Source: Acidobacteria bacterium 28-1
GTDB lineage: Bacteria; Acidobacteriota; Blastocatellia; Pyrinomonadales; Pyrinomonadaceae
DNA: 64,000 nucleotides
Direction: 5' to 3'
NCBI GenBank assembly: GCA_002050365.1
Contig: MWYZ01000088.1
Coordinates: 1 to 64,000 of the forward strand
Shown: positions 1 through 64,000 of the stretch, in pieces
How the letters are laid out: every line of letters begins with the position of its first letter
How positions within the stretch are numbered: the first letter of the stretch is position 1
Notes under the pieces: model-generated
The model's database searches: none
Seen by the model: the letters and a program-made list of their open reading frames with translations, nothing else
What the model was told of the DNA's origin: nothing
Translations under genes and position numbers: made by a program

Positions 1-460
1 TTTCCACAATCCTAACTTGATTCTTTTCCAGATACAGTCTTTTTTTTGACCACGTTCTTGAGCGTGTAGTGGCTGATTTCTTTCCCTGTTTCCCGCTTGA
101 TTTCGCCCAATTGACGGTGCGGAAACTTCGGATTCTTGATGGCTATTTCAAAAGCTTTTTCTGCTTCTTCCAAAGTTAAAATCGGTGGGCGACCCGGTTT
201 TTCCTCATCTTCTAACCCGTTAAAGCCAAATTCATTCCAATTATCAATCCACAAACTGACCGTATCGCGGTCAACTCGACAAATCTTAGCAATTTCGGCT
301 ATCGGAAACTTTGAACAAGAAAGCAAAATTGCGTGTGAACGATTGCGAATCCGAAAATTATCGCTCGTTTGATGATTCCCAAGAAGTTTGGTATGTTCTT
401 CATCAGACAAAGCTTTGACAAATTTGGTTGGTATTTTCATTCCACCATTATACCTCATTA
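1..460 (-). mobile_element. IS630-type insertion sequence, partial (cut by window edge)
   Basis: The first 460 bases hold the 5' part of an IS630-type transposase gene reading off the left edge of the window. The second half of the transposase, with the DDE catalytic domain, and the far terminal repeat lie outside. I could not define the near terminal inverted repeat or TA target duplication, because the other end is not visible. Confidence 0.65.
12..458 (-). CDS. IS630-type transposase N-terminal part (orfA), probable -1 frameshift
   Basis: This is a 148-residue helix-turn-helix protein matching the DNA-binding half of IS630/Tc1-type transposases. An N-terminal HTH (about residues 45-75, IAEIAKICRVDRDTVSLWIDNW) is followed by a basic GRPP linker and a second HTH near the end. 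The zero frame stops at 12-14. Just before, at 38-48 on the complement, a run of eight A followed by G contains the classic slippery heptamer A AAA AAG. Reading on in the -1 frame gives DCIWKRIKLGLWK, which looks like the usual IS630 continuation. orfA is therefore probably fused to orfB by programmed -1 frameshifting. An alternative start is the ATG at 438-440. Confidence 0.7.
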   Translation of the reverse strand: MRYNGGMKIPTKFVKALSDEEHTKLLGNHQTSDNFRIRNRSHAILLSCSKFPIAEIAKICRVDRDTVSLWIDNWNEFGFNGLEDEEKPGRPPILTLEEAEKAFEIAIKNPKFPHRQLGEIKRETGKEISHYTLKNVVKKKTVSGKESS

Positions 461-516
461 CTTTGTCTTACCTGCTTAAAAGATAAAAGAAACGTGAAAT
501 CAATTCATTTTAAATT

Positions 517-730
517 TTGTTGCCGTATATTCTTGCCTTAATTGATTTGGCAATTTTGACGGCGGGAATGTTCGCGGTCGGAAATCACATCAATCCGATT
601 ACCGTCGCTCTGATATTTTTGCTTTTTGTTTTGTTTCTCGCCACTGTTTTCGAAAGCAAACCTGCACTTTTCGCTTCCGTGATAGCGATGCTGTGTTTTA
701 ATTTTTTCTTTTTGCCGCCAATCCTATTTT
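517..730 (+). pseudogene. DUF4118 (KdpD-type sensor) membrane fragment
   Basis: About 70 residues, starting from a TTG, read as two or three hydrophobic helices. They include ALFASVIAMLCFNFFFLPP, which fits the DUF4118 transmembrane sensor domain of KdpD-like histidine kinases (family consensus ends in a DYFFLPP-like motif). There is no upstream start region and no kinase domain. After residue 71 the frame runs into the antisense of the agmatinase 3' end, so this is a remnant rather than a gene. The neighbouring IS630-type element may have caused the truncation. The domain assignment rests on motif resemblance only. Confidence 0.5.
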
Positions 731-1629
731 CCGCGAACTTTCGGCGTGTCGTTTTTGAAGATGTATCCGAGCGATTTATAAACGAGTTTGGCACAGAGAA
801 AAGCAGGCGCGTCTGAATTTTCAGTTTTAGAAAACTCAACTAAATCCATTCCGATGACGCGCCGTTTTTCGGCTAATTTTCTCAGCAAAGTCAAAACTTC
901 ATACCAGCCGAGTCCGCCGGGTTCAGGCGTTCCGGTCGACGGCACAAGCGACGGGTCGAGTCCGTCAATATCAATCGTCAAATAAACATTTTCGGTCAAA
1001 AAATCAATCGCATCGTCAATCCAATCCGTGCGCCCGACAATATCCTTCGCCCAAAAAATTTTTGTCGGCAATTCGTTCAAACTTCTAGCTTCGTCCGCCG
1101 AAATGGAACGAATGCCGACTTGCACGGCTGGAATTTTCAAGTCCTTGACGATGCGCGCCATAATCGAAGCGTGCGAATGTGGTGTGCCGTCGTACTCGTT
1201 CCGAAGGTCGGCGTGCGCGTCTATTTGCAAAATCGAAATGTTATGAAATCGTTCAGCGTGAGCGCGAATGACGGGAGCGGAAACGGAATGTTCGCCGCCA
1301 AGCATACAGAGAAATTTCTCAGCTTTCAAAAGATTTTTTGTTTCTTCATAAAGCGCGTTCATCATCGCTTCAGGCGTGGTGCGCGGCTTAAATTCGTCCA
1401 AAGTATGAATGCCGATTTTATAAACTTCCGCGTCGGTTTCCTCATCGTAGAGTTCCATATTGCGCGAAGCGTCAACAATCGCCATCGCGCCCGCGCCCGT
1501 TCCCGTGCCGAAGGAAACCGTGCCTTCATACGAAACGGGAAAAACGATAACTTGCGAGTTCTCAAAACTCGAAAATTCCGTTTCATCAATGCCGCCGAAA
1601 TTCATTGGTAAGTGGGCTGATTCGCTCAT
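724..1629 (-). CDS. speB: Agmatinase-family ureohydrolase
   Basis: This is a ureohydrolase of the arginase/agmatinase fold, expected to hydrolyse agmatine to putrescine and urea in the cytoplasm with two Mn ions. Metal-binding motifs are visible: GGEHS, then DAHADLR (DxHxD), and near the C-terminus DIDGLDPS (DxDxxDP). I chose the ATG at 1629 (MSESAHLP). The longer reading frame only adds translated tandem repeat. It is the last gene of a minus-strand cluster with speA and a deoxyhypusine-synthase-like gene, so agmatine from SpeA is the likely substrate. Length (301 aa) is normal for the family. Other ureohydrolase substrates cannot be excluded from sequence alone. Confidence 0.88.
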   Translation of the reverse strand: MSESAHLPMNFGGIDETEFSSFENSQVIVFPVSYEGTVSFGTGTGAGAMAIVDASRNMELYDEETDAEVYKIGIHTLDEFKPRTTPEAMMNALYEETKNLLKAEKFLCMLGGEHSVSAPVIRAHAERFHNISILQIDAHADLRNEYDGTPHSHASIMARIVKDLKIPAVQVGIRSISADEARSLNELPTKIFWAKDIVGRTDWIDDAIDFLTENVYLTIDIDGLDPSLVPSTGTPEPGGLGWYEVLTLLRKLAEKRRVIGMDLVEFSKTENSDAPAFLCAKLVYKSLGYIFKNDTPKVRGK

Positions 1630-1634
1630 CTGAC

Positions 1635-1712
1635 GAGTGACGAGTGACGAGTGATGAGTGATGAATGAGATGAGTTTTAGATTTACCACTCATCACTCGT
1701 CACTCGTCACTC
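1635..1712. repeat. Heptameric tandem repeat, 26-bp perfect inverted pair
   Basis: Units of TGACGAG/TGATGAG repeat with period seven from about 1631 to 1674. The exact reverse complement of 26 bases (1635-1660) returns at 1687-1712. The pair fills the gap between the DHS-like gene stop and the speB start, and can form a long hairpin in the mRNA. Confidence 0.9.
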
Positions 1713-2774
1713 TTAAGGGACATCAATTCCTAAATCTTTTCCTGAAAAGGTAAATGTCGGACGCTTGCGTCCTTTCATAAATTTGGCGGCGGTTTGCGAT
1801 AAAGCCGTTACAATCATCGGCAAGCCGATTGACGGGTCGCTTGGCACGTAAGCAGTTGTCGCAGATTTCAGAAGTTTTCCAAAAGTTTGCGTATGGATTC
1901 CGCCGAATGACGGCGTTCTGATGTCGAGCGGTACGGAATCGGTGGTAATCGAAACGGCATATTTATGTCCGCGCGGCGTGGTGCGCGTGATATACGAGGA
2001 AAGTTCCGCCATATTCACCATGTTTTGACTGCACACGCTGCCCAATGTGATGATGCCGGAATTGCGCGTCTTTTGTGAAATCATCATCATTTCCATCGTG
2101 TCCTGCGTAATATCGAAATTAAATTGATTTTTCTTTTCAAACCGGCTGCGGGCAATACCGACTGAAAGCGGACTTGCTAATATATCGGGACAATAGACGG
2201 GAATGCGGGATTTATAAGCTGCCGTCAAAATGCCGTCTTCGTGGGCGATTTCCGCCAGTTCGCGCCCCAAAAGATGGAGAAATTCACGCACCGAATAAGA
2301 GCGCGAAAGTTCGAGTTGATTGATAACGCTGCCGACCCATTCGTCAGCTTCGTGATATTCATCAATATTGGCAAGCAAATCGCCGATACGCGCGACATCG
2401 GACGCTTCGAGTTCGTCATCAGACATTGAAGGATGCGCTTGATAATGATTGCGTCCAAGGATTTCGTGTATGTCGTGAAACAAAACCGTGCCGCCCATCA
2501 CAATCACATCAACAAAGCGGTTTTTGATAACATACGCCAGCAGCCGACGCATTCCCGACGGAATCAGATTTCCCGAACCGCACAGATAAATTGTCGAATT
2601 GTCGTCCAACATATCGAGCCAGATGCGATGCGCTTCCGCCAGTTGTTTCGCGCCGAAGCCCGCGCCTTCCATTTTCTCCAAAAGCCCCGCCACCGAACGG
2701 TCTCGGTCAACCGGAATCGGTCGAGTCGGGACGGTTAAAAATTTTGAAGCCTTTGATTTCTTTTGAGCCACCAT
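1713..2774 (-). CDS. Deoxyhypusine synthase-like protein (probable polyamine enzyme)
   Basis: This 353-aa protein belongs to the deoxyhypusine synthase family. It shows the NAD-binding fold (STIYLCGSGNLIPSG, VDVIVMGGTVLFHDIHE) and a C-terminal segment TFGKLLKSA that aligns with the WGK lysine region of eukaryotic DHS, the residue that carries the butylimine intermediate. Bacteria lack eIF5A, and bacterial relatives are thought to transfer the aminobutyl group to putrescine (homospermidine synthase-like activity) or related amines. Lying between speA and speB, it would consume the putrescine they make. That product assignment is inferred from context. The stop immediately precedes a 26-bp inverted repeat. 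Confidence 0.85.
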   Translation of the reverse strand: MVAQKKSKASKFLTVPTRPIPVDRDRSVAGLLEKMEGAGFGAKQLAEAHRIWLDMLDDNSTIYLCGSGNLIPSGMRRLLAYVIKNRFVDVIVMGGTVLFHDIHEILGRNHYQAHPSMSDDELEASDVARIGDLLANIDEYHEADEWVGSVINQLELSRSYSVREFLHLLGRELAEIAHEDGILTAAYKSRIPVYCPDILASPLSVGIARSRFEKKNQFNFDITQDTMEMMMISQKTRNSGIITLGSVCSQNMVNMAELSSYITRTTPRGHKYAVSITTDSVPLDIRTPSFGGIHTQTFGKLLKSATTAYVPSDPSIGLPMIVTALSQTAAKFMKGRKRPTFTFSGKDLGIDVP

Positions 2775-2806
2775 AAGTTTTCCTTTTATAAATTTATTTT
2801 AATTGG

Positions 2807-2870
2807 GAATTACGAATTTCAAATTACGGATTGGTTTTATTCGTAATTCGTAACTTGAAATTCGTAATTC
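2807..2870. repeat. ATTCGTA-type heptameric inverted repeat
   Basis: GAATTACGAATTTCAA at 2807-2822 returns inverted at 2855-2870, and the arms extend further with a few mismatches. The arms are built from ATTCGTA units of seven bases. The repeat lies between speA and the DHS-like gene and touches the speA stop codon. Confidence 0.85.
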
Positions 2871-4813
2871 TATTTCTCGTTGCCGTTCGGCGATAGATAT
2901 GTATAACCGTCAGCCTGTACTTCGTAATATTCGATTAACTTATTACCTTCTTTCGATGAAACTTCGCCGCTTTTAACTCTCTGCATTACAATCCGCCGAA
3001 ATTGGTCTTTTAATTGTGCAGAGTCGAAGCGGACGGCTGAAAGTGCATCGCCGAGCGTTGCGCCCTGAATAACTTTCTTGATTATGTAACCGTCTTCGCC
3101 GATGTGAATGTGCGCTTCGTGCGGTACGCCGAAAAGATTGTGATTGTTGCCCATCACTTCCTGATACGCGCCGACGAGCATCATCGCCAAATAATACGGC
3201 TCATCTTTTATTAATTTATGTAATTCCAAGACAGGTTTGACATCGTGCAAATCAACGAATTTATCAACAATTCCATCCGAATCGCAAGTAATATCGCACA
3301 GTGTAGCATATTCCGTCGGCTTTTTGTTGAGCCGATGAATTGGAACGATTGGAAAAAGTTGTTCCAACGCCCAATTGTCCGGCATCGAGCGAAAGACCGA
3401 AAAGTTCGCCAAATATTTCGCACATAACAGTTGCCGAAGGTCGTTAAATTCTTCCGCGACATATTTTTTTTGCTGTGCAAATTCGTCGGCGCGTTCGCAA
3501 ATGTCCCAGAAAAGAACCTCGCCTTTGCCTCGCGCTTCAAGGGAAATCAAACCGAGATTGAACATCGTGAATAATTCTTCGCGGTTCTCCAATGCATCGT
3601 GGTAGTATTCGCGGTAATTTTTGCCCGTGATGTTGCTCCGTAAATCGTGAAGCTCGCGGACAACCGGCGGGTCATCCGCCGTAATGGTCAGCGGCGTTAG
3701 ATCTTCAACGACAGTTTCAATTTCGTCTTGAATATTCGTAACTAAAATTGCGTGATACGCCGACAGGTAACGCCCCGATTCTTGAATAATCGTTGGGTGC
3801 GGAACATCTTCGTCATCGCAGACGGTTTTGATAACGTAAATCACATCGTTGGCAAATTCCTGCGCGTTGTAGTTTGCCGACGATTCAAATGAAGTACGCG
3901 AGCCGTCGTAGTCAACCGCCATTCCGCCGCCGACATCGAGAAAATCAACCGGGATATTCAATTGTCGGATTTTCGCATACGTCCGCGCCGCTTCTCTCAT
4001 CGCGCTTTTAATTCGCTTGATGTCGGTCAATTGCGAACCGATGTGAAAGTGAAGCAGTTTGAGCATTTCAGTTCGCCCGGCTTCGTTCAAGCGGCGAATG
4101 ACTTCTAAAATCTCCGTCGTCGTCAAGCCGAATTTCGCCGCTTCACCGCCGGATTTCTCCCATTTTCCAGAACCTTTTGAATAAAGTTTGACGCGCACGC
4201 CAATCATCGGTAGTTTTGTTTCTGGATTTTCAAAAGTCATCTCATCGGCAATTTTTATTGTGTGTTCAAGCTCGCTTAATTTTTCAATAACAATGACGAC
4301 ATTTTTGCCGGCTTGTGCGCCGGCAAACGCCAGCCGTATAAATTCGCGGTCTTTGAATCCATTTAATACCAGAAGGCTTTCGTCAGATTGTTCCATCGCC
4401 AAAGCCGCATAAAGCTCGGCTTTCGAGCCGGCTTCTAAACCGAAATTATAACGCCTGCCTTCTCTCAGATATTCTTCGATGACCGCGCGGTTTTGATTGA
4501 CTTTCATTGGATAGACGCACATATGTCCGCCGCCGTAATCAAATTCTTTAATGGAATTTTTGAAGGATTTCTGAAGTTTTCGGATTTGTCCCGCAAGGAG
4601 CTGCGGAAAGCGCAGCAGAACGGGCGTATTTACGCCGCGCGTTTTTAAATCGTCAATAATTTCTTTAACATCAGCCGAAAGCGTGTCGTTTTCTGCGGCA
4701 CGGACAATCAAATTTCCTTTGCGATTAACACCGAAATAACCCGCGCCCCAATTTTCAATACCGTATGTTTCAATCGTCTGCTCGATAACTGCGCTCAAAT
4801 GCCTGTTCTCCAA
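2870..4813 (-). CDS. speA: Biosynthetic arginine decarboxylase
   Basis: Catalyses PLP-dependent decarboxylation of arginine to agmatine, the first step of the agmatine route to putrescine. At 647 residues it has the normal SpeA length. The PLP lysine is K104 in VYPMKVNQN (consensus YPIKVNQ). The barrel glycine-rich loops (FLDVGGGMAVDYDG, IIQESGRYLSAYHA) and the C-terminal beta domain are present. It is the first gene of the minus-strand set speA, DHS-like, speB. About 95 bp with a heptameric inverted repeat separate it from the next gene. The upstream 480 bp are non-coding, so the promoter should lie there. Confidence 0.95.
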   Translation of the reverse strand: MENRHLSAVIEQTIETYGIENWGAGYFGVNRKGNLIVRAAENDTLSADVKEIIDDLKTRGVNTPVLLRFPQLLAGQIRKLQKSFKNSIKEFDYGGGHMCVYPMKVNQNRAVIEEYLREGRRYNFGLEAGSKAELYAALAMEQSDESLLVLNGFKDREFIRLAFAGAQAGKNVVIVIEKLSELEHTIKIADEMTFENPETKLPMIGVRVKLYSKGSGKWEKSGGEAAKFGLTTTEILEVIRRLNEAGRTEMLKLLHFHIGSQLTDIKRIKSAMREAARTYAKIRQLNIPVDFLDVGGGMAVDYDGSRTSFESSANYNAQEFANDVIYVIKTVCDDEDVPHPTIIQESGRYLSAYHAILVTNIQDEIETVVEDLTPLTITADDPPVVRELHDLRSNITGKNYREYYHDALENREELFTMFNLGLISLEARGKGEVLFWDICERADEFAQQKKYVAEEFNDLRQLLCAKYLANFSVFRSMPDNWALEQLFPIVPIHRLNKKPTEYATLCDITCDSDGIVDKFVDLHDVKPVLELHKLIKDEPYYLAMMLVGAYQEVMGNNHNLFGVPHEAHIHIGEDGYIIKKVIQGATLGDALSAVRFDSAQLKDQFRRIVMQRVKSGEVSSKEGNKLIEYYEVQADGYTYLSPNGNEK

Positions 4814-5292
4814 AAATTTAAGTAGTCTGAACAGTATAACTCAAAAATCGCGTAAAAATTTAAAAGTTAAAATAAAATTAACAAAAAATGAAATTAATTT
4901 TTCAAAACATCTGGCTTACAATCGCAAAAATTCAAAACAGTTAATTGCCAATGATTTATCTATTGGCGACGAAACTCATAAAACAAAGCAAAGAAATAAA
5001 AACTTATCCGCGGGTTAAAGACAAAAAGTCGAAAACAACCGCCGCGAGATGGTTTTCAGCCGCGATGATTAATCGCGCACGTTCAGGAACTTTACGCCGA
5101 ATGGTCGAGCATTCCGCTTTATTCGACTGAGGCGGATGGCGCAGAAATTTCACAAACCGCCAATTATTTGAGGATTTTATCAAGGCAGCCGCCCAAACCG
5201 ATAGCTTTGACGAATTAATAAACAAAAATTGTGAATGATTATTATAAATTTTTATCTTTCGCTCGAACCTAAATTGTGATTAAATTTTCTTT
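4814..5292. other. Intergenic region with a degenerate coding remnant
   Basis: This stretch between divergent speA and nfi is AT-rich near both genes and should hold both promoters. From about 5080 to 5240 on the plus strand two short frames look like decayed protein: HVQELYAEWSSIPLYSTE, then, after a one-base shift, FEDFIKAAAQTDSFDELIN ending in TGA at about 5238. I cannot name a family, and no intact start is visible. Confidence 0.35.
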
Positions 5293-5967
5293 ATGAAAAT
5301 CGCGCCGCTTCACGATTGGAATCTCACGCCGCCACAGGCGATTCAGCTTCAAAAACAATTAGCTCACGAAGTCGTCGCCGAAGACCGTTTCGACGCGCCC
5401 GTTAAAACCGTTGCCGGCATTGATTTAGGCTACGATGCGAAAAATGATACGAGCCGCGCCGTGGTGGTCGTCTTAAGTTTTCCCGAACTCGAACTCATCG
5501 AAACGAGCGAAGCGATTTTGCCGATTCAATTTCCATACGTTCCCGGACTGCTTTCTTTCCGCGAAACTCCGGTCGCCATCAAAGCACTGGAAAAATTAAC
5601 CGTCGCGCCCGATTTAATTCTCTGGGACGGACAAGGTTTAGCGCACCCGCGCCGATTCGGCATCGCCTGCCACATCGGTTTAATCGTTGATGTGCCGACC
5701 GTCGGCGTAGCAAAATCTTTATTAGTCGGAAAGTTTGAAAATCTCGATGAGGCTCGCGGAAGCACCGCGCCCCTCGTTCATCGAAGCGAACAAGTCGGCG
5801 TTGCATTGCGAACCAAAGACAAGGTTCAGCCGATTTTCGTTTCAATCGGTCATCGAATTAGCTTAGAAACAGCAACTGATTTTGTTTTGCAGTGTGCGCC
5901 GAAATATCGTCTGCCGGAAACGACGCGGCTTGCCGATAAATTGGCTTCGTATCGAAAAAAATTATGA
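5293..5967 (+). CDS. nfi: Endonuclease V (deoxyinosine 3' endonuclease)
   Basis: Cleaves DNA near deoxyinosine and other deaminated bases, starting alternative excision repair. The 224-aa protein has the family's metal-binding set: D44 in GIDLGY, E91 in PYVPGLLSFRE, and D112 with H118 in WDGQGLAHPRRFG. The loop around PYVPGLL is the mismatch-recognition wedge in known structures. The stop overlaps the start of the next gene (ATGA), so both are probably translated together. Length is typical. Confidence 0.95.
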   Translation: MKIAPLHDWNLTPPQAIQLQKQLAHEVVAEDRFDAPVKTVAGIDLGYDAKNDTSRAVVVVLSFPELELIETSEAILPIQFPYVPGLLSFRETPVAIKALEKLTVAPDLILWDGQGLAHPRRFGIACHIGLIVDVPTVGVAKSLLVGKFENLDEARGSTAPLVHRSEQVGVALRTKDKVQPIFVSIGHRISLETATDFVLQCAPKYRLPETTRLADKLASYRKKL

Positions 5968-6437
5968 CACCGGAAAATCTTCAAAAGATGCTGCTTCGTC
6001 GGGAAAAGGCGCAGGAGTTGAGCGACAAATTGCTGGCAAATATCAAGAAAAACAAAACGGAAATCGAAAAACTGTGCGATGTTTTCCGGCGGCTTGAAGA
6101 AGATTATGTTTATCGCTTTTATCACCAGAGTTTTAAAATTTTCGGCGCGACGGCTCAAATCAAACAAGCCAAAGAATTGTTTGAACGGCTCGCGCCCGAT
6201 TCATTTCCGCTCAATGAATGGTTTTGCTCGATTGCAGATACGGTAATCGGCAAGGAGTTTGACCTTGCAAAAACAAATCAAATCTGGCTCAAAGAAAGGC
6301 GCCCGATTCTCGAAGCCTTCTGGCACTCGAAGTATTTTCTCAAACAGATGCTTATTGCGGCTGATGAATTGGAAACAAGTCCGCAAATTTTGCCAAGCGG
6401 CTGGGCGGCGGTTTTTTATCTTTACAATTTAAGATAA
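5964..6437 (+). CDS. Hypothetical protein coupled to nfi
   Basis: This 157-aa protein has no family I recognise. The first 50 residues are a basic amphipathic helix (heptad-like, EKAQELSDKLLANIKKNKTE). The rest is predicted soluble, mostly helical and rich in aromatics (HQSFKIFGATAQIKQAKELF, WAAVFYLYNL). No signal peptide or membrane helix is visible. Its ATG overlaps the nfi stop, so it is co-transcribed and probably translationally coupled with the repair gene. It converges with hsdS twelve bases downstream. Confidence 0.75.
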   Translation: MTPENLQKMLLRREKAQELSDKLLANIKKNKTEIEKLCDVFRRLEEDYVYRFYHQSFKIFGATAQIKQAKELFERLAPDSFPLNEWFCSIADTVIGKEFDLAKTNQIWLKERRPILEAFWHSKYFLKQMLIAADELETSPQILPSGWAAVFYLYNLR

Positions 6438-6449
6438 AAAACCTGAAAT

Positions 6450-7880
6450 TCACAATTGTTTTCTTTGTTGTTCGTCAATCCACGCCAAAGCCGTCTGCTC
6501 GTCCTGTTCAATCGCCAACTCAATGCCGCGCTTTGCCGTTTCGAGCAGATGTTTTGATCCGTCTTGAGTTTGGAAAGACTTATAAACTTTTCGCACAATT
6601 TCATCTTGAATTTCTTTAGGCGGCAAGGCAATTCTGAATGCTTCCATAACCGGAATTGTTAGATTTGTTTGAATACCGCCCGTGTTTGCCTGTTCGACTT
6701 GAATTTGTCCGACTCGCGCATTCATATAAAGAGCTAAGAATTGCGGATTCAAGCCCGCTTTCGGTCTGACGCGAATAAAATAACTGCCGAAAATTGCGCC
6801 TGCGAGTTCTGAAGGAACAGCGATTGAAAGTCCGAGTGTTCCGCTGCGCGAAATTACAATGTCGTTTGTTTCGACGCTTGCTTGACGTTCAGCTTTTGCG
6901 GCTTCTTTTGAAATGTATTTGAGCGTTTACGGGTCAAAGCGATATTGTCGCATGTCCGCGATTCTTAAAAACGGCACGCCACTTTCCAGATATTCGAGTT
7001 TTTCCGATGAGCCGTAGCGCAAAGGTTCGGAAAGATTACCGAGCGTTTCTAATTTCCAACCCGCTCGCGTTTCAACCTTTTTGAGTTGATTTAGAAGTTC
7101 GTCATATTTCGGCTGATAAAACTCCGCGTCGAGTCTGCCCGAAGCGGCGAAACTTTCTTTGAACGATTTAACGGCGACGTTTTCGTTTGACGGCGCGAAG
7201 TCGCGCAAGCCAAGTTCGCCCAAAAGCAAACTTTCGGCTTCGGCGTATAACGCTTTGCTTTGTTCGAGTTTTTCGTGCGCGGCTTTAATTACTTCTTCTA
7301 TTTTGTTTTGAAAATTATTTGAAAGGATTGGAACATCAATTTGGTTCATATCCTCAAGCAAAAAACCTGTCTGAACTGCGCCGCGAACAAACTTTTTAAT
7401 TTGATTTTATCCAAAATTTGAATAAAGAAATGTTGCAAGATATTCGGAGTTAATTGTTTTAGGTCGTAGAATTGCTAACTTGCAACTGCAAGTTGCATCG
7501 GATATTGTTGTTACGAGTGAAACGCTTCCGACAGTTCCAACAATGGATAACAAAACATCTCTTTGCTTTAGGTGCGAGCGTTTCATATAACCTTTATTGT
7601 AACTTTCTTCATCAATACAAATCGGCGATGATTGCTCAATAAAAAAGTTTCCTGTGGTATCCTGACCTCGATAATAAGGAATGCCTTCATCTTGGAAACT
7701 ATCGCTTATTCCAAAATGATTTCCGTCGGAAATGCTTGCAACATCTGCAATAGTTTCGCAAGTTTGTTTTTCTAGTAATGCTTTTATTGCCAAGTTTTCT
7801 TTTTTGTAAAACTCGGAATCTATTCTTTTCGTTCGCTCTAATTCGCTAAGTTTTATTTCGCTTATTTCCAGCCCGTTCAA
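6450..7880 (-). pseudogene. hsdS: Type I restriction specificity subunit, two in-frame stops
   Basis: One reading frame of about 476 codons spans 7880 to 6450 and has the layout of HsdS: two target-recognition domains with conserved helices between them. Typical pieces are VLLSIVGTVGSVSLV, FVRGAVQTG, NDIVISRSGTLGLSIAV and QTNLTIPV. Two TAA codons break it in frame, at 7407-7409 (...YSNFG*NQIKKFVRG) and 6927-6929 (RFDP*TLKYISKEAA). Each could arise from a single base change in a glutamine or glutamate codon. No indels were needed to restore the protein. The start is probably TTG at 7880. As read, no full specificity subunit can be made. Confidence 0.8.
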
Positions 7881-7912
7881 TAAAGTTTGATATTTCGTTT
7901 CATCAAACGGGC

Positions 7913-9655
7913 TTAGGCGAAAAAATCAGTTGCGAATGACAGCTTTTCTTTTTTGGCAAACTCGCGGAAGGCTTCGGCGATGCCGTCTTCGGTTAAGTTT
8001 TCGTGGTTGAAAAGGTCGTGTTCGACTATTTCGTGTCCGTGTTCGTCGCGCAGCAGAAAGCCGTTGCGCGTCGCGTAAATCTTTTCGCCCGAATTGTCTT
8101 TGCCGGATTTGCGCTGCGTGGCAAAGAAAATGTTGTAGTCGTCGGTGCGCGGGCAATAATGCTCGCTGCCTTTGACATCGTTCCATTTCTGGACAAAAAG
8201 AACGCTCGTTTTCGTTCCGGTGTGCGGTTTGAAAGTGTTGCCGTGAAGCCCGACGACGGCGAGAATTCGGCAGCGTTCGGCGATAAATTCCCTGATGCGT
8301 TTGTCCGACGAATTGTTAAATCTGCCCTGCGGCAAAACGATTGCCATTCGCCCGCCGTCTTTCAGGAAATCCAGATTTCTTTCGATAAACAAAATGTCAC
8401 GCCCAACCGCCGTTTCGTATTTGCCGCTTGTCTTGCGGGCAAGCTCGTATTTGTGAATAATTCTGGATTCTTTGATGTCTCCGGCAAACGGCGGATTCGC
8501 CATCAGCACGTCAAACTCAAACGCTTTATAACCGCTTTTGTCGGCGCGAAGTTTTTTGAGTTTTCTAAAACCTTCGTTGTAGGTGTCGTTCCAATATTCA
8601 TTGTCGGTTGTTTCGTCCCAACGCTCGGCATCGAGCGTGTTCAAATGCAAAACATTCGTTTGCCCGTCGCCCGCGATAAGGTTTAATGTTCTGGCGACGC
8701 GCACGCTTTTCTCGTCAAAATCAATCGCAAAAACTTTGTCGCGGACGTAATCTTCACAGCGCGGCGGTTTCTTTTCAGCCGTGAAAAGATGCGAAGCGGT
8801 CAAACCTTCGTCTTCGAGAATCTTGCGCCAAACGTGAAAAATGCCGTGAACCGTAAAGCCCGAACTGCCCGCCGCCGTGTCAATCAAAAACTCTTCTTCT
8901 TTCGGGTCAAGCATTTTGACACACATATCAATCACGTAACGCGGCGTGAAATACTGACCTTTTTCGCCTTTCGACGATTTGCTGACGAGATATTCAAACG
9001 CTTCATCTATGACTTCGAGATTCGAGTTGAAAAGTTTGTAATCCTGCAAAGAAGAAACGCAAACCGACAAATGCGAGCGCGACAAATTGATTTTATCCGA
9101 ATCCGAAAAAACGCCTTCCCATTTATCTTTGGCTTTATCGAAAAGCGTTTGAATTTTCTGGTTGAGTTCGGCTTCGGTTTGTCCGGTGTTGCGAAATTGC
9201 AGTTGGCGCGTTTCGTTGCGCGTGCTTTCGAGTTCGTCGTAAAGTTTGGTGAAAATCAATTTGAAAACTTCCTCAAAAACGTCAACGCCCGCGTTCGCCA
9301 AAACTTCGTCTTCCATTTCCTCGATGCGCTGCCGAAGCGATTTGCGCTCGGTCTGCTCATTGAACTTTTTAACGAGGTCAGCCATCCGAAAATCTTCGCG
9401 CAAAACGTCGGCGAGCGTCTCGGCTTGGGCGGGAATATCGGTTAGCTCGACAAAATAATTCGGGTCTTTGCGGTGATAATAAGAAATCGCGCCGCCGTTC
9501 GTCCACACGCTAATCGGTGCGCCCGTCGCGTGGCAATAGCTTTTTAATTGGTCTTTGCCGTCTTTCAGGCGCGGCTTTTTGAGTTCGATAATAATATACG
9601 CCGAATCGGGATGGTCTTTGTCCCGAATCACGATGTCGGCGCGTTTGGTTTCCAC
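7913..9655 (-). CDS. hsdM: Type I restriction N6-adenine methyltransferase with HsdR_N-like start (N-truncated)
   Basis: Residues 1-110 match the HsdR_N-like PD-(D/E)xK fold (RADIVIRD, YIIIELKKPRLKDG), followed by a helical HsdM N domain. The class I methylase domain then shows the SAM motif DTAAGSSGF, QYFTPRYVIDMCV and the catalytic NPPF (MANPPFAGD). It would methylate adenine together with HsdS. The GTG at 9655 is weak: the frame is open upstream only to a TAA at 9704-9706 and reads DFSDEFPVKFGVETKRADI. The usual first 30 or so residues are therefore missing, replaced by the DUF5615 gene. No hsdR is visible nearby. With hsdS broken, this looks like a decaying system. Confidence 0.8.
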   Translation of the reverse strand: METKRADIVIRDKDHPDSAYIIIELKKPRLKDGKDQLKSYCHATGAPISVWTNGGAISYYHRKDPNYFVELTDIPAQAETLADVLREDFRMADLVKKFNEQTERKSLRQRIEEMEDEVLANAGVDVFEEVFKLIFTKLYDELESTRNETRQLQFRNTGQTEAELNQKIQTLFDKAKDKWEGVFSDSDKINLSRSHLSVCVSSLQDYKLFNSNLEVIDEAFEYLVSKSSKGEKGQYFTPRYVIDMCVKMLDPKEEEFLIDTAAGSSGFTVHGIFHVWRKILEDEGLTASHLFTAEKKPPRCEDYVRDKVFAIDFDEKSVRVARTLNLIAGDGQTNVLHLNTLDAERWDETTDNEYWNDTYNEGFRKLKKLRADKSGYKAFEFDVLMANPPFAGDIKESRIIHKYELARKTSGKYETAVGRDILFIERNLDFLKDGGRMAIVLPQGRFNNSSDKRIREFIAERCRILAVVGLHGNTFKPHTGTKTSVLFVQKWNDVKGSEHYCPRTDDYNIFFATQRKSGKDNSGEKIYATRNGFLLRDEHGHEIVEHDLFNHENLTEDGIAEAFREFAKKEKLSFATDFFA

Positions 9656-9687
9656 TCCGAATTTAACCGGAAACTCGTCGGAAAAAT

Positions 9688-10038
9688 CTAAAGCGGTAGG
9701 ATTTTAACGATATTCCGCCATTCTTCAATTTCACTACAAACAATCATCATTTCGAGTCCGTCAATCGCCTGACCGATTGGCAAACGGCGCGGCACAATAA
9801 AAACGCCGGTCAAATCACTGCCTTTGTCTAAAAGTGCGGCGAAATGTTTCGGCACCGTCTTGCGGTCGTGGGTGAGTAAAATTCTTTTGTTGGCGGATGC
9901 CCAAAGCAAAAGTTGCTGGTCTTCGGTTTCGCTTAAACCTGCTTCAAGAGCGGTTACAAAATCGAGTTGGGGAAGGCGGCGAAGAACTCCACGTAAAATG
10001 TCGTGGTCAAAATCCTGGTCAATGACGAGTTTGAGCAT
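9688..10038 (-). CDS. DUF5615 PIN-like protein (putative toxin)
   Basis: This 116-aa protein has the DUF5615 pattern: N-terminal LKLVIDQDFDHDILRGVLRR (early acidic residues of a PIN-like fold), then LLLWASANKRILLTHDRKT, and a typical ending EEWRNIVKILPL. DUF5615 proteins are usually encoded directly after DUF433 proteins, and the pairs are regarded as toxin-antitoxin-like modules, with DUF5615 as the presumed nuclease. Here the DUF433 gene lies 7 bp upstream. Its 3' end sits at the truncation point of hsdM, which suggests this module replaced the hsdM start. Confidence 0.75.
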   Translation of the reverse strand: MLKLVIDQDFDHDILRGVLRRLPQLDFVTALEAGLSETEDQQLLLWASANKRILLTHDRKTVPKHFAALLDKGSDLTGVFIVPRRLPIGQAIDGLEMMIVCSEIEEWRNIVKILPL

Positions 10039-10045
10039 TACGGCT

Positions 10046-10393
10046 TCAGACTAATTCAGCCCGTTTTTCCCAACGCGCCAAAATTCGCTCACGAAGTTCT
10101 TCGGTTTCGGTTTGAAATTTTGATTCGGTTTCAGCTTGCACGGCATTGCTTTCGGCTTCCTGCCGTTGCAGATATTTTTCGACTTCTTCGCGGCTGCTGA
10201 GAAAAAAGGAAATTACGCCGTAAACTTCGGCAAGTTTTAAGGAAGGAAATTTTTGCGCGATTTCTTCGGCAGTTGCTCCGAGCCGAAAATGATGAATTAC
10301 CGATTCGAGCGCAATCCGTGTCTTACCGACTCTAATTGTGCCGTCGGCGGTCTTGGTTAACTGCACTGTTTGAATTGCTTCCAGTGTTTCCAT
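10046..10393 (-). CDS. DUF433 domain protein (putative antitoxin)
   Basis: This 115-aa protein carries an HTH-like DUF433 domain (GTIRVGKTRIALESVIHHF, GATAEEIAQKFPSLKLAEVYGVISFFL). A charged C-terminal helix from about residue 75 (REEVEKYLQRQEAESNAVQ) could bind the partner. It is encoded directly before the DUF5615 gene. The arrangement and spacing fit a type II toxin-antitoxin module, with this protein as antitoxin. That role is inferred from family context and is not shown by the sequence. Confidence 0.75.
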   Translation of the reverse strand: METLEAIQTVQLTKTADGTIRVGKTRIALESVIHHFRLGATAEEIAQKFPSLKLAEVYGVISFFLSSREEVEKYLQRQEAESNAVQAETESKFQTETEELRERILARWEKRAELV

Positions 10394-10430
10394 TAGTTTT
10401 TAATTATAGCAGAAAAATATTTATTTTTGC

Positions 10431-12239
10431 CTATTTCTTTGGTCGCTCGTTCGCCTTCAAAACTCTTTTCCTGAGCCGAATTGATTTTGGCGTGGCTTCG
10501 ACGAGTTCGTCATCGGCGATAAATTCCAACGCTTCTTCGAGCGACAAATCTTTAACAGGCACGAGCCGCATCGCTTCGTCGGCGGAGGAAGTTCGCATAT
10601 TTGTTAGCTTTTTCTCTTTGATTGGATTGACATCGAGGTCAACGGCGCGGGCATTTTCGCCGATAATCATTCCTTCATAAACCTTTGTTTGCGGTTTGAC
10701 GAATAATGCGCCGCGTTCCTGCAAAGCATAAAGCGCATAAGTCATCGCTTCGCCCATTCGGTCGGAAACGAGCGAGCCGGTGCCGCGCCCTTTCATATCG
10801 CCCTGCCATTTGTCGAAGCGGAGGAAAATCGTATTCAAAAGTCCTGTGCCTTTCGTTTCGGTCAAAAATTCGCCGCGAAAACCAATCAGACCGCGCGACG
10901 GAACTTCGTATTCGAGCCGCACTCTGCCCGTTCCGTTATTTATCATCTTGCTCATCTGACCTTTGCGCCTTCCGAGTGCTTCGGTAACCACGCCGATAAA
11001 TTCTTCCGGCACATCAACAACGACTTGCTCAATCGGTTCGAGCAGCTCGCCGTTGTCGCCTTTTTTAGTGATGACTTCCGGTTTTGAAACTTGGAGTTCG
11101 TAACCTTCGCGCCGCATCATTTCGATTAAAATTGCAAGCTGCAATTCGCCGCGTCCCGAAACTTTGAATTGGTCGGGTGAATCGGTGTCCTCAACTCTTA
11201 AAGCCACATTGCCGAGAAGTTCTCGGTCAAGCCGTTCCCTGATTTGGCGCGATGTTACAAATTTCCCGTCAATGCCGGAGAACGGCGAATTGTTCACGCC
11301 AAAAATCATTGAAATTGTCGGCTCATCAACATTTATCACCGGCAGCGGCTTTGGATTATCAACCAGCGTAATCGTTTCGCCGATATTGATGTCGTCAAAT
11401 CCGGCAAGCGCGACGATTTCGCCAACACCGGCTTTTTCAACCGATTCGCGTTTCATTCCTTCAAAAACGTAAAGTTCTTTAACCTTAGTTTTCTGCGTCG
11501 AACCGTCGCGTTTGGCAACAATAACGTCTTGATTTTTGGTAATCTCGCCGGAATAAATTCTGCCGATAGCAAGTCTGCCGACGTATTCGTTGTAATCAAT
11601 GTTAGCAACGAGAAGCTGTAAGCTGTCGTTGCGCAAAGCGTGCGGTGCGGGAATCGTTTCGATGATTTGGTCGAACAGCGGTTTCAGATTTTTTGATTCT
11701 TCCTCCAGAGTTTTCTTCGCCACGCCGTCGCGCGAAATCGAGTAAAGAATCGGAAAATCAATTTGTTCCCCGTCCGCGCCCAAATCAATAAAAAGGTCGT
11801 AAATCTCATCAAGAACTTCTTCCGGTCGTGAATCGTGGCGGTCAATTTTATTGACCAAAGCGATGGCGGGAAGTTTCTGTTCGAGTGCTTTACGAAGAAC
11901 GAAACGAGTTTGTGGCAAACAGCCTTCCGCCGCGTCAACGAGCAGAATGATGCCGTCAACCATTTTCAAAACGCGCTCGACTTCGCCGCCGAAATCGGCG
12001 TGTCCGGGCGTGTCGAGAATGTTGATTTTGTAATCGCCGTAATGCACCGAAGCGTTTTTCGCCATAATTGTAATGCCGCGTTCGCGTTCCAAATCCATCG
12101 AATCCATCACGCGGTCTTGGACGGTTTCGTTGTCGCGGAATGTTCCCGATTGTTTGAGCATCGCATCAACCAAAGTCGTTTTGCCGTGGTCAACGTGCGC
12201 GATGATAGCGATGTTTCTGATATTTTTTGTGTCAATCAT
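10431..12239 (-). CDS. typA: Ribosome-associated translational GTPase TypA/BipA
   Basis: A translation-factor-like GTPase that binds the ribosome and helps 50S assembly and stress adaptation. At 602 aa it has the full domain order: GTPase domain ([38 protein letters not shown]), beta-barrel domain II, EF-G-like domains III and V, and the TypA-specific C-terminal domain ending KANERPKK. It stands alone on the minus strand between two toxin-antitoxin loci. The sequence shows nothing unusual. Confidence 0.97.
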
Positions 12240-12308
12240 AGATGTAAAAATTGCGTCTAAGGCAAACGGTAAGAATATGATTTACGGGCGGAAAAATCAA
12301 ACGTGCGA

Positions 12309-12573
12309 TTATCTTTGATAAACATTACGACGATGTTTGACGCGAACGATTTCGATAATTAAGGTTTTGAAAAAGATATTGTAGACAATTCGGTAATCAC
12401 CAACACGAATTCTAAAACTTTGTTGCGTGCCGACAAGTTTAGTGGTTTTAAGCGGAAGAGGATTTTGACGATAGTTTTTAAACAGCAACGAGAATTTTGG
12501 CAATCATTTCCTTCGGCAATTTCTTCAATTCCTTAACTGCCGACTGCTTCCATTCGATTTTATATGAGTCCAT
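12309..12573 (-). pseudogene. RelE/ParE-type toxin with a one-base frameshift
   Basis: The ATG at 12573 opens MDSYKIEWKQSAVKELKKLP...ILVAV and stops at once at TAA (near 12480). Removing one T there joins the frame to KNYRQNPLPLKTTKLVGTQQSFRIRVGDYRIVYNIF, a normal RelE continuation with the family's RIRVGDYRIVY motif. The intact protein would be about 88 residues. The start overlaps the antitoxin 3' end by 14 bp, the usual relBE arrangement. As it stands the toxin is inactive, unless the shift is a sequencing error in the TTTAAAAA run. Confidence 0.75.
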
Positions 12574-12760
12574 CGCTTTTTAATTCCGCAATCAAGTCGG
12601 TTTGAGAGATGGTTTGTTCATCGCGCCGTTCGGCAATTTTGGCAAGGTCGTCTAAGTCTTCCATTATTTGTTCAAATTCGGCAATCGGAAGCAAGACAGC
12701 GGTTTTTTTGCCCGACTGATTAGTAACGTATTGAGGATTTATTTCTTTGACAGTTTGCAT
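12560..12760 (-). CDS. RelB/Phd-type antitoxin
   Basis: This 66-aa protein has the pattern of antitoxins paired with RelE-type toxins: an N-terminal strand region (INPQYVTNQSGKKTAVLLPIAEFEQIMED) and a helical toxin-neutralising tail (LDDLAKIAERRDEQTISQTDLIAELKSDG). It would bind DNA to repress its own operon and neutralise the toxin. Its partner downstream is frameshifted, so only the antitoxin appears intact. Confidence 0.75.
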   Translation of the reverse strand: MQTVKEINPQYVTNQSGKKTAVLLPIAEFEQIMEDLDDLAKIAERRDEQTISQTDLIAELKSDGLI

Positions 12761-12797
12761 AATTTATTTTTAGCACAAAAGGTAGCTCGAATGAAAT

Positions 12798-13706
12798 TTA
12801 TTTACGTCGAAAAAGTTCCAAGTCGTAGAAAGAAGACGGGTCTTCGAGCGGTTCGAGATGCGTGAAGACGGTTGATTCGGGAACGGCTCGGCGAATTTCG
12901 TCTTCAATTTCCTCAGTTAAATCGTGTCCTTTCTGTACCGTCCAATCGTCGGGAACGAGAATGTGAACGGAGATAAATTTTCTCGCGCCCGATTGTCTGG
13001 TGCGTAGAGCGTGGTAATCAATTTGTTTCTCCTTTATATAACCGTCAAGAATTTCTTCGATTTTTTCCTGCGTTTCTGGCGAAACTGCGGTGTCCATCAA
13101 ACCCAAAGCCGAACGGCGAATCAATTGAAAACCCGTCCAAAGTATATTCAACACAACCAGCAGCGCAACAATCGGGTCAAGCACAAACCAACCCGTTAAG
13201 CCGACGACAACAATGCCCAAAACTACGCCAACCGAAGTCCACACATCAGTCAGCAGATGTCGCCCGTCGGCTTCTAAAACAATCGAGTGATGTTGTCGTC
13301 CGGCACGAATCAAAATCAGCCCGACGATTAAATTTATCAGCGTAGCGATGAGCGTAATAGATAACCCGATGCCGATACGTTCGAGCGGCTGCGGAGCGAA
13401 AAGACGCGGCACGGCGGAATAAATAATACCCAAGGCGGCGAAAAAAATCAGCACGCCTTCAATACCACTCGAGAAATACTCCGCCTTGTCGTGTCCGAAG
13501 GCGTGGTCGTCGTCAGGCGGCTGCGCGGCGATTTTTATTATCAACAAAGCGATGAGAGCAGCGACGAGATTTATCACCGATTCCAAAGCATCCGACAATA
13601 AACCAATTGAACCAGTGAAAAAATATGCCGCCGCTTTGAGAGCAATAGTCAAAACCGCCGCCAAAACTGCCAGCCAAACGTAGCGGCTCAAATTCTCTCG
13701 TTTCAT
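12798..13706 (-). CDS. Cation diffusion facilitator (CDF) family metal transporter
   Basis: A proton-coupled exporter of divalent metals in the inner membrane. The 302-aa protein has about six transmembrane helices in the first 200 residues and a cytoplasmic C-terminal domain (about 205-290). The metal sites typical of CDF are visible: LLSDALESVIN in TM2, and the TM5 signature EADGRHLLTDVWTSVGVV, where H and D four apart favour zinc. HAFGHDKAEYFS follows TM2. Metal choice is an inference from the HxxxD pair. The 5' region leads into a 188-bp repeat-ended element. Confidence 0.92.
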   Translation of the reverse strand: MKRENLSRYVWLAVLAAVLTIALKAAAYFFTGSIGLLSDALESVINLVAALIALLIIKIAAQPPDDDHAFGHDKAEYFSSGIEGVLIFFAALGIIYSAVPRLFAPQPLERIGIGLSITLIATLINLIVGLILIRAGRQHHSIVLEADGRHLLTDVWTSVGVVLGIVVVGLTGWFVLDPIVALLVVLNILWTGFQLIRRSALGLMDTAVSPETQEKIEEILDGYIKEKQIDYHALRTRQSGARKFISVHILVPDDWTVQKGHDLTEEIEDEIRRAVPESTVFTHLEPLEDPSSFYDLELFRRK

Positions 13707-13782
13707 TTTTTTTGATTTGCCGAAAAGGATTTAAAATCGCCTTCCGAAAAATCAATTATAGAATTATTGTCAGAATTGTATA

Positions 13783-13970
13783 ATCAATACTTCGGACAGT
13801 TTTTTGTTTTTTGAAACCCACTGAAATCAAGGCTTTTGAAACGATATAACTGCCTTTTTGTATTTAAATCAAACTTAGGCTTTGAGCTAACTTTGATTTA
13901 AGTAAGCAGATTCTTTAGTTTTCAACAACTTACGGAAAATGTCTTCTCAAAAAGTGTCCGAAGTATTGAT
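13783..13970. repeat. 188-bp element with 22-bp terminal inverted repeats (MITE-like)
   Basis: ATCAATACTTCGGACA opens the element at 13783 and its reverse complement closes it at 13970. The match continues to 22 bp with one mismatch (then TTTTT). Inside, TAAATCAAA at 13865 pairs with TTTGATTTA ending at 13900, forming an inner hairpin with 14-bp arms and one mismatch. There is no open reading frame. The element lies between the CDF gene and the BON gene terminator. I saw no clear target duplication (TA on the left, AA on the right). It may be a miniature transposable element or a structured RNA. Confidence 0.7.
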
Positions 13971-14003
13971 AATACTAATTAATTTGAAACGCACGTATTA
14001 GAT

Positions 14004-14043
14004 AAAAAAAGACCGAACGCTTTAAATTCGCTCGGTCTTTTTC
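14004..14043 (-). terminator. Rho-independent terminator of the BON-domain gene
   Basis: AAAAAGACCGA pairs with TCGGTCTTTTT, with a short AT-rich loop of about 15 bases. On the minus strand the hairpin is followed by a T run directly after the stop of the BON gene at 14064. Confidence 0.9.
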
Positions 14044-14063
14044 ATAGTTACATTTTTTTAGAA

Positions 14064-14621
14064 TTAACGAACCATTTCCTTTTCGATAACCAAATTGTTT
14101 TTGACGCTGAACACGCCCGGCACGCCTCTGGCTAAAATGTTCGCTAGATTGTAATCTCCGCGATTGGCGATAAAACCTTCGAGCGTTACGTTGCCGCGGT
14201 CAACGATAATTTTCACCGACGGATTTGCGCCTAAAAAGTAGCGATACAAACTACCGCCGTTTTGAAGTGTTCGCAAAGTCCGCAGACGAATCGAATCGTC
14301 AAAATTTGAAAGCGGTAAAACTTCGATATTGTTCACAACATTCTTAACGCCAGCGATTTTTTCGACCACTCGCTCCGCACTTTTTCTCGTCGTCGGTTGA
14401 AGGACTTTGCCCATCAAAGTTACAGTGTCGCCATCAACTCGAAAAGCGATATTATCGAAAACACCATAATACGGCAGCTTAATTATTTGTTTGAAAACTT
14501 GCCGTTCTATACTTCTCACCGAACTTCTGGCATTGTCGGAAAAACTCTGAGCGTTGACATCAACAAACGTTAAACCTAAAATTGCGACTGATAAAATTAA
14601 AATTTTTTGTAAGAATTTCAT
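14064..14621 (-). CDS. Secreted protein with two BON domains
   Basis: A signal peptide (MKFLQKILILSVAILGLTFVDVNAQ) is followed by two BON domains, about residues 45-100 and 112-180. Each shows the pattern xVTLMGKV / VTLEGFI with internal glycine, and conserved GV(K/F)xVxNxI turns (AGVKNVVNNIEVLPL, PGVFSVKNNLVIEK). BON domains bind phospholipid or other envelope components in proteins such as OsmY. The start at 14621 is favoured by GGGAG nine bases upstream and by the signal peptide; the frame extends further upstream but has no such signals. It is probably a periplasmic envelope-stability protein. Confidence 0.85.
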   Translation of the reverse strand: MKFLQKILILSVAILGLTFVDVNAQSFSDNARSSVRSIERQVFKQIIKLPYYGVFDNIAFRVDGDTVTLMGKVLQPTTRKSAERVVEKIAGVKNVVNNIEVLPLSNFDDSIRLRTLRTLQNGGSLYRYFLGANPSVKIIVDRGNVTLEGFIANRGDYNLANILARGVPGVFSVKNNLVIEKEMVR

Positions 14622-14740
14622 ATATTTTCTCCCTTGCTCACTAAAATTAAAGCAAAACATTTGCTCTTCTTTCGTGATTTTATGATGAAAATTTGCTAGC
14701 TAGAGATGCTATTCTCGGAGCAAGAAATTGCAAGGTTTTG

Positions 14741-15205
14741 TCAATAATTTACGGGGGAATTGATCTGCCGCAAAGCCTCATAAAGCACAATTCCGACGCT
14801 GGTTGCCAAATTCAAACTGCGCACGTTTTCGTTCGGCATCGGAATCGTCAGGCAGAGCTCCCAATTGGCTTTTAATAAATCTTCCGGCAGCCCGCGCGTT
14901 TCGCGCCCGAACACCAAACAATCGTTTTCGGCGAATTTAAAGTCGAGATAAGTTTTTTTCGTCTTAGTGGTCAAATAAATGAAGCGTGAGTTCGGCAAGA
15001 ATTTAAAAAGATTTTCTAATTCGATGTGGCGTACAATTTTTACTTCGTCCCAATAATCTAGTCCGGCGCGTTTTACTGCTTTATCGTCAAGCCGAAACCC
15101 GGTCGCGCCGATGATATGCAAGTCGGTGAATGTCGCCGCGCACAAACGCGCAATATTACCCGTGTTCGGCGGAATTTCAGGTTCGACTAGAGCGACGTGC
15201 AGCAT
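14741..15205 (-). CDS. trmL: tRNA (cytidine/uridine-34-2'-O)-methyltransferase TrmL
   Basis: A SPOUT-family methyltransferase that 2'-O-methylates the wobble base of leucine tRNAs in characterised homologues. The 154-aa protein starts at MLHVALVEPEIPPNTGNIAR (ATG at 15205; the longer frame upstream is not part of the family). It holds the SPOUT knot motifs LVFGRETRGLP and IPMPNENVRSLNLATSVGI. The upstream gene ends 7 bp before the start, so the two are probably one operon. Confidence 0.92.
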   Translation of the reverse strand: MLHVALVEPEIPPNTGNIARLCAATFTDLHIIGATGFRLDDKAVKRAGLDYWDEVKIVRHIELENLFKFLPNSRFIYLTTKTKKTYLDFKFAENDCLVFGRETRGLPEDLLKANWELCLTIPMPNENVRSLNLATSVGIVLYEALRQINSPVNY

Positions 15206-15212
15206 TGATAAA

Positions 15213-15830
15213 TTATTTTTCGATTTCGACAAAATTATCGCAGAAATTTTGCCACTGAGCTTTTTGAATGCCGAGATAATGACCGATGTTCGCCGTCGCA
15301 AAATTGCGAACTGTTTCTACAATGCCGCTCGTATCTTCGGTATTCGACTTTTCACCTAAACCGATAACGTAAAAATTTAGTTTTATTCCATTTTTTTGCA
15401 GGCAAAAATTATTTGTCGAATCATTGGTGAAAAAATGTGATGTAGTGGAATTATCTTCCTTGTCAGTCGGATTGGACGAAGGCTGAACGGTCAGAACAAT
15501 TTCATCCGCCGCGTCGTGAATCTCGACGATTTTTACCCAATCGTCTTTGCCCGAACCGGGCAAAGTTATCCGTATAAAATCGCCGACGGCGGCAATCTTT
15601 TCCATCTTTGCAAAGCCGTTTTCGTCAAACAGCGCGAAACTTGAAAGGTTCGATTCGGCATTCCATTGCTCAATGTTAAAAAGTTTTTGTATTAGTCGTT
15701 GAAACACATTTTTCGCTTCTGTTTCCGATGAACAATTGCGCGTTGCGTTCGTTACTGAACTCACTTCAGCAGTCGAAGATTCAGCTTGCGCGGCGGCTTG
15801 CTCTAATAAATTTTGGATTTTACTATACAT
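15213..15830 (-). CDS. Hypothetical protein upstream of trmL
   Basis: This 205-aa soluble protein has no family I recognise. It begins with a helical low-complexity part (IQNLLEQAAAQAESSTAEVSS), then a region resembling a flexible-loop beta domain (AAVGDFIRITLPGSGKDDWVKIVEI), and ends WQNFCDNFVEIEK. No signal peptide or membrane helix is visible. It is 7 bp upstream of trmL and probably co-transcribed. The beta segment FIRITLPGSGKDDWVKI could be an SH3-like fold, but this is only a guess. Confidence 0.65.
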   Translation of the reverse strand: MYSKIQNLLEQAAAQAESSTAEVSSVTNATRNCSSETEAKNVFQRLIQKLFNIEQWNAESNLSSFALFDENGFAKMEKIAAVGDFIRITLPGSGKDDWVKIVEIHDAADEIVLTVQPSSNPTDKEDNSTTSHFFTNDSTNNFCLQKNGIKLNFYVIGLGEKSNTEDTSGIVETVRNFATANIGHYLGIQKAQWQNFCDNFVEIEK

Positions 15831-16068
15831 AATCTGAACAAGTTATAATCGCGGATGCCGGCAATCGGTTTTAATAATCTGCGAAACAACAAATTTCGGT
15901 TATCTATAATACCTTTTTGATTTATAGATTTCCATTATAAAAGCATCTTAAAGATAGAAAACCTCATCAATAAAAGAAGTTTCACAAATAGCGGTCGAAT
16001 GCCCAATTTTTTTGTTTGTGTTACAATCCGCAAAAACAAAATTTCAATAAAAATAAAGGAGAATTTTT

Positions 16069-16902
16069 GTGCGTTTTAAGTTTTTTATATTATTCGCTTT
16101 TTTCATTTTAACGAGCGTTCCGTTTGTGTCGGCACAAGAGACGACCGACAAAACCAAGACGGAAACTACTGAGAAAAAGGATAAAAAGCAAAAAAATAAA
16201 CAGCCCGCAAATGATTTGTCTAAAGGAGCAACCGCCGAGCAGGTGGCTGAATCGGCAGTTTATTTTTACGGCGGTTTGGGCGGCAGAGATTATCTCAAAC
16301 AAATTCGCAAAACAACCGTCGAGCGCGGAAAAATCACTCTTACAAATGCCGAAGGCAAAATCGAACAGGCAAATTATGAACGCTTGATTTTGCGCGGCGA
16401 CAGTTTAGATAAAGAGCGCATTCGCTTTGACCAGGAATATCCGAACGCTAAATTCGCATTGATTTATAATAACGATAAAGTTTTTGGAATTTTCAACGAA
16501 GCTGTTTTCACGCCGCGCGAAGATGCGACAAAGGCTTTCCAAAATCAAATTTGGCACGGACTCGAAGCACTTTTGCGGTACAAAGAAAACGGCTCGACGC
16601 TGGCACTTGCCGAACGCGAGAAAATTATGGGCGTAGATTACTACGTTCTCGATGTAACCGACAAACAAACGCGCAAAACGCGCTTTTATATCAGCAGCAA
16701 AACCTTACGCGTGATGATGCTCGAATACACCGAAGACAATACGAAATATCGCCGCAAGTTTTACGATTACAACTACGCGCAAGGGACGCTTGTTCCGTTT
16801 CGCAGTGTGCTGTGGGCGAACGACAAACAAATTGAAGAAACGAATATCCAAACCATTAGTTTCGGACAAAAAGTCGAGGAAGTTATTTTTAATGAAAGTT
16901 AA
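16069..16902 (+). CDS. Secreted hypothetical protein, lipoprotein-sorting-like
   Basis: This 277-aa protein starts at GTG 16069, supported by AAGGAG eight bases upstream. It has a signal peptide ending VSAQ and a lysine-rich linker (residues 25-48, KKDKKQKNKQ). The mature part is beta-rich (TVERGKITLTNAEGKIEQANYERLIL, GVDYYVLDVTDKQTRKTRFYIS, MLEYTEDNTKYRRKFYDYNY). Alternating strands and a closing IEETNI recall LolA/outer-membrane lipoprotein-sorting-like folds common in Acidobacteriota, but I see no diagnostic motif. It is probably periplasmic. The next gene, 79 bp downstream, is also secreted. Confidence 0.7.
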   Translation: MRFKFFILFAFFILTSVPFVSAQETTDKTKTETTEKKDKKQKNKQPANDLSKGATAEQVAESAVYFYGGLGGRDYLKQIRKTTVERGKITLTNAEGKIEQANYERLILRGDSLDKERIRFDQEYPNAKFALIYNNDKVFGIFNEAVFTPREDATKAFQNQIWHGLEALLRYKENGSTLALAEREKIMGVDYYVLDVTDKQTRKTRFYISSKTLRVMMLEYTEDNTKYRRKFYDYNYAQGTLVPFRSVLWANDKQIEETNIQTISFGQKVEEVIFNES

Positions 16903-16981
16903 TTAATCTTTCTGCAACTTTGTTTTGGTTTTTCTGTGGAATGAGTTGAGAATATCAACTTTTTGAAACAGGAGAAAATTT

Positions 16982-17605
16982 ATGACCAAATCGAAGATTG
17001 CTTTTTCAATCGCCGCTTTTTTTTCCATTTGTCTGCTCAGCCTGACAAATGGTTTTGCCCAAACATCGCCAACTGGAAAACAGATTGAACCGAGCTACGA
17101 AGTCGTTCTGCAAACTTTAGTCGCCTCGAACAATACAAATAACAAACCGGACATTCCGCAGACGCTCGCCGGCGCGGTAAAAAAACTGAAAGCAAATTAT
17201 TCATACTCAAACTATCGGTTGGGAGCAACTTTTTATCAGAGAGTTGCCAATACGGGAACAATCGAGCTTAAAAGCGTTACCAACGAAGCGATTCCAAATC
17301 AGGAAAGAAATTTTTCGATTTTTTCCGAGTGGACGCTGCATAATCTTCAAACTTTGCCCGACGCAAAAGGGCAAAACTCAATTCAATTCCAAAGTTTTAG
17401 ATTCGGACAAAGGATTCCGATTATCACTTCAAGCGTTAGAGACGAAAGCGGAAAAACAAATTCAGTCGTAAATTATGAGCAAGTGGGATTGACTATTCAA
17501 AGATGCAGTTTAGCGGAAAACGTGCCGACCGTTATCGGAAGTTTGTCAACCTTTAACCCCGACGAATTAATGTTTTTAGTTTTAACCGTCAAGACTGCCG
17601 ATTGA
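16982..17605 (+). CDS. Secreted hypothetical protein
   Basis: This 207-aa protein has a clear signal peptide (SIAAFFSICLLSLTNGFAQ) and AGGAG upstream of the ATG. The mature part begins with PSYEVVLQTLVASN and continues as beta-strand-rich sequence with repeated F/Y (SNYRLGATFYQRVANTGTIELK). It recalls secretin-associated or short-domain proteins of Acidobacteriota in which a helix precedes a beta sandwich, but I recognise no domain. It sits directly before an ECF sigma gene and may be unrelated to it. Confidence 0.7.
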   Translation: MTKSKIAFSIAAFFSICLLSLTNGFAQTSPTGKQIEPSYEVVLQTLVASNNTNNKPDIPQTLAGAVKKLKANYSYSNYRLGATFYQRVANTGTIELKSVTNEAIPNQERNFSIFSEWTLHNLQTLPDAKGQNSIQFQSFRFGQRIPIITSSVRDESGKTNSVVNYEQVGLTIQRCSLAENVPTVIGSLSTFNPDELMFLVLTVKTAD

Positions 17606-17715
17606 TAATTTAATAAAGAGGAGAACTTTACGCAACCTTTTCGAGCCGCGCGGCGTGATAAAAACGTCGGCGGCTTTTGTTTTGGCTAAAATTATATTGT
17701 AAAAAGTATGCGCGT

Positions 17716-18348
17716 ATGGCTTTGGACAAATTCGAGAATTTGGGCGCGGAAGTGTTACAATCTGCCGTGCCGATTGAGAAGCTATCCGACCATCAATTAA
17801 TTGAAGCCACTAAAAGCGGTGATGAAGCGGCGTTCGGCGAAATTATGCGCCGTTACCGCAGCCCGATTACGAATTATATCTATCGCTTTTTGAATGATTA
17901 CGAAGAAGCCGTAGATTTGGCGCAGGAAACTTTCGTCCGCGTGTATTTTGCCATCGAACGTTATCACACGGAATATGCGTTTTCGACTTATATTTACCGG
18001 ATTGCGACGAATCTTGCGATCAGCGAAATTCGCAAGCGCAAACGTCGGCGGCTTGTTTCCTTAACCGGACTTTTTCAGTATGCAGGCGAAGAAGCGCAGG
18101 ATTTTAATCCGCCGGACGAGAAATCTCTGCCGGATGAAAATTTAATCGAAAGCGAGCAAAGCCAAACGATAGCACGAGCGATTGCGACTTTGCCGGAGAA
18201 ATATCGTGCGCCGATTATTTTGCGCGACATCGAAGGCAGAAGTTACGAAGAAATTGCGCAGATTATGGAACTTGGCTTAGGCACGACCAAATCGCGCATC
18301 AGCCGCGCCCGCGGGCTTTTAAGAGAGAAATTACAAAAATATTTTTAG
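17716..18348 (+). CDS. ECF-type RNA polymerase sigma factor
   Basis: A sigma-70 family extracytoplasmic-function sigma factor of 210 aa. Region 2 covers FGEIMRRYRSPITNYIYRFLNDYEEAVDLAQETFVRVY and ends with the basic EIRKRKRRR. Region 4 is TLPEKYRAPIILRDIEGRSYEEIAQIMELGLGTTKSRISRAR. I chose the ATG at 17716; an upstream in-frame TTG would add 13 residues. The next gene, 9 bp downstream, is a membrane zinc-binding anti-sigma factor, which fits the usual ECF pair. The sigma should drive an envelope-stress-type regulon, probably including its own promoter. Confidence 0.93.
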   Translation: MALDKFENLGAEVLQSAVPIEKLSDHQLIEATKSGDEAAFGEIMRRYRSPITNYIYRFLNDYEEAVDLAQETFVRVYFAIERYHTEYAFSTYIYRIATNLAISEIRKRKRRRLVSLTGLFQYAGEEAQDFNPPDEKSLPDENLIESEQSQTIARAIATLPEKYRAPIILRDIEGRSYEEIAQIMELGLGTTKSRISRARGLLREKLQKYF

Positions 18349-18357
18349 AAAAATCCT

Positions 18358-19284
18358 ATGAATTGTCGAGATTTTTTAACTGAATTTGAAGAGAGTGAGC
18401 GTTTAACCAAGGCGGCAACGCGCCATTTAAACGATTGTCCGAATTGCAAAAAAACGAGCAGCGAGCAAACTCGCGTTTGGCAGATGATTGATATTCTGCC
18501 GCGAGTTGACGCTCCCGTTAATTTTGATTTTCGCGTCAAAGCCCGAATCGCTAATTCAAAATCAGCGGATTTTCAATCGCGATTTTTCCCCGTTTTGCGC
18601 TACGTTATGCCGCTCGGCGTGATTGTCTTGCTTCTCGGAATAATAGCTTTTAATGCGAATTATTTTTCGGACAACAACGACGCTACGCCGCAAATTGCGA
18701 AATTCGTTCCGCCAACGTCAATCGAAAATGAAACGACGGCAAGCGATCCTTCTTTCACGAATCAAAATATTTTATCTACATTCGGAAATGAAAGTTCGGT
18801 TGCTAGCCAATTAAATACAAATACAGTATCTATAAAAGACATTCGGGAAGCACAAATTGCAGCGGTTAATTCCAAGAAAAAACGAAGAACTGAAACGCCG
18901 AAAAAGAATGCTGAAGAATCTGACGGCATCGGCTCTCGAGACATCACTGTGTCTGCACCGACGGTAACGCTGCCGCGCGGACTAGATCCGAATCGAAGAA
19001 TTGAAACTGCGCCGAATGCAGACGATACAAAGTTTTTCACCGCTGAAGAAATTTTGCCGTTCCTCGGCATCGAAATTGTTTTGCAAAATGAAAACCGCAC
19101 GGTCAAATCCGTCAAGCGAAATAGTTTAGCCGAGCGTTCAGGCGTAGAAGTAGGCGATGTGATTGAGGCGATTGACGGCAAGCAAATCTCTGATGAACCG
19201 TTTAGCGGCAGGACGATTAAAGTAAAAACATTAACTGTTCTGCGCGGCGTAAAAAAATTCGAAATTGCTTTGCACAATCAATAG
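18358..19284 (+). CDS. Membrane anti-sigma factor with periplasmic PDZ domain
   Basis: This 308-aa protein starts with a zinc-finger anti-sigma module (CRDF..., then HLNDCPNC, the HxxxCxxC of ZAS domains). One transmembrane helix follows at about residues 82-102 (VMPLGVIVLLLGIIAFNAN), then a disordered basic linker. A C-terminal PDZ domain covers about 215-305 (PFLGIEIV, VKSVKRNSLAERSGVEVGDVIEAIDGKQI). The N-terminus would hold the sigma at the membrane, and the PDZ would face the periplasm. A PDZ on an anti-sigma factor is unusual. It could bind exposed C-termini of unfolded outer-membrane proteins, as DegS does, but this is inference. Confidence 0.8.
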   Translation: MNCRDFLTEFEESERLTKAATRHLNDCPNCKKTSSEQTRVWQMIDILPRVDAPVNFDFRVKARIANSKSADFQSRFFPVLRYVMPLGVIVLLLGIIAFNANYFSDNNDATPQIAKFVPPTSIENETTASDPSFTNQNILSTFGNESSVASQLNTNTVSIKDIREAQIAAVNSKKKRRTETPKKNAEESDGIGSRDITVSAPTVTLPRGLDPNRRIETAPNADDTKFFTAEEILPFLGIEIVLQNENRTVKSVKRNSLAERSGVEVGDVIEAIDGKQISDEPFSGRTIKVKTLTVLRGVKKFEIALHNQ

Positions 19285-19314
19285 AATTAAAAAACGTTCG
19301 GAAAATCTTGACCG

Positions 19315-20100
19315 TTATTTGAACCTTGTTGCAAGCAGCCTTTTTGCTTCTTTCAATGATTCTTCATATTCAGGAAGATCGGGATTCGGCTTCATTTGAA
19401 TAATATAATCAAGCTGTTTTTTTGCTTCTGCATCACGATTAACCGCCAAATACGCTTGCGCCAGATGAAACCGAATATAAGTATTTTCCTTTTCCAGTGC
19501 AATTGCCTTTTCAAGATATTCAACCGCTTTTTCAGGCTTTCCGCCGACTAATCCGGTTGAAAGTTCAATTTGCGCAAGAACGTCGAACGCACTTGCGCCT
19601 TGATATGCGGGTTCAATCTCGATGACTCTGTTCATCGCCGAACGAATGTCATCAACAGAAGTCAAACCTTTCGTTAAGGGCGAGCGTTTGGCTTGTTCGC
19701 CCAAATTCGCGCCATACCAGAAGAAACCGTCGGGCTTATTCGGCTCTAATCTGGAAGCAATTTTTCCCGCCGCTTCGCCTTCCTTAAAAATCTTTTCGCC
19801 TTCTTTTTCGTCGCTTATTAATTTGCCGAGAAAATAATTGCATCTGGCAAACTTCCATTCGACCTCGTAATTCCTATTGTCCGCATCTCTGACTTGGGCA
19901 AGCAGTTTGATGGCTTCGCGCAGTTTCGATAAATCGTTATGCTGTTTGGAAAGTTCTTCGGCTTTCGAGAGATTTTCGGTTATCAGAGCAGTATTTAGTG
20001 GTCTTTTATTTTCTTCCGTTTCAGATTTTTTCGCGCAAGAAACAAAAATAGCGCTGATTAAACCAATTGTAATAAAACTGTAAATACACCTTCTTTTCAT
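19315..20100 (-). CDS. TPR-repeat lipoprotein, TRAP-transporter TatT-like
   Basis: A 261-aa protein with a lipoprotein signal (cysteine in SAIFVSCAKK) and about three to four TPR units. Examples are YEVEWKFARCNYFLGKLI, GFFWYGANLGEQAKRSP, AVEYLEKAIALEKENTYIRFHLAQAYLAV and DAEAKKQLDYIIQMKPNPD. The WYGANLGEQAK region resembles the TatT component of TRAP transporters, but no transporter genes are near. I used the ATG at 20100 since it starts the signal peptide. It converges with the anti-sigma gene 31 bp away. Confidence 0.75.
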   Translation of the reverse strand: MKRRCIYSFITIGLISAIFVSCAKKSETEENKRPLNTALITENLSKAEELSKQHNDLSKLREAIKLLAQVRDADNRNYEVEWKFARCNYFLGKLISDEKEGEKIFKEGEAAGKIASRLEPNKPDGFFWYGANLGEQAKRSPLTKGLTSVDDIRSAMNRVIEIEPAYQGASAFDVLAQIELSTGLVGGKPEKAVEYLEKAIALEKENTYIRFHLAQAYLAVNRDAEAKKQLDYIIQMKPNPDLPEYEESLKEAKRLLATRFK

Positions 20101-20202
20101 CTGATAAATTACCAAAAAGCAGTAAAATAAGTTATATTCTAGTTTTTCGTTACTGAACGACGATTCATTTTAATTCATATTGGAAATTCACTCAATACTC
20201 GA

Positions 20203-20877
20203 ATGAGCAAAAACGAACAAGCGGCGGCGTTTTACGATTTGGAAGGCACACTCGTCAGCACAAATCTGGTGCATACGCTCGGATTCTACGCCAGGCGGCA
20301 GCAAGGGCTTCTTCAAACAATCAAAAAAAGCGCGCAGACATTAGCGAAACTGCCATTTTTCGCCGCGACTGATTTGTATTCGCGTAATGTTTTTAACGAA
20401 ATCTTTTTCAAATCCTACGCGGGTGAATCCGAAGACCGCCTGCGGTTTTTCGCCGACGAACTTTTTGAAGACGTTCTCAAGCCGGCAATTTTCGACGGAA
20501 CGTTTGAACTGATTGAAACGTCGAAAAAACTCGGTCTGCGGCAAGTTATCATCACCGGCGCACTAGATTTTACGGTTGCGCCTTTAATAAAGCATTTTGG
20601 AATTGACGATTTTGCGGCGAACCGCCTGGAATTCGTCAATGGTTACGCGACGGGAAGACTGCTTCCGCCCGTGATGGCTGCGGCGACGAAAGCAAAATGG
20701 ATACGCGAATTTGCCGAACGCGAAAATTTGAGTTTGTCGGATTCTTACGCTTATTCCGACAGCATTTCAGATTTGCCGATGCTCTCAATTGTCGGACATC
20801 CGGCGGCGGTCAATCCAGATTTTCGTCTCAAACAAACTGCGTTGCAGCACGATTGGGCGATTTTGAATTTGAAGTAA
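20203..20877 (+). CDS. HAD-IB family phosphatase (ElbB-like position)
   Basis: A 224-aa haloacid-dehalogenase subfamily IB hydrolase, the group of phosphoserine phosphatase. Motif I is FYDLEGTLVSTN with nucleophile D12, but the second acidic residue is Glu14 where most HADs have Asp. Motif II is VIITGAL, and motif III/IV is YAYSDSISDLPML. Family members with DLEGT are common beside acyltransferase systems. Here the gene heads the group HAD-IB, LarA-like, FAR/ligase/ACP/PlsC, SDR, now split by insertions. A likely job is dephosphorylation of a lipid phosphate intermediate (inference). Confidence 0.8.
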   Translation: MSKNEQAAAFYDLEGTLVSTNLVHTLGFYARRQQGLLQTIKKSAQTLAKLPFFAATDLYSRNVFNEIFFKSYAGESEDRLRFFADELFEDVLKPAIFDGTFELIETSKKLGLRQVIITGALDFTVAPLIKHFGIDDFAANRLEFVNGYATGRLLPPVMAAATKAKWIREFAERENLSLSDSYAYSDSISDLPMLSIVGHPAAVNPDFRLKQTALQHDWAILNLK

Positions 20878-20896
20878 TTGGAGATTTCTTATACTG

Positions 20897-21319
20897 ATGG
20901 ACGTGATTAAATTCACATTAATATTGATAGTAATAGTTCTTCTGATTGCCTTTAGTTTGACCGGAATTAATAACCGAATAATGAGGTTGGTTAAAGATAG
21001 GCAATTAAGAAAGGCTCGAAATGATTATTTTAATTTACTCGAAAAGTTAAAACTATTTCCAGACAGCACAAATCTTGAACAGCAAACAATTGAGGTAGGT
21101 AGAACTTAATCCAATCTCACAAAAGTAATAAAAGGTGTTACGGTTTATGATGAAGCAGTTTTAATGAATGATATAAATGCAGCAAAAGTTTCATCAAGGG
21201 GAGTAAATATTCAAACTGCTGAAGAACGTCTTGCAAAACTTTCTGAATTGAAAGACAAAAATTTAATCAGCGAAGAAGAATACGAAAAACGAAGACAGAA
21301 AATTTTAGACGAAATTTAA
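20897..21319 (+). pseudogene. Small membrane protein with SHOCT end, in-frame TAA
   Basis: One frame of 140 codons runs 20897-21319. It starts with an N-terminal membrane helix (TLILIVIVLLIAFSLTG), continues with charged helices (RLVKDRQLRKARNDYFNLLE) and ends with a SHOCT motif (AEERLAKLSELKDKNLISEEEYEKRR, cited as residues 106-131). A TAA at 21107-21109 interrupts it between VGRT and SNLTKV. The residue lost is probably tyrosine (one base change). The first 70 residues may be expressed as a short membrane peptide. It lies downstream of the HAD gene and upstream of the accessory block. Confidence 0.7.
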
Positions 21320-21337
21320 GAAAAATTTATTTAGTTT

Positions 21338-21427
21338 ATGGCTTTGCAGTTACGCAGAGAAACGCACGAATCAATCATCTACATTGACCGCGACAGCGCA
21401 CCGCGCATTATACCGTTGGATGCTTGA
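21338..21427 (+). pseudogene. Partial duplicate of the 5' end of the LarA-like gene
   Basis: ATG plus 26 codons read MALQLRRETHESIIYIDRDS and then APRIIP, matching the start of the gene at 24255 with four base differences in about 80. Identity stops abruptly at ATACCGTT (21417), after which the frame closes at TGA. The intact copy lies 2,917 bp downstream. The pair brackets an accessory block of toxin-antitoxin, protease and nuclease genes, as if a segment inserted near the 5' end of the gene and rebuilt it. Confidence 0.9.
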
Positions 21428-21521
21428 ATAAAATTTAAGCGATATAGAAATTGAATTGAGATTTAGATATAATGGCTACGTAGCTAAGTTGTTGCCAAGA
21501 TAAATTTTGCGAGGTGAAAAA

Positions 21522-21770
21522 ATGTCGCACACAGTAAAAGAAGCAAAAAATAATTTGAGCGGATTGATTCGCCTTGCGGAAAAGGGTGAGCCGCAGGTAA
21601 TTCGTCGGCACGACACGGAAGTTGCCGTCGTCGTTTCAATTGCCGATTGGCGGAAAATAAACGGCAAAAAAGAAAGTCTGGTCGAGTTTCTGCAAAAAAG
21701 TCCGCTCGACGAAATAATTCCTTTCCTTAACCGAGCGGAAGATTTGCCGCGCGAGGTGTCGTTTGAATGA
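21522..21770 (+). CDS. Phd/YefM-type antitoxin
   Basis: An 82-aa antitoxin. The N-terminal DNA-binding fold HTVKEAKNNLSGLIRLAEKGEPQVIRRHDTEVAVVVS matches the Phd/YefM pattern (EAK..L..LI..A..GE...I.R....VAVLV). The C-terminal half would wrap around the toxin. GAGGTG precedes the ATG at 21522. Its last four bases overlap the start of the PIN-domain toxin gene (ATGA). Such pairs regulate themselves through the antitoxin, which would bind upstream of 21522. Confidence 0.85.
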   Translation: MSHTVKEAKNNLSGLIRLAEKGEPQVIRRHDTEVAVVVSIADWRKINGKKESLVEFLQKSPLDEIIPFLNRAEDLPREVSFE

Positions 21771-22186
21771 ATTTTCTGCTCGATACCTGCGCGATTTCCG
21801 AACCGAAACAAAAAAGACCGAGCGCAAAAGTTCTCGAATGGCTCGACGCGCAAGATGAATCGAAACTTTATTTGAGCGTTTTGTCGCTTGGCGAAATCAG
21901 GAAAGAAATCATAAGACTTGAATCAAGCAGAAAGAGAGCCGAACTCGAAAAATGGCTGGAACAATTACGAATGCGTTTTTCCCGACGCATTTTGCCGTTG
22001 TCCGAAAAGACGTTTTTGGTTTGGGGGAAAATGTATGGCGAATTTGAACGAAAAGGCATCGTGCGTCCGGCGTTCGATTCGCTTCTGGAAGCGACGGCTT
22101 TGGAACACGATATGATTTTCGTCACGCAAAACGTCAAAAACTTTCACGATTCGCAGATTACAATTTTGAATCCATGGGCTGATTGA
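21767..22186 (+). CDS. PIN-domain ribonuclease toxin (VapC family)
   Basis: A 139-aa PIN-domain toxin, expected to be a metal-dependent RNase. The acidic residues of the PIN site are visible in FLLDTCAISE (D6), VLSLGEIRKE (E43) and RPAFDSLLEATALEHD (D104 and following). The domain ends with FVTQNVKNF and LNPW, typical of the family. It is translationally coupled to the Phd-type antitoxin. The final codons run into a sequence duplicated from the downstream protease gene (22176-22226), so the very C-terminus may be a junction artefact of a past rearrangement. Confidence 0.85.
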   Translation: MNFLLDTCAISEPKQKRPSAKVLEWLDAQDESKLYLSVLSLGEIRKEIIRLESSRKRAELEKWLEQLRMRFSRRILPLSEKTFLVWGKMYGEFERKGIVRPAFDSLLEATALEHDMIFVTQNVKNFHDSQITILNPWAD

Positions 22187-22226
22187 TTACGAAGGCGAAC
22201 TTTTGTTGAGCGAATATGCTGAATAG
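22176..22226 (+). repeat. Remnant copy of a protease gene 3' end
   Basis: In the frame starting at GGG 22176 this reads GLIDYEGELLLSEYAE and stop. It copies the last codons of the retropepsin-like gene (GLIDYEGKLLLSAYGE, 22932-22982) at about 80% base identity. The two copies are direct repeats that bracket the DUF5678 plus protease pair. This suggests that an earlier protease copy was deleted, or that a pair was duplicated. Confidence 0.8.
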
Positions 22227-22237
22227 GAGAAATTTAT

Positions 22238-22591
22238 ATGCAGGCAAATTTAGAACAAGTTACAACTTTAATTCGCGCTTTGCCGCTCGAAGATTTAGGT
22301 AAATTGCGTGAAGTAATTGATGAAGAACAAGCTAAACGCGAAAAGAAAGAAAAATCTAATTGGCATATTGAAAGATACAAAAAGGCTCGGAAATGGCTTG
22401 ACGAACACGGCGAAGAATATATGAATAAATGGGTTTGTCTGGAAGGAGATAAACTCATCGTGGTTGACGACGACGGACGAACAGTTTATCAAAAAGCCAA
22501 AGAAGCGGGCATTGAAACGCCGTTTATTCATCACATCGTCGAGGAGCCAAAGTTCTTTTTCGGAGGCGGTTATGAACTCATACGCGATTGA
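22238..22591 (+). CDS. DUF5678 domain protein
   Basis: A 117-aa protein. The N-terminal helices ALPLEDLGKLREVIDEEQAKREKK are followed by a compact domain (about residues 50-112: WLDEHGEEYMNKWVCLEGDKLIVVDDDG, YQKAKEAGIETPFIHHIVEE). This fits DUF5678, a small domain often encoded just before a retropepsin-like protease, as here. It overlaps the protease start by 20 bp, so translation is coupled. Function is unknown; it may guide or regulate the protease. Confidence 0.7.
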   Translation: MQANLEQVTTLIRALPLEDLGKLREVIDEEQAKREKKEKSNWHIERYKKARKWLDEHGEEYMNKWVCLEGDKLIVVDDDGRTVYQKAKEAGIETPFIHHIVEEPKFFFGGGYELIRD

Positions 22592-22982
22592 GTTTTCGAC
22601 ACTTCACGAATACGACACGCTCAAAACTGGAATTACACTTCCTGTTACGCTCGGATACAATTCGCTGACCATTGATTTTGAGGCAAAACTCGATACGGGT
22701 TCTAGCCATTGCATTTTTGAGCGCAGATTCGGCGAAAATCTCGGTCTTGAAATCGAAAACGGAACACTTGAAAAATTCGGAACAGCGACCGCCGGATTTT
22801 TCGCCTACGGACACGAAATTGTTTTGACCGTATTGGAAATTGAAACCGTTGCGACCGTCTATTTCGCCAAAGAAGAATCGTTCACGCGCAATGTTCTCGG
22901 CAGACAAGGCTGGCTCGAACGCGTGAAACTTGGGCTGATTGATTACGAAGGCAAACTTCTTTTGAGTGCTTATGGTGAGTAA
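22572..22982 (+). CDS. Retropepsin-like aspartic protease (clan AA)
   Basis: A 136-aa protein with one aspartic-protease half: the catalytic DTGSS (FEAKLDTGSSHCIFERRFG) near residue 40, and the second hydrophobic-hydrophobic-G element in NVLGRQGWLERVKLGLIDYEG. Single-domain members act as homodimers. The ATG at 22572 lies inside the DUF5678 gene, a coupling seen in many bacterial pairs of this type. Substrate is unknown. A degraded copy of its 3' end sits upstream at 22176-22226. Confidence 0.8.
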   Translation: MNSYAIEFSTLHEYDTLKTGITLPVTLGYNSLTIDFEAKLDTGSSHCIFERRFGENLGLEIENGTLEKFGTATAGFFAYGHEIVLTVLEIETVATVYFAKEESFTRNVLGRQGWLERVKLGLIDYEGKLLLSAYGE

Positions 22983-23032
22983 TTAAAGTTTACAGTGTTT
23001 GAGATAAAAAAACTATATAAATTGAGGTTATT

Positions 23033-23608
23033 ATGTTTGTCATCATCATTGTTGCGATAATAGCATTCCTTTTATTTACGGTTGTTGCAAATTGCACTTT
23101 TTGGGTCGTTAGCTATTGGATTTCTTCACTTTGTGCCGCATTTGCTAACAAAGATAAGAAATTAGTTCAAGGTCTTTCACAAACAACAATTTTGTTAGTG
23201 GTAACAATATTCTTATTCATTTATTCCTACAAAGGATGCACTTATGTAGATAGATTTGGTGGCAACAGCGACAATATGCCCGTTATAGGTGGTTGGTTTT
23301 TATTGCTGACTGGATTAATAAGTATCTGCGTCACATTCGTTGTTTTTGTTTTTGCTTTTGACGATCCTGAAAAACAAAAAGCATTGGAGGAAGAAAAATT
23401 TGCTAAACAGCAAGAAGAAAACTCTAAAGCTGAAGCAGAAATAATGGCTCTTTTCCAAGAAAAGTCTAAAATGTTTTTTGTAAGTCCAGAATATAAATTT
23501 GTAGAACAATTTGCAAAAAATATGGGAACAGAGGAAACAAAAATGAGTTCTCAAAACTTCATATGCTACTTAAAACTCGGCAATGGGATTTTTCCTCAAC
23601 TGAATTAG
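23033..23608 (+). CDS. Membrane half of a frameshifted Mrr-type nuclease
   Basis: A 191-aa product with three hydrophobic helices (about residues 2-35, 48-66, 85-112) and then a charged coiled-coil (EKQKALEEEKFAKQQEENSKAEAEI). After EQFAKNMG the sequence becomes atypical and stops. Shifting -1 at the A run 23515-23520 gives AKKYGNRGNKNEFSKLHMLLKTRQWDF, which leads straight into the downstream nuclease frame. The two frames are therefore probably one gene of about 400 residues, broken by loss of one A or joined by frameshifting. The DNA is AT-rich compared with the neighbouring core genes. Confidence 0.65.
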   Translation: MFVIIIVAIIAFLLFTVVANCTFWVVSYWISSLCAAFANKDKKLVQGLSQTTILLVVTIFLFIYSYKGCTYVDRFGGNSDNMPVIGGWFLLLTGLISICVTFVVFVFAFDDPEKQKALEEEKFAKQQEENSKAEAEIMALFQEKSKMFFVSPEYKFVEQFAKNMGTEETKMSSQNFICYLKLGNGIFPQLN

Positions 23609-24243
23609 AAACTTTATTAACCTTTGAAAACAAAATACAACATAAAGAAAATATAAAAACTAAAATTTTAGCAACTAAACCGCAGTATTTACGAGAATAT
23701 ATAAAAGGTTTTTTGCAAATATCAGGAAGCAATGATGAGAATCTAACGGCTTTATTAGAACTCTTACAAGAAAGAAATTTATATAATTACGATTTGCGCG
23801 ACCTGAGATTTGCCGTAAAAGAAATTGAGAACCAAATTGAGTTGGAAAATTTTGAGAAACGGCTTAATGAAGGAAATGAACAGATTTTTTTTGAAAACAT
23901 AGACCAGCTAAATGGTTATGAATTTGAAGATTTTCTAAAAACACTTTTTTCTAAAATGGGTTATCAAGTTGAGCAAACTAGATTGTCCGGCGACCAAGGC
24001 GCGGATTTAGTTATTGTTAAGTTCGGCGAGAAAACAGTTATACAAGCAAAGCGTTTCGGCGGGAAAGTTGGAAATAAAGCCGTGCAGGAAATTATGGCGG
24101 CAATAAGTCTTTACGAAGCGCAAAAGGGAATGGTAATAACGAATAATTATTTCACGCCTGCCGCAGTTAAACTTGCGAATGCAAATAATATTGAATTAGT
24201 TGACAGAGACGCTTTGGAAGAATTGATTAACAAACATTGGTAA
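23563..24243 (+). CDS. Mrr-type restriction endonuclease domain (second half)
   Basis: A 226-aa frame. Residues 1-100 are helical, and residues 120-220 match the Mrr catalytic (PD-(D/E)xK) domain: GYEFEDFLKTLFSKMGYQVEQT, the metal-site aspartate in DQGADLVIVKFG, the QxK pair in VIQAKRFGGKVG, then AVQEIMAAISLYEAQKGMVITN. Mrr-type nucleases cut DNA, often modified DNA. The upstream membrane segment suggests a membrane-anchored nuclease as in some defence systems. The separate ATG at 23563 may not be the real start, since the frame is open further upstream and continues the 23033 gene. Confidence 0.75.
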   Translation: MLLKTRQWDFSSTELETLLTFENKIQHKENIKTKILATKPQYLREYIKGFLQISGSNDENLTALLELLQERNLYNYDLRDLRFAVKEIENQIELENFEKRLNEGNEQIFFENIDQLNGYEFEDFLKTLFSKMGYQVEQTRLSGDQGADLVIVKFGEKTVIQAKRFGGKVGNKAVQEIMAAISLYEAQKGMVITNNYFTPAAVKLANANNIELVDRDALEELINKHW

Positions 24244-24254
24244 CAAAATAAAAT

Positions 24255-25856
24255 ATGGCTTTGCAATTACGCAGAAAAACACACGAATCAATCATCTACA
24301 TTGACCGCGACAGCGCGCCGCGCATTATACCGTTTGGCGAGGATTTTATTCTCGAAGATTTGCCGATTGGGACGCGCGTGATTTATCCGAATCCGCCGAT
24401 TAAAGGCTTGCCGAATCGGGAAGCGGCGATTCGTTACGCAGTTAATCATCCGATTGACGCGAAACCGCTTTATGCACAGCTCGAACCGGGAATGCGCGTG
24501 ACGATTGCGATTGACGATATTTCGATGCCGCTGCCGCCGATGGCAACGCCCGACGTGCGCCAGACGATGCTCGAAGTCATTCTGGAACAGTGCGCGGCAA
24601 ACGGCGTGGACGACATTCATTTGATAATCGCTATCTCGCTTCACCGACGGATGACGGCGTGGGAAATGGAGCGAATGGTTGGAAGCAAGATTTTTAACGA
24701 ATTTTACCCGGACAGATATTACAACCACGACGCGGAAGACGACGAAAATCTTGTAACTATCGGACAGACGCGGCACGACGAACCGCTTCGTATCAACAAA
24801 CGCGCCATCGAAAGCGATTTGCTGATTTACGCCAACATCAATTTTGTGCCAATGAACGGCGGACACAAATCGGTTGCCGTCGGACTGTGCGATTACGAAT
24901 CTCTGCGGGCGCATCACGAACCGCAGACAATCCGCGATTCGGATTCGTATATGGACCCGCCAGCGTCGGAACTCACTCACAAAATTGATCGCCTTGGAAA
25001 ATTGGTTGACGAACACTGCAACGTCTTTCATATAGAAACCGCGCTCAACAGTCGAATGTTCAGCGACGGCTACGACATTCTGACGCGCAACGAAGACGAG
25101 TTTTCGTTTATGGACAGGATGAAATGGGAAGCGATGAAACGCACTTTCGGCAATCTGCCGCGCGGCGCACGTCGAAAACTTCTGCACCAAATTCCCGCGC
25201 AATATGAATTGATTGCCTGTTACGCTGGCGCAACCGAACCTGTCCACGAAAAGATTCTGGAAAAGAATTACCAGCAGTTTGAGATTCCCGTCAAGGGTCA
25301 GTGCGATATTTTAATAACGGGCATTCCCGACATTTCGCCTTATAACGTCTATTCATCGCTCAATCCTCTTCTTGTCCAGGTGATGGCTCTCGGCTATCAC
25401 TTCAATATGTATCGCAACAAACCGCTCGTTCGGAAAGGCGGCGTGATGATTGTTTCTCATCCGTGTTTCGACGAGTTTGACCATAATCAACACGCGCCCT
25501 ATATCGAATTTTTCCATCGCCTGCTTTCAGAATCACGGGACGCTTTTTATCTGCGCGAAAAATACGAGCGCGAGTTTGCCACGAATCCGAACTATATCGA
25601 AATGTATCGGCGCGGCAACGCTTATCACGGAGCGCACCCGTTTTTTATGTGGTATTGGGGCGAAAACGGTCGCCAGCACGTCGGCAAGGTCATCGTCGCC
25701 GGCGCGGAAAACGCTCACGTCCCCGAAATGCTCGGCTGGGAACGCGCCGATAATATGACCGAAGCGATTGCCCAGGCGCGCTCCTTTATGGGCAGAAACG
25801 CCGAGATTACGATGCTGCATCAGCCGATTATCGGGCTTTGTAATGTGAGCGATTAA
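24255..25856 (+). CDS. LarA-like / DUF2088 protein (lactate-racemase fold)
   Basis: A 533-aa protein with the LarA N-terminal domain: IAIDDISMPLPP (cf. DITRP), LIIAISLHRRMTAWEMERMVG (the catalytic-type histidine) and YYNHDAED (second histidine). NGGHKSVAVGL stands where LarA has the GGGK-type loop. It is about 100 residues longer than LarA. LarA uses a nickel-pincer cofactor; whether this protein does is unknown. It has a nearby HAD-IB gene, and downstream a fatty-acyl reductase/ligase protein, so a role in lipid-linked chemistry is inferred. Its first 80 bp are duplicated at 21338. Confidence 0.8.
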   Translation: MALQLRRKTHESIIYIDRDSAPRIIPFGEDFILEDLPIGTRVIYPNPPIKGLPNREAAIRYAVNHPIDAKPLYAQLEPGMRVTIAIDDISMPLPPMATPDVRQTMLEVILEQCAANGVDDIHLIIAISLHRRMTAWEMERMVGSKIFNEFYPDRYYNHDAEDDENLVTIGQTRHDEPLRINKRAIESDLLIYANINFVPMNGGHKSVAVGLCDYESLRAHHEPQTIRDSDSYMDPPASELTHKIDRLGKLVDEHCNVFHIETALNSRMFSDGYDILTRNEDEFSFMDRMKWEAMKRTFGNLPRGARRKLLHQIPAQYELIACYAGATEPVHEKILEKNYQQFEIPVKGQCDILITGIPDISPYNVYSSLNPLLVQVMALGYHFNMYRNKPLVRKGGVMIVSHPCFDEFDHNQHAPYIEFFHRLLSESRDAFYLREKYEREFATNPNYIEMYRRGNAYHGAHPFFMWYWGENGRQHVGKVIVAGAENAHVPEMLGWERADNMTEAIAQARSFMGRNAEITMLHQPIIGLCNVSD

Positions 25857-25873
25857 TCTAAAACGATAAATGT

Positions 25874-26053
25874 ATGAATAAAGAATTGCAGTTAGGAAAA
25901 TATGAATTTTTTCCGAATGAAGATTATTGGGAAAAAATTTTCAAAGAATTAAAGCAATCAGAAATGACCGCCGAAGAACAGAAGAAACATCTGGAAGATA
26001 TTTTGAAACTGTTTCAAAAGCGAAAGAGAAAGAGAAAGGGAAAACAAATATGA
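25874..26053 (+). CDS. Small hypothetical ORF, possibly 5' part of the next gene
   Basis: A 59-codon frame (MNKELQLGKYEFFPNEDYWEK...) ends in a purine-rich stretch coding KRKRKRKGKQ. It uses ATG 17 bp after the LarA-like stop. The next frame is open through the same purine stretch and reads RENKYEYLFVNLYEKEMYQ, so both pieces may be one gene of about 200 residues shifted by an indel in the GAAAGA-type run (26015-26042). No family is recognised. Confidence 0.45.
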   Translation: MNKELQLGKYEFFPNEDYWEKIFKELKQSEMTAEEQKKHLEDILKLFQKRKRKRKGKQI

Positions 26054-26063
26054 GTATCTGTTC

Positions 26064-26504
26064 GTGAATTTGTATGAAAAAGAAATGTATCAAAATTTCC
26101 CTACCGCAACCTTAAAAGATTTAAGATTCAAAGAAATACATTTAATCGTCCTTAACTTTTTCGATAACCGTTTGTACTCAATCGGAGTTGTCTATGATGA
26201 CAATATCAGATGGCAAAACATAGATGAATTCGCCTCACAGGTTGAAAAATCTCTTAATTTGCCGGCAATGAAAAGAGGCGGCTATAAATTTGATGGTAAA
26301 TATCTCTATTGCGGCAACTATCAAATTAAAGTGATGCTTGCCAATCATAAAATACCCGCAATTCATTTATTTGATGTAACTGTTTTCGACAAAATTATCC
26401 AAAGAAGGCAAGAAGAAAAAAATAAAATTCTAAAACAAAAAATTGAAGAAGAAAAAAGGAAGAAACAGATAGAAGAAGAAAAGAAAAGGGTTTTCAAGCC
26501 GTAA
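26064..26504 (+). CDS. Hypothetical protein, charged C-terminal helix
   Basis: A 146-aa frame starting at GTG 26064. The centre is an alpha/beta region (FKEIHLIVLNFFDNRLYSIGVVYDDN, GGYKFDGKYLYCGNYQIKVMLANHK) and the end is a basic coiled-coil (RRQEEKNKILKQKIEEEKRKKQ). I recognise no family. The reading frame stays open upstream of the GTG through the purine run, which suggests the true start may lie in the preceding 59-codon ORF. AT-rich accessory-type DNA between the LarA-like and the large lipid gene. Confidence 0.6.
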   Translation: MNLYEKEMYQNFPTATLKDLRFKEIHLIVLNFFDNRLYSIGVVYDDNIRWQNIDEFASQVEKSLNLPAMKRGGYKFDGKYLYCGNYQIKVMLANHKIPAIHLFDVTVFDKIIQRRQEEKNKILKQKIEEEKRKKQIEEEKKRVFKP

Positions 26505-26534
26505 TCATTAAGAAGAAAAAGTTTTAATAGTAGA

Positions 26535-29500
26535 ATGAAATTATCACCAACCGAAATTTTTAAAGGTAAAAAGATTTTCTTTATCGGCGGCACGGGCTTT
26601 GTCGGCAAAGTTACGCTTTCAATGCTGCTGAATAATTTTCCCGATGTCGGACAAGTTTACGCGACGGTTCGCGCCAGAGACGCGAAGGAATCGGAGATTC
26701 GTTTTTGGACGAGCATTGTTACGAGTCCGACGTTTGACCCGTTGCGCGAGAAATATGGCGACGGGTTTGAAGATTTTATTCGCTTAAAGGTCGTTCCCGT
26801 CAATGGCGATGTCGGCAATGAATTTCTTGGCTTAGAGGAAAAAGAAGCCAAAAAGATAATGAAGGATTGCGACCTTATCATAAATTCGGCGGGCAATGTG
26901 ACGTTTAATCCGCCGCTTGAAAGCGCGCTCAGAACGAATGTCGTTGGGACGAACAATGTTATAAATTTGGCGCGGATGATGAAGCGCCCCGCGCTGGTTC
27001 ACGTTTCGACTTGTTTTGTGGCGGGGAAAAAAAGCGGCACGATTTGGGAGAATGAGCCGGTGGTCGGTTATTTTCCGAGAAAGGAAGAATTAGTTGGAAC
27101 GACTTTTGACGTTGATCAAGAAATCGCCGATTGCGCCCGGCTCTCCGAGCAAGCCCGTGAAGAAGCGAAAGACGCGATGCAGATTTCGAAATTCCGCGAA
27201 ACCGCCCGCGAACGACTGGTAGAAGAAGGACGCGATGCCGACGATGAAGCCGCTTTAAGCTTGGCGATGCTGCGCGAAAAGAAAGTCTGGATTCGGGAAC
27301 GCACGACGGAACTCGGTTCGGAACGCGCCGATTATTGGGGTTGGACGAACATTTACACTTATTCAAAATCTTTGGCGGAACAGATTATCGCTAAGCAAAA
27401 CGACATTATTAAAATTCTTGTGCGTCCGAGCGTCGTCGAATCTTCGGTAAATTACCCGTTTCCCGGTTGGAACGAAGGTTTTACGACGACTGCGCCGCTG
27501 ATACTTATCGCGCTTCGCGGTCAGCCGATTATTCCGACTAATGAAAATCTGATTCTCGATGTGATTCCGGTTGATTTGGTGGCGGGCGCGATGCTTTCCG
27601 CCGCAATGAACGCCTTGGTTGACGACAAACCGCCGCTTGTTTTTCAAGCGTGTTCGGGCGATTCAAATCCCAGTAATATGAAGCGCATCATCGGGCTGGT
27701 CAGTTTGTATAAACGGCAACATTTTCAGGAGAAGGAAACGGGCAACAAATTGGTTAACCGCGTGGCGGCGATGATTGAAGCCACGCCGGTTTCGCAGCGA
27801 ACTTATGAATTAACGTCCGCGCCGATGCTCAATAATTTGGCGAAAACAGCAACGAAATGGCTCGACAAAACTAGTCCGAAGTGGGGCGGCGGGCGCATCG
27901 CCAATATCGTAGACGACGTGAAAAAATCGGTGGAAAATTTCGAGCGCACGACCGAAGAAACCAAGGAAGCGTTTGATCTTTTCAAACCGTTTATGATTGA
28001 CAACGAATATCTCTATCGCGCCGACAACACACGCGCTTTGCATTCGTTAATCAAAAAATCCGAGCAGGATTTGCTCCCGTGGTATCCGGAACAAATTGAT
28101 TGGTATGATTATTGGCTTAACGTGCATTTTCCGGGTTTGCGAAAATGGGTTTTGCCGCAGCTCGAAGAAGATTTAAAGATTCAGGAACGCCGCGCGCACA
28201 CTTACAAGGATTTAATTGATTTGTTCGACACCGCGACAAAACGGTTTCCGACGCGCGTGGCGATGCGAATCGAACGAGGCGGAAAAAAAGAGCAATACAC
28301 TTTTGAAGATACGCGGGAACTTGCCCTTCGTGCCGCCGGGTTTTTTGCAGATAATAATATAAAACCGCAAGACCGCGTAGTTTTGTTTTCCAACAATATG
28401 CCGGAGTGGGGTTTAACTTATTACGGCATTTTAAAGACAGGCGCAGCCGCGATTCCGATTGACCCGGCGAGTTCGATTGATGAAATCATCAATTTTGTCC
28501 GAGCCGGCGAGGCTTCGGCGATTGTTTTAAGCCGCAAACTTTTCGACGAAAATTCCGCCTTAAACGACGAATTAAAAAGGGCGAAAATAGAAATTCCGTT
28601 GTGGACGTTTGAAGATGTTTTCGAGATGAAGAGCGAGGCGGAAGAGGCGAACCGAATCGCGCTTCTGCCCGAAAAGATTCTGGCAAATTCAGTTGCTTCT
28701 TTAATTTTTACATCAGGCACGACCGGCACACCGAAAGCCGTGATGCTTTCGCACAAAAATTTTACGAGTATGGTTTCGATGCTCTCGTCGGTTTTGGAAA
28801 TGGACATCACCGACGGCGTTTTGTCGGTTTTGCCGATGCACCATACTTTTGAATTTTCCGCCGGGTTTTTAACGCCGTTCGCTAACGGAACGCAGATTAC
28901 ATATTTGGACGAATTATCGAGCGAAGAACTCTCCCGCGCCATCGAAAACAACCACGTTACGGGAATGGTCGGCGTTCCCGCGCTTTGGGAAATGCTTCAT
29001 CGCCGCATCAAATCGCGCTTCCGCGAGCGCGGCGATTGGTTCGCGGATTTGGCGGATAACATTATCGAGTTTAACGCTTGGCTTAGGGACAACACGCCGT
29101 TCAACTTTGGTCCGATTGCCTTTTTCCCGATTCATCAAGGAATGGGCGGGCGAATGCGCTATTTAATTTCCGGCGGTTCGGCGTTGTCGGAAAAAGTGCA
29201 GAAAGATTTGCACGGACTTGGTTTTACCGTTCTTGAAGGTTACGGTTTGACCGAATCTTCGCCGGTTCTGACAGTCGCACGTCCGGGTAATAAATTGTTA
29301 CGCGGAAGCGTCGGCAAACCGCTGCCGGGCGTAGAAGTAAAAATCAACGAGCCGGACGAAAAAGGCATCGGCGAAGTTTTCGCTCGCGGGCAAAATGTGA
29401 TGGTCGGGTATTTTAACAACGAGGAAGCAACCGAAGCCGTTCTGCACGACCGTTGGCTGAAAACGGGCGATTTGGGGCGCATTGACGAAGACGGAAATCT

Positions 29501-30953
29501 GTTCATCGTCGGACGCTCGAAAGATGTCATTATTGATTCTAACGGCAAAAACATTTACCCGGATGAAATCGAAGATTTGTATGGGACATCGCCTCTGATT
29601 AAGGAATTGAGCGTCGTCGGTTTGCCGGACGCAGACGGCGGCGAAAAAATTGCAACGCTCGTCGTGCCGGATTACGAACACGATATTTCGCTGGCTCGCG
29701 GCGAAGTCAACAAAAAAGTCGAAGAACATTTTCGGCAAATTTCCGCGTCCTTGCCTTTCTTCAAACGAGTAAAAGTTCTGCATCTCACGCCGTTTGAATT
29801 ACCGCGCACGGCGACGCGCAAAGTTAAGCGTCCCGAAGTCATCGAGATGATTCAAACGCTTGAACAAAAATCGAAAGACAAAACGAAAGTCGTCGCCGAA
29901 ACGAAGGGCGATGATACAGCTGGGTGGATTCGCCGAATCGTCGCGGCGGTTTCCAACCGCGCTTTGTCGGAAATCGCTCTCGAAGATAAATTGGTTGATT
30001 TGGGTTTCGATTCTTTGATGTTCGTCGAACTCCAAGCGGCAGTCGAAGACGCGGGCGGAAAAATCATCTCGCCCGACACTTTGAATGAAGTCGAAACCAT
30101 CCGCGAACTTTTGACGGCGGTTCAGCGCGTTGATAAACGTAAGCGAATCGAAGAGCCAAAGGCGGAAGAAAAAAACGAAGAAGACGAATTTTTCGTGCCG
30201 TCAATCGTCCGCCAAGTCGGAAATCGCATCGTTGATTATGCCCAAGAAACGCTTTACGAAAATGTTTTGAACACAAAAATCGAAGGCGAATCAAATGTGC
30301 CGCAGCATACGAATTTTATCGTCGCCTCAAACCACACTTCGCACTTAGATATGGGCTTGGTCAAAAAAGCATTAGGCAAAGACGTGGCGGAACAAACCGT
30401 CGCGGTCGCGGCGGCTGATTACTGGTTCGACACGAAATACAAACGCGCCTATATGAACAATTTCACGACGCTCATCCCAATCGAGCGCACGGGCAGTCTG
30501 CGCCAATCGCTGCGCCACGTAACCGAAATTTTGAACGAAGGCTACAACACTTTGATTTTCCCCGAAGGCGGGCGGCAAACGTCGGGCGAAATCGCCGAAT
30601 TCAAACCGATAATCGGTTATCTGGCATTGAACAATCGCGTCGGCGTTCTGCCCGTCTATGTCTGGGGAACTTACGAAGCGTTTCCGAAAGGAATGACGAT
30701 TCCGAAAACCACGAGCGTCGGCGCAAAAGTCGGCGCAAAAGTCGGGCGATTTTTGGAATACGACGAATTGTTGGAGATGACCAAAGGCGTTCCAAACACC
30801 GAAGCCTATCGCCTTATCGCCGCCCGCGTCCAACATGAAATCGAAAATATGCGTGACGGCAAACGCGATAAATTCGATGTCGCGGCGGTTCGCAAGCGAT
30901 GGCGAGCCGAACGGAGAAAGACGCGCAAGCAAGAGCCGATTATTGATGAGTAA
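26535..30953 (+). CDS. ElbD-like multidomain enzyme: acyl reductase, AMP ligase, ACP, PlsC
   Basis: A 1472-aa fusion. Residues 1-430 are a fatty-acyl reductase (FAR) SDR domain: GGTGFVGK at about 13-20 binds NADPH, and YSKSLAEQ near 275 supplies Tyr and Lys. About 565-1110 is an acyl-activating AMP ligase: FTSGTTGTPKAVMLSHKN near 720, YGLTESSP near 904, TGDLG and KNIYPDEIE near 1000. About 1125-1195 is a carrier domain with GFDSLMF (Ser near 1158). About 1240-1440 is a PlsC acyltransferase: NHTSHLD near 1265 (HX4D) and FPEGGR near 1341. As I recall, Myxococcus xanthus ElbD, needed for ether lipids, has this set. The enzyme could activate a fatty acid, load it on ACP, reduce it to alcohol and acylate or alkylate a glycerol backbone. 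The order of use is inferred. Confidence 0.88.
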   Translation: MKLSPTEIFKGKKIFFIGGTGFVGKVTLSMLLNNFPDVGQVYATVRARDAKESEIRFWTSIVTSPTFDPLREKYGDGFEDFIRLKVVPVNGDVGNEFLGLEEKEAKKIMKDCDLIINSAGNVTFNPPLESALRTNVVGTNNVINLARMMKRPALVHVSTCFVAGKKSGTIWENEPVVGYFPRKEELVGTTFDVDQEIADCARLSEQAREEAKDAMQISKFRETARERLVEEGRDADDEAALSLAMLREKKVWIRERTTELGSERADYWGWTNIYTYSKSLAEQIIAKQNDIIKILVRPSVVESSVNYPFPGWNEGFTTTAPLILIALRGQPIIPTNENLILDVIPVDLVAGAMLSAAMNALVDDKPPLVFQACSGDSNPSNMKRIIGLVSLYKRQHFQEKETGNKLVNRVAAMIEATPVSQRTYELTSAPMLNNLAKTATKWLDKTSPKWGGGRIANIVDDVKKSVENFERTTEETKEAFDLFKPFMIDNEYLYRADNTRALHSLIKKSEQDLLPWYPEQIDWYDYWLNVHFPGLRKWVLPQLEEDLKIQERRAHTYKDLIDLFDTATKRFPTRVAMRIERGGKKEQYTFEDTRELALRAAGFFADNNIKPQDRVVLFSNNMPEWGLTYYGILKTGAAAIPIDPASSIDEIINFVRAGEASAIVLSRKLFDENSALNDELKRAKIEIPLWTFEDVFEMKSEAEEANRIALLPEKILANSVASLIFTSGTTGTPKAVMLSHKNFTSMVSMLSSVLEMDITDGVLSVLPMHHTFEFSAGFLTPFANGTQITYLDELSSEELSRAIENNHVTGMVGVPALWEMLHRRIKSRFRERGDWFADLADNIIEFNAWLRDNTPFNFGPIAFFPIHQGMGGRMRYLISGGSALSEKVQKDLHGLGFTVLEGYGLTESSPVLTVARPGNKLLRGSVGKPLPGVEVKINEPDEKGIGEVFARGQNVMVGYFNNEEATEAVLHDRWLKTGDLGRIDEDGNLFIVGRSKDVIIDSNGKNIYPDEIEDLYGTSPLIKELSVVGLPDADGGEKIATLVVPDYEHDISLARGEVNKKVEEHFRQISASLPFFKRVKVLHLTPFELPRTATRKVKRPEVIEMIQTLEQKSKDKTKVVAETKGDDTAGWIRRIVAAVSNRALSEIALEDKLVDLGFDSLMFVELQAAVEDAGGKIISPDTLNEVETIRELLTAVQRVDKRKRIEEPKAEEKNEEDEFFVPSIVRQVGNRIVDYAQETLYENVLNTKIEGESNVPQHTNFIVASNHTSHLDMGLVKKALGKDVAEQTVAVAAADYWFDTKYKRAYMNNFTTLIPIERTGSLRQSLRHVTEILNEGYNTLIFPEGGRQTSGEIAEFKPIIGYLALNNRVGVLPVYVWGTYEAFPKGMTIPKTTSVGAKVGAKVGRFLEYDELLEMTKGVPNTEAYRLIAARVQHEIENMRDGKRDKFDVAAVRKRWRAERRKTRKQEPIIDE

Positions 30954-30956
30954 TTT

Positions 30957-31445
30957 ATGAATCAGGAAATTAAAATCGAAGATTTAGAAAAAGTTTACGT
31001 TGATTTACCAAATCATTGGGCAGTCGGTGGTGAATCAATGTGGGCAAAACCTTTAGAAAATAATTTATACGAAATTCATAATACCCCTTTCTATTCTTAT
31101 GGCTTGAATTATTTGGACATCGTAAAAGTAGATTCAAGCGATGAAACAAAAAAGCCCCTAGTTTTGGAAGTTCTAAAAGCTAGTGGTCATCTAACAATTA
31201 GAATAATTTTTAACAAAGAAATAAATAAAAATTCACAATTGCCGATCCTTGACGAATTAAAGAACTTGAAAATTGATTTTGAAAGAGTTAACGATAACTA
31301 TGTGGCTTTAGATATTGAACCTTCAGGAGATTACGATGCGGTACTCAAAAGGCTTACAGAATTACAGCAAGATGAAATTTTAGAATATGAGACCTGTGAG
31401 TCTCACGTTGCAAATAGTTTTGATGATACACCAGAAGAAAATTAA
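30957..31445 (+). CDS. DUF4265 family protein
   Basis: A 162-aa protein matching DUF4265 by its layout: EKVYVDLPNHWAVGGESMWAKPLENNLYEI, then YGLNYLDIV and a beta-alpha C-terminal half (GHLTIRIIFNK..., YVALDIEPSGDYDAVLKRL, LEYETCESH). DUF4265 proteins often occur as orphan genes or with polymorphic-toxin loci as possible immunity proteins. Nothing here proves such a role. It begins 3 bp after the ElbD-like stop but its AT-rich composition marks it as accessory. No signal or membrane segment is seen. Confidence 0.7.
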   Translation: MNQEIKIEDLEKVYVDLPNHWAVGGESMWAKPLENNLYEIHNTPFYSYGLNYLDIVKVDSSDETKKPLVLEVLKASGHLTIRIIFNKEINKNSQLPILDELKNLKIDFERVNDNYVALDIEPSGDYDAVLKRLTELQQDEILEYETCESHVANSFDDTPEEN

Positions 31446-31473
31446 GTAAAGGTAATTGTAGTAAAATCAAAAT

Positions 31474-31701
31474 ATGAGAGATTTAACGCGAATAACTTTT
31501 GACTCAAAAATAATGGGTGGAAAACCGTGCATTCGCGGAATGCGCGTGACGGTCGGAATGATTGTCGGTTTAATCGCTTCGGGACATTCGTTTGAAGACA
31601 TTCTTCGCGCTTATCCATATCTTGAAGAAGAAGATTTGCGCGAATCTCTGCGTTATGCGGCGTGGCGCGTCGAGGAAATCGAAGTGCCTTTAGCGATATG
31701 A
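31474..31701 (+). CDS. DUF433 domain protein (orphan antitoxin-like)
   Basis: A 75-aa DUF433 protein with the typical core ITFDSKIMGGKPCIRGMRVTVGMI, then SGHSFEDILRAYPYLEEEDLRESLRYAAWR. DUF433 proteins normally pair with DUF5615 toxins. No DUF5615 follows here, so this is an orphan, or the partner was replaced by the VapBC-type pair directly downstream. It differs from the DUF433 protein at 10046, which has a long C-terminal helix. Confidence 0.85.
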   Translation: MRDLTRITFDSKIMGGKPCIRGMRVTVGMIVGLIASGHSFEDILRAYPYLEEEDLRESLRYAAWRVEEIEVPLAI

Positions 31702-31733
31702 AAATTTTGATTTAGTTGATGGAGGTTATTCAA

Positions 31734-31964
31734 ATGTTACAAACTTACAAAGCGACGCTCAACGGCAATCAGTTGGAATGGAACGGCGAAGTTCCCGAAC
31801 AAATAAAGAACAATGAAACCGTGAGCGTTATCATCACAATTTTAGAAGATGAAACGACAGCAAAAGATTTGCGCCCGTTCGGGTTGAGCCGCGGCGAGTT
31901 TGTCATTCCCGAAGATTTCGACGCGTCTTTGCCCGAAGAAGTTTTGGCAGGTTTTGAAAACTGA
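31734..31964 (+). CDS. Antitoxin of a VapC-type pair
   Basis: A 76-aa protein starting at ATG 31734 with GGAGG eight bases upstream. MLQTYKATLNGNQLEWNGEVPEQIK suggests a short beta-hairpin N-terminus, and GFVIPEDFDA-type C-terminal residues (FVIPEDFDASLPEEVLAGF) are typical of antitoxins that lay their tail over a PIN toxin. It overlaps the PIN-domain gene by one base (TGATG). Family named by context, not by a diagnostic motif. Confidence 0.75.
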   Translation: MLQTYKATLNGNQLEWNGEVPEQIKNNETVSVIITILEDETTAKDLRPFGLSRGEFVIPEDFDASLPEEVLAGFEN

Positions 31965-32350
31965 TGAAACTGCTTCTTGATACGCACATTTTTCTTTGGT
32001 ATATCACCGCTGATTTGCGCCTTCCGACACTTTTTCGTGATGCGATTCGTGAACCGAACAACGAAGTATTTTTAAGTGTCGCTTCTTTGTGGGAAGCGAC
32101 GGTTAAATACAATCTCGGCAAACTTCCTCTGCCGCAATCGCCCGATATTTACGTTCCGGCTGAGCGGCGGCGACATCAAATTAAAAGTTTGTCTTTGCGC
32201 GAAAACGCAGTCAAAGAATTAGCTCAATTGCCTGCTTTACACCGCGACCCGTTTGACCGAATTTTGATTTGTCAGGCTTTGGCAAACGATTTGACGATTG
32301 TGACAGTTGACCCGCAAATTCAAAGTTATAATGTTCCGTATTTGAAATAA
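31964..32350 (+). CDS. PIN-domain toxin (VapC-type, type II TA)
   Basis: A 128-aa PIN-domain protein. MKLLLDTHIFLW supplies the first Asp, SVASLWEATVKYNLGK the conserved Glu, and HRDPFDRILICQALANDLTIVTVD the central Asp pair. This is the HxF(L/I)W subgroup, common in pairs with small antitoxins. It ends 6 bp before the SDR gene of the elb-like cluster. Its position suggests insertion of a toxin-antitoxin module between the ElbD-like and SDR genes. Confidence 0.88.
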   Translation: MKLLLDTHIFLWYITADLRLPTLFRDAIREPNNEVFLSVASLWEATVKYNLGKLPLPQSPDIYVPAERRRHQIKSLSLRENAVKELAQLPALHRDPFDRILICQALANDLTIVTVDPQIQSYNVPYLK

Positions 32351-32355
32351 ATCGA

Positions 32356-33393
32356 ATGGCGACGAAAAAAACAAAAGCATTAGCGAAAACCGAAAAGAAA
32401 ATTTTAATCACCGGCGGCACGGGTTTTCTCGGCACGCACATCGTCCGCCAATTTCTTGAAGCGGGCGAAAAAAATCTGCGCGTGATCGCTTCGTCTGTAC
32501 CGAATTGGATGAAAGACGCAGGCGTGGAAGCCGTCGAAGGTTCGGTGACGAATAGAAATGAGGTTGCCGAAGCAGTGAAAAATGTCGAAGCAATTTTTCA
32601 TCTCGCCGGAAAGGTTTCGCGCGATAACGAAGATGCCGCCACGATGAACAGAATTCACGTCGAAGGCACGCGGATTTTATGCGAAGCCGCGAAAGAAGCG
32701 AGCGTGAAAACTTTTGTGCTGGCTTCTTCTAGCGGCACAATCGCTTGTTCGGAAACAGAAGAAATTTTTGACGAAACTTATCCGACACCGCTTGAAATCA
32801 TTTTGCGCTGGGCTTATTACGCTTCGAAGTTTTATCAGGAGAAAACTGCATTGGAGAATTTTGACGGCAGGGGCGCGAAACTCGTGATTTTAAATCCATC
32901 TTTGCTTTTGGGAATGGACGACGAACGGTTAAGTTCGACCAAACCTGTTTTAGATTTCCTCGCCCGCAAAATTCCATACACGCCGTCGGGCGGGCTTTCA
33001 TTTGTTGACGTGCGCGATACGGCGGCGGCTTTTATCAATGCTTTGGAACGGGGAAGACATCAGGAAAAATACTTGCTCGGCGCGACGAATATGACCTTTG
33101 CAGAATTTTTTGGACGGCTCGAAAGATTATCAAAAGTTTCTGCGCCGATGCTTCGCGTGCCGAAGAAACTGGCAATGGCTGGCTCAAATTTGATTGATTC
33201 GCTTTATAAAAATTGGAACAAACGCTCGCCGATTCAGCCAAAAGAAGTCGAACAAGCCGAGTATTTTTGGTATTTCGATACGGCGAAGGCGGAAGACGAA
33301 TTGAATTTCACCACGCGCGAGCCAAATGAAACTTTGCAGGATACGATTTCTTACTTGCGCGAGAATTTTTTGGGCGAGGGCGTTTTCAAATAA
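32356..33393 (+). CDS. NAD-dependent epimerase/dehydratase (SDR, ElbE-like position)
   Basis: A 345-aa extended SDR. The Rossmann motif is ILITGGTGFLGTHIV, the catalytic pair YYASKFYQEK (Y and K), with Ser in LASSSGTIA and the downstream NPSLLLG. Similar SDRs act on sterol-like or lipid-linked carbonyls. The gene completes the set HAD-IB, LarA-like, ElbD-like, SDR on the same strand. It could reduce the keto group of a dihydroxyacetone-type lipid intermediate, but the substrate is a guess. A long inverted repeat follows the stop. Confidence 0.85.
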   Translation: MATKKTKALAKTEKKILITGGTGFLGTHIVRQFLEAGEKNLRVIASSVPNWMKDAGVEAVEGSVTNRNEVAEAVKNVEAIFHLAGKVSRDNEDAATMNRIHVEGTRILCEAAKEASVKTFVLASSSGTIACSETEEIFDETYPTPLEIILRWAYYASKFYQEKTALENFDGRGAKLVILNPSLLLGMDDERLSSTKPVLDFLARKIPYTPSGGLSFVDVRDTAAAFINALERGRHQEKYLLGATNMTFAEFFGRLERLSKVSAPMLRVPKKLAMAGSNLIDSLYKNWNKRSPIQPKEVEQAEYFWYFDTAKAEDELNFTTREPNETLQDTISYLRENFLGEGVFK

Positions 33394-33402
33394 GAGTTTT
33401 TT

Positions 33403-33540
33403 ACCGCAAAGGATGCGAAGGACGCAAAGGAAATAAAAATAAATTTAGACTTCAGAAATTCGAGCATTAATCATCAATTTGAATTAATTTAGACGGAAAA
33501 ATTCTTTGAAATCCTTTGCGTCCTTCGCGTCCTTTGCGGT
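33403..33540. repeat. 29-bp inverted repeat of GGACGCAAA units
   Basis: ACCGCAAAGGATGCGAAGGA continues to 29 bases (33403-33431) and returns inverted at 33512-33540 with one mismatch. Units are nine bases long (GGACGCAAA, GGACGCGAA). The pair lies between two convergent genes and could act as a bidirectional terminator or mark a mobile repeat family. Confidence 0.85.
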
Positions 33541-33547
33541 TTAGAAA

Positions 33548-35149
33548 TCAAACAAAAGTTGATAAAAACTTCGGCATTCTCCGCGCTTTTGTCGCTTGCT
33601 CAAAAGCATAGGCAATTTTTATTAAAGTCGGCTCGCTAAAGGCGCGTCCGAAAAATGAAATGCCAATCGGCAGTTCTTTTAAAAATCCCGCCGGAGCGGT
33701 GATGTTTGGATAACCGGCGACCGCCGCCAAACTCGAACTCGAAATATAATTGCCGCCGCAATCGCCGTTGATTAAATCAATCGTCCAAACGGGCGCGTTT
33801 GACGGTGCGACAATTGCGTCTAGTTTGTTTTGAGTCATCGCATGGTCAATGCCTTGCGCCTGTGTCAACGCTTTTGATTTTTGCAAAGCGAGGCGATAAG
33901 CGCGGGTTTGCAGATTGCCTTTTTTGGCGGCTGATTCAAAAATTTCCTGTTTGAAATACGGCATCTCGCGCTCGGCATTTTCTTCATTGAATTTGATTAA
34001 ATCAGCCAGAGTTTTATACGGCGCATTTCTTTGAACGAGATACTTTTCCAAGTCGGCTTTAAATTCGTAAAGCAGAACTTCAAACTCGGCATCGCCGAAT
34101 TTCGAGAGCGTCGGGAATTTTACATCAACGAGCGTTGCACCTTGATTTTTCATCGCATCGAGCGCGTCATTCATCAACTTATCAACTTCCGCATTCTTGC
34201 CCCAATAATCGCGTGCCACGCCGATTCGCATTCGGCGCAAGCCATCTTTTTGTAAAAAACGCGTGTAATCTTTTGCCGCTTTATTTGCCTGTGAAGTTAT
34301 TGAATCGTTTCGGTCGAAACCGACTAATACGCTCAATAAAATTGCCGCGTCTTCAACCGTGCGCGTCATCGGTCCAGCCGTATCTTGACTGTGCGCAATC
34401 GGAATCACGCCCGAACGCGAAACCAAGCCGAGCGTCGGTTTCAGTCCGACAATTCCGCAGACGGACGACGGACAAACAATCGAGCCGTCGGTTTCCGTGC
34501 CGATGCCGATTGCAGCCAGGTTCGCCGCCACGCTCGCGCCTGTTCCCGCCGACGAACCGCACGGATTTCGGTCTATAATATATGGATTCTTAGTTTGCCC
34601 GCCACGTCCCGACCAGCCGCTCGAAGATTTTGTCGAGCGGAAATTTGCCCATTCGCTTAAATTGGTTTTACCTAAAATTACCGCGCCGGATTTTCTTAAT
34701 TGCGACACGAGAAAAGCATCCTGTTTTGGAGTCGGCGCGTCCATCAACGCCAAACTTCCGGCGGTTGTTTTCATTTTATCAATGGTGTCAATGTTATCTT
34801 TCAAGAGAACCGGAATGCCGTGCAGCGCACCACGCAATCTTCCGGCTTTTCTTTCTCGGTCGAGTTCTACGGCGATGCGCTCGACATCGGGATTTAATTC
34901 AACAATCGAGCGAATCTGCGGATCAATTTGGCGGATTCTCTCGATGTATTTTTCGACAATCTTCTCGGCGGACAGCTCGCCAGATTTCATTTTCGCTTGC
35001 AATTCGCCGATGGTCATTTCCCTTAATTCGGCGTTCGGCTCGGAAAGATTTTTATTTTGAGCTTTAGCGTTATTCGAAAAGGTTAGGGCAACCGACGCGG
35101 CTGCGCTTGCCTGCAAAAATTCCCGACGAGTTTGCTTCTTAATTTTCAT
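33548..35149 (-). CDS. Tat-exported amidase (amidase signature family)
   Basis: An amidase-signature hydrolase of 533 aa. The Ser-Ser-Lys triad is visible: K in VLLKDNIDT, Ser in CGSSAGTGASVAAN and Ser in GTETDGSIVCPSS. The N-terminus carries a twin-arginine signal (TRREFLQASAAASVALTF), so the enzyme folds in the cytoplasm and is exported. I used the ATG at 35149; the longer frame upstream adds no signal. The substrate cannot be predicted. GatA-type function is unlikely, because GatA is cytoplasmic and sits in a gat operon. Confidence 0.9.
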   Translation of the reverse strand: MKIKKQTRREFLQASAAASVALTFSNNAKAQNKNLSEPNAELREMTIGELQAKMKSGELSAEKIVEKYIERIRQIDPQIRSIVELNPDVERIAVELDRERKAGRLRGALHGIPVLLKDNIDTIDKMKTTAGSLALMDAPTPKQDAFLVSQLRKSGAVILGKTNLSEWANFRSTKSSSGWSGRGGQTKNPYIIDRNPCGSSAGTGASVAANLAAIGIGTETDGSIVCPSSVCGIVGLKPTLGLVSRSGVIPIAHSQDTAGPMTRTVEDAAILLSVLVGFDRNDSITSQANKAAKDYTRFLQKDGLRRMRIGVARDYWGKNAEVDKLMNDALDAMKNQGATLVDVKFPTLSKFGDAEFEVLLYEFKADLEKYLVQRNAPYKTLADLIKFNEENAEREMPYFKQEIFESAAKKGNLQTRAYRLALQKSKALTQAQGIDHAMTQNKLDAIVAPSNAPVWTIDLINGDCGGNYISSSSLAAVAGYPNITAPAGFLKELPIGISFFGRAFSEPTLIKIAYAFEQATKARRMPKFLSTFV

Positions 35150-35279
35150 ATTTTTTATACGGCAGAGAAATTTAGGTTTTATTTGCTTATAACTTAAAGC
35201 TGCAACAGTTGGCAAATATGTTGGACTAATCAAGAGAATTTATCCATAATTAAATCAAAATAAAACAGAGGATAACTTA

Positions 35280-37025
35280 ATGTTTAATAAAATTTCAGCG
35301 CTGTTGTTAATCGGATTTATTACATTACAACACGCGGCGGTTTTTTCGATGACGGCTGACGCGGAGGACAAACGATTTGAAGCGTTAGCGACGAAATTCA
35401 TCCACGAGCTGTTGGAGATGAATCCCGAATGGGCGACTAATTTGGGCGAACACAAATATGATAATCGGTTGGGGGACTACAGTTTAGAGGGCGTGAAAAA
35501 ATCACGCGATTTCGCAGCGACGTATCTGGCGGAGCTGCAGAAAATTCCGTTTGATAAATTGAGCCAAGTCAATAATGTTGACGCGCGGATTATGCGGCAC
35601 AATCTCGAATACAGGATTTTTCAGGCGGATGTTTTGCGCAGTTATGAATGGAATCCGATGACTTACAACGCAGGCAGCGCGATTAACGATTTGATCGCAC
35701 GTGATTTCGCACCTCTCAAAGAAAGATTGGCGAATGTCAAAGGACGGCTCCAGCAGATGCCTAACGTCATTGCCGCCGCCAAAGCAAACCTGAAAAATCC
35801 GCCGCGCATTCACACTGAAACGGCGATTGCCCAGAACAAAGGCGTTATCGGATTAATCAAAGGCGATTTGCAGATGTTCATTGACCAAGCACCGGAAATG
35901 AAAGCGGAACTTGCGCCCGCACAAGCTAAAGCCATTGCCGCGCTCGAAGAATACGGAACTTGGTTAGAAAAAGATTTGTTGCCGCGCTCGACCGGCGAAT
36001 TTCGTCTTGGCGATGAGAAATATCGTCAGAAATTAAAATTCGCTCTCGAATCCGATTTGCCAAAGGAAGAATTATTAAAACGCGCCGAAGCCGATTTAAA
36101 AGCGACACAGGATAAAATGTTCGCCGTCGCCAGGCCGCTTTATAAAAAGTATTTTCCGAATGAAACGGATGCGGCGAAGCTTTCAAACAAAAAAATCGTC
36201 ATCAAAGGCGTTCTCGACCGTCTCGCCGAAACGCGCCCGACGAATGAAACGATTGTTGGCAAAGCAAGCGAAGACGTCAAGGAGACGACCGAATTCGTCC
36301 GCGCCAATAATCTCGTAACAGTTCCGACCGAGCCGGTTAAAGTTATCGTGATGCCGGAATTTGCCCGCGGCGCATCAGTCGCTTACTGCGATTCAGCCGG
36401 ACCGTTTGAGAAAAAGAACGAAACTTTTTTCGCCATTTCGCCCACGCCAAAAGATTGGACTGCCCTCCGAAGCGCATCGTTTTTCCGCGAATACAATGAT
36501 TATATGGTGGAAAATTTGACAGTTCACGAAGCGATGCCCGGACATTACCTGCAATTGATGCACGCTAATAAATTCAAAGCTCCGACGATGATTCGCGCCC
36601 TTTTTGGCAGCGGTTCGTTCATCGAAGGCTGGGCGGTTTATGCCGAACAGTTGATGGCGGAAAAAGGTTACGGCGGCGCGGAAGTCGAGATGCAGCAATT
36701 GAAAATGAAACTGCGCGTGATTATCAATGCTATCATTGACCAGAAAATTCACACGGCTGGAATGACCGAAAAAGAAGCGATTTCCTTTATGATGAATGAA
36801 GGTTTTCAGGAAGAAGGCGAAGCGGCTGGAAAGTGGAAACGCGCCCAGCTTTCTTCAACTCAACTTTCGACTTATTATGTCGGCTCGGTCGAGGTGAATG
36901 ACATTCGCCGTGCATACGAAGCGAAAAATAAAGGCAAAAAAGATTTGCAAAAAATGCACGACGAGATGCTTTCGTTCGGCTCGCCTGCAGCGAAGTATGT
37001 CAAGGAAATGATGAATTTACAATAG
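35280..37025 (+). CDS. DUF885 family metallopeptidase-like protein, secreted
   Basis: A 581-aa protein of the DUF885 family. It is predicted to be exported (hydrophobic N-terminus ISALLLIGFITLQHAAVFSM) and mostly helical. The metal-binding signature HExxPGH is present in TVHEAMPGHYLQLM, with EGWAVYAEQLM supplying the following Glu. Family members are annotated as zinc-dependent carboxypeptidase- or aminopeptidase-like, but few have been tested. A gene for a pentapeptide-repeat protein follows 17 bp later. Confidence 0.9.
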   Translation: MFNKISALLLIGFITLQHAAVFSMTADAEDKRFEALATKFIHELLEMNPEWATNLGEHKYDNRLGDYSLEGVKKSRDFAATYLAELQKIPFDKLSQVNNVDARIMRHNLEYRIFQADVLRSYEWNPMTYNAGSAINDLIARDFAPLKERLANVKGRLQQMPNVIAAAKANLKNPPRIHTETAIAQNKGVIGLIKGDLQMFIDQAPEMKAELAPAQAKAIAALEEYGTWLEKDLLPRSTGEFRLGDEKYRQKLKFALESDLPKEELLKRAEADLKATQDKMFAVARPLYKKYFPNETDAAKLSNKKIVIKGVLDRLAETRPTNETIVGKASEDVKETTEFVRANNLVTVPTEPVKVIVMPEFARGASVAYCDSAGPFEKKNETFFAISPTPKDWTALRSASFFREYNDYMVENLTVHEAMPGHYLQLMHANKFKAPTMIRALFGSGSFIEGWAVYAEQLMAEKGYGGAEVEMQQLKMKLRVIINAIIDQKIHTAGMTEKEAISFMMNEGFQEEGEAAGKWKRAQLSSTQLSTYYVGSVEVNDIRRAYEAKNKGKKDLQKMHDEMLSFGSPAAKYVKEMMNLQ

Positions 37026-37042
37026 AATTTTTAATTCAATAA

Positions 37043-38155
37043 ATGAAAAAATTTGGCAATATAACAAAGGACTATGGATACACTTTGCTTATAGTCTTAT
37101 CACTTTGCATAATTGTTTTATTTTTCTCAGTATATGCCCAAAACTTTAAAGATTGGACAGGATTTTCAGCAGATGAGGTTTCTTCAGATGTAAAAGTTGT
37201 TCCTGTCAAAATTTACCAATCATCTAAAACTCTCTGGGATTGGCTTCAATTACTTCTTATTCCTTTAATGGTAGCGATTATTGCTTATTTGTTAAATGAA
37301 TCTCAACAAAAAAGACAGCGAGAAACTGAGCAAAATAAGCAATATCAAAATACGTTGGACGCATATTTTGACCGAATGACTGAACTGTTGTTGAAAGAAA
37401 AATTAAGAGAGTCGCTTGCAGATTCAGAAGTAAGAACACTTGCAAGAACTTTGTCTTTAACTGCATTAAAAAATTCAGATGGAAAGAGGAAAGGACAAAT
37501 TGTTCAATTTCTTTATGAGTCTAAGCTTATATTCAAAGGCAAAGATAAAACCGTTATCAATCTTGTGAATGCTGATTTAACCGGGGCTGATTTAAGCGGG
37601 CTACGCCTTGAAAATGTATTACTTTCTAACTGTCGTTTTAGTAAGGCAAATTTTAAGCGGGCTATGTTAGAGGGAGCAAATCTTCAGCAATCAAGTTTTC
37701 ATCAATCTGATATGAAAGAAGTTCAACTTGATTCTGCCGAGTTAGGATTTGCTAATTTTAGTGAAGCAGATTTAAAAGGTGCTACATTTTGGGGCGCTAG
37801 TTGTGAATTAGCTCATTTTGAGAATGCGAACCTAAGTGGGGCGATGTTTGGAAGCGATATACAGCTTTCACTAGATGGGAAAAATATGATGCAAGATGCA
37901 GTATTAAGCACGGGCAATGGAGACTCCGCCGCAATTTTTGCCGATGCAAATTTGACCAAAGCATGTGTCAAAACCGATCAACTGAAATCTGTATGTTTAA
38001 ATAACGCTATTATGCCTGATGGAACGAGATACGAAAAATGGTTGAAAAAACAAGAAAAAGATTTTAAAGAGATTAGACATAAGACTGACATAAATTACCA
38101 AGACTCTTACAACGAATACAAGAAAAAGAAAAGGAAAAAATTACTAGGTTTTTAG
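37043..38155 (+). CDS. Membrane-anchored pentapeptide-repeat protein
   Basis: A 370-aa protein with two N-terminal membrane helices (about 13-31 and 69-86) and a helical linker (ESQQKRQRETEQNKQYQNTL). The pentapeptide-repeat domain covers about residues 175-285 with A(D/N)LxG-type repeats (ADLTGADLSGLRL, SKANFKRAMLEGANL, ENANLSGAMFGS). A basic tail follows (KKKKRKK). Pentapeptide repeats form a right-handed beta helix. Anchored examples in other bacteria are of unknown role. AT-rich codon use differs from the preceding DUF885 gene, suggesting acquisition. Confidence 0.85.
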   Translation: MKKFGNITKDYGYTLLIVLSLCIIVLFFSVYAQNFKDWTGFSADEVSSDVKVVPVKIYQSSKTLWDWLQLLLIPLMVAIIAYLLNESQQKRQRETEQNKQYQNTLDAYFDRMTELLLKEKLRESLADSEVRTLARTLSLTALKNSDGKRKGQIVQFLYESKLIFKGKDKTVINLVNADLTGADLSGLRLENVLLSNCRFSKANFKRAMLEGANLQQSSFHQSDMKEVQLDSAELGFANFSEADLKGATFWGASCELAHFENANLSGAMFGSDIQLSLDGKNMMQDAVLSTGNGDSAAIFADANLTKACVKTDQLKSVCLNNAIMPDGTRYEKWLKKQEKDFKEIRHKTDINYQDSYNEYKKKKRKKLLGF

Positions 38156-38167
38156 TAATTAGATTTT

Positions 38168-39466
38168 TCACTTTAAATTAATTCTCTTCAAACTTCCATC
38201 GCCGCTGATTTTTCGGCTTTCAATCCGCGCGACCTTTTCAGCTTGAGCAAACGCCTGCATAAAATTCTCGCCCAATACTTTCGAAATATCCTTTTCCGAA
38301 TAGCCGCGCCGGAGCATTTCATATGTAACAAGCGCCAAGTCTTCCATTCCATTCATTCCGGCAGGTAGAAACGGAACGCCGTCGAAATCCGAGCCGATGC
38401 CGACATAATCAATTCCCGCAACTTGTTTAATGTGGTCAATATGGTCAACAATGCGCGTGTAAGGCGCGATATAAATCAGGTTTTCCGCCAAGAGTTTGCG
38501 CTCGGCCTCGTTGTAGGCTCCTTGATTGTCTTTGTATTGTTCTTTTAGCGCGTCGAGTTGCGGTTTTAAGCGTTTAGCGCGGTCGTTTTCTTCCGTGTTC
38601 GTTCGCGCGTCGAGAAATGATGGGTAAAAATTTATCATTATCACGCCGCCGTTTTTGGCGACTCGCTTTAAAATATCGTCGGGAACATTGCGCGTGTGGT
38701 CATTCACGCCGCGTGCGCCCGAATGCGAAGCGATTATCGGCGCGGTCGAAACATCCAGAACATCACTCATTACTTTTACCGAAACGTGCGAAATATCAAC
38801 CAGCATTCCCAAACGATTCATCTCGCGCACGACTTCCTTACCGAAGTCTGATAAACCATTGTTTTTCGGCTCGTCGTGGTGCGCGTCTGCCCAATCGTGC
38901 GTGACGTTGTGCGTCAAGGTCATATACCGCACACCAAGCCGGTAAAATTCGCGCAAAGCGGAAAGGGAATTCTCAATCGCGTAGCCGCCTTCAATGCCCA
39001 TCAGAGCGCAAACTTTATTTTGCTTTTTCGCGCGTCGAATATCGGCGGCAGTCGTGCAGGGCATCAATTCATTCGGATGTTTTTCCGTTTCGCGGTAAGT
39101 TGCATCAATCAAATCCATCGCCCGTCGCATTGCGCCGCCCGTTTTTAGCGTCGCACCCGAAACGTAAATCGAGAAAAATTCGCCCGTTATACCGCTTTGC
39201 TTGAAACGCGCTAAATCTGTATGAAACGGGTCGCCGTCTTTGTGGAATTTGCCGACGGAACTTGTGCCTAAATCGAAATCATCATCAACCATCGGCGACG
39301 GAATATCATTGTGTCCGTCAACGATTATCGCTTTCCGATGAATTTTGAGAGCCTTTTGCCACAAGGCTTGGTCAGCATCTTTCGGCATTGTTTGCGCCGT
39401 TGTTTGTCCCAAAAATGAAAATATGAAAGTTAAAAGTAAAAAAGTTGAAATTAGTTTTTGTTTCAT
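38168..39466 (-). CDS. Membrane dipeptidase (peptidase M19), secreted
   Basis: A zinc-dependent dipeptidase of 432 aa with a signal peptide (LLLTFIFSFLGQTTAQ). Metal ligands of the M19 family are visible: DGHNDIP (HxD), the bridging Glu in LMGIEGGYAIEN, His in LVDISHVS, His in ASHSGARG and Asp in GSDFDGVP. It probably hydrolyses dipeptides in the periplasm. It converges with the pentapeptide gene 12 bp away. The sequence appears complete and functional. Confidence 0.93.
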   Translation of the reverse strand: MKQKLISTFLLLTFIFSFLGQTTAQTMPKDADQALWQKALKIHRKAIIVDGHNDIPSPMVDDDFDLGTSSVGKFHKDGDPFHTDLARFKQSGITGEFFSIYVSGATLKTGGAMRRAMDLIDATYRETEKHPNELMPCTTAADIRRAKKQNKVCALMGIEGGYAIENSLSALREFYRLGVRYMTLTHNVTHDWADAHHDEPKNNGLSDFGKEVVREMNRLGMLVDISHVSVKVMSDVLDVSTAPIIASHSGARGVNDHTRNVPDDILKRVAKNGGVIMINFYPSFLDARTNTEENDRAKRLKPQLDALKEQYKDNQGAYNEAERKLLAENLIYIAPYTRIVDHIDHIKQVAGIDYVGIGSDFDGVPFLPAGMNGMEDLALVTYEMLRRGYSEKDISKVLGENFMQAFAQAEKVARIESRKISGDGSLKRINLK

Positions 39467-39540
39467 AAGTTTTTTAAGAGTTCAAATTTGCGATAAGTTT
39501 ATCTTTTTTCTTGTTAATTGGCGAGAGAAAAAAATGAAAA

Positions 39541-39568
39541 AGGAACAGCTTTATTATAACTGTTCCCT
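39541..39568 (-). terminator. Hairpin with T run upstream of the M19 gene
   Basis: AGGAACAG pairs with CTGTTCCCT across an 11-base AT loop. On the minus strand it is followed by TTTTTCATTTTTTT. It lies 75 bp upstream of the M19 start, so it could be an upstream terminator or attenuator. No riboswitch or leader peptide was recognised. The rest of 39467-39724 holds no gene I can support. Confidence 0.45.
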
Positions 39569-39724
39569 ATGCTTCTTAGAAGTAATTGTTCTTAGTTTCT
39601 GCCTTACAATAATTACTTGAATTGGAAAAAGTTCAATAACCGAAACGTGATTATTTATAATTATTTCAAAGGAAAAAATTGAATTTTAAAGAAAGAATTT
39701 GCTATAATCAGGCGGAGGAAGTTT

Positions 39725-40033
39725 ATGGAAAATATAAACGAGCGAGACACTCTACCGAATTTGGAAACAATTCTTAGTGCGATTAACGGTTTGCGTTTGG
39801 AAATGAATGAGCGATTTGACAAAGTTGAAGCGCGATTAACAAATGTCGAAAATGATATGAGCAAAGTAAAGGAACTCCAATTCGTTTTTGAAAATGAAAT
39901 TGACCGTCTTTTGTCTTTATCGCATAAATCTTTGGAGTTAAGTCACGAAAACCGCGCCGATGTCAGAATTATGCGAAAAGAAATTGAAGCTTGGACGCAC
40001 GACGTGAGAGAATTGGAAAGAAAAGTCGCTTAA
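39725..40033 (+). CDS. Small coiled-coil hypothetical protein
   Basis: A 102-aa protein preceded by GGAGGAAG (spacing about 5-6). It is almost entirely amphipathic helix: LEMNERFDKVEARLTNVEND is a heptad-type coiled coil, and RADVRIMRKEIEAWTHDVRELERKV closes it. Similar small proteins with repeated ERFDKVEARL are common and unassigned. No other function can be read. Two hairpin terminators follow. Confidence 0.75.
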   Translation: MENINERDTLPNLETILSAINGLRLEMNERFDKVEARLTNVENDMSKVKELQFVFENEIDRLLSLSHKSLELSHENRADVRIMRKEIEAWTHDVRELERKVA

Positions 40034-40055
40034 AGAAAAATTTAAAAATAGAACC

Positions 40056-40079
40056 CCAGCATCTTGCTGGCATTTTTTT
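40056..40079 (+). terminator. Short hairpin and T run after the coiled-coil gene
   Basis: CCAGCA-TCT-TGCTGG forms a 6-bp stem followed by seven T. The same CCAGCATCTTGCTGG word occurs in the longer palindromes near 47.5 and 48.7 kb, so this may also be a partial repeat-family copy. Confidence 0.6.
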
Positions 40080-40102
40080 GCCGTCACTATTAACTGATTT
40101 CC

Positions 40103-40146
40103 AAGAAAAACTCCGCTTAGATAATTACTGAAGCGGAGTTTTTCTT
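40103..40146. terminator. Bidirectional terminator
   Basis: AAGAAAAACTCCGCTT (40103-40118) is mirrored exactly by AAGCGGAGTTTTTCTT (40131-40146) with a 12-base loop. It has T runs on both strands and lies between convergent genes. Confidence 0.93.
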
Positions 40147-40153
40147 TTCTCAA

Positions 40154-42583
40154 TTATTGTTTTGCCGTCTGGTTTTTCTCGCGCGGCTTGGCGTTTTTAA
40201 CGTATTTATCAAACCACGAAATCATCTCGTAAAGTGTGTGTTCGACGGATTCGCGCCCCGCATAACCGTGCGATTCGTAGGGCAACATCACGAGCCGCGC
40301 CGTGCCGCCCGTGCCTTGCAGCGCGGCGAAAAGACGTTCGGATTGAATCGGAAAAGTTCCCGTGTTATTGTCCGCTTCGCCGTGAATCAGCAAGAGCGGT
40401 TCGTTGATTTTGTCGGCGTAAAAGAACGGCGAAATCTTTGTGTAAAGTTCAGTCGCTTCCCAAAAATTGCGCCTTTCGCCTTGAAAACCAAATGGCGTTA
40501 AGGTTCGATTATACGCGCCCGAACGCGCAATTCCGGCGCGAAACAAATCCGAATGCGCGAGCAGATTCGCCGTCATAAACGCGCCGTAACTGTGTCCGCC
40601 GACTCCGACTCGTTCCGGGTCGGTGACGCCCATTTCCACCGCTTTATCAATCGCCGCTTTCGCGCTGTCGTTAATTTGTTTGATAAAAGTGTCGTTGACC
40701 GTTTCCGGGTCGCCAACCACCGGCATCGTCGCGTTATCTAAAACCGCGTAGCCGTTCAGCAGAAAGAAAAGATGCGAGATTCCGCCGATTGAGGTAAAAC
40801 GATTGGTTGAACCGGAAACTTGTCCGGCAACCGAAGCATCGGTAAATTCGAGCGGATAAGCCCACACGAGCGTCGGAAGTCGCGTTCCTTCCTTATAATT
40901 CGGCGGCGTGTAAAGCGTGAACTGCAAATCAACGCCGTCGGCGCGTTTATATTTCACAAGTTGCTTTTTGATGCCGCGCAGTTGCGATGCCGGGTCGGGA
41001 AAGGTCGTTATTTTTTGCGCGGTTTGACTTTGAGCGGTCGAGCGCAGGTAAAGATTCGGCGGGTCGAGCGGTGATTCTTTGCGCGTCAGAAACCGTGTGC
41101 CGCTGTCGTCCAGCAAAACGACGAAACCTTCAAATTCAGTGTTGCCCGAACGCCAAATTTCTTCCGTCTTCAAAGTCTGCAAATTCATTCGGCGCAGAAA
41201 CGGTCGGTCGCCTTCGGTTGACGCGCCCGCGCCGCTCAGGAAAATCTCGTCGCCGTTTTGCTGAATCACGCTGAAACCATTCGGAAGGCGTTTGGTTACA
41301 GGTTGTCCGATGTCGTTGTAACGGTCGGCAACGTTCAAATCAAAAATCATTTTCGGCGCGGATGCGGAGGAACGGTAATCCATCATAAACAAACGCCGTT
41401 TGCGCGTGTCGCGGTTGTAGTCGCTGTAAAGCATTAAACCGTCTCGCTCGCCGAAAGTTCTGCCAGCAAAACGTTGTTGTGTTTTGACGATTTCGCTCGG
41501 CGCGTTTGAAAATGGCGCGGCGATTTTCATTAATTTGTCGCGGAACTCGACTTTGGCTTTCGGATTGCCGCCGTTGAGCGCTTCCGCCCAAACGAGCGTT
41601 GCGCTTTCGGTCGGAATCCAACCGTAATTGCGTGGCGCGGTCGTCACGCCGTCAACGGGAATATTATCCTGAAGCGGAACGCTCGCCACTTTATAAATTG
41701 ATTTACCGTCTTTATTCCAAATTTCGACTTCCTGCGGAAAATCGCTCGCCGGCAAAAGATATGAAAACGGACGCTGCACACGCGATGTTACTATGAAATT
41801 TCCGTCGGGCGAAATTGTCGCCGTGTCGAATATCGCAGGCTGTCCGATTTCCTTAATCTTGCCGTCAACGCTGACAACTGCAAGTTGCGAAGTCGCGTAA
41901 TACTCAAACAAACTTTCATCGTTCGGGCTTCTCAATAAATCCTGATAAGTCCGAATTGTGCCTTTTTTACCGGTCGTTTCCTGAATGTTCGGGGCAGTCG
42001 GCGTGAGATTTTGATAGTTTGGAGCCGCGTTGCGTTTTGACGGCACGAGATTAACGAGCAGAGATTTTTGGTCAGGCATCCACGAAAAGCCGCCGAACGC
42101 CGTATTGACGCGGGCGTTTTTAATCATTTTCGCCTTTCCGTTCGCCGTTTCGATAGTCCACAACTCGATGCCCGTCGGCGTAATGTTTCCCGCCGCGACG
42201 TATTTGCCGTCCGCGCTCCACTGCGCCGAAATAATCTGCGCGTTGGCGGGCAAATTTATAACTGTTTCCTTGCCGTCGGCGATATTTTTCAAAGCTAATT
42301 TGACGGCGTAAGATTGACGGTGTGCGCCGTTTGTATTCGGGTTGATTCGCAAACCCGCAAGACGCAGCATCGGCTGCGAAAGTTCCGCAATTGAAGGATA
42401 GGTGAGCGGTTCGAGTAGAAGAATTTTGTCCTTTGCCGGACTGATTGAAGTTTGCGGAAACGTCGCCGCGTTCAACACGTCCAACACATCTTTCGGCGGT
42501 TTTTTGTATGAACTTTGTGCGAAAAGATTCAGTGAAGACAGAAAAAGAATCGTCACGGAGAGAACAAAAATTTTAGATTTCAT
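40154..42583 (-). CDS. Prolyl oligopeptidase-type serine peptidase (S9), secreted
   Basis: An 809-aa secreted protein (signal peptide ending LFAQ). The first 540 residues look like a beta-propeller region (repeated WSADGKY, SPDGNFIV motifs), and the last 260 form an alpha/beta hydrolase. Catalytic residues are visible: Ser in GVGGHSYGAFMTA, Asp in LLLIHGEADNNTG and His in YESHGYAG. It resembles the S9C-type glutamyl-endopeptidase group. It follows a class A beta-lactamase-like gene by 2 bp, so the two form an operon with a shared promoter in the 43.6 kb gap. Confidence 0.9.
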   Translation of the reverse strand: MKSKIFVLSVTILFLSSLNLFAQSSYKKPPKDVLDVLNAATFPQTSISPAKDKILLLEPLTYPSIAELSQPMLRLAGLRINPNTNGAHRQSYAVKLALKNIADGKETVINLPANAQIISAQWSADGKYVAAGNITPTGIELWTIETANGKAKMIKNARVNTAFGGFSWMPDQKSLLVNLVPSKRNAAPNYQNLTPTAPNIQETTGKKGTIRTYQDLLRSPNDESLFEYYATSQLAVVSVDGKIKEIGQPAIFDTATISPDGNFIVTSRVQRPFSYLLPASDFPQEVEIWNKDGKSIYKVASVPLQDNIPVDGVTTAPRNYGWIPTESATLVWAEALNGGNPKAKVEFRDKLMKIAAPFSNAPSEIVKTQQRFAGRTFGERDGLMLYSDYNRDTRKRRLFMMDYRSSASAPKMIFDLNVADRYNDIGQPVTKRLPNGFSVIQQNGDEIFLSGAGASTEGDRPFLRRMNLQTLKTEEIWRSGNTEFEGFVVLLDDSGTRFLTRKESPLDPPNLYLRSTAQSQTAQKITTFPDPASQLRGIKKQLVKYKRADGVDLQFTLYTPPNYKEGTRLPTLVWAYPLEFTDASVAGQVSGSTNRFTSIGGISHLFFLLNGYAVLDNATMPVVGDPETVNDTFIKQINDSAKAAIDKAVEMGVTDPERVGVGGHSYGAFMTANLLAHSDLFRAGIARSGAYNRTLTPFGFQGERRNFWEATELYTKISPFFYADKINEPLLLIHGEADNNTGTFPIQSERLFAALQGTGGTARLVMLPYESHGYAGRESVEHTLYEMISWFDKYVKNAKPREKNQTAKQ

Positions 42584-42585
42584 AT

Positions 42586-43590
42586 TTACCTCGTCTGTTT
42601 GAAATTTTTTATTATTTTACTTGCGATACTCGGAATAATATCACGTTCCTCGGCGAAATTCTCCGTGAAAACCACCAGCACGAATTTCAAGCCGTCGGGC
42701 GTTTCGATATACGCGGCATCGTGGCGCGTCTTAGAAGTCCAGCCGGCTTTTGACCAGAGTTTCGCATCCTTCAAATTCAATTCGTTGAGCGCGATTGCCG
42801 TAAATCCGTGTGCCTGGTCGTCTGCATCTTTGCTCGTTCCGCTGAAATCACGCCGCATTAAATCCAACATCTGCCTGCTTCGTTCGGCTGAAACAGATTT
42901 GCCCAGAGCGATTTCCGCCATCAATCTGGCGGTGGCATTAGTCGTCAGCATATTGCGGTTTTCACCTTTATAATTACGAAATTGCTGTTCGCGCCCGTAA
43001 GCGTCTTCGCAGAAAGTTTTTTGATTGACATTGATGTTTTTGTAGCCGAGCGATTCAAAATAGCGGTTCACCGCGTTTCGTTTATACGACCAAGTTTCAA
43101 ATTCTTTGGCGGGAAGTTCGCTGCCGCTCGAAGTGTCGGTCAAAACATCCAAAATGTATTGCGTCGCTTCATTTGACGAATCAACAATCATATCTTTCAA
43201 ACCGCGCTGCAGTTCAGGCGAGGCAATTTTGATTCGCCCGTCTTCGAGCCAGCGGTGAAGCGCCGCCATATAAAACAATTTCACGACGCTCGCCGGATAA
43301 ATTTTTTGTTCGCCGCGATAATTCGCCATTTTCAGATTTTTCGCGTCGCGCATATCAATCAGCGTCGCCGCAATCGAATCGGTTTTAACCTTTTTCGCCG
43401 CAAAATTGTTCAGAGTTTCGCCGACGGCATTATTGAGCAGCGTCTGCAAAGCGGGCGATGTTTCTATATCAGTCAAAGGATATGTTTTTTGCGGATTCGG
43501 ATTAATGTCGCCTTTCGTCTGCGCGGCTACATTTGCAAAAGTTAAACCGATTACAATTAAGCTCAAAAAAATAGAAATTGATTTTTTCAT
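42586..43590 (-). CDS. Class A beta-lactamase-like serine hydrolase, secreted
   Basis: A 334-aa exported protein (signal peptide ending NVAAQ). Class A motifs are present: SxxK in PASVVKLFYM, SxN in DSSNEATQYIL, and the region corresponding to KTG in LWSKAGWTSKTRHDAA. The usual ExxLN omega-loop Glu is not clear, so beta-lactam hydrolysis is uncertain, and a peptidase or esterase role is possible. It is first in an operon with the S9 peptidase, divergent from an amino-acid permease. Intact length. Confidence 0.8.
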   Translation of the reverse strand: MKKSISIFLSLIVIGLTFANVAAQTKGDINPNPQKTYPLTDIETSPALQTLLNNAVGETLNNFAAKKVKTDSIAATLIDMRDAKNLKMANYRGEQKIYPASVVKLFYMAALHRWLEDGRIKIASPELQRGLKDMIVDSSNEATQYILDVLTDTSSGSELPAKEFETWSYKRNAVNRYFESLGYKNINVNQKTFCEDAYGREQQFRNYKGENRNMLTTNATARLMAEIALGKSVSAERSRQMLDLMRRDFSGTSKDADDQAHGFTAIALNELNLKDAKLWSKAGWTSKTRHDAAYIETPDGLKFVLVVFTENFAEERDIIPSIASKIIKNFKQTR

Positions 43591-43693
43591 TATTTTTTAT
43601 TTAATTCTCCAGTGGAAGTCTTTACGGAAAGCGTTTTAGAGAGTATAAACGAAAAGCGAGCCGCAAAAAAGTAAGCTCGCATTACCGAATCAA

Positions 43694-45049
43694 ATGACGG
43701 AAGAAAAATTAGTTCGCCGCATCAGCCGTTGGGATTTGTTGGCGATAACAATTAACTTAATTATCGGCGCGGGAATTTTCGGTTTGCCGTCGAAGGTTAC
43801 GGCTTTAATCGGCAGTTACAGCCTGTTGGCGTTCGTCGCCTGCGCCGTCATCGTCGGTTTTATCGTCGTGTGTTTCGCCGAAGTCGCCAGCCGTTTTCGT
43901 GAAACCGGCGGAATGTATCTTTACGCCAAAGAAGCATTCGGCTCGGTCGTCGGTTTTGAAGTCGGCTGGCTTTACTGGATTGTCCGCGTTACAACTTTTG
44001 CCGCCAATTGCAATTTACTGCTCGCCTATCTCGGATTTTTTCTGCCGTCGGCAAGCGAAGGAACGACGCGAATCGTTTTAATAAGTTTGGTGGTTATATT
44101 GTTAACCGTCGTCAATTTTATCGGCGTCAAAGAATCGGCGATTTTAACGAACGTCTTTACCGTCGGAAAAATTGTGCCGCTTCTGATTTTCGCTGCCGTC
44201 GGCTTGTTTTTTATTCAGCCCGAAAATTTCAGCTTTGCAAATACGCCCGATTATAATTCTTTTTCGAGCGCGGTTTTACTGCTTATTTACGCCTACGTCG
44301 GTTTTGAAGCGGCGGTGATTCCCGCCGGAGAAACGAAAGACCCGCAGAAAAATGTGCCGTTCGCGCTGGTGACGGCATTAGCATTTTGCGCCGTTCTTTT
44401 CATCGTCATTCAAATCGTTTCCATCGGAACTCTGCCGGAACTCGCCAAATCAGACAGACCGCTTGCCGATGCCGCTGGAAAATTTATGGGCAGTTTCGGC
44501 GCTGCTTTTATCGCTGCCGGCGCGCTTGTTTCGATTTTAGGAAATTTGAACGGCGGATTTCTCGCAGCTTCGCGGATTCCTTACGCGATGTCCGAACAAG
44601 GCGAACTCCCGCAAATTATCGGTCGAACGCACGAACGATTCAGAACGCCTTACGTTTCGCTTTTTCTAACGGCGACGGTGATGCTTTTTTTAACCATTCA
44701 ATCTTCATTCATAACGGCGGTCGCCATTGCGACGATTACGCGACTGCTGGTTTATGCGACGACGTGCGCGTCGCTGCCTGTTTTTCGTTTTCGGGAAAAA
44801 TTCATCGGTTTTGCATATCTCAAAAATGACGGCAGCATTCAACCCGCTTTCAGTTGGAAAGAAAACTCACCCGAAGCAAAATTTATCGCGCCTTTCGGTA
44901 TCGCGGCTTCTGTTTTTTCGCTGCTCTTAATCGTCTGGCTTTTGACGAATGTTGATTTCAGACGAGAAGGTCTGGCGATTTTGATTGCGGCGGCAATCGG
45001 ATTAATCGTTTATTTTGCTTATCAATTTTATCGAAAGCGTTTTTCGTAA
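43694..45049 (+). CDS. APC superfamily amino-acid permease
   Basis: A 451-aa inner-membrane permease with about 12 hydrophobic helices. The first helix has the APC-type unwound glycine motif IIGAGIFGLPSKV. LNGGFLAASRIPYAMSEQGELP matches TM8 and the following loop of APC transporters. It is probably an amino-acid importer or exchanger, but the specificity cannot be read. Its stop lies inside the coaX 3' end (22-bp tail-to-tail overlap). The gene upstream is divergent with about 100 bp between. Confidence 0.92.
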   Translation: MTEEKLVRRISRWDLLAITINLIIGAGIFGLPSKVTALIGSYSLLAFVACAVIVGFIVVCFAEVASRFRETGGMYLYAKEAFGSVVGFEVGWLYWIVRVTTFAANCNLLLAYLGFFLPSASEGTTRIVLISLVVILLTVVNFIGVKESAILTNVFTVGKIVPLLIFAAVGLFFIQPENFSFANTPDYNSFSSAVLLLIYAYVGFEAAVIPAGETKDPQKNVPFALVTALAFCAVLFIVIQIVSIGTLPELAKSDRPLADAAGKFMGSFGAAFIAAGALVSILGNLNGGFLAASRIPYAMSEQGELPQIIGRTHERFRTPYVSLFLTATVMLFLTIQSSFITAVAIATITRLLVYATTCASLPVFRFREKFIGFAYLKNDGSIQPAFSWKENSPEAKFIAPFGIAASVFSLLLIVWLLTNVDFRREGLAILIAAAIGLIVYFAYQFYRKRFS

Positions 45050-45795
45050 ATAATCTTTAAACTTTCAAGCATCAATGTTTCATCAACAATCTCAATTTTT
45101 TCAGAACTTTCTGCAATAAGTGTTGCCAATCCGCCCGTCGCCACCACTTTCGGTTTTTCACCGAGTTCCTTAACCATCTTTTCGATAATTCCGTCAACCA
45201 AACCGATGTAGCCGAAATAAATTCCGGCTTGAATCGAGTGAATGGTTGAATTTCCAATTATGCTTTCCGGTTTTTTAATTTCAATTTTTGGAAGTTTCGA
45301 TGTGTTTTGGAAAAGCGCATCGGCTAAAAGATTCATTCCCGCAGTGATGATTCCGCCCAAAAATTCACTTTTATAATTAACCGCGTCAATCGTCGTCGCC
45401 GTTCCGAAATCGCAGACGATACACGGTTTTCCATATTTTTCGATTGCTCCAGCCGCCGCAACAATTCTATCAATGCCAACGCTCGACGGTGGATTGTATT
45501 TTACTTGCAGTCCAAAATCGAAAGTCGCGTCAAAAAAAGTCGCCGTTTGTCCGAGATATTTTTCGGACATTTTTTGAAAGGTAAAATTGAGTTGCGGAAC
45601 AACGGAAGACGCAATTAACGCCGAGATTTTTTGATAATCAAAGTTTGAAAGGGCAAGTATCTGGCGAATCAAAACACCGAGTTCGTCGGAAGTTCTTTCG
45701 CAGGCGGTGGCAATCCGCCAATGCTCAATTAAATTTTCGCCGTCAAAAATTCCGAGCGAAGTGTTAGTGTTGCCGATGTCAATTGCGAGAAGCAT
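45028..45795 (-). CDS. coaX: Type III pantothenate kinase
   Basis: Phosphorylates pantothenate in the first step of coenzyme A synthesis. The 255-aa protein shows the CoaX signatures DIGNTNTSLGIFDG (ATP-binding phosphate 1), GIDRIVAAAGAI and VCDFGTATTIDAV (phosphate 2), and the adenosine motif VVATGGLATLIA. It overlaps the convergent permease gene by 22 bp. Downstream of its stop lies coding sequence only. Upstream is a heptameric inverted repeat. It should be essential unless another pantothenate kinase exists. Confidence 0.95.
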   Translation of the reverse strand: MLLAIDIGNTNTSLGIFDGENLIEHWRIATACERTSDELGVLIRQILALSNFDYQKISALIASSVVPQLNFTFQKMSEKYLGQTATFFDATFDFGLQVKYNPPSSVGIDRIVAAAGAIEKYGKPCIVCDFGTATTIDAVNYKSEFLGGIITAGMNLLADALFQNTSKLPKIEIKKPESIIGNSTIHSIQAGIYFGYIGLVDGIIEKMVKELGEKPKVVATGGLATLIAESSEKIEIVDETLMLESLKIIYEKRFR

Positions 45796-45806
45796 TTAGG
45801 AAAAAT

Positions 45807-45874
45807 GAAAAGTGAAAAGTGAAAAGTGAAAAGTGATTTACCATCAATTATTCACTTTTCACTTTTCACTTTTC
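45807..45874. repeat. GTGAAAA heptameric inverted repeat
   Basis: GAAAAGTGAAAAGTG... (45807-45836, four units) returns inverted at 45852-45874 with a perfect 23-bp match. It lies between coaX and the acidic hypothetical gene. Confidence 0.9.
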
Positions 45875-45881
45875 GCTAATT

Positions 45882-46223
45882 TCAACCTTGCAGCGGCAAG
45901 CCGTCGTAAACAATCTGCCAACCGTTTTTGCGACTTGTTCGCAGACTTTTCGTGAACCATTCGAGAGCCTTTGCGGGGTCGTCGTAAATCTGCACTGAAG
46001 GGTTTGCTTCGCGCGGGTCAACGCGGCAGATTGCACCGCCCGCCGTGGCGGTTTTTATGCACAGCAGCGCGACCATATTATTTTTCGACAAAATAGCGGT
46101 TCGCACATTAACTTCGTCCAAATCCACTTCATCAAATTCGTCAAATTCGTCAAAGTCTTCTAAGTCCGGTTCAAAATTATCAAATTCCAAATCTTCCGGG
46201 TCAAAATCAAATTCGTTTTTCAT
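45882..46223 (-). CDS. Hypothetical protein with a very acidic N-terminus
   Basis: A 113-aa protein. The first 38 residues are almost only D, E, F, L, N and P (FEPDLEDFDEFDEFDEVDLD), a low-complexity acidic stretch. The rest is a compact alpha/beta domain (RTAILSKNNMVALLCIKTATAGGAI, NPSVQIYDDPAKALEWFTKSLR). I recognise no family. It has no signal peptide or membrane segment. It reads away from a divergent zinc-ribbon membrane gene. The acidic tail could mimic nucleic acid or bind a basic partner (speculation). Confidence 0.7.
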   Translation of the reverse strand: MKNEFDFDPEDLEFDNFEPDLEDFDEFDEFDEVDLDEVNVRTAILSKNNMVALLCIKTATAGGAICRVDPREANPSVQIYDDPAKALEWFTKSLRTSRKNGWQIVYDGLPLQG

Positions 46224-46366
46224 AATAAATCCTTATAAAAAATACTTCTTACAAGTTACACACTTGCGGCGGAAAGTTCAATCTGTATTTTTCTTCCGTC
46301 AAATTTCGATAGTTTGCTATAGTGATTTCGGTTTGATAATTAAAACAAAAGTGAGCAGGCAAATCA

Positions 46367-46777
46367 ATGGAAAATTTAACCGAAAATATAATCGGCGACC
46401 AACCTTATCAAAACACGATTTTGTGCGTCGCGTGTATGAAGGAAAACAACGGCGCGGTAACTTTTTGCAGATTTTGCAACGCTGCGCTCAGCTTGACGGA
46501 TAATCCCGACCATTTGCAAAAAATCGCTATGGAAGGCGCGGTTTATTCTAAAGCCGTCAAAGTCAAACCGAACATCGTGGTTCTCGTCGGAGTTTGGCTG
46601 CTATTTTTTCCGATACTAATTGTTTCTTTGCCGTCAGCAATTTCAGTGATGTTTGAGGGCGGAGGCGGAATGCCGTCATTCGTCATATTTTGGATTTTAA
46701 TCATTATTACCATTTTTAGCGGAGCGATGCTTCATAAGGTAACCCGCAATTATTACAATGCCAGAAAAGCGAATTAA
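46367..46777 (+). CDS. Zinc-ribbon membrane protein, hypothetical
   Basis: A 136-aa protein with a zinc-ribbon-like start (CVACMKENNGAVTFCRFC, two CxxC pairs). Two membrane helices follow (about residues 69-91 and 99-121: IVVLVGVWLLFFPILIV, FVIFWILIIITIFSG). No family name is certain. The short 143-bp gap to the divergent gene on the left should hold its promoter. It ends 6 bp before the birA stop on the other strand (convergent). Confidence 0.75.
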   Translation: MENLTENIIGDQPYQNTILCVACMKENNGAVTFCRFCNAALSLTDNPDHLQKIAMEGAVYSKAVKVKPNIVVLVGVWLLFFPILIVSLPSAISVMFEGGGGMPSFVIFWILIIITIFSGAMLHKVTRNYYNARKAN

Positions 46778-46783
46778 TTTCGC

Positions 46784-47530
46784 CTAATCGTTTTTTCTCA
46801 ATCTTTCGACCACGCCCGCGTGAATGATTTTTATTTCGCCGTTTTTGGTTTCAACCCGCAACGCGCCGCTTTCTTCGAGTCCGCGAGTTGTTCCCATAAC
46901 CGATTCATTTCCCAATTGAACCGTTACGCTTTTGCCTCGAAAATATGTTGACCTGGTTGCCCATTCTTGCCGAATTTTTTCTGCACCGTTTTCGTTTTTT
47001 AAAATTTGGTAATACTTTGCTAACCGCGTGGTTAAATTTTCGAGTAATTTATCGGCATCAATTTTTTGGTTGTTTTCCTGTTCGATTGAAGTTGCAATCG
47101 CTTCGAGTTTAGGCAGAAGGTTTGATGATTTCAAGTTGATGCCGATGCCGATAACCACTGCCAAACCTCGTTTCGTTTCCGTCATTTCCGCTAAAATCCC
47201 GCAAACTTTTTTTTCGTTAATGTGAACGTCATTTGCCCATTTTATATCAGGCTTTAATTTGTAAACTTCGCGCAAAACATCATAGACGGCAACCGCGCTC
47301 ATTAATGTCAGTAGCGGCAGAAATTTACTTTCAATCGTCGGACGCAGAACGAGGCTGAAATAAAGTCCCGCATCTTTCTCGGAAATCCAAGTGCGTCCGT
47401 GTCGTCCGCGTCCGTCAGTTTGTTGTTTGGCGACAACACACAAACCTTCGTCCGCGCCCTGTTTAGCTTGATTTAACGCTTCCGTGTTGGTCGAATTAAT
47501 TGAATCAAAGCGAAGGATCGTAAATTTCAT
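46784..47530 (-). CDS. birA: Biotin-[acetyl-CoA-carboxylase] ligase
   Basis: Activates biotin as biotinyl-AMP and attaches it to the carrier protein of acetyl-CoA carboxylase. The 248-aa protein is the short class I form without the DNA-binding domain: it starts directly at MKFTILRFDSINSTNTEAL. Active-site motifs are QQTDGRGRHGRTW (biotinyl-AMP lid), KWANDVHINEKKVCGIL and GIGINLK. The ATG at 47530 is chosen over a longer frame, which would only translate the palindromic repeat upstream. No repressor function is expected, since the HTH is absent. Confidence 0.93.
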   Translation of the reverse strand: MKFTILRFDSINSTNTEALNQAKQGADEGLCVVAKQQTDGRGRHGRTWISEKDAGLYFSLVLRPTIESKFLPLLTLMSAVAVYDVLREVYKLKPDIKWANDVHINEKKVCGILAEMTETKRGLAVVIGIGINLKSSNLLPKLEAIATSIEQENNQKIDADKLLENLTTRLAKYYQILKNENGAEKIRQEWATRSTYFRGKSVTVQLGNESVMGTTRGLEESGALRVETKNGEIKIIHAGVVERLRKND

Positions 47531-47535
47531 TAGTA

Positions 47536-47590
47536 GGGAACGCCAGCATCTTACCGGTATTAGGGTTTGCCGGCAAGATGCCGGCGTTCT
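47536..47590. repeat. REP-like palindrome GGAACGCCAGCATCTT...
   Basis: GAACGCCAGCATCTTACCGG is mirrored at 47569-47590 with two mismatches. It fills the gap between egtD and birA. The same words return at 48621-48727 and, shortened, at 40051-40070. Confidence 0.85.
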
Positions 47591-47591
47591 G

Positions 47592-48560
47592 TCAAATCGG
47601 TTTCCAAAGTGAGTTAGTGTAAAATTTTTGGCTGTCAAAAAAGTATTGCGAAACTTCAAATCCGCTTGTTTGCGCCAAGTCTTCAATCATTGCCAAACTA
47701 TATTTTTGTGAAATCTCCATAAAAATCGGCTCCCACGCGGCAAAATCGAAAGTTTTATTTAATGATTCGACGAAAACCGTCTGCGCTTTACGGCTGATGA
47801 GAAACGACCGCGCCGCGCCTTCAATCGGATGATAGCTGGCGTAGTGCGAAAAATTTTCTAAATTAAAATTTGCGCCGAGTTCGCGGTTGATGCGCGTTAA
47901 TAAATTCAAGTTAAATTTAGCTGTAATATTCTGCATGTCATCATAAGCGCATAAAATTACACGCGGGTCTTTTTGTAAATCGAATCCGATAAAAAGCAAA
48001 TCTGTGCTATTCATTACTGCCCGCAACTGCCGGAAAAAGTTTTGAGCTTGTTCTTTACCGAAATTTCCGATGTTTGAGCCAAGGAATAAAATGATTTTGC
48101 GTTTGTTTGATTTTGACCGGAAAGTTTCCAGCGTTTGAAAATAATCGCCCTGCTCGGTTTGAATTGAAAGCCCGGGAAATTGAGCTTTAAATTTTTCGGT
48201 CAAAAAACTTAACGCTTCTCCGGAAATATCAATTGGAACATAAGTAAAATCAGCAGTTTGTTTGAGAAAATAATCAACCAGAAGGGAAGTTTTTGAGCCG
48301 TCGCCCGCGCCGAGTTCAATTAAATCAAAAGTTTCATTCGCTGTTGTAAAAGCTCGAAAAATTTCACCCGTCTGCGTCGAGAAAATCTCAAATTCCGCCT
48401 GCGTCAAATAGTATTCGGGCAGTTTCATAATTTCTTGAAACAGCCGACTGCCTTCATCGTCGTAAAAATATTTTGAAGATAAAAACTTCGGCGCGGCAGA
48501 CAAACCGCGCCGAATATCGTCAGCGAATGTATTTTGCTTGATTGCGCTTGAACTTTGCAT
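47592..48560 (-). CDS. egtD: L-histidine N-alpha-methyltransferase (ergothioneine)
   Basis: Trimethylates histidine to hercynine with SAM, the first step of ergothioneine synthesis. The 322-aa protein has the family start YFYDDEGSRLFQEIMKLPEYYLTQAE, SAM motif I ELGAGDGSKTSLL, the YVPIDIS turn, FLGSNIGNF and the late DLQKDP. Histidine-binding residues lie in NLLTRINRELGANF. It is downstream of egtB on the minus strand, separated by a repeat element. Together they form a minimal ergothioneine route. Confidence 0.92.
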   Translation of the reverse strand: MQSSSAIKQNTFADDIRRGLSAAPKFLSSKYFYDDEGSRLFQEIMKLPEYYLTQAEFEIFSTQTGEIFRAFTTANETFDLIELGAGDGSKTSLLVDYFLKQTADFTYVPIDISGEALSFLTEKFKAQFPGLSIQTEQGDYFQTLETFRSKSNKRKIILFLGSNIGNFGKEQAQNFFRQLRAVMNSTDLLFIGFDLQKDPRVILCAYDDMQNITAKFNLNLLTRINRELGANFNLENFSHYASYHPIEGAARSFLISRKAQTVFVESLNKTFDFAAWEPIFMEISQKYSLAMIEDLAQTSGFEVSQYFFDSQKFYTNSLWKPI

Positions 48561-48620
48561 TTTCTTTTAGTTTAAGATTCAAGATTTAAGTGGTCGGACA
48601 AAAATATATTTGACTATGAA

Positions 48621-48727
48621 GGAACACCAGCATCAAGGCTTTCAATGAACGCGCTGAGCGTTCAAATACGCTTGCCTTCTCAGCTTTTTACGTCGCAGGG
48701 CGTTTGCCAGCAAGATGCTGGCGTTCC
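48621..48727. repeat. 107-bp repeat element with inverted ends
   Basis: GGAACACCAGCATC (48621) pairs with GATGCTGGCGTTCC (to 48727), with one mismatch. An inner hairpin GAACGC/GCGTTC sits at 48647-48663. It shares the CCAGCATCTTGCTGG word with copies at 40056 and 47536. It occupies the egtB-egtD spacer and could affect co-transcription. Confidence 0.8.
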
Positions 48728-48744
48728 TTTATTTGCCAAATAAT

Positions 48745-49929
48745 TCATTTAGCCAAACGAATTCCCGTAAATTGCCAGCGAAGCGGCGGATGAAAAAAGT
48801 TGCGGTAAGTTTTGCGGCTGTGATTCGGCGGTGTGGCGACCGACGCGCCGCGCAAAACCATTTGATTAATCATAAATTTGCCGTTGTATTCGCCGAGCGC
48901 GCCTGCCGGTTTTTTGAAATTCGGATACGGCAGATACGCGCTGCCGGTCCATTCCCAACGCAATCCCCAATCAAATCGGTCGCTCGCCACTTCCCATTCA
49001 AATTCGGTCGGCAGACGCATTTTTTTCCATTCGGCAAAAGCCGCCGCTTCGTAAAAAGAAACGTGGCAAACCGCATTCTCAGGTCGCAGTTTCCTCAAAC
49101 CGCCGAGCGTGAACTGAAACCATTCGCCGTCAATTTTATGCCAGTAAAGCGGTGAGCTTATTTCATTTTGCCGAACCCAATCAAGACCTTCGGCGTGCCA
49201 CAAAAGATGATTTTCGTAACCGCCGTCTTCAATAAACTCAAGAAACTCTCTGTTAGTTATAAGGTTTTTGCATATCTTAAAATCATCAAGATAAACTTTG
49301 TGTCTGCCGAGTTCGTTGTCGAAATGAAATCCCTCGCCTTGAAAACCGATTTCGTAATTTCCGCCTTCAATTTCAGCAAATCCGTCCGGTTCAATTTCGC
49401 CTTTTTCGACGAGCGCAAAACCTTCTTTATAAACGGGAAAAGTCGGATTGACGCTAAACGTATATTTCAAATCGGTAATTAAAAGTTCTTGATGTTGCTG
49501 TTCGTGGTTGATTCCTAAAATCAATAGTTCGCGTAAATCTTCCGGCAAATTCTGCTTAAGAAATTCGCGCATTTTTTCGTCCACATATTTACGATATTCA
49601 AAAACCCGCTTTACCGTCGGACGCGACAAGTCGCCGCGATGGTCGCGCAAAGTTCTTTCGCCGATGCTGTTGTAGTAACTGTTAAAAAGATAACCGAATT
49701 GTTTGTCGAACTCTTGATAGGTGGGCGCAAATTTTTTGAGAATCATCTCCTCAAAAAACCAAGTCGTATGCGCGACGTTCCATTTCGCCGGGCTGACATC
49801 CACAATCGGCTGCGGTATGTAATCTTCGGTTTCGAGCGGTTCGCAAATTTCTTCCGTGTAATTGCGGATGTAAGTGTAAAGAGCCTCTAATTCTTGAGGA
49901 GTAACTTTTTGCGCGTGTGTTGCTTGCAT
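48745..49929 (-). CDS. egtB: Ergothioneine sulfoxide synthase EgtB
   Basis: An iron enzyme that uses O2 to join hercynine to a thiol (cysteine or gamma-glutamylcysteine). The 394-aa protein has a DinB-like N-terminal domain with iron ligands H54 (NVAHTTWFFE) and H142/H146 (NHEQQHQELL), and a C-terminal FGE-sulfatase-type domain (VSFYEAAAFAEWKKMRLPTEFEWE, WEWTGSAYLPYP, VLRGASVATPP). As I recall, EgtB of Chloracidobacterium thermophilum prefers cysteine. Absence of egtA/egtC nearby fits a similar cysteine route here, an inference. Confidence 0.93.
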   Translation of the reverse strand: MQATHAQKVTPQELEALYTYIRNYTEEICEPLETEDYIPQPIVDVSPAKWNVAHTTWFFEEMILKKFAPTYQEFDKQFGYLFNSYYNSIGERTLRDHRGDLSRPTVKRVFEYRKYVDEKMREFLKQNLPEDLRELLILGINHEQQHQELLITDLKYTFSVNPTFPVYKEGFALVEKGEIEPDGFAEIEGGNYEIGFQGEGFHFDNELGRHKVYLDDFKICKNLITNREFLEFIEDGGYENHLLWHAEGLDWVRQNEISSPLYWHKIDGEWFQFTLGGLRKLRPENAVCHVSFYEAAAFAEWKKMRLPTEFEWEVASDRFDWGLRWEWTGSAYLPYPNFKKPAGALGEYNGKFMINQMVLRGASVATPPNHSRKTYRNFFHPPLRWQFTGIRLAK

Positions 49930-49983
49930 AGATTTATTAAAACAAAAACCGCATCAAAGGAAAAGTTGATTTCGATAATCTTA

Positions 49984-50895
49984 TTATTTAATTCCGTCGG
50001 GAAGAATATTTATTCCATCTTTTTGATTTAAATTAAAAGAGATTTTTCGCAAAGATTCTTTAGCAATTTCCGCCAGATAATAATCTTGATTGTTGAGGTT
50101 TGCTTGCAGAATCGGAACGGCGGATTGGTCGCCGATTGCGCCGAGCGCAAAGGCTGCTTCGCGCTTTACATCGTCAAATTCTTTAGGGTTTTGCACGGTT
50201 TGAATTAAGACGGTAATTGCCGCCCGAAAAGTCGGGAAAGTTTCGATTAATTTCGGATAATTCGGTTTTTCAACCGATTTAAATCGGTCGGACAAAAAAC
50301 TTCTAGGCGTGAGAATTTCGACCGCATTTGTTTGAATGATCTGCGCGATTTGTCCGATGGAACGCGCCGCCGAACGCCGAGCGAATTCTTCTTTGGCTTG
50401 CGGTTTTCTCTGTAAAATTTTTGTCAATTCAGCAATCACCGCCGCATCGCCGATTTCGCCGAGTGCAACAATAGCAGCGTTTCTCACCTCCAAAACTTTA
50501 TCCTTTTGCAGAATTTGAAGAAGCGAATTGACCGCTTGAGAATCGCCGACTTTGCCGAGCGCATAAGCGGTTTCGCGCCGGACGAGCGCGGATTTGTCTT
50601 GAAGAAGCGGCACGAGATTTCGGACGGCTTCATTTTTCGGAAGATATATGACTGAAAAAGTTGCCGACGCGCGGACGATTTCCGATGAATCTGTTAAAGC
50701 CGGAGCGGCGATGCGTGAAGCCGATTCGCTTCTAAGGTTTCTGATTTCTAAAAGCGCATCGCGTTTTTGTTCGGTGTTTCCGCGACTGATTTTTTCAATC
50801 AGGATGTCTGATTCGATTTGCGCGAGAGAATTTCCCGCAAAGGCGCAAAGAATGCAAAGAAATAACGAACATTGAAACAACGGTTTCAAGTTCAT
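49984..50895 (-). CDS. Secreted HEAT-repeat protein
   Basis: A 303-aa protein with a signal peptide (FQCSLFLCILCAFAGNSLAQ) and several HEAT-2 repeats. Examples are RDALLEIRNLRSESASRIAAPALTDS, ETAYALGKVGDSQAVNSLLQ, NAAIVALGEIGDAAVIAELT and EAAFALGAIGDQSAVPILQ. Such proteins are scaffolds that bind other proteins. I used the ATG at 50895. The longer frame begins by translating an upstream heptameric repeat (NYELR), which argues against it. Confidence 0.8.
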   Translation of the reverse strand: MNLKPLFQCSLFLCILCAFAGNSLAQIESDILIEKISRGNTEQKRDALLEIRNLRSESASRIAAPALTDSSEIVRASATFSVIYLPKNEAVRNLVPLLQDKSALVRRETAYALGKVGDSQAVNSLLQILQKDKVLEVRNAAIVALGEIGDAAVIAELTKILQRKPQAKEEFARRSAARSIGQIAQIIQTNAVEILTPRSFLSDRFKSVEKPNYPKLIETFPTFRAAITVLIQTVQNPKEFDDVKREAAFALGAIGDQSAVPILQANLNNQDYYLAEIAKESLRKISFNLNQKDGINILPDGIK

Positions 50896-50922
50896 GATTC
50901 GTAATTCGTAATTCGTAATTTC
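50895..50922. repeat. CGTAATT heptameric tandem repeat
   Basis: Three and a half units of ATTCGTA in tandem. Only one arm is present here. It overlaps the start codon region of the HEAT-repeat gene. Confidence 0.85.
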
Positions 50923-50924
50923 CT

Positions 50925-51164
50925 TCATACGGAGCGTTGGGCGTTTTGCCGACGCACCTTTTCCCATTCAACGACTTGCCGCGCGCGACGGTTTTCGTAA
51001 GCGTCTGAGAGCGATAAAATTAAATCATCGCTCGTTTTGGGTTCTCTTGATTTGGAAATACGATTGGAAAGAAGTTGGGAAATATAATTTACAACCGCGA
51101 TGGCATCGTTGTCGTTAAGCTTATCAATTTCGCTAGCGATATTTTGGTGTATTCGTTTGACCAT
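50925..51164 (-). CDS. Small hypothetical protein
   Basis: A 79-aa mostly helical protein (IASEIDKLNDNDAIAVVNYISQLLSNRI, then a polar KSREPKTSDDLILSLSD and AYENRRARQVVEWEKVRRQNA). Size and layout recall antitoxins, but no toxin gene follows. GAGGAGAAA lies just upstream of the ATG at 51164 and is a good ribosome binding site. I recognise no family. It is separated from the HEAT-repeat gene by the heptameric repeat. Confidence 0.6.
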   Translation of the reverse strand: MVKRIHQNIASEIDKLNDNDAIAVVNYISQLLSNRISKSREPKTSDDLILSLSDAYENRRARQVVEWEKVRRQNAQRSV

Positions 51165-51604
51165 TTCCGTTTCTCCTCGTGTTTTGGCGGACAGTCAAAC
51201 CTTCATACAAAAGATTTAAGTTTCGACTGTCGGCAAATTTAATTTTCTCATCATAAAATCTTATAAATCTGTTGTGGAAGAAAAGCCTCCTAAACTTTAG
51301 TCTTTATTAAAAATACCAAAAAATTAAATTATAGGCAATAATTAACTTCACAAACTAGACAATTTTTAAGTTAAGAAATAGAATTCGATTATGATTTTGT
51401 TCAGCAGCTCCAACAAACTCCTCCTTAGATAGCCACTCGCCCAAAGTATTTCGGCGACGTGGCGAATCTTTCTATTCAATTACGAATTACAAATTACGAA
51501 TTACGAATTCCTAGATTAGTGGATAGATTTATGTTTGTTCGCTAAACTTAACTTTTTTGTCAATGCTCAAAAGACTTTGAACATTGAACTTTGAACTCAA
51601 CAAT
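51165..51604. other. Intergenic region upstream of leuS with hairpin and repeats
   Basis: It is very AT-rich at 51240-51400, where divergent promoters are likely. At 51432-51463 the sequence GCCAC..CGCC pairs with GGCG..GTGGC, a stable hairpin. On the minus strand the flank reads as an open frame, SPRRRNTLGEWLSKEEFVG, ending at TAG, which could be a decayed gene or a structured RNA. Two heptameric repeats follow: ATTACGA units (51478-51510) and TTGAACT units (51574-51600), the latter running up to the leuS start. No T-box motif was found. Confidence 0.5.
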
Positions 51605-54247
51605 ATGGACGAAAAGTATTTTGCACAAAAGTTAGAACAAAAATGGCAACGGCGTTGGGCGGAAAACAAGACGTTTGAAGTCGAAGCCGACGACGCGCGA
51701 GAAAAATTTTACTGTCTGGAGATGCTGCCGTATCCGTCGGGACGCTTGCATATGGGACACGTCCGCAATTATTCAATCGGCGACGCGCTGGCGTGGTATA
51801 AGCGTCTGCAAGGCTTTAACGTCTTGCATCCGATTGGTTGGGATTCGTTCGGTCAGCCTGCCGAGCAAGCCGCGATTAAGAAAGGCGTGAATCCGCGTGA
51901 CTGGACGGAAGAAAATATTAATCAAATGCGCGAGCAACTACAACGGCTCGGCATCGGTTACGATTGGCGGCGCGAGATTGCCGCGCATCGTCCCGAATAC
52001 TACAAGTTCGACCAATGGTTTTTTTTGAAAATGCTGGAACGCGGGCTAGCGTATAAAAAAATGACGAAGGTAAATTGGTGTCCGAAAGACCAAACAACTT
52101 TGTCGAATGAACAAGCATCGGGCGGCATTTGCTGGCGATGCGGAACTGCCGTCGAAAAGAAAGATTTCGCACAATGGTTTCTGCGAATAACCGCTTACGC
52201 AGAAGAACTGCTGCAAGGAATGAATGAAATCGAAGCCGGCTGGGCGGAGCGCGTTTTGACGATGCAGAAAAATTGGATAGGCAAGAGCGAAGGCGCGTTC
52301 GTAGATTTTGTGGTAAAAAATGCAGATGAAAAAATCCGCGTTTTCACTACGCGCGTTGACACGATTTACGGCGCGAATGCGATTGTCGTCGCGGCGGAAC
52401 ACCCGATTGTTGAAAATAATAAAGCTGGATTTTCAGATGAAGTGTTGGAGAAAATCGAGGAAATTAAAGCTGCTAAAATGAAGGCGACCGATTACGGCGA
52501 AGAAGTCGAAAAAGACGGAATTGACACGAATCTAAAAGCAATTAATCCATTCAGCGGCGAAGAATTGCCGGTTTGGGTCGGCAATTACGTGATGATGGAA
52601 TACGGCACGGGCGCGGTGATGTCAGTGCCGGCGCACGACGAACGAGATTTTGAATTTGCAAATAAGTTTGGATTGCCGATTAAAGAAGTGGTCAGAGGTC
52701 AGAGGTCAGAGGTCGGTGAAGAATCCAAAATCCAAAATCCAAAATCCAAAATCGAGCAGGCTTTTACCGATTACGGCGTGCTTGTCAATTCCGGCGAATG
52801 GTCTGGAAAAACAACCGAAGTTGCAAAAAGGGAAATGGCGGAATTTGCCGAGAAAAATAATTTCGGCGAAGCAGCGATAACTTACCGCCTGCGCGATTGG
52901 GGAATTTCGCGCCAAAGATTTTGGGGCGCGCCGATTCCGATTATTTACTGCGAACATTGCGGCGCAGTCCCGGAAAAATACGAAAATTTGCCGGTCGAAT
53001 TGCCCGAAACCGCGCCTTTTACCGGCGTAGGTGAATCACCGTTAGCGCAAGTTCCTGAGTTTTACGAAACAACTTGTCCGCAATGCAACGGGCCGGCAAA
53101 GCGCGAAACCGACACGATGGATACATTCGTTGATTCGACCTGGTATTACTTTCGTTACACTGACCCGCACAATCGGGAACTACCTTTTAAACCTGAAATC
53201 GCCAATTACTGGCTGCCCGTTGACCAATATATCGGCGGCGTTGACCACGCCGTGATGCACTTGCTTTACACGCGCTTTTGGACGAAGGCGATGCGCGACA
53301 TCGGATTAATTAATTTCGATGAGCCGGTTGAAAATCTTCTAACGCAGGGAATGGTCGTCGGCGAATCGTTTTACTCGAACTCGAAGGCAAGCTATATTCC
53401 GCCGGATGAAGTTGAAATTGTCCGTGATGAAAAGGGAAAAGTCGTCAAAGCGAAATTAAAAGCTGATGACTCGCCGATAAAAGTTGCGGTCGAGAAAATG
53501 TCGAAATCGAAATACAATGGCGTTGACCCGGACGATATGATTTCGATTTACGGCGCGGACGCCGCGCGGATTTTTGCATTGTTCGCCGCACCCGCCGAAA
53601 ACGAATTGGTTTGGCAGGAAACCGGAATTGACGGCGCAGTCAGATTTCTACAAAGAGTTTACCGGTTTGTTTATCGCTGGCACGAAACATTAAGGGGAGT
53701 GGAGAGTGGAGTGTCGAGAGTGGAGAGTAAAACCGAAGCTCGAGCATTGCGGCGGAAAACGCACCAGACGATTAAACGAATTACGGAAAATTTTGAAAGC
53801 TATCAATTCAATACGCCCGTTGCGGCGTTAATGGAATTGTCAAACGCGCTCGGCGATTTCAAAGTCGCTCCCGAAAAAGCAAGCGACGACGAATTGTTTG
53901 CCGTTAATGAAGCGTTGCAAAGTTTGATTCTGATGCTCGCGCCGTATGCGCCACATTTTGCAGAAGAAATGTGGGAGAATCTGACCGACAGCGAACGTGG
54001 AATTTTGCAGTCGGACGCGAGATTTCCCGTCGCCGATGAGAATCTCGCCAAAGCCGACGAAATAGAAATTCCAATTCAAGTCAACGGTAAATTGCGCTCG
54101 CGGGTGTTAGTTTCGCCGGAAACTTCGCAGGCAGATTTAGAAGCGATGGCTTTAGCGGACGTTAAAATCAAGGAATACACCGACGACAAGCAAATCGTGA
54201 AAATCATCGTCGTGCCGAGCCGTCTGGTAAATATCGTCGTTAAATAA
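51605..54247 (+). CDS. leuS: Leucyl-tRNA synthetase
   Basis: Charges tRNA-Leu. The 880-aa protein has the class I signatures PYPSGRLHMGHVRNYSIGD (HIGH) and KMSKSKYNGVDP (KMSKS), an editing domain (GTGAVMSVPAHDERDFEF) and a zinc-type region (CEHCGAVP...CPQC). I chose ATG 51605. The longer frame from TTG reads through a heptameric repeat. Two in-frame repeat inserts are unusual: GQRSEVGEESKIQNPKSKIE after the editing motif (52691-52752) and VESGVSRVESK in the anticodon-binding region (53697-53728). Both look like surface loops tolerating repeat DNA. Confidence 0.97.
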   Translation: MDEKYFAQKLEQKWQRRWAENKTFEVEADDAREKFYCLEMLPYPSGRLHMGHVRNYSIGDALAWYKRLQGFNVLHPIGWDSFGQPAEQAAIKKGVNPRDWTEENINQMREQLQRLGIGYDWRREIAAHRPEYYKFDQWFFLKMLERGLAYKKMTKVNWCPKDQTTLSNEQASGGICWRCGTAVEKKDFAQWFLRITAYAEELLQGMNEIEAGWAERVLTMQKNWIGKSEGAFVDFVVKNADEKIRVFTTRVDTIYGANAIVVAAEHPIVENNKAGFSDEVLEKIEEIKAAKMKATDYGEEVEKDGIDTNLKAINPFSGEELPVWVGNYVMMEYGTGAVMSVPAHDERDFEFANKFGLPIKEVVRGQRSEVGEESKIQNPKSKIEQAFTDYGVLVNSGEWSGKTTEVAKREMAEFAEKNNFGEAAITYRLRDWGISRQRFWGAPIPIIYCEHCGAVPEKYENLPVELPETAPFTGVGESPLAQVPEFYETTCPQCNGPAKRETDTMDTFVDSTWYYFRYTDPHNRELPFKPEIANYWLPVDQYIGGVDHAVMHLLYTRFWTKAMRDIGLINFDEPVENLLTQGMVVGESFYSNSKASYIPPDEVEIVRDEKGKVVKAKLKADDSPIKVAVEKMSKSKYNGVDPDDMISIYGADAARIFALFAAPAENELVWQETGIDGAVRFLQRVYRFVYRWHETLRGVESGVSRVESKTEARALRRKTHQTIKRITENFESYQFNTPVAALMELSNALGDFKVAPEKASDDELFAVNEALQSLILMLAPYAPHFAEEMWENLTDSERGILQSDARFPVADENLAKADEIEIPIQVNGKLRSRVLVSPETSQADLEAMALADVKIKEYTDDKQIVKIIVVPSRLVNIVVK
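52691..52752 (+). repeat. Heptameric repeats inside leuS (GTCAGAG and CCAAAAT)
   Basis: GTCAGAG occurs three times and more (52691-52714), followed by CCAAAAT four times (52724-52752). The stretch is in frame with leuS and encodes a polar insert in a surface-exposed region. Confidence 0.92.
53697..53728 (+). repeat. Heptameric repeat inside leuS (GTGGAGA)
   Basis: GTGGAGA-type units repeat about four times (GTGGAGA, GTGGAGT, GTCGAGA, GTGGAGA) within the reading frame. They give a polar stretch between the catalytic domain and the anticodon-binding domain. Confidence 0.9.
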
Positions 54248-54254
54248 AACGCTC

Positions 54255-54458
54255 TTAACAATCAGCGGTTTCGTCAGGAACAACTTCCTGCCAACAACGC
54301 GGACAAAACGTGTGTTTTTCTCTTTCTCGTCGAGTGAATGTCGCCGACATCGGCAAACGCTCGGCGAGAAATTTTTCTTCGTCGGTTAATTCTTCCCACC
54401 GTTTCATTTGCGGGAAATGACATTTCGGACACATTTTTCTCTGAAAACCTTTCATCAT
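54255..54458 (-). CDS. Zinc-finger-like small protein
   Basis: A 67-aa protein with two CxxC pairs (MCPKCHFPQM and FCPRCWQEV), set to bind one zinc in a ribbon. Between them is a charged helix (ELTDEEKFLAERLPMSATFTRREREK). No family known. It overlaps no other gene and converges with leuS 7 bp away. The compact size and the zinc motif suggest a regulatory or ribosome-linked protein, but this is a guess. Confidence 0.6.
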   Translation of the reverse strand: MMKGFQRKMCPKCHFPQMKRWEELTDEEKFLAERLPMSATFTRREREKHTFCPRCWQEVVPDETADC

Positions 54459-54538
54459 CTTTTTGCGTTTAAGCCTTTACAGTTTAATATCTAAAAAAGT
54501 TCTGCAAAATACAATCCCGAAACACGGAAAATTTACGA

Positions 54539-57406
54539 ATGAAAATAAAGAGTCTCTGGTTGGCAACATTTTTTTGTGTGGCATTTGCGCAATTTGTCTT
54601 TGCTCAAACGGAAGAAAAATTCGATTTCTATACGCGCGGCGTTTATCGCGCGGGAGTTCCGCGCCCGCAGACAATTCTACGTTACGATGTCGGCGATTTT
54701 CACACGACCTACGCGCAGATGGAACGGGTTATTGAGGCGATTGCTAAAGCCGCGCCCGACCGCGTGCGAGTTTTCGACATCGGCGAAACTAACGAGCATC
54801 GAATGCAGCACATCGTTGCGATTTCTGCGCCCGAAAATATCGCGCGGCTCGATGAAATAAAAGCAAATAACGCAAGATTAACTGATTCTCGCACGACAAA
54901 CGCAAGCCAAGCGAATTCAATTATTCAAAATAATCCGGTAATTTCCTGGATGGCTTACACGATTCATGGCAATGAGTCGGCTTCTTTTGAAACGATGATG
55001 CAGATCGTCTATCAACTCGCTGCGTCAAACGAGCCGCAAACTTTAGAGATTTTGCAAAACAACGTCGTCCTTGTAATCACGGGCGAAAACCCGGACGGAC
55101 ACGAGCGATTTGTAACTTGGTATAATTCGGTGGCGACGGGAAATGCCGACCGCAATGCGCTCGAACACCGCGAGCCGTGGGCGATTTGGGGACGTTACAA
55201 TCATTTCCGTTTTGACTTAAACCGCGACAACATCGCCTCCACGCAAATCGAAACGAAGAATTTACAAAAAGCGTTTTTTGAGTGGAATCCGCAGATTCTG
55301 GTTGACCATCACGGACAGCCTTCGCAATACTTTTTTCCGCCCGCCGCTTTGCCAATCAATCCGAATCTGCCGCAACCGGCAACCAACAAATGGATGGATG
55401 TTTTCGGCAGAGCCAACGCAAAAAGTTTCGATGCTAACCGTTGGGATTATTATGTGCGCGACGTTTTCGATTTATTTTACCCGGGCTATTGGGATTCGTT
55501 TCCGTCTCTGAACGGCGCAATCGGGATGACTTACGAAACTGACGGCGGCGGATTTAAAGGCTTAAATTGGACGCGCGACGACGGCTCGATTGCCACTTTG
55601 CGTTCGGCGATTGCTAAACATTACGTCGCTTCGATGACGACGCTGGAGACGGCGGCGAAAAATCGCGTCGCTCGATTGCAGGATTTTTACGATTTTCGGC
55701 GCACGGCGATTGATGAAGCCAGAACCGATAAAATAAGGCGCATTGTGATTGACCCAAGTTTAGATTGGGTGAAAGCGGCTGATTTGATTGAAATTCTGCA
55801 ACGCGCGAAAATCGAAGTTCGCTGGTCGCCGTCTTTCACGATGAAGAATGCCCGCAGCTATACGGATAAAAATTCTTTACCGGCAAACAAGAATTTCTCC
55901 GGCGGCGCGTATATTGTTGATTTGGCGCAGCCGCAAAAACGAATAGCCAAAGCCCTGCTCGAACCTGACACGCCGCAAGACGCGGCTTTTGTTAAAGACC
56001 AGATGGCAAAGTTTAGGCGCAACGAATTGCGCGGAAAATCTCAGCAAAAAGAAGATTACGCTTTTTACGACATCACGGTTTGGAATCTGCCGATGGCTTT
56101 CGGCATTGACGCTTTTTGGACGGAAGATGCCGCGCAAATTTCAAATAGCGTTCCGGTGACAGATGCGTTTCTGGTTCAGAAAAAGGCGGAAAAAATTCGC
56201 TTCGGGCGGGCGGAAATCGCATACATTATTCCGTATGAACAAGACGCGGCAGCAGTTGCGGCGATTCGACTTTTGAAACAAGGTTTTCGGGTTGCCGTAG
56301 CGACTAAATCTTTGAATGCCGCCTCAATGAATTTTCCGCGCGGAACTTTCGTCGTGCGCGTGACGCGCAATCAACCGACGATTCATCAAGCCGTCGAGCG
56401 TTTAGCGAACGAATTAGGATTGACAATTTACAGCGCAAATACCGGTTTTCAAGATTCGGGCGACACAGGCTTGGGCGGTGAAAACGTCGTTTCTCTGCAA
56501 GCTCCGAAAATTGCAATCGTCGCCGACGAAGCCGTGGATCAAACTTCTTACGGTTCAATTTGGTGGACGCTCGACCGGTACGCGGTTGATTTTACGCCGA
56601 TGACGATTAACAGCATTAAAAGCGGCGCACTGAAAAATTACACGGTTTTGATTATGCCCGACGGCGCGGCTGGGCGGTATTTCAGCGGGCTTGGAAGCGG
56701 CGGCGTAACGACTCTAAAAACTTGGATAAATAATGGCGGAACTTTGATAACGATGCGCGGCTCTTCGGTTTTCGCCGCGCTCAAAGATGTCGGATTGACT
56801 TCTTCAAAACTCGTCGGCAGCGACGACGATGAAGATAAAGAAAAAAAGACGGAAACGGACGAAATTGACAAACGTAAGGAAGCCGAAACAGAGGCGAAAC
56901 CATCGCTGACACCGACGAGCAATAAAAACAAACAAACCGCGCCGGAGCCGACTCCGCCGCCGCAGGAATTAAAATTCGACAAAGCCGACGGGGCACCGCC
57001 CGTTTTGCCGCCGATTGCTTCGCCTTCGGCAAATGCGGGCAAAGTTCCCGAGGGCATTCCGGGCGCGATTATGCGGGCAACCGTTGACCGCACAACTTAT
57101 CTAACCTATGGAATAGAAAATGAAAATTTGCCGGTACTGCTTGCGTCCGGATATTTTTTTCGTCCGTCGAAGGAAGGCACGAACGCGCTCGTTTTTGAAC
57201 CAAGCCCTAAAAAACCTTTAGCAATTTCAGGTTTTGTTTGGGAAGGTAACACGGAAAGACTTTTGAAAGGAACAGCTTATTTAATTGACGAACCGACGGG
57301 CAGCGGGCACGTTATTCTGTTTGCCGAAGAGCCGTTTTTTCGCGGAATTTTCAGAACTATGACGCGTCCGTTTTTTAATTCAATTTTGTTCAATGGAAGT
57401 TTCTAA
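54539..57406 (+). CDS. Zinc carboxypeptidase-like M14 peptidase, secreted
   Basis: A 955-aa exported protein (signal peptide ending FVFAQ). The M14 site is recognisable: HxxE in AYTIHGNESASFE, Arg in FDLNRDNIAST, and the second zinc histidine in VDHHGQPSQ. The N-terminal 360 residues are the carboxypeptidase fold. The rest is an unassigned region with an acidic, proline-rich linker (about residues 760-840, DDDEDKEKKTETDE...PTPPPQE). Long M14 proteins of this kind are common in Acidobacteriota. It ends just before a heptameric repeat. Confidence 0.92.
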   Translation: MKIKSLWLATFFCVAFAQFVFAQTEEKFDFYTRGVYRAGVPRPQTILRYDVGDFHTTYAQMERVIEAIAKAAPDRVRVFDIGETNEHRMQHIVAISAPENIARLDEIKANNARLTDSRTTNASQANSIIQNNPVISWMAYTIHGNESASFETMMQIVYQLAASNEPQTLEILQNNVVLVITGENPDGHERFVTWYNSVATGNADRNALEHREPWAIWGRYNHFRFDLNRDNIASTQIETKNLQKAFFEWNPQILVDHHGQPSQYFFPPAALPINPNLPQPATNKWMDVFGRANAKSFDANRWDYYVRDVFDLFYPGYWDSFPSLNGAIGMTYETDGGGFKGLNWTRDDGSIATLRSAIAKHYVASMTTLETAAKNRVARLQDFYDFRRTAIDEARTDKIRRIVIDPSLDWVKAADLIEILQRAKIEVRWSPSFTMKNARSYTDKNSLPANKNFSGGAYIVDLAQPQKRIAKALLEPDTPQDAAFVKDQMAKFRRNELRGKSQQKEDYAFYDITVWNLPMAFGIDAFWTEDAAQISNSVPVTDAFLVQKKAEKIRFGRAEIAYIIPYEQDAAAVAAIRLLKQGFRVAVATKSLNAASMNFPRGTFVVRVTRNQPTIHQAVERLANELGLTIYSANTGFQDSGDTGLGGENVVSLQAPKIAIVADEAVDQTSYGSIWWTLDRYAVDFTPMTINSIKSGALKNYTVLIMPDGAAGRYFSGLGSGGVTTLKTWINNGGTLITMRGSSVFAALKDVGLTSSKLVGSDDDEDKEKKTETDEIDKRKEAETEAKPSLTPTSNKNKQTAPEPTPPPQELKFDKADGAPPVLPPIASPSANAGKVPEGIPGAIMRATVDRTTYLTYGIENENLPVLLASGYFFRPSKEGTNALVFEPSPKKPLAISGFVWEGNTERLLKGTAYLIDEPTGSGHVILFAEEPFFRGIFRTMTRPFFNSILFNGSF

Positions 57407-57410
57407 AAAG

Positions 57411-57492
57411 TTGTCGGTAGTCAGTTGTCAGAGAAAACAAATAAAATCCGACAACTGACTACCGACAACCGATTACTGGCAACTGACAACTA
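57411..57492. repeat. Heptameric repeat with a 20-bp inverted pair
   Basis: GTTGTCGGTAGTCAGTTGTC (57411-57430) is mirrored exactly by 57453-57472. Units of seven (CCGACAA, CTGACTA, CCGACAA, CCGATTA, CTGGCAA, CTGACAA) continue to 57492. It lies between the M14 and SRPBCC genes. Confidence 0.9.
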
Positions 57493-57495
57493 ATT

Positions 57496-57987
57496 ATGTT
57501 TACTATTCGCGCTGGTTATAGCGATAAAGTCGAAGTCAAAACAAATCTTGAGCGGGCGAGCAAGTTTTTCTCTAACATCAAGAATTTTGTCGAATTAATG
57601 CCCGGCATCGAAAGTATTCACACGGACGGGAAAGGCATAACGCATTGGCGTATTCGCGCTGACATTCCGCTCATCGGTGAAATGAAACAAAGTTTTACGG
57701 TAGAATTATCGGAGAAGAGCGATGAGCGGATTGAATGGTCGCCAATTGCTGGCGAGAAACAAAATCTTTTGCGTTATGCGGTTGATTTTGTAGAGAAAGG
57801 AGCGAATCTGACGCTCATCCAGTTTTCGCAATCTGTTGAAATGCGGCGCAATTCCGCCAGAGAATTGCATTTGCTTGCCGGACTCGCGGGCGAATCAATT
57901 ATCAGCAGCGAGATGAGCAAGCGCGTCGCCGAGATGATAAAAGTTTTCGTGCGACGAGCGCGGGAACGGCTGGAAAGCGCGAGTTAG
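57496..57987 (+). CDS. SRPBCC/cyclase-type domain protein
   Basis: A 163-aa protein of the START-like SRPBCC fold. It has the typical beginning AGYSDKVEVKTNLERASKFFSNIKNFVELMPGIESI, then strands (KGITHWRIRADIPLIGEMKQSFTVELSEKS), ending with a long C-terminal helix (AEMIKVFVRRARERLESA). These bind hydrophobic ligands or act in polyketide cyclisation, and many act on membranes or lipids. No operon partner is evident. A heptameric repeat precedes its ATG by a few bases. Confidence 0.8.
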   Translation: MFTIRAGYSDKVEVKTNLERASKFFSNIKNFVELMPGIESIHTDGKGITHWRIRADIPLIGEMKQSFTVELSEKSDERIEWSPIAGEKQNLLRYAVDFVEKGANLTLIQFSQSVEMRRNSARELHLLAGLAGESIISSEMSKRVAEMIKVFVRRARERLESAS

Positions 57988-58013
57988 GTGTCAGGTAAAA
58001 CCGAAACTCGATC

Positions 58014-58038
58014 AACTTGAAACTTGAAACCTAAAACT
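58014..58038. repeat. AACTTGA heptameric repeat
   Basis: AACTTGA, AACTTGA, AACCTAA, AACTA in tandem, in the gap before the DUF2911 gene. No inverted arm is seen here. Confidence 0.8.
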
Positions 58039-58058
58039 AATTATAAGGAGTAAAAATT

Positions 58059-58919
58059 ATGAAAACGAAATTTTATTTAGCAGTTACTTTAATTTTGCTC
58101 GGCTGTTCGAGCATTTTCGCGCAATTAAATTTACCGCGTGAAAGCCAACGGCAGAGCGTTACGCAAACCATCGGCGATACGACGGTTTCAATCGTCTATC
58201 ATCGCCCGAATGTCAACGCGCGTGAAGTTTGGGGCAAACTCGTGCCTTACGCGGAAGTCTGGCGGACAGGCGCGAACGAAAACACGACTTTTGAAATTAC
58301 CAATGACGTGAAAATTAACGGGCAGAATCTGCCCGCCGGAAAATACGGCTTGCATACAATTCCTAATAAGGGCGAGTGGACGATAATTTTCAATAAGGTC
58401 AACAACGAATGGGGCAGTTTCAAATATGATGCCAAGCAAGACCAATTGCGCGTGACCGTTAAACCGTTGAAGGCGGAATTGCAGGAAACAATGTTGCTCG
58501 GCTTTGAAAATGTTAAGGCACACACGGCGGATGTCGTTATCGCTTGGGAACGAATAAAAGTTCCGTTCACGATTGATGTCGGTGATGTGACGGGCAGAAC
58601 TTTGACGAATATTCGCACCCAAATGGCGAGTTTGAAGACGGACGATTTCCGCACGCCCGCGCAAGCCGCTGGTTGGGTGTTAAATTCAAAAATGTCAGCC
58701 AATTACGAAGAAGCTCTGAAATGGATTGACACTTCAATCCAACGGCGCGAAACCGTCGGCAATCTGTATACAAAAGCGCGTCTGTTAGCGGAATTAAACA
58801 GAAAAGACGAAGCGATTGCGACGGTTGAAAAAGCGATTGCGATGGGCAAAGCCGCAACACCGGCGATTGACACGGCGGATTTAGAGAAAAAGTTGAACGA
58901 GTGGAAAACTTCTAAATAG
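58059..58919 (+). CDS. DUF2911 family secreted protein
   Basis: A 286-aa protein with a lipoprotein-like or signal N-terminus (YLAVTLILLGCSSIFAQ). The DUF2911 domain follows (VSIVYHRPNVNAREVWGKLVPYAEVWRTGANENTTFEI, LPAGKYGLHTIPNKGEWTIIFN). Residues after about 200 are helical and TPR-like (NYEEALKWIDTSIQRRETV, LYTKARLLAELNRKDEAIATVEKAIAM). DUF2911 proteins are secreted in Bacteroidetes and Acidobacteria with unknown function. TAAGGAG lies 6-8 bases before the ATG. A perfect terminator follows at 58984. Confidence 0.9.
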   Translation: MKTKFYLAVTLILLGCSSIFAQLNLPRESQRQSVTQTIGDTTVSIVYHRPNVNAREVWGKLVPYAEVWRTGANENTTFEITNDVKINGQNLPAGKYGLHTIPNKGEWTIIFNKVNNEWGSFKYDAKQDQLRVTVKPLKAELQETMLLGFENVKAHTADVVIAWERIKVPFTIDVGDVTGRTLTNIRTQMASLKTDDFRTPAQAAGWVLNSKMSANYEEALKWIDTSIQRRETVGNLYTKARLLAELNRKDEAIATVEKAIAMGKAATPAIDTADLEKKLNEWKTSK

Positions 58920-58983
58920 AATCGTCAGCAATTTTAACCAAAAGAATCGCTTGACGCGTCTATTGTCGGTGTTATTCATTACC

Positions 58984-59030
58984 GCAAAACAACAGGGACA
59001 GACTTGATAAATCTGTCCCTGTTGTTTTGC
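58984..59030 (+). terminator. Strong hairpin terminator after the DUF2911 gene
   Basis: GCAAAACAACAGGGACAGA is mirrored exactly by 59012-59030 with a 9-base loop. The stem is 19 bp with A and T stretches. It lies about 65 bp after the DUF2911 stop and 110 bp before carB. Confidence 0.9.
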
Positions 59031-59143
59031 GCCGCCGAGTTTCTTCAAACATTTTTAGAAATTTGCAGAACTCTCTTTCGTTAAATTCATGAGATTTCGG
59101 TATAATTACACAACCCTTCTATTTAAGAAACACTTCCAGAAAA

Positions 59144-62100
59144 ATGCCCAAACGCACAGACATCCATAAAATTTTAATCATCGGTTCAGGTCCAATCGTT
59201 ATTGGGCAGGCTTGCGAGTTCGATTACTCGGGAACGCAAGCCTGTCGCGCTTTAAAGCAGGAAGGCTTTGAAGTCGTTCTCGTCAATTCAAATCCGGCAA
59301 CGATTATGACCGACCCGGAGATTGCCGACCGAACTTACGTCGAGCCTTTAACCGTCGAAACCGTTTCCGCGATTATTGAAAAGGAAAAGCCCGACGCGCT
59401 GCTTCCGACCGTCGGCGGACAGACGGCTTTAAATTTATCGGTTGAATTATACGAGCAGGAAATTTTAGAAAAGCACAATGTGAAACTCATCGGCGCGAAC
59501 GTCGAATCAATCAAAATCGGTGAAGACCGCGAACTTTTTAAAAAGGCGATGGATGAAATCGGCATTCCGACGGCGAAAGGCGGTTTCGCACATTCTTGGG
59601 AAGAAGCTGAGAAAATTGTCGAAACGACCGGTTACCCGGCGATAATTCGTCCGTCGTTCACGCTCGGCGGAACCGGCGGCGGCACGGCTTTTAATCCGGA
59701 AGAATTTGAGGAAATTGCCAAAGGTGGTTTAGCCGCTTCGCCCGTTTCGCAAATTCTCGTCGAAGAATCAATTCTCGGTTGGAAGGAATACGAACTCGAA
59801 GTGATGCGCGATTTGAATGATAACGTCGTGATTATTTGTTCGATTGAAAACTTCGACCCGATGGGCGTTCACACGGGCGATTCAATAACGGTTGCGCCCG
59901 CGCAGACTCTGACCGATGTCGAATATCAACGCCTTCGAGATATGTCAATCGCTTGCATCCGCCGGGTTGGTGTGGAAACGGGCGGCTCGAATATTCAATT
60001 CGCCGTCAATCCAGAAAACGGAGAAGTGCGAATTATCGAAATGAATCCGCGCGTGTCGCGTTCTTCCGCGCTTGCGTCAAAAGCGACCGGTTTTCCGATT
60101 GCCAAAATTGCGGCAAAACTCGCCGTCGGCTACACGCTCGACGAAATCCCGAACGACATCACGAAGAAAACGCCCGCCTCGTTTGAGCCGACAATTGATT
60201 ACGTCGTTACAAAAATTCCGAAATGGGCGTTTGAGAAATTTCCCGGTGCGGAAGATGTTTTAGGAACGCAAATGAAATCCGTCGGCGAAGTAATGGCAAT
60301 CGGGCGCACGTTTAAAGAATCGCTGTTTAAGGGCTTGCGTTCTCTGGAAGCGGTCAAACCGTTGCGGCTCGAAGACGTTCCCGACCACGTTTTACAGAGA
60401 AAATTGGCGCGTCCGAATTCGCAACGATTTTCTTATATTACTTACGCTCTCAATAATGGATATTCGATTGAAGAGATTTATCGTTTGACGAAAATTGACC
60501 GTTGGTTTCTCGAACAATTAGACGAAGTGATGCAGTTGCAAAAATTGATCGAAGACAAAAAACTAATTGATATTTCGCCGGAAATTCTGCGCCACGCGAA
60601 AGAGTTTGCATTGTCCGACCGGCGCATCGCTTTTCTGACCAACTCAACCGAAAAAGAAGTCCGCGCACGGCGCAAAGATTTAAATATCACGCCCGTTTAT
60701 AAACGAGTTGACACTTGCGGCGCGGAGTTTGAATCGTTCACGCCGTATCTTTATTCGACCTACGAAGAAGAATGCGAAGCCGAGCCGAGCGAGAGAAAAA
60801 AGATTGTGATTTTAGGTTCGGGACCGAATCGCATCGGGCAGGGAATCGAGTTTGATTATTGCTGCTGCCACGCATCGTTCGCATTGCAGGACGCTAATTT
60901 TGAAACGATTATGGTCAACTGCAATCCCGAAACCGTTTCGACCGATTACGACACTTCCGACCGACTTTATTTTGAGCCGCTCACTTTTGAAGACGTGATG
61001 AATATCATTGATGTTGAAAAGCCCGATGGCGTAATCGTTCAATTCGGCGGGCAAACGCCGCTTAATCTGGCAGACAAATTACACGCGGCGGGCGTTCCGA
61101 TTATCGGCACTTCGCCCGATTCAATTGACCTTGCGGAAGATAGAAAACGCTTCGGCGCGTTGCTGGAAGATTTAAAAATTCCTTCGCCGGAAAACGGCAC
61201 GGCGGTTTCAATCGAAGAAGCGATAGCGATTGCCGAAAAAATCGGTTATCCGATTATCGTGCGTCCGAGTTATGTGTTGGGCGGACGCGCGATGGCGATA
61301 GTTTATGACGAGCAATCGCTTGATGAATATATGCGCTCCGCGGTTGACGCTTCGCCAGAAAAACCGATTTTGATTGATAAATTTCTTGAACGCGCCGCTG
61401 AAATTGATGTTGACGCATTGGCTGACGCGAGCGGATGCGTCATCGCGGGAATTCAGGAACATATCGAAGAAGCGGGAATCCATTCGGGCGATTCGTCGTC
61501 GGTTTTGCCCGCGCAGAAAATCGCCGAAGAACATCTGGAAACGATTCGGCATTACACGCGCCTGCTCGCAAAATCGTTGAAAGTCAAAGGTTTGATGAAC
61601 ATTCAATTCGCCGTCAAAGATGACCGCGTTTACGTTTTGGAAGTTAATCCGAGAGCTTCTCGAACGGTTCCGTTTGTAGCAAAAGCGACGGGCGTTCCGA
61701 TTGCGAAAATCGCGTCTTTGGTGATGGCTGATGTGAAAAGTTTGAAAGATTTTAATTTGCCCGAAAATTTAAGCGTTCCAAAAATCTTCGTCAAATCGCC
61801 CGTTTTTCCGTTCAAAAAATTCGCGGGCGTGGACCCGATTCTCGGACCTGAAATGCACTCGACCGGTGAAGTGATGGGCGCGGGCGAAACCTTCGGCGAG
61901 GCTTACGGCAAAGCGATGGAAGGCGCGGGAATCGAACTTCCGATGTCAGGCGCGGCGTTTCTTTCGGTCAACGATTCGGACAAAGGACAAGCCGTCATTT
62001 TAGCCAGAAGATTAAATAAACTTGGCTTCGATTTGGTCGCAACTTATGGCACGTCAAAGCGTCTGACGGAAGTCGGCTTAAACTGCGAAACCGTTTTCAA

Positions 62101-62377
62101 AGTTAACGAAGGTCGCCCGAACATCGTTGACTTAATCAAACAAGGCGAAACCTCGCTGATTATCAACACGCCGCTCGGCAAAACTTCGCACTACGACGAA
62201 CAAGCGATTCGCAAAGCTGCGTTGCAATTCAACGTGCCGTGCGTGACGACCATCACCGGCGCGGAAGCGTTGATTGAAGCGATTGCGACGAAAAAATCGC
62301 AGGCGAGAGTTACGGTGAGAAGTTTGCAGGAAATTCACAAAAGCGGAAAATCATTAATTGTAAATAGTCAGCGGTAA
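59144..62377 (+). CDS. carB: Carbamoyl-phosphate synthase large subunit
   Basis: Makes carbamoyl phosphate for pyrimidine and arginine synthesis together with CarA (not in the window). The 1077-aa protein has the two ATP-grasp halves: [17 protein letters not shown] starts the first; [17 protein letters not shown] starts the second; metal sites include [18 protein letters not shown] and [18 protein letters not shown]. The C-terminal MGS-like allosteric domain begins at about residue 935 (GKTSHYDE is near the end). The length is normal. The promoter should lie between 59031 and 59143. Confidence 0.97.
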
Positions 62378-62417
62378 AATAAACTAGATTTTTGTATCTT
62401 AATTTGGAAATAAAGAT

Positions 62418-64000
62418 ATGCCTTACGAAGAAGAAAAGAAATTAGGAAAAAATCAGAAGCGTATTCTACTATTTGCTTATTGGAATGAACTCTACTTAAT
62501 AACTCATCATCAATTGCTGAATCAGTCGTGTAAAAGTTTAGTTGAGCGAGGATTAATCGAAATCCAAAACAAAACAGTTTTTTTGACGACACTCGGCAAT
62601 CGAATTGTTGAAACTAAACTTTTAGACACAGCCGATTTATCAATTAGCTCAATTGATGAACTTTTGATTGCACTTGAAGGAAAATCCGTTGGTGTAGCGA
62701 AAGTCAAAAAACTCGGCAAAAAGCAAAAGATTTTGCTTAATTTTATTGCACAAAATCCTATAGAAAAAACAAATGAAAGCGTCGAAAATCCAGTCATTTT
62801 GAGTTTGAAAGACAGCGGTTTAGTGAAGTTTGTCGAGGATGAAATTAAGATTACGGAAGAAGGACAGTTGACTTTGGACGACCTCACAAACGAATCAGAT
62901 GAACCGATAGATTTGCAAATACCGAAAATTCTTAACTCGCTTGGAATTGCGACCACAAAGCTCACCAAAAACGAACAAATGTTTTTGCAATTTCTTAATT
63001 ATGAATCACCGCGACCCAAAAAGTATGTTCGTAAGGCAACAAGGATAATTCCAAGTCTTGAACAAAAAGGATTAATTGAAATAATTGAAGATGAAATACA
63101 AATCACTCCTGATGGAGTGAAGTCTTTGGAAAACGCTTTTCAAATTTCAAAATATAAATTCAGTATTGATGAACTCTTAAAAGTTTTCTTGCTGCCAAAC
63201 AGAATTGAAGCGGAAAAGCAAGCCCTGAAAAAAAGTAATGAAATTTTGGAACTTCGTAAGCAAGGACTTACACTAGAAGCCATTGGTCAATTACACGGAC
63301 TAACCAGAGAAAGAGTTCGACAGATTTTAGCGCAAAATCCAGATTTAGAAGAATATCTAAAAGAGGAAGAAGTAGCAAAAATTCGTTCTGAAAAAGAAGA
63401 AGTAGAACTCAAAAAACAAAAGTTTTTAGCTAGAAGTTTGGGTTATTTATATCCTGAACGGGTTGCTGAATTGTGGGATTATGACAAAAATGGCGACCTT
63501 AATCCAGAAGGTATAACTGCAAAAGGTATTCAAGAAATTTGGTTAAAATGTCCAAAGGATGGGCATTCGTGGAAAAAGAAAGCTAATGATGTAAGTAATA
63601 GCTGGGAAAGATACAAGTCTAGCGGTTGTCCTATGTGTGCAGGTAAAACAAAGAAACCTGAAAAACAACCAATGTTGGCAGAAAATTATTTTGAGTATGT
63701 GGTTGAATATTGGAATTTTGAGAAAAACGAATCTCTTGGTTTAAATCCTGAGAAACTTACTTTGGGAAGTAATTATAAAGCGTGGTTTAAATGTCCAAAA
63801 GATGACAACGAATGGCAAGCTAGTATTGCTTCAACAGTTACTCAGCAATGGTCATTGGGAAATGCAGGTTGCCGAGTTTGTAACGGAACTCATTTGAGAA
63901 AAAGAGGCGTTTGGGGAAAGTCGGGAAAATTGTCAGACGAGTTTCCAAACGAAGTTACAAGATATTGGAATTACGAAAAAAACGATGAATTGAAACTTAA
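62418..64000 (+). CDS. Multidomain DNA/RNA-binding-like protein with zinc ribbons (truncated by window end)
   Basis: An open frame from ATG 62418 runs to the window end, at least 527 codons. Residues 1-260 hold three winged-helix-like repeats, each ending GLIEI or GLVKF and IT.EG (about 8-70, 93-160, 180-250). Residues 270-305 form a helix-turn-helix resembling sigma region 4 with the motif RERVRQILAQ. From 350 there are zinc-ribbon repeats of the DUF4379 type: DYDKNGDLNPEG, CPKDGHSW, CPMC; then WNFEKN, CPKDDNEW, CRVC; a third begins at 513. Such ribbons often precede nucleases in defence proteins. What follows is outside the window. AT-rich, with no operon partner visible. Confidence 0.75.
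   Translation, partial: MPYEEEKKLGKNQKRILLFAYWNELYLITHHQLLNQSCKSLVERGLIEIQNKTVFLTTLGNRIVETKLLDTADLSISSIDELLIALEGKSVGVAKVKKLGKKQKILLNFIAQNPIEKTNESVENPVILSLKDSGLVKFVEDEIKITEEGQLTLDDLTNESDEPIDLQIPKILNSLGIATTKLTKNEQMFLQFLNYESPRPKKYVRKATRIIPSLEQKGLIEIIEDEIQITPDGVKSLENAFQISKYKFSIDELLKVFLLPNRIEAEKQALKKSNEILELRKQGLTLEAIGQLHGLTRERVRQILAQNPDLEEYLKEEEVAKIRSEKEEVELKKQKFLARSLGYLYPERVAELWDYDKNGDLNPEGITAKGIQEIWLKCPKDGHSWKKKANDVSNSWERYKSSGCPMCAGKTKKPEKQPMLAENYFEYVVEYWNFEKNESLGLNPEKLTLGSNYKAWFKCPKDDNEWQASIASTVTQQWSLGNAGCRVCNGTHLRKRGVWGKSGKLSDEFPNEVTRYWNYEKNDELKL

Follow-up and report, generated by a model that had tools for sequence, protein, structure and literature searches.

The locus described here raises the question of how the beginning of an intact gene came to stand twice on the same strand, with a set of accessory genes between the two copies, and whether these genes arrived together as one unit. 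In the window, a 64,000-nt stretch of DNA from Acidobacteria bacterium 28-1, the first 80 nt of a larA-like gene (R2, 24255-24334) recur at 21338-21417 (R1) with four mismatches (95% identity). The initial annotation had drawn attention to this pair and to its sharp end, and both are borne out: the two copies align with a score of 140, whereas 100 shuffles reached at most 27 (blastn E ~1e-31), and the identity sets in at the ATG and breaks off sharply behind larA nt 80, beyond which the sequence is unrelated to larA. A repeat search reports 81 nt (21337-21417 versus 24254-24334), the extra base, just before the ATG, being a chance T. The sequences upstream of R1 and of the intact larA were also compared, with no similarity found. 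Below, W denotes the genome of the window and C39 its contig, while L and G numbers denote loci and genomes of relatives (L055 belongs to G002, the sister species, and L111 to G008). The features of the locus are as follows.

20203-20877 (+): HAD hydrolase, conserved left core gene, which adjoins larA in most relatives (Pfam HAD, 1e-31)
20897-21109 (+): orf20897, an ORF forming the left part of spacer haplotype A
21164-21319 (+): SHOCT-domain ORF, end of spacer haplotype A (Pfam SHOCT, 3e-8)
21338-21417 (+): R1, 80-nt tip scar, copy of larA nt 1-80
21473-21486 (+): TGGCTACGTAGCTA, palindrome-like putative operator upstream of phd, a motif conserved in relatives
21522-21770 (+): Phd/YefM antitoxin (Pfam PhdYeFM_antitox, 4.7e-13)
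21767-22186 (+): PIN-domain toxin, VapC (Pfam PIN, 1.2e-9)
22175-22225 (+): second tip scar, retropepsin 3' end including the stop codon, 84% identical to 22931-22981
22238-22591 (+): DUF5678 protein (Pfam, 1.3e-5)
22572-22982 (+): retropepsin-like aspartyl protease (Asp_protease_2, E 9e-4, a weak match below the Pfam cut-off)
23033-23608 (+): orf23033, membrane protein, private to W
23563-24243 (+): mrr, Mrr-type nuclease (Mrr_cat, 5.8e-33)
24255-25856 (+): larA-like gene, intact, its first 80 nt being R2 (Lar_N, 4e-37)
26535-30953 (+): acyl/AMP-binding reductase-like gene (AMP gene), the right core gene, which is conserved and whose 5' tip is copied in relatives
62240-62377 (+): carB 3' tip, with four further copies downstream at 67467, 68523, 69473 and 72569 of C39

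The gene contents given by the initial annotation thus hold by Pfam for the Phd/VapC pair, DUF5678 and Mrr, the retropepsin-like protease being the weak one. R1 is in frame and soon reaches a stop codon; relative to larA it carries three synonymous and one nonsynonymous codon differences, and four differences are too few to tell an allele from a duplicate. Clustering of the mismatches in the first 27 nt had suggested a foreign 5' tip on larA, an idea that was dropped, as codons 2-6 vary naturally among species.

Comparison with relatives tells which of the bracketed genes are newcomers. In most Pyrinomonadaceae outside the clade of W, only short gaps separate HAD, larA and the acyl/AMP gene, whereas in the clade of W both gaps of this cluster are filled with accessory genes that vary from species to species. 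The phd-vapC pair with its operator occupies the HAD-larA spacer of about 12 relatives, among them the sister species (L055/G002), where the order is HAD, phd-vapC, DUF5678, retropepsin and larA, and R1 is lacking. The operator motif TGGCTACGTAGC is conserved upstream of phd in L111, L055, L081, L083, L062, L060 and L059, and with changes in L073 and G034. Adjacency, overlapping frames and a conserved operator are the layout of a type II toxin-antitoxin system, and we infer that phd-vapC is such a module, its predicted toxicity and neutralisation resting on the domains. The DUF5678-retropepsin unit also recurs in relatives, in tandem in L111 and G020, and both it and phd-vapC look like old residents of the spacer. 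The part of the spacer private to W at this locus is orf23033-mrr: mrr is absent from the loci of relatives, and a donor search gave a best relative of 58%, located elsewhere in G030. The genes between the copies accordingly are not one integrated cassette, because phd-vapC occupies the spacer in relatives without the scar. The small cassette delimited by the two copies, which the initial annotation had considered possible, is contradicted by the same observation, while its own proviso, that relatives might show the intervening genes as ancestral neighbours, proved largely true for phd-vapC and DUF5678-retropepsin and untrue for orf23033-mrr. Two further features, absent from the initial annotation, matter for interpretation, namely that the SHOCT ORF and orf20897 lie outside the short copy and that a second tip scar lies inside the block; the latter is also present in L055, with a related copy in L111. 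A homologue of orf20897 was sought at the loci of relatives and none was found.

The origin of R1 is indicated by G020, a member of a related genus, in which a SHOCT ORF is followed by larA. Positions 21245-21419 of the window, which take in R1 and the last part of the SHOCT ORF, run colinear with this SHOCT-larA junction at 77.7% identity, the match spanning 78 nt before larA and 81 nt into it. Hence R1 represents the beginning of a larA gene that once followed the SHOCT spacer, and the present spacer is two alternative haplotypes placed end to end: haplotype A, comprising orf20897, SHOCT and a larA tip, and haplotype B, comprising phd-vapC-DUF5678-retropepsin, the private orf23033-mrr and the intact larA. 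The 5' end of larA is the site of a recombination event marked by R1, larA itself being intact, and R1 is most likely a leftover tip of larA, a recombination scar rather than an attachment site. The R1-phd junction is found at the identical position in L111, where the genes outside R1 differ, and the R1 of L111 is closer to the larA of W than to the larA of L111 itself. Between W and L055, larA is 92.3% identical in DNA over exactly -4 to 1600, but identity drops to 77-80% in HAD, the spacer and the AMP gene; larA has a dS of 0.37, and its neighbours have values of 1.10 and 1.13. A larA slower than the genes beside it is seen in other pairs as well, though to a lesser extent than between W and L055. 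This pattern of divergence points to an exchange of larA between lineages. The sharp ends of the 92.3% block are consistent with homologous exchange, not necessarily in the same event as the formation of R1.

The scar at larA of W has many counterparts. We searched the spacers of relatives for pieces of the neighbouring genes (E<1e-6), leaving out L096, whose matches are broken HAD and AMP genes. The partial copies of larA comprise six 5' tips upstream (W, L062, two in L079, L110 and L111) and four 3' tips downstream (L055, L062, L068 and L083), all on the same strand, and internal larA pieces were absent from the scanned spacers. The AMP gene has left five 5' tips upstream (L064, L069, L081, L087 and L089), and the M28 peptidase one 3' and one 5' tip, in L065 and L092. 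The larA 5' scars terminate at nt 44, 80, 80, 82, 90 and 94, end points that leave room for a short crossover core at about nt 28-44. Ahead of the 3' scar, L062 and L068 agree in sequence. Frameshifts or stop codons are present in several scars, which are thus old.

Tips of this kind are not confined to one cluster. A survey of 0.94 Mb of W, 0.8 Mb of G059 and, as an isolate control, 0.4 Mb of Pyrinomonas, with gene names read off the translations and not taken from a database result, revealed scars flanking dnaG, mtnP, xerC, ubiB, carB and an 844-1074-aa gene in W, and an IMP-like gene, an sbcC-like gene, lpdA and larA (twice) in G059. When the fragment copies were classified by hand, with repeat families and paralogues left out, 21 of 29 were tips and 19 of these 21 lay on the expected side (p ~2e-15 for the excess of tips, on an assumed background of 10%, and 1e-4 for the side). 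The 400 kb of the isolate yielded one intergenic match of 29 bp. Tip scars of the expected type number 0 in 562 kb of outgroup MAG loci versus 11 in 511 kb of clade loci, a count whose filter the outgroup larA scar of L110 escapes; all clade genomes are MAGs. The cargo beside housekeeping genes includes PIN, UPF0175-DUF3368, HicB-like, PemK/MazF-like, HNH and Uma2 proteins, and at the scars of these soil bacteria it often consists of toxin-antitoxin or nuclease genes. An empty site is available for the IMP-like gene, which has a single uninterrupted tip in G061 and G085: positions 263318-266238 of G059 correspond to 1-2925 of G061 and 267786-270500 to 2706-5423, i.e. 220 bp are present twice in G059 with a 1.5 kb insert between them. 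Likewise, the dnaG scar of W together with its outer flank matches the start of dnaG and its flank in G002, and in G007 the next gene follows xerC after about 65 bp. The two tips at larA look like alleles of one gene, and scars of the same sort exist beside many others; this speaks against recombination between paralogues, the other origin that the initial annotation had envisaged for the repeat.

Whether a tip is a copy of the adjacent gene or an allele of it can be read from codon positions. If a scar were a decaying copy of its target, some 46% of differences (a rough neutral expectation) should fall on third positions. Mismatches between scars and gene tips are distributed 55/43/150 over positions 1/2/3, i.e. 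150 of 248 (60%) at the third (p 3e-6), and the 26 pairs comprise 123 synonymous and 84 nonsynonymous codons. The IMP pair is the clearest case, with 27 of 31 differences at the third position and 26 synonymous to three nonsynonymous changes; the ratio is 8 to 0 in the sbcC-like pair, 5 to 0 in L062 and 8 to 1 in L079. Pairs of the 1074-aa gene, L068 and lpdA show no third-position excess, and these tips have probably decayed. Since the differences are mainly synonymous, the sequences favour the view that many tip pairs are alleles that diverged as working genes in separate lineages and were joined later, and this allelic character is better explained by recombination with a diverged homologue than by target duplication.

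We consider it likely that R1 arose by recombination with diverged homologous DNA of a related species, one end being joined by homology and the other illegitimately. The incoming DNA would have carried an alternative spacer and part of a conserved neighbour gene; the homologous join would lie within the core gene and the illegitimate one inside larA, about 80 nt from the start, leaving a short tip of one larA allele and the other allele whole. It may have entered by natural uptake or by another route. The ComEC family is present in W, though as a common gene it is no proof of uptake. The scars are perhaps short because longer shared stretches recombine cleanly, or because repeats are lost again (RecA). 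In the laboratory, illegitimate joining usually deletes recipient DNA. The bias to duplications of 45-100 nt needs an added reason and counts against this explanation, as does the R1-phd junction common to W and L111, which needs either one horizontally spread event or coincidence. The greater likeness of the R1 of L111 to the larA of W was likewise counted against it. A donor with the exact arriving fragment was sought and none was found. Non-homologous end joining with staggered breaks was rejected as the joining step: Ku was sought in the W genome (~91% complete) and not found, and such joining would not respect start codons.

Other explanations share part of this evidence. Toxin-antitoxin and nuclease modules might move actively by a recombinase-free swapping of tips, carrying 45-100 nt of a housekeeping gene, restoring the gene, pushing the old tip outward and being kept because a cell that lost them would die or be left with a broken gene; we regard this as unlikely. 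Insertion with target duplication, in which the repeats would be the copied target around an insert, accords with the abundance of toxin-antitoxin and nuclease genes in the cargo, with repeats of 45-100 bp and with the single-tip empty site of the IMP example. Yet such copies would begin 100% identical and then decay neutrally, whereas the differences seen are mainly synonymous; the copies start at the gene start or stop at the stop codon rather than anywhere; and phd-vapC sits in this spacer in relatives devoid of the scar, all of which makes target duplication improbable here. The ends of genes, 5' and 3' alike, are known targets of integrases, and integrase-encoded islands reside at prfC or tRNA genes. 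Site-specific integration at a gene end with a replacement tip, through an integrase that was later lost or that acts in trans, would fit both this and the geometry observed (mainly synonymous tip differences beside an intact gene), and the initial annotation had suggested integration into the 5' end of a gene that is then rebuilt. What stands of this is a recombination event at the 5' end of an intact larA; an island made by an integrase is unsupported. As the same annotation had noted, no integrase is seen locally: searches for an integrase in the block and for a tyrosine recombinase on C39 gave no match, and none was recognised in the ORFs of the inserts that border larA and the AMP gene. 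Moreover, the targets are many unrelated genes, the larA scar end points vary (44-94 nt), and one insert beside a scar is merely 142 bp long and without an ORF, so that we find integration of this kind more improbable still.

Two remaining explanations deserve very little credence. A tandem duplication that took in the spacer and the larA 5' end, after which the two spacers diverged, would accord with the DUF5678-retropepsin units that stand in tandem in L111 and G020; it is highly improbable in view of the unrelated sequences upstream of R1 and larA despite 95% identity over 80 nt. The least credible is an assembly chimera uniting alleles of different strains of a metagenome. It would agree with the clade genomes all being MAGs and with the lack of scars in the isolate control, but W and L111 are independent assemblies with one junction in common, L062 and L068 likewise agree before their 3' scar, the pattern is nearly absent from outgroup MAGs, and the frameshifts and stop codons mark several scars as old.

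The preferred reading, recombination with diverged homologous DNA, resembles homology-facilitated illegitimate recombination, described in Acinetobacter, Pseudomonas stutzeri, Streptococcus pneumoniae and E. coli conjugation (PMC3240628, PMC2884548), in having a homologous end in a shared gene and an illegitimate other end, and in the gain of foreign DNA without an integrase. Two of its features are found here, a junction without long homology (larA nt 80) and copies from different lineages, the latter judged over the set of scars, the scar of the window by itself being too small to tell. It differs in that the laboratory cases are single events, whereas here 5' and 3' tip scars occur genome-wide, with duplication instead of deletion, and the illegitimate step is deduced from sequence. 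A sequential displacement has been proposed for T6SS effector-immunity modules of Vibrio cholerae (PMC5361080); there, as in the displacement of Rhs tips, a conserved anchor gene is retained while old tips and cargo are pushed outward, and the carB series is similar. Unlike in those systems, the anchors here are ordinary housekeeping genes, the cargo lies outside the anchor gene and the displaced pieces are tips of 45-100 nt. Insertion with long target duplication, reported for restriction-modification genes in Helicobacter (Nobusato 2000, cited in PMC1643837 and PMC3154945), likewise places addiction-type modules between direct repeats of a host gene without a recombinase; in contrast, only gene tips are repeated here, and their mainly synonymous differences give them the look of two alleles rather than of a copied target. 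It is the nearest descriptive precedent, with the geometry in common and the allelic character not. Rapid accessory turnover between two conserved genes is shared with the hotspots of HGT anchored by flanking core genes that are mapped in PMC5635113.

Little has been documented of how bacteria in nature gain single genes or toxin-antitoxin pairs when neither an integrase nor a transposon is involved. Short gene tips beside cargo can be counted as marks of such events, with polarity given by the side on which the tip lies and the codon positions distinguishing an allele from a copy. If confirmed with isolates, the scars would allow natural illegitimate insertion to be quantified over entire genomes and would account for the differing small genes that the conserved HAD-larA-AMP cluster holds in nearly every species. 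We make no firm claim for a strict age order of scars: identity in the carB series falls with distance (92, 86 and 83%), but the fourth copy has 88%, over 51 bp only, and the order in L079 is opposite. Among minor matches, a separate search detected a weaker extra larA 3' tip of 29 bp, a larA piece in G072 is a possible addition to the list, and L064 contains a match to nt 2127-2180 of the AMP gene of L068.

The 3' tip of carB (window 62240-62377; carB, like the other housekeeping genes named here, is identified from its translation) recurs in four further copies downstream on C39, the contig that holds the window, with an ORF of 1664 aa, an HNH nuclease pair and a Uma2 nuclease among the genes that separate the copies.

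Copies of the carB 3' tip on C39
67467-67540, copy 1, 92% to carB
68523-68607, copy 2, 86% to carB
69473-69570, copy 3, 83% to carB
72569-72619, copy 4, 88% to carB over 51 bp

A copy of a 3' end is also present within the window, where 22175-22225 repeats the end of the retropepsin gene (itself a weak match) and overlaps the end of vapC, whose stop codon falls inside TGGGCTGATTGA, common to both retropepsin 3'-end copies. The same arrangement is found at the larA locus of the sister species, and a related one in a relative (L111).

Elsewhere in the genome, a xerC-like gene and the copy of its 3' tip flank a UPF0175-DUF3368 pair (L256:4338-5275, contig C42), at a site that is nearly empty in a relative's genome (G007), and a PemK/MazF-like toxin adjoins a ubiB-like 3' tip copy (L248:9727-11767). 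As for 5' tips, dnaG and a 45-bp copy of its tip enclose three small genes, one with a PIN domain and one that probably encodes an antitoxin (L201:2128-3288, contig C72), and a HicB-like antitoxin adjoins an mtnP tip copy (L215:13832-14751). In the outgroup locus L110, the insert behind the larA tip copy (-988..-1 relative to larA) encodes a fatty-acid-desaturase-like protein and no toxin-antitoxin module; the cargo thus extends beyond addiction genes.

Other repeats were also observed. An imperfect repeat of about 65 bp (L256:5972-6040) is dispersed at 10 or more places in the genome and occurs in other members of the genus, and contig C109 carries at 12.4-17.8 kb (L211) several copies of a direct-repeat family, about 100 bp each.
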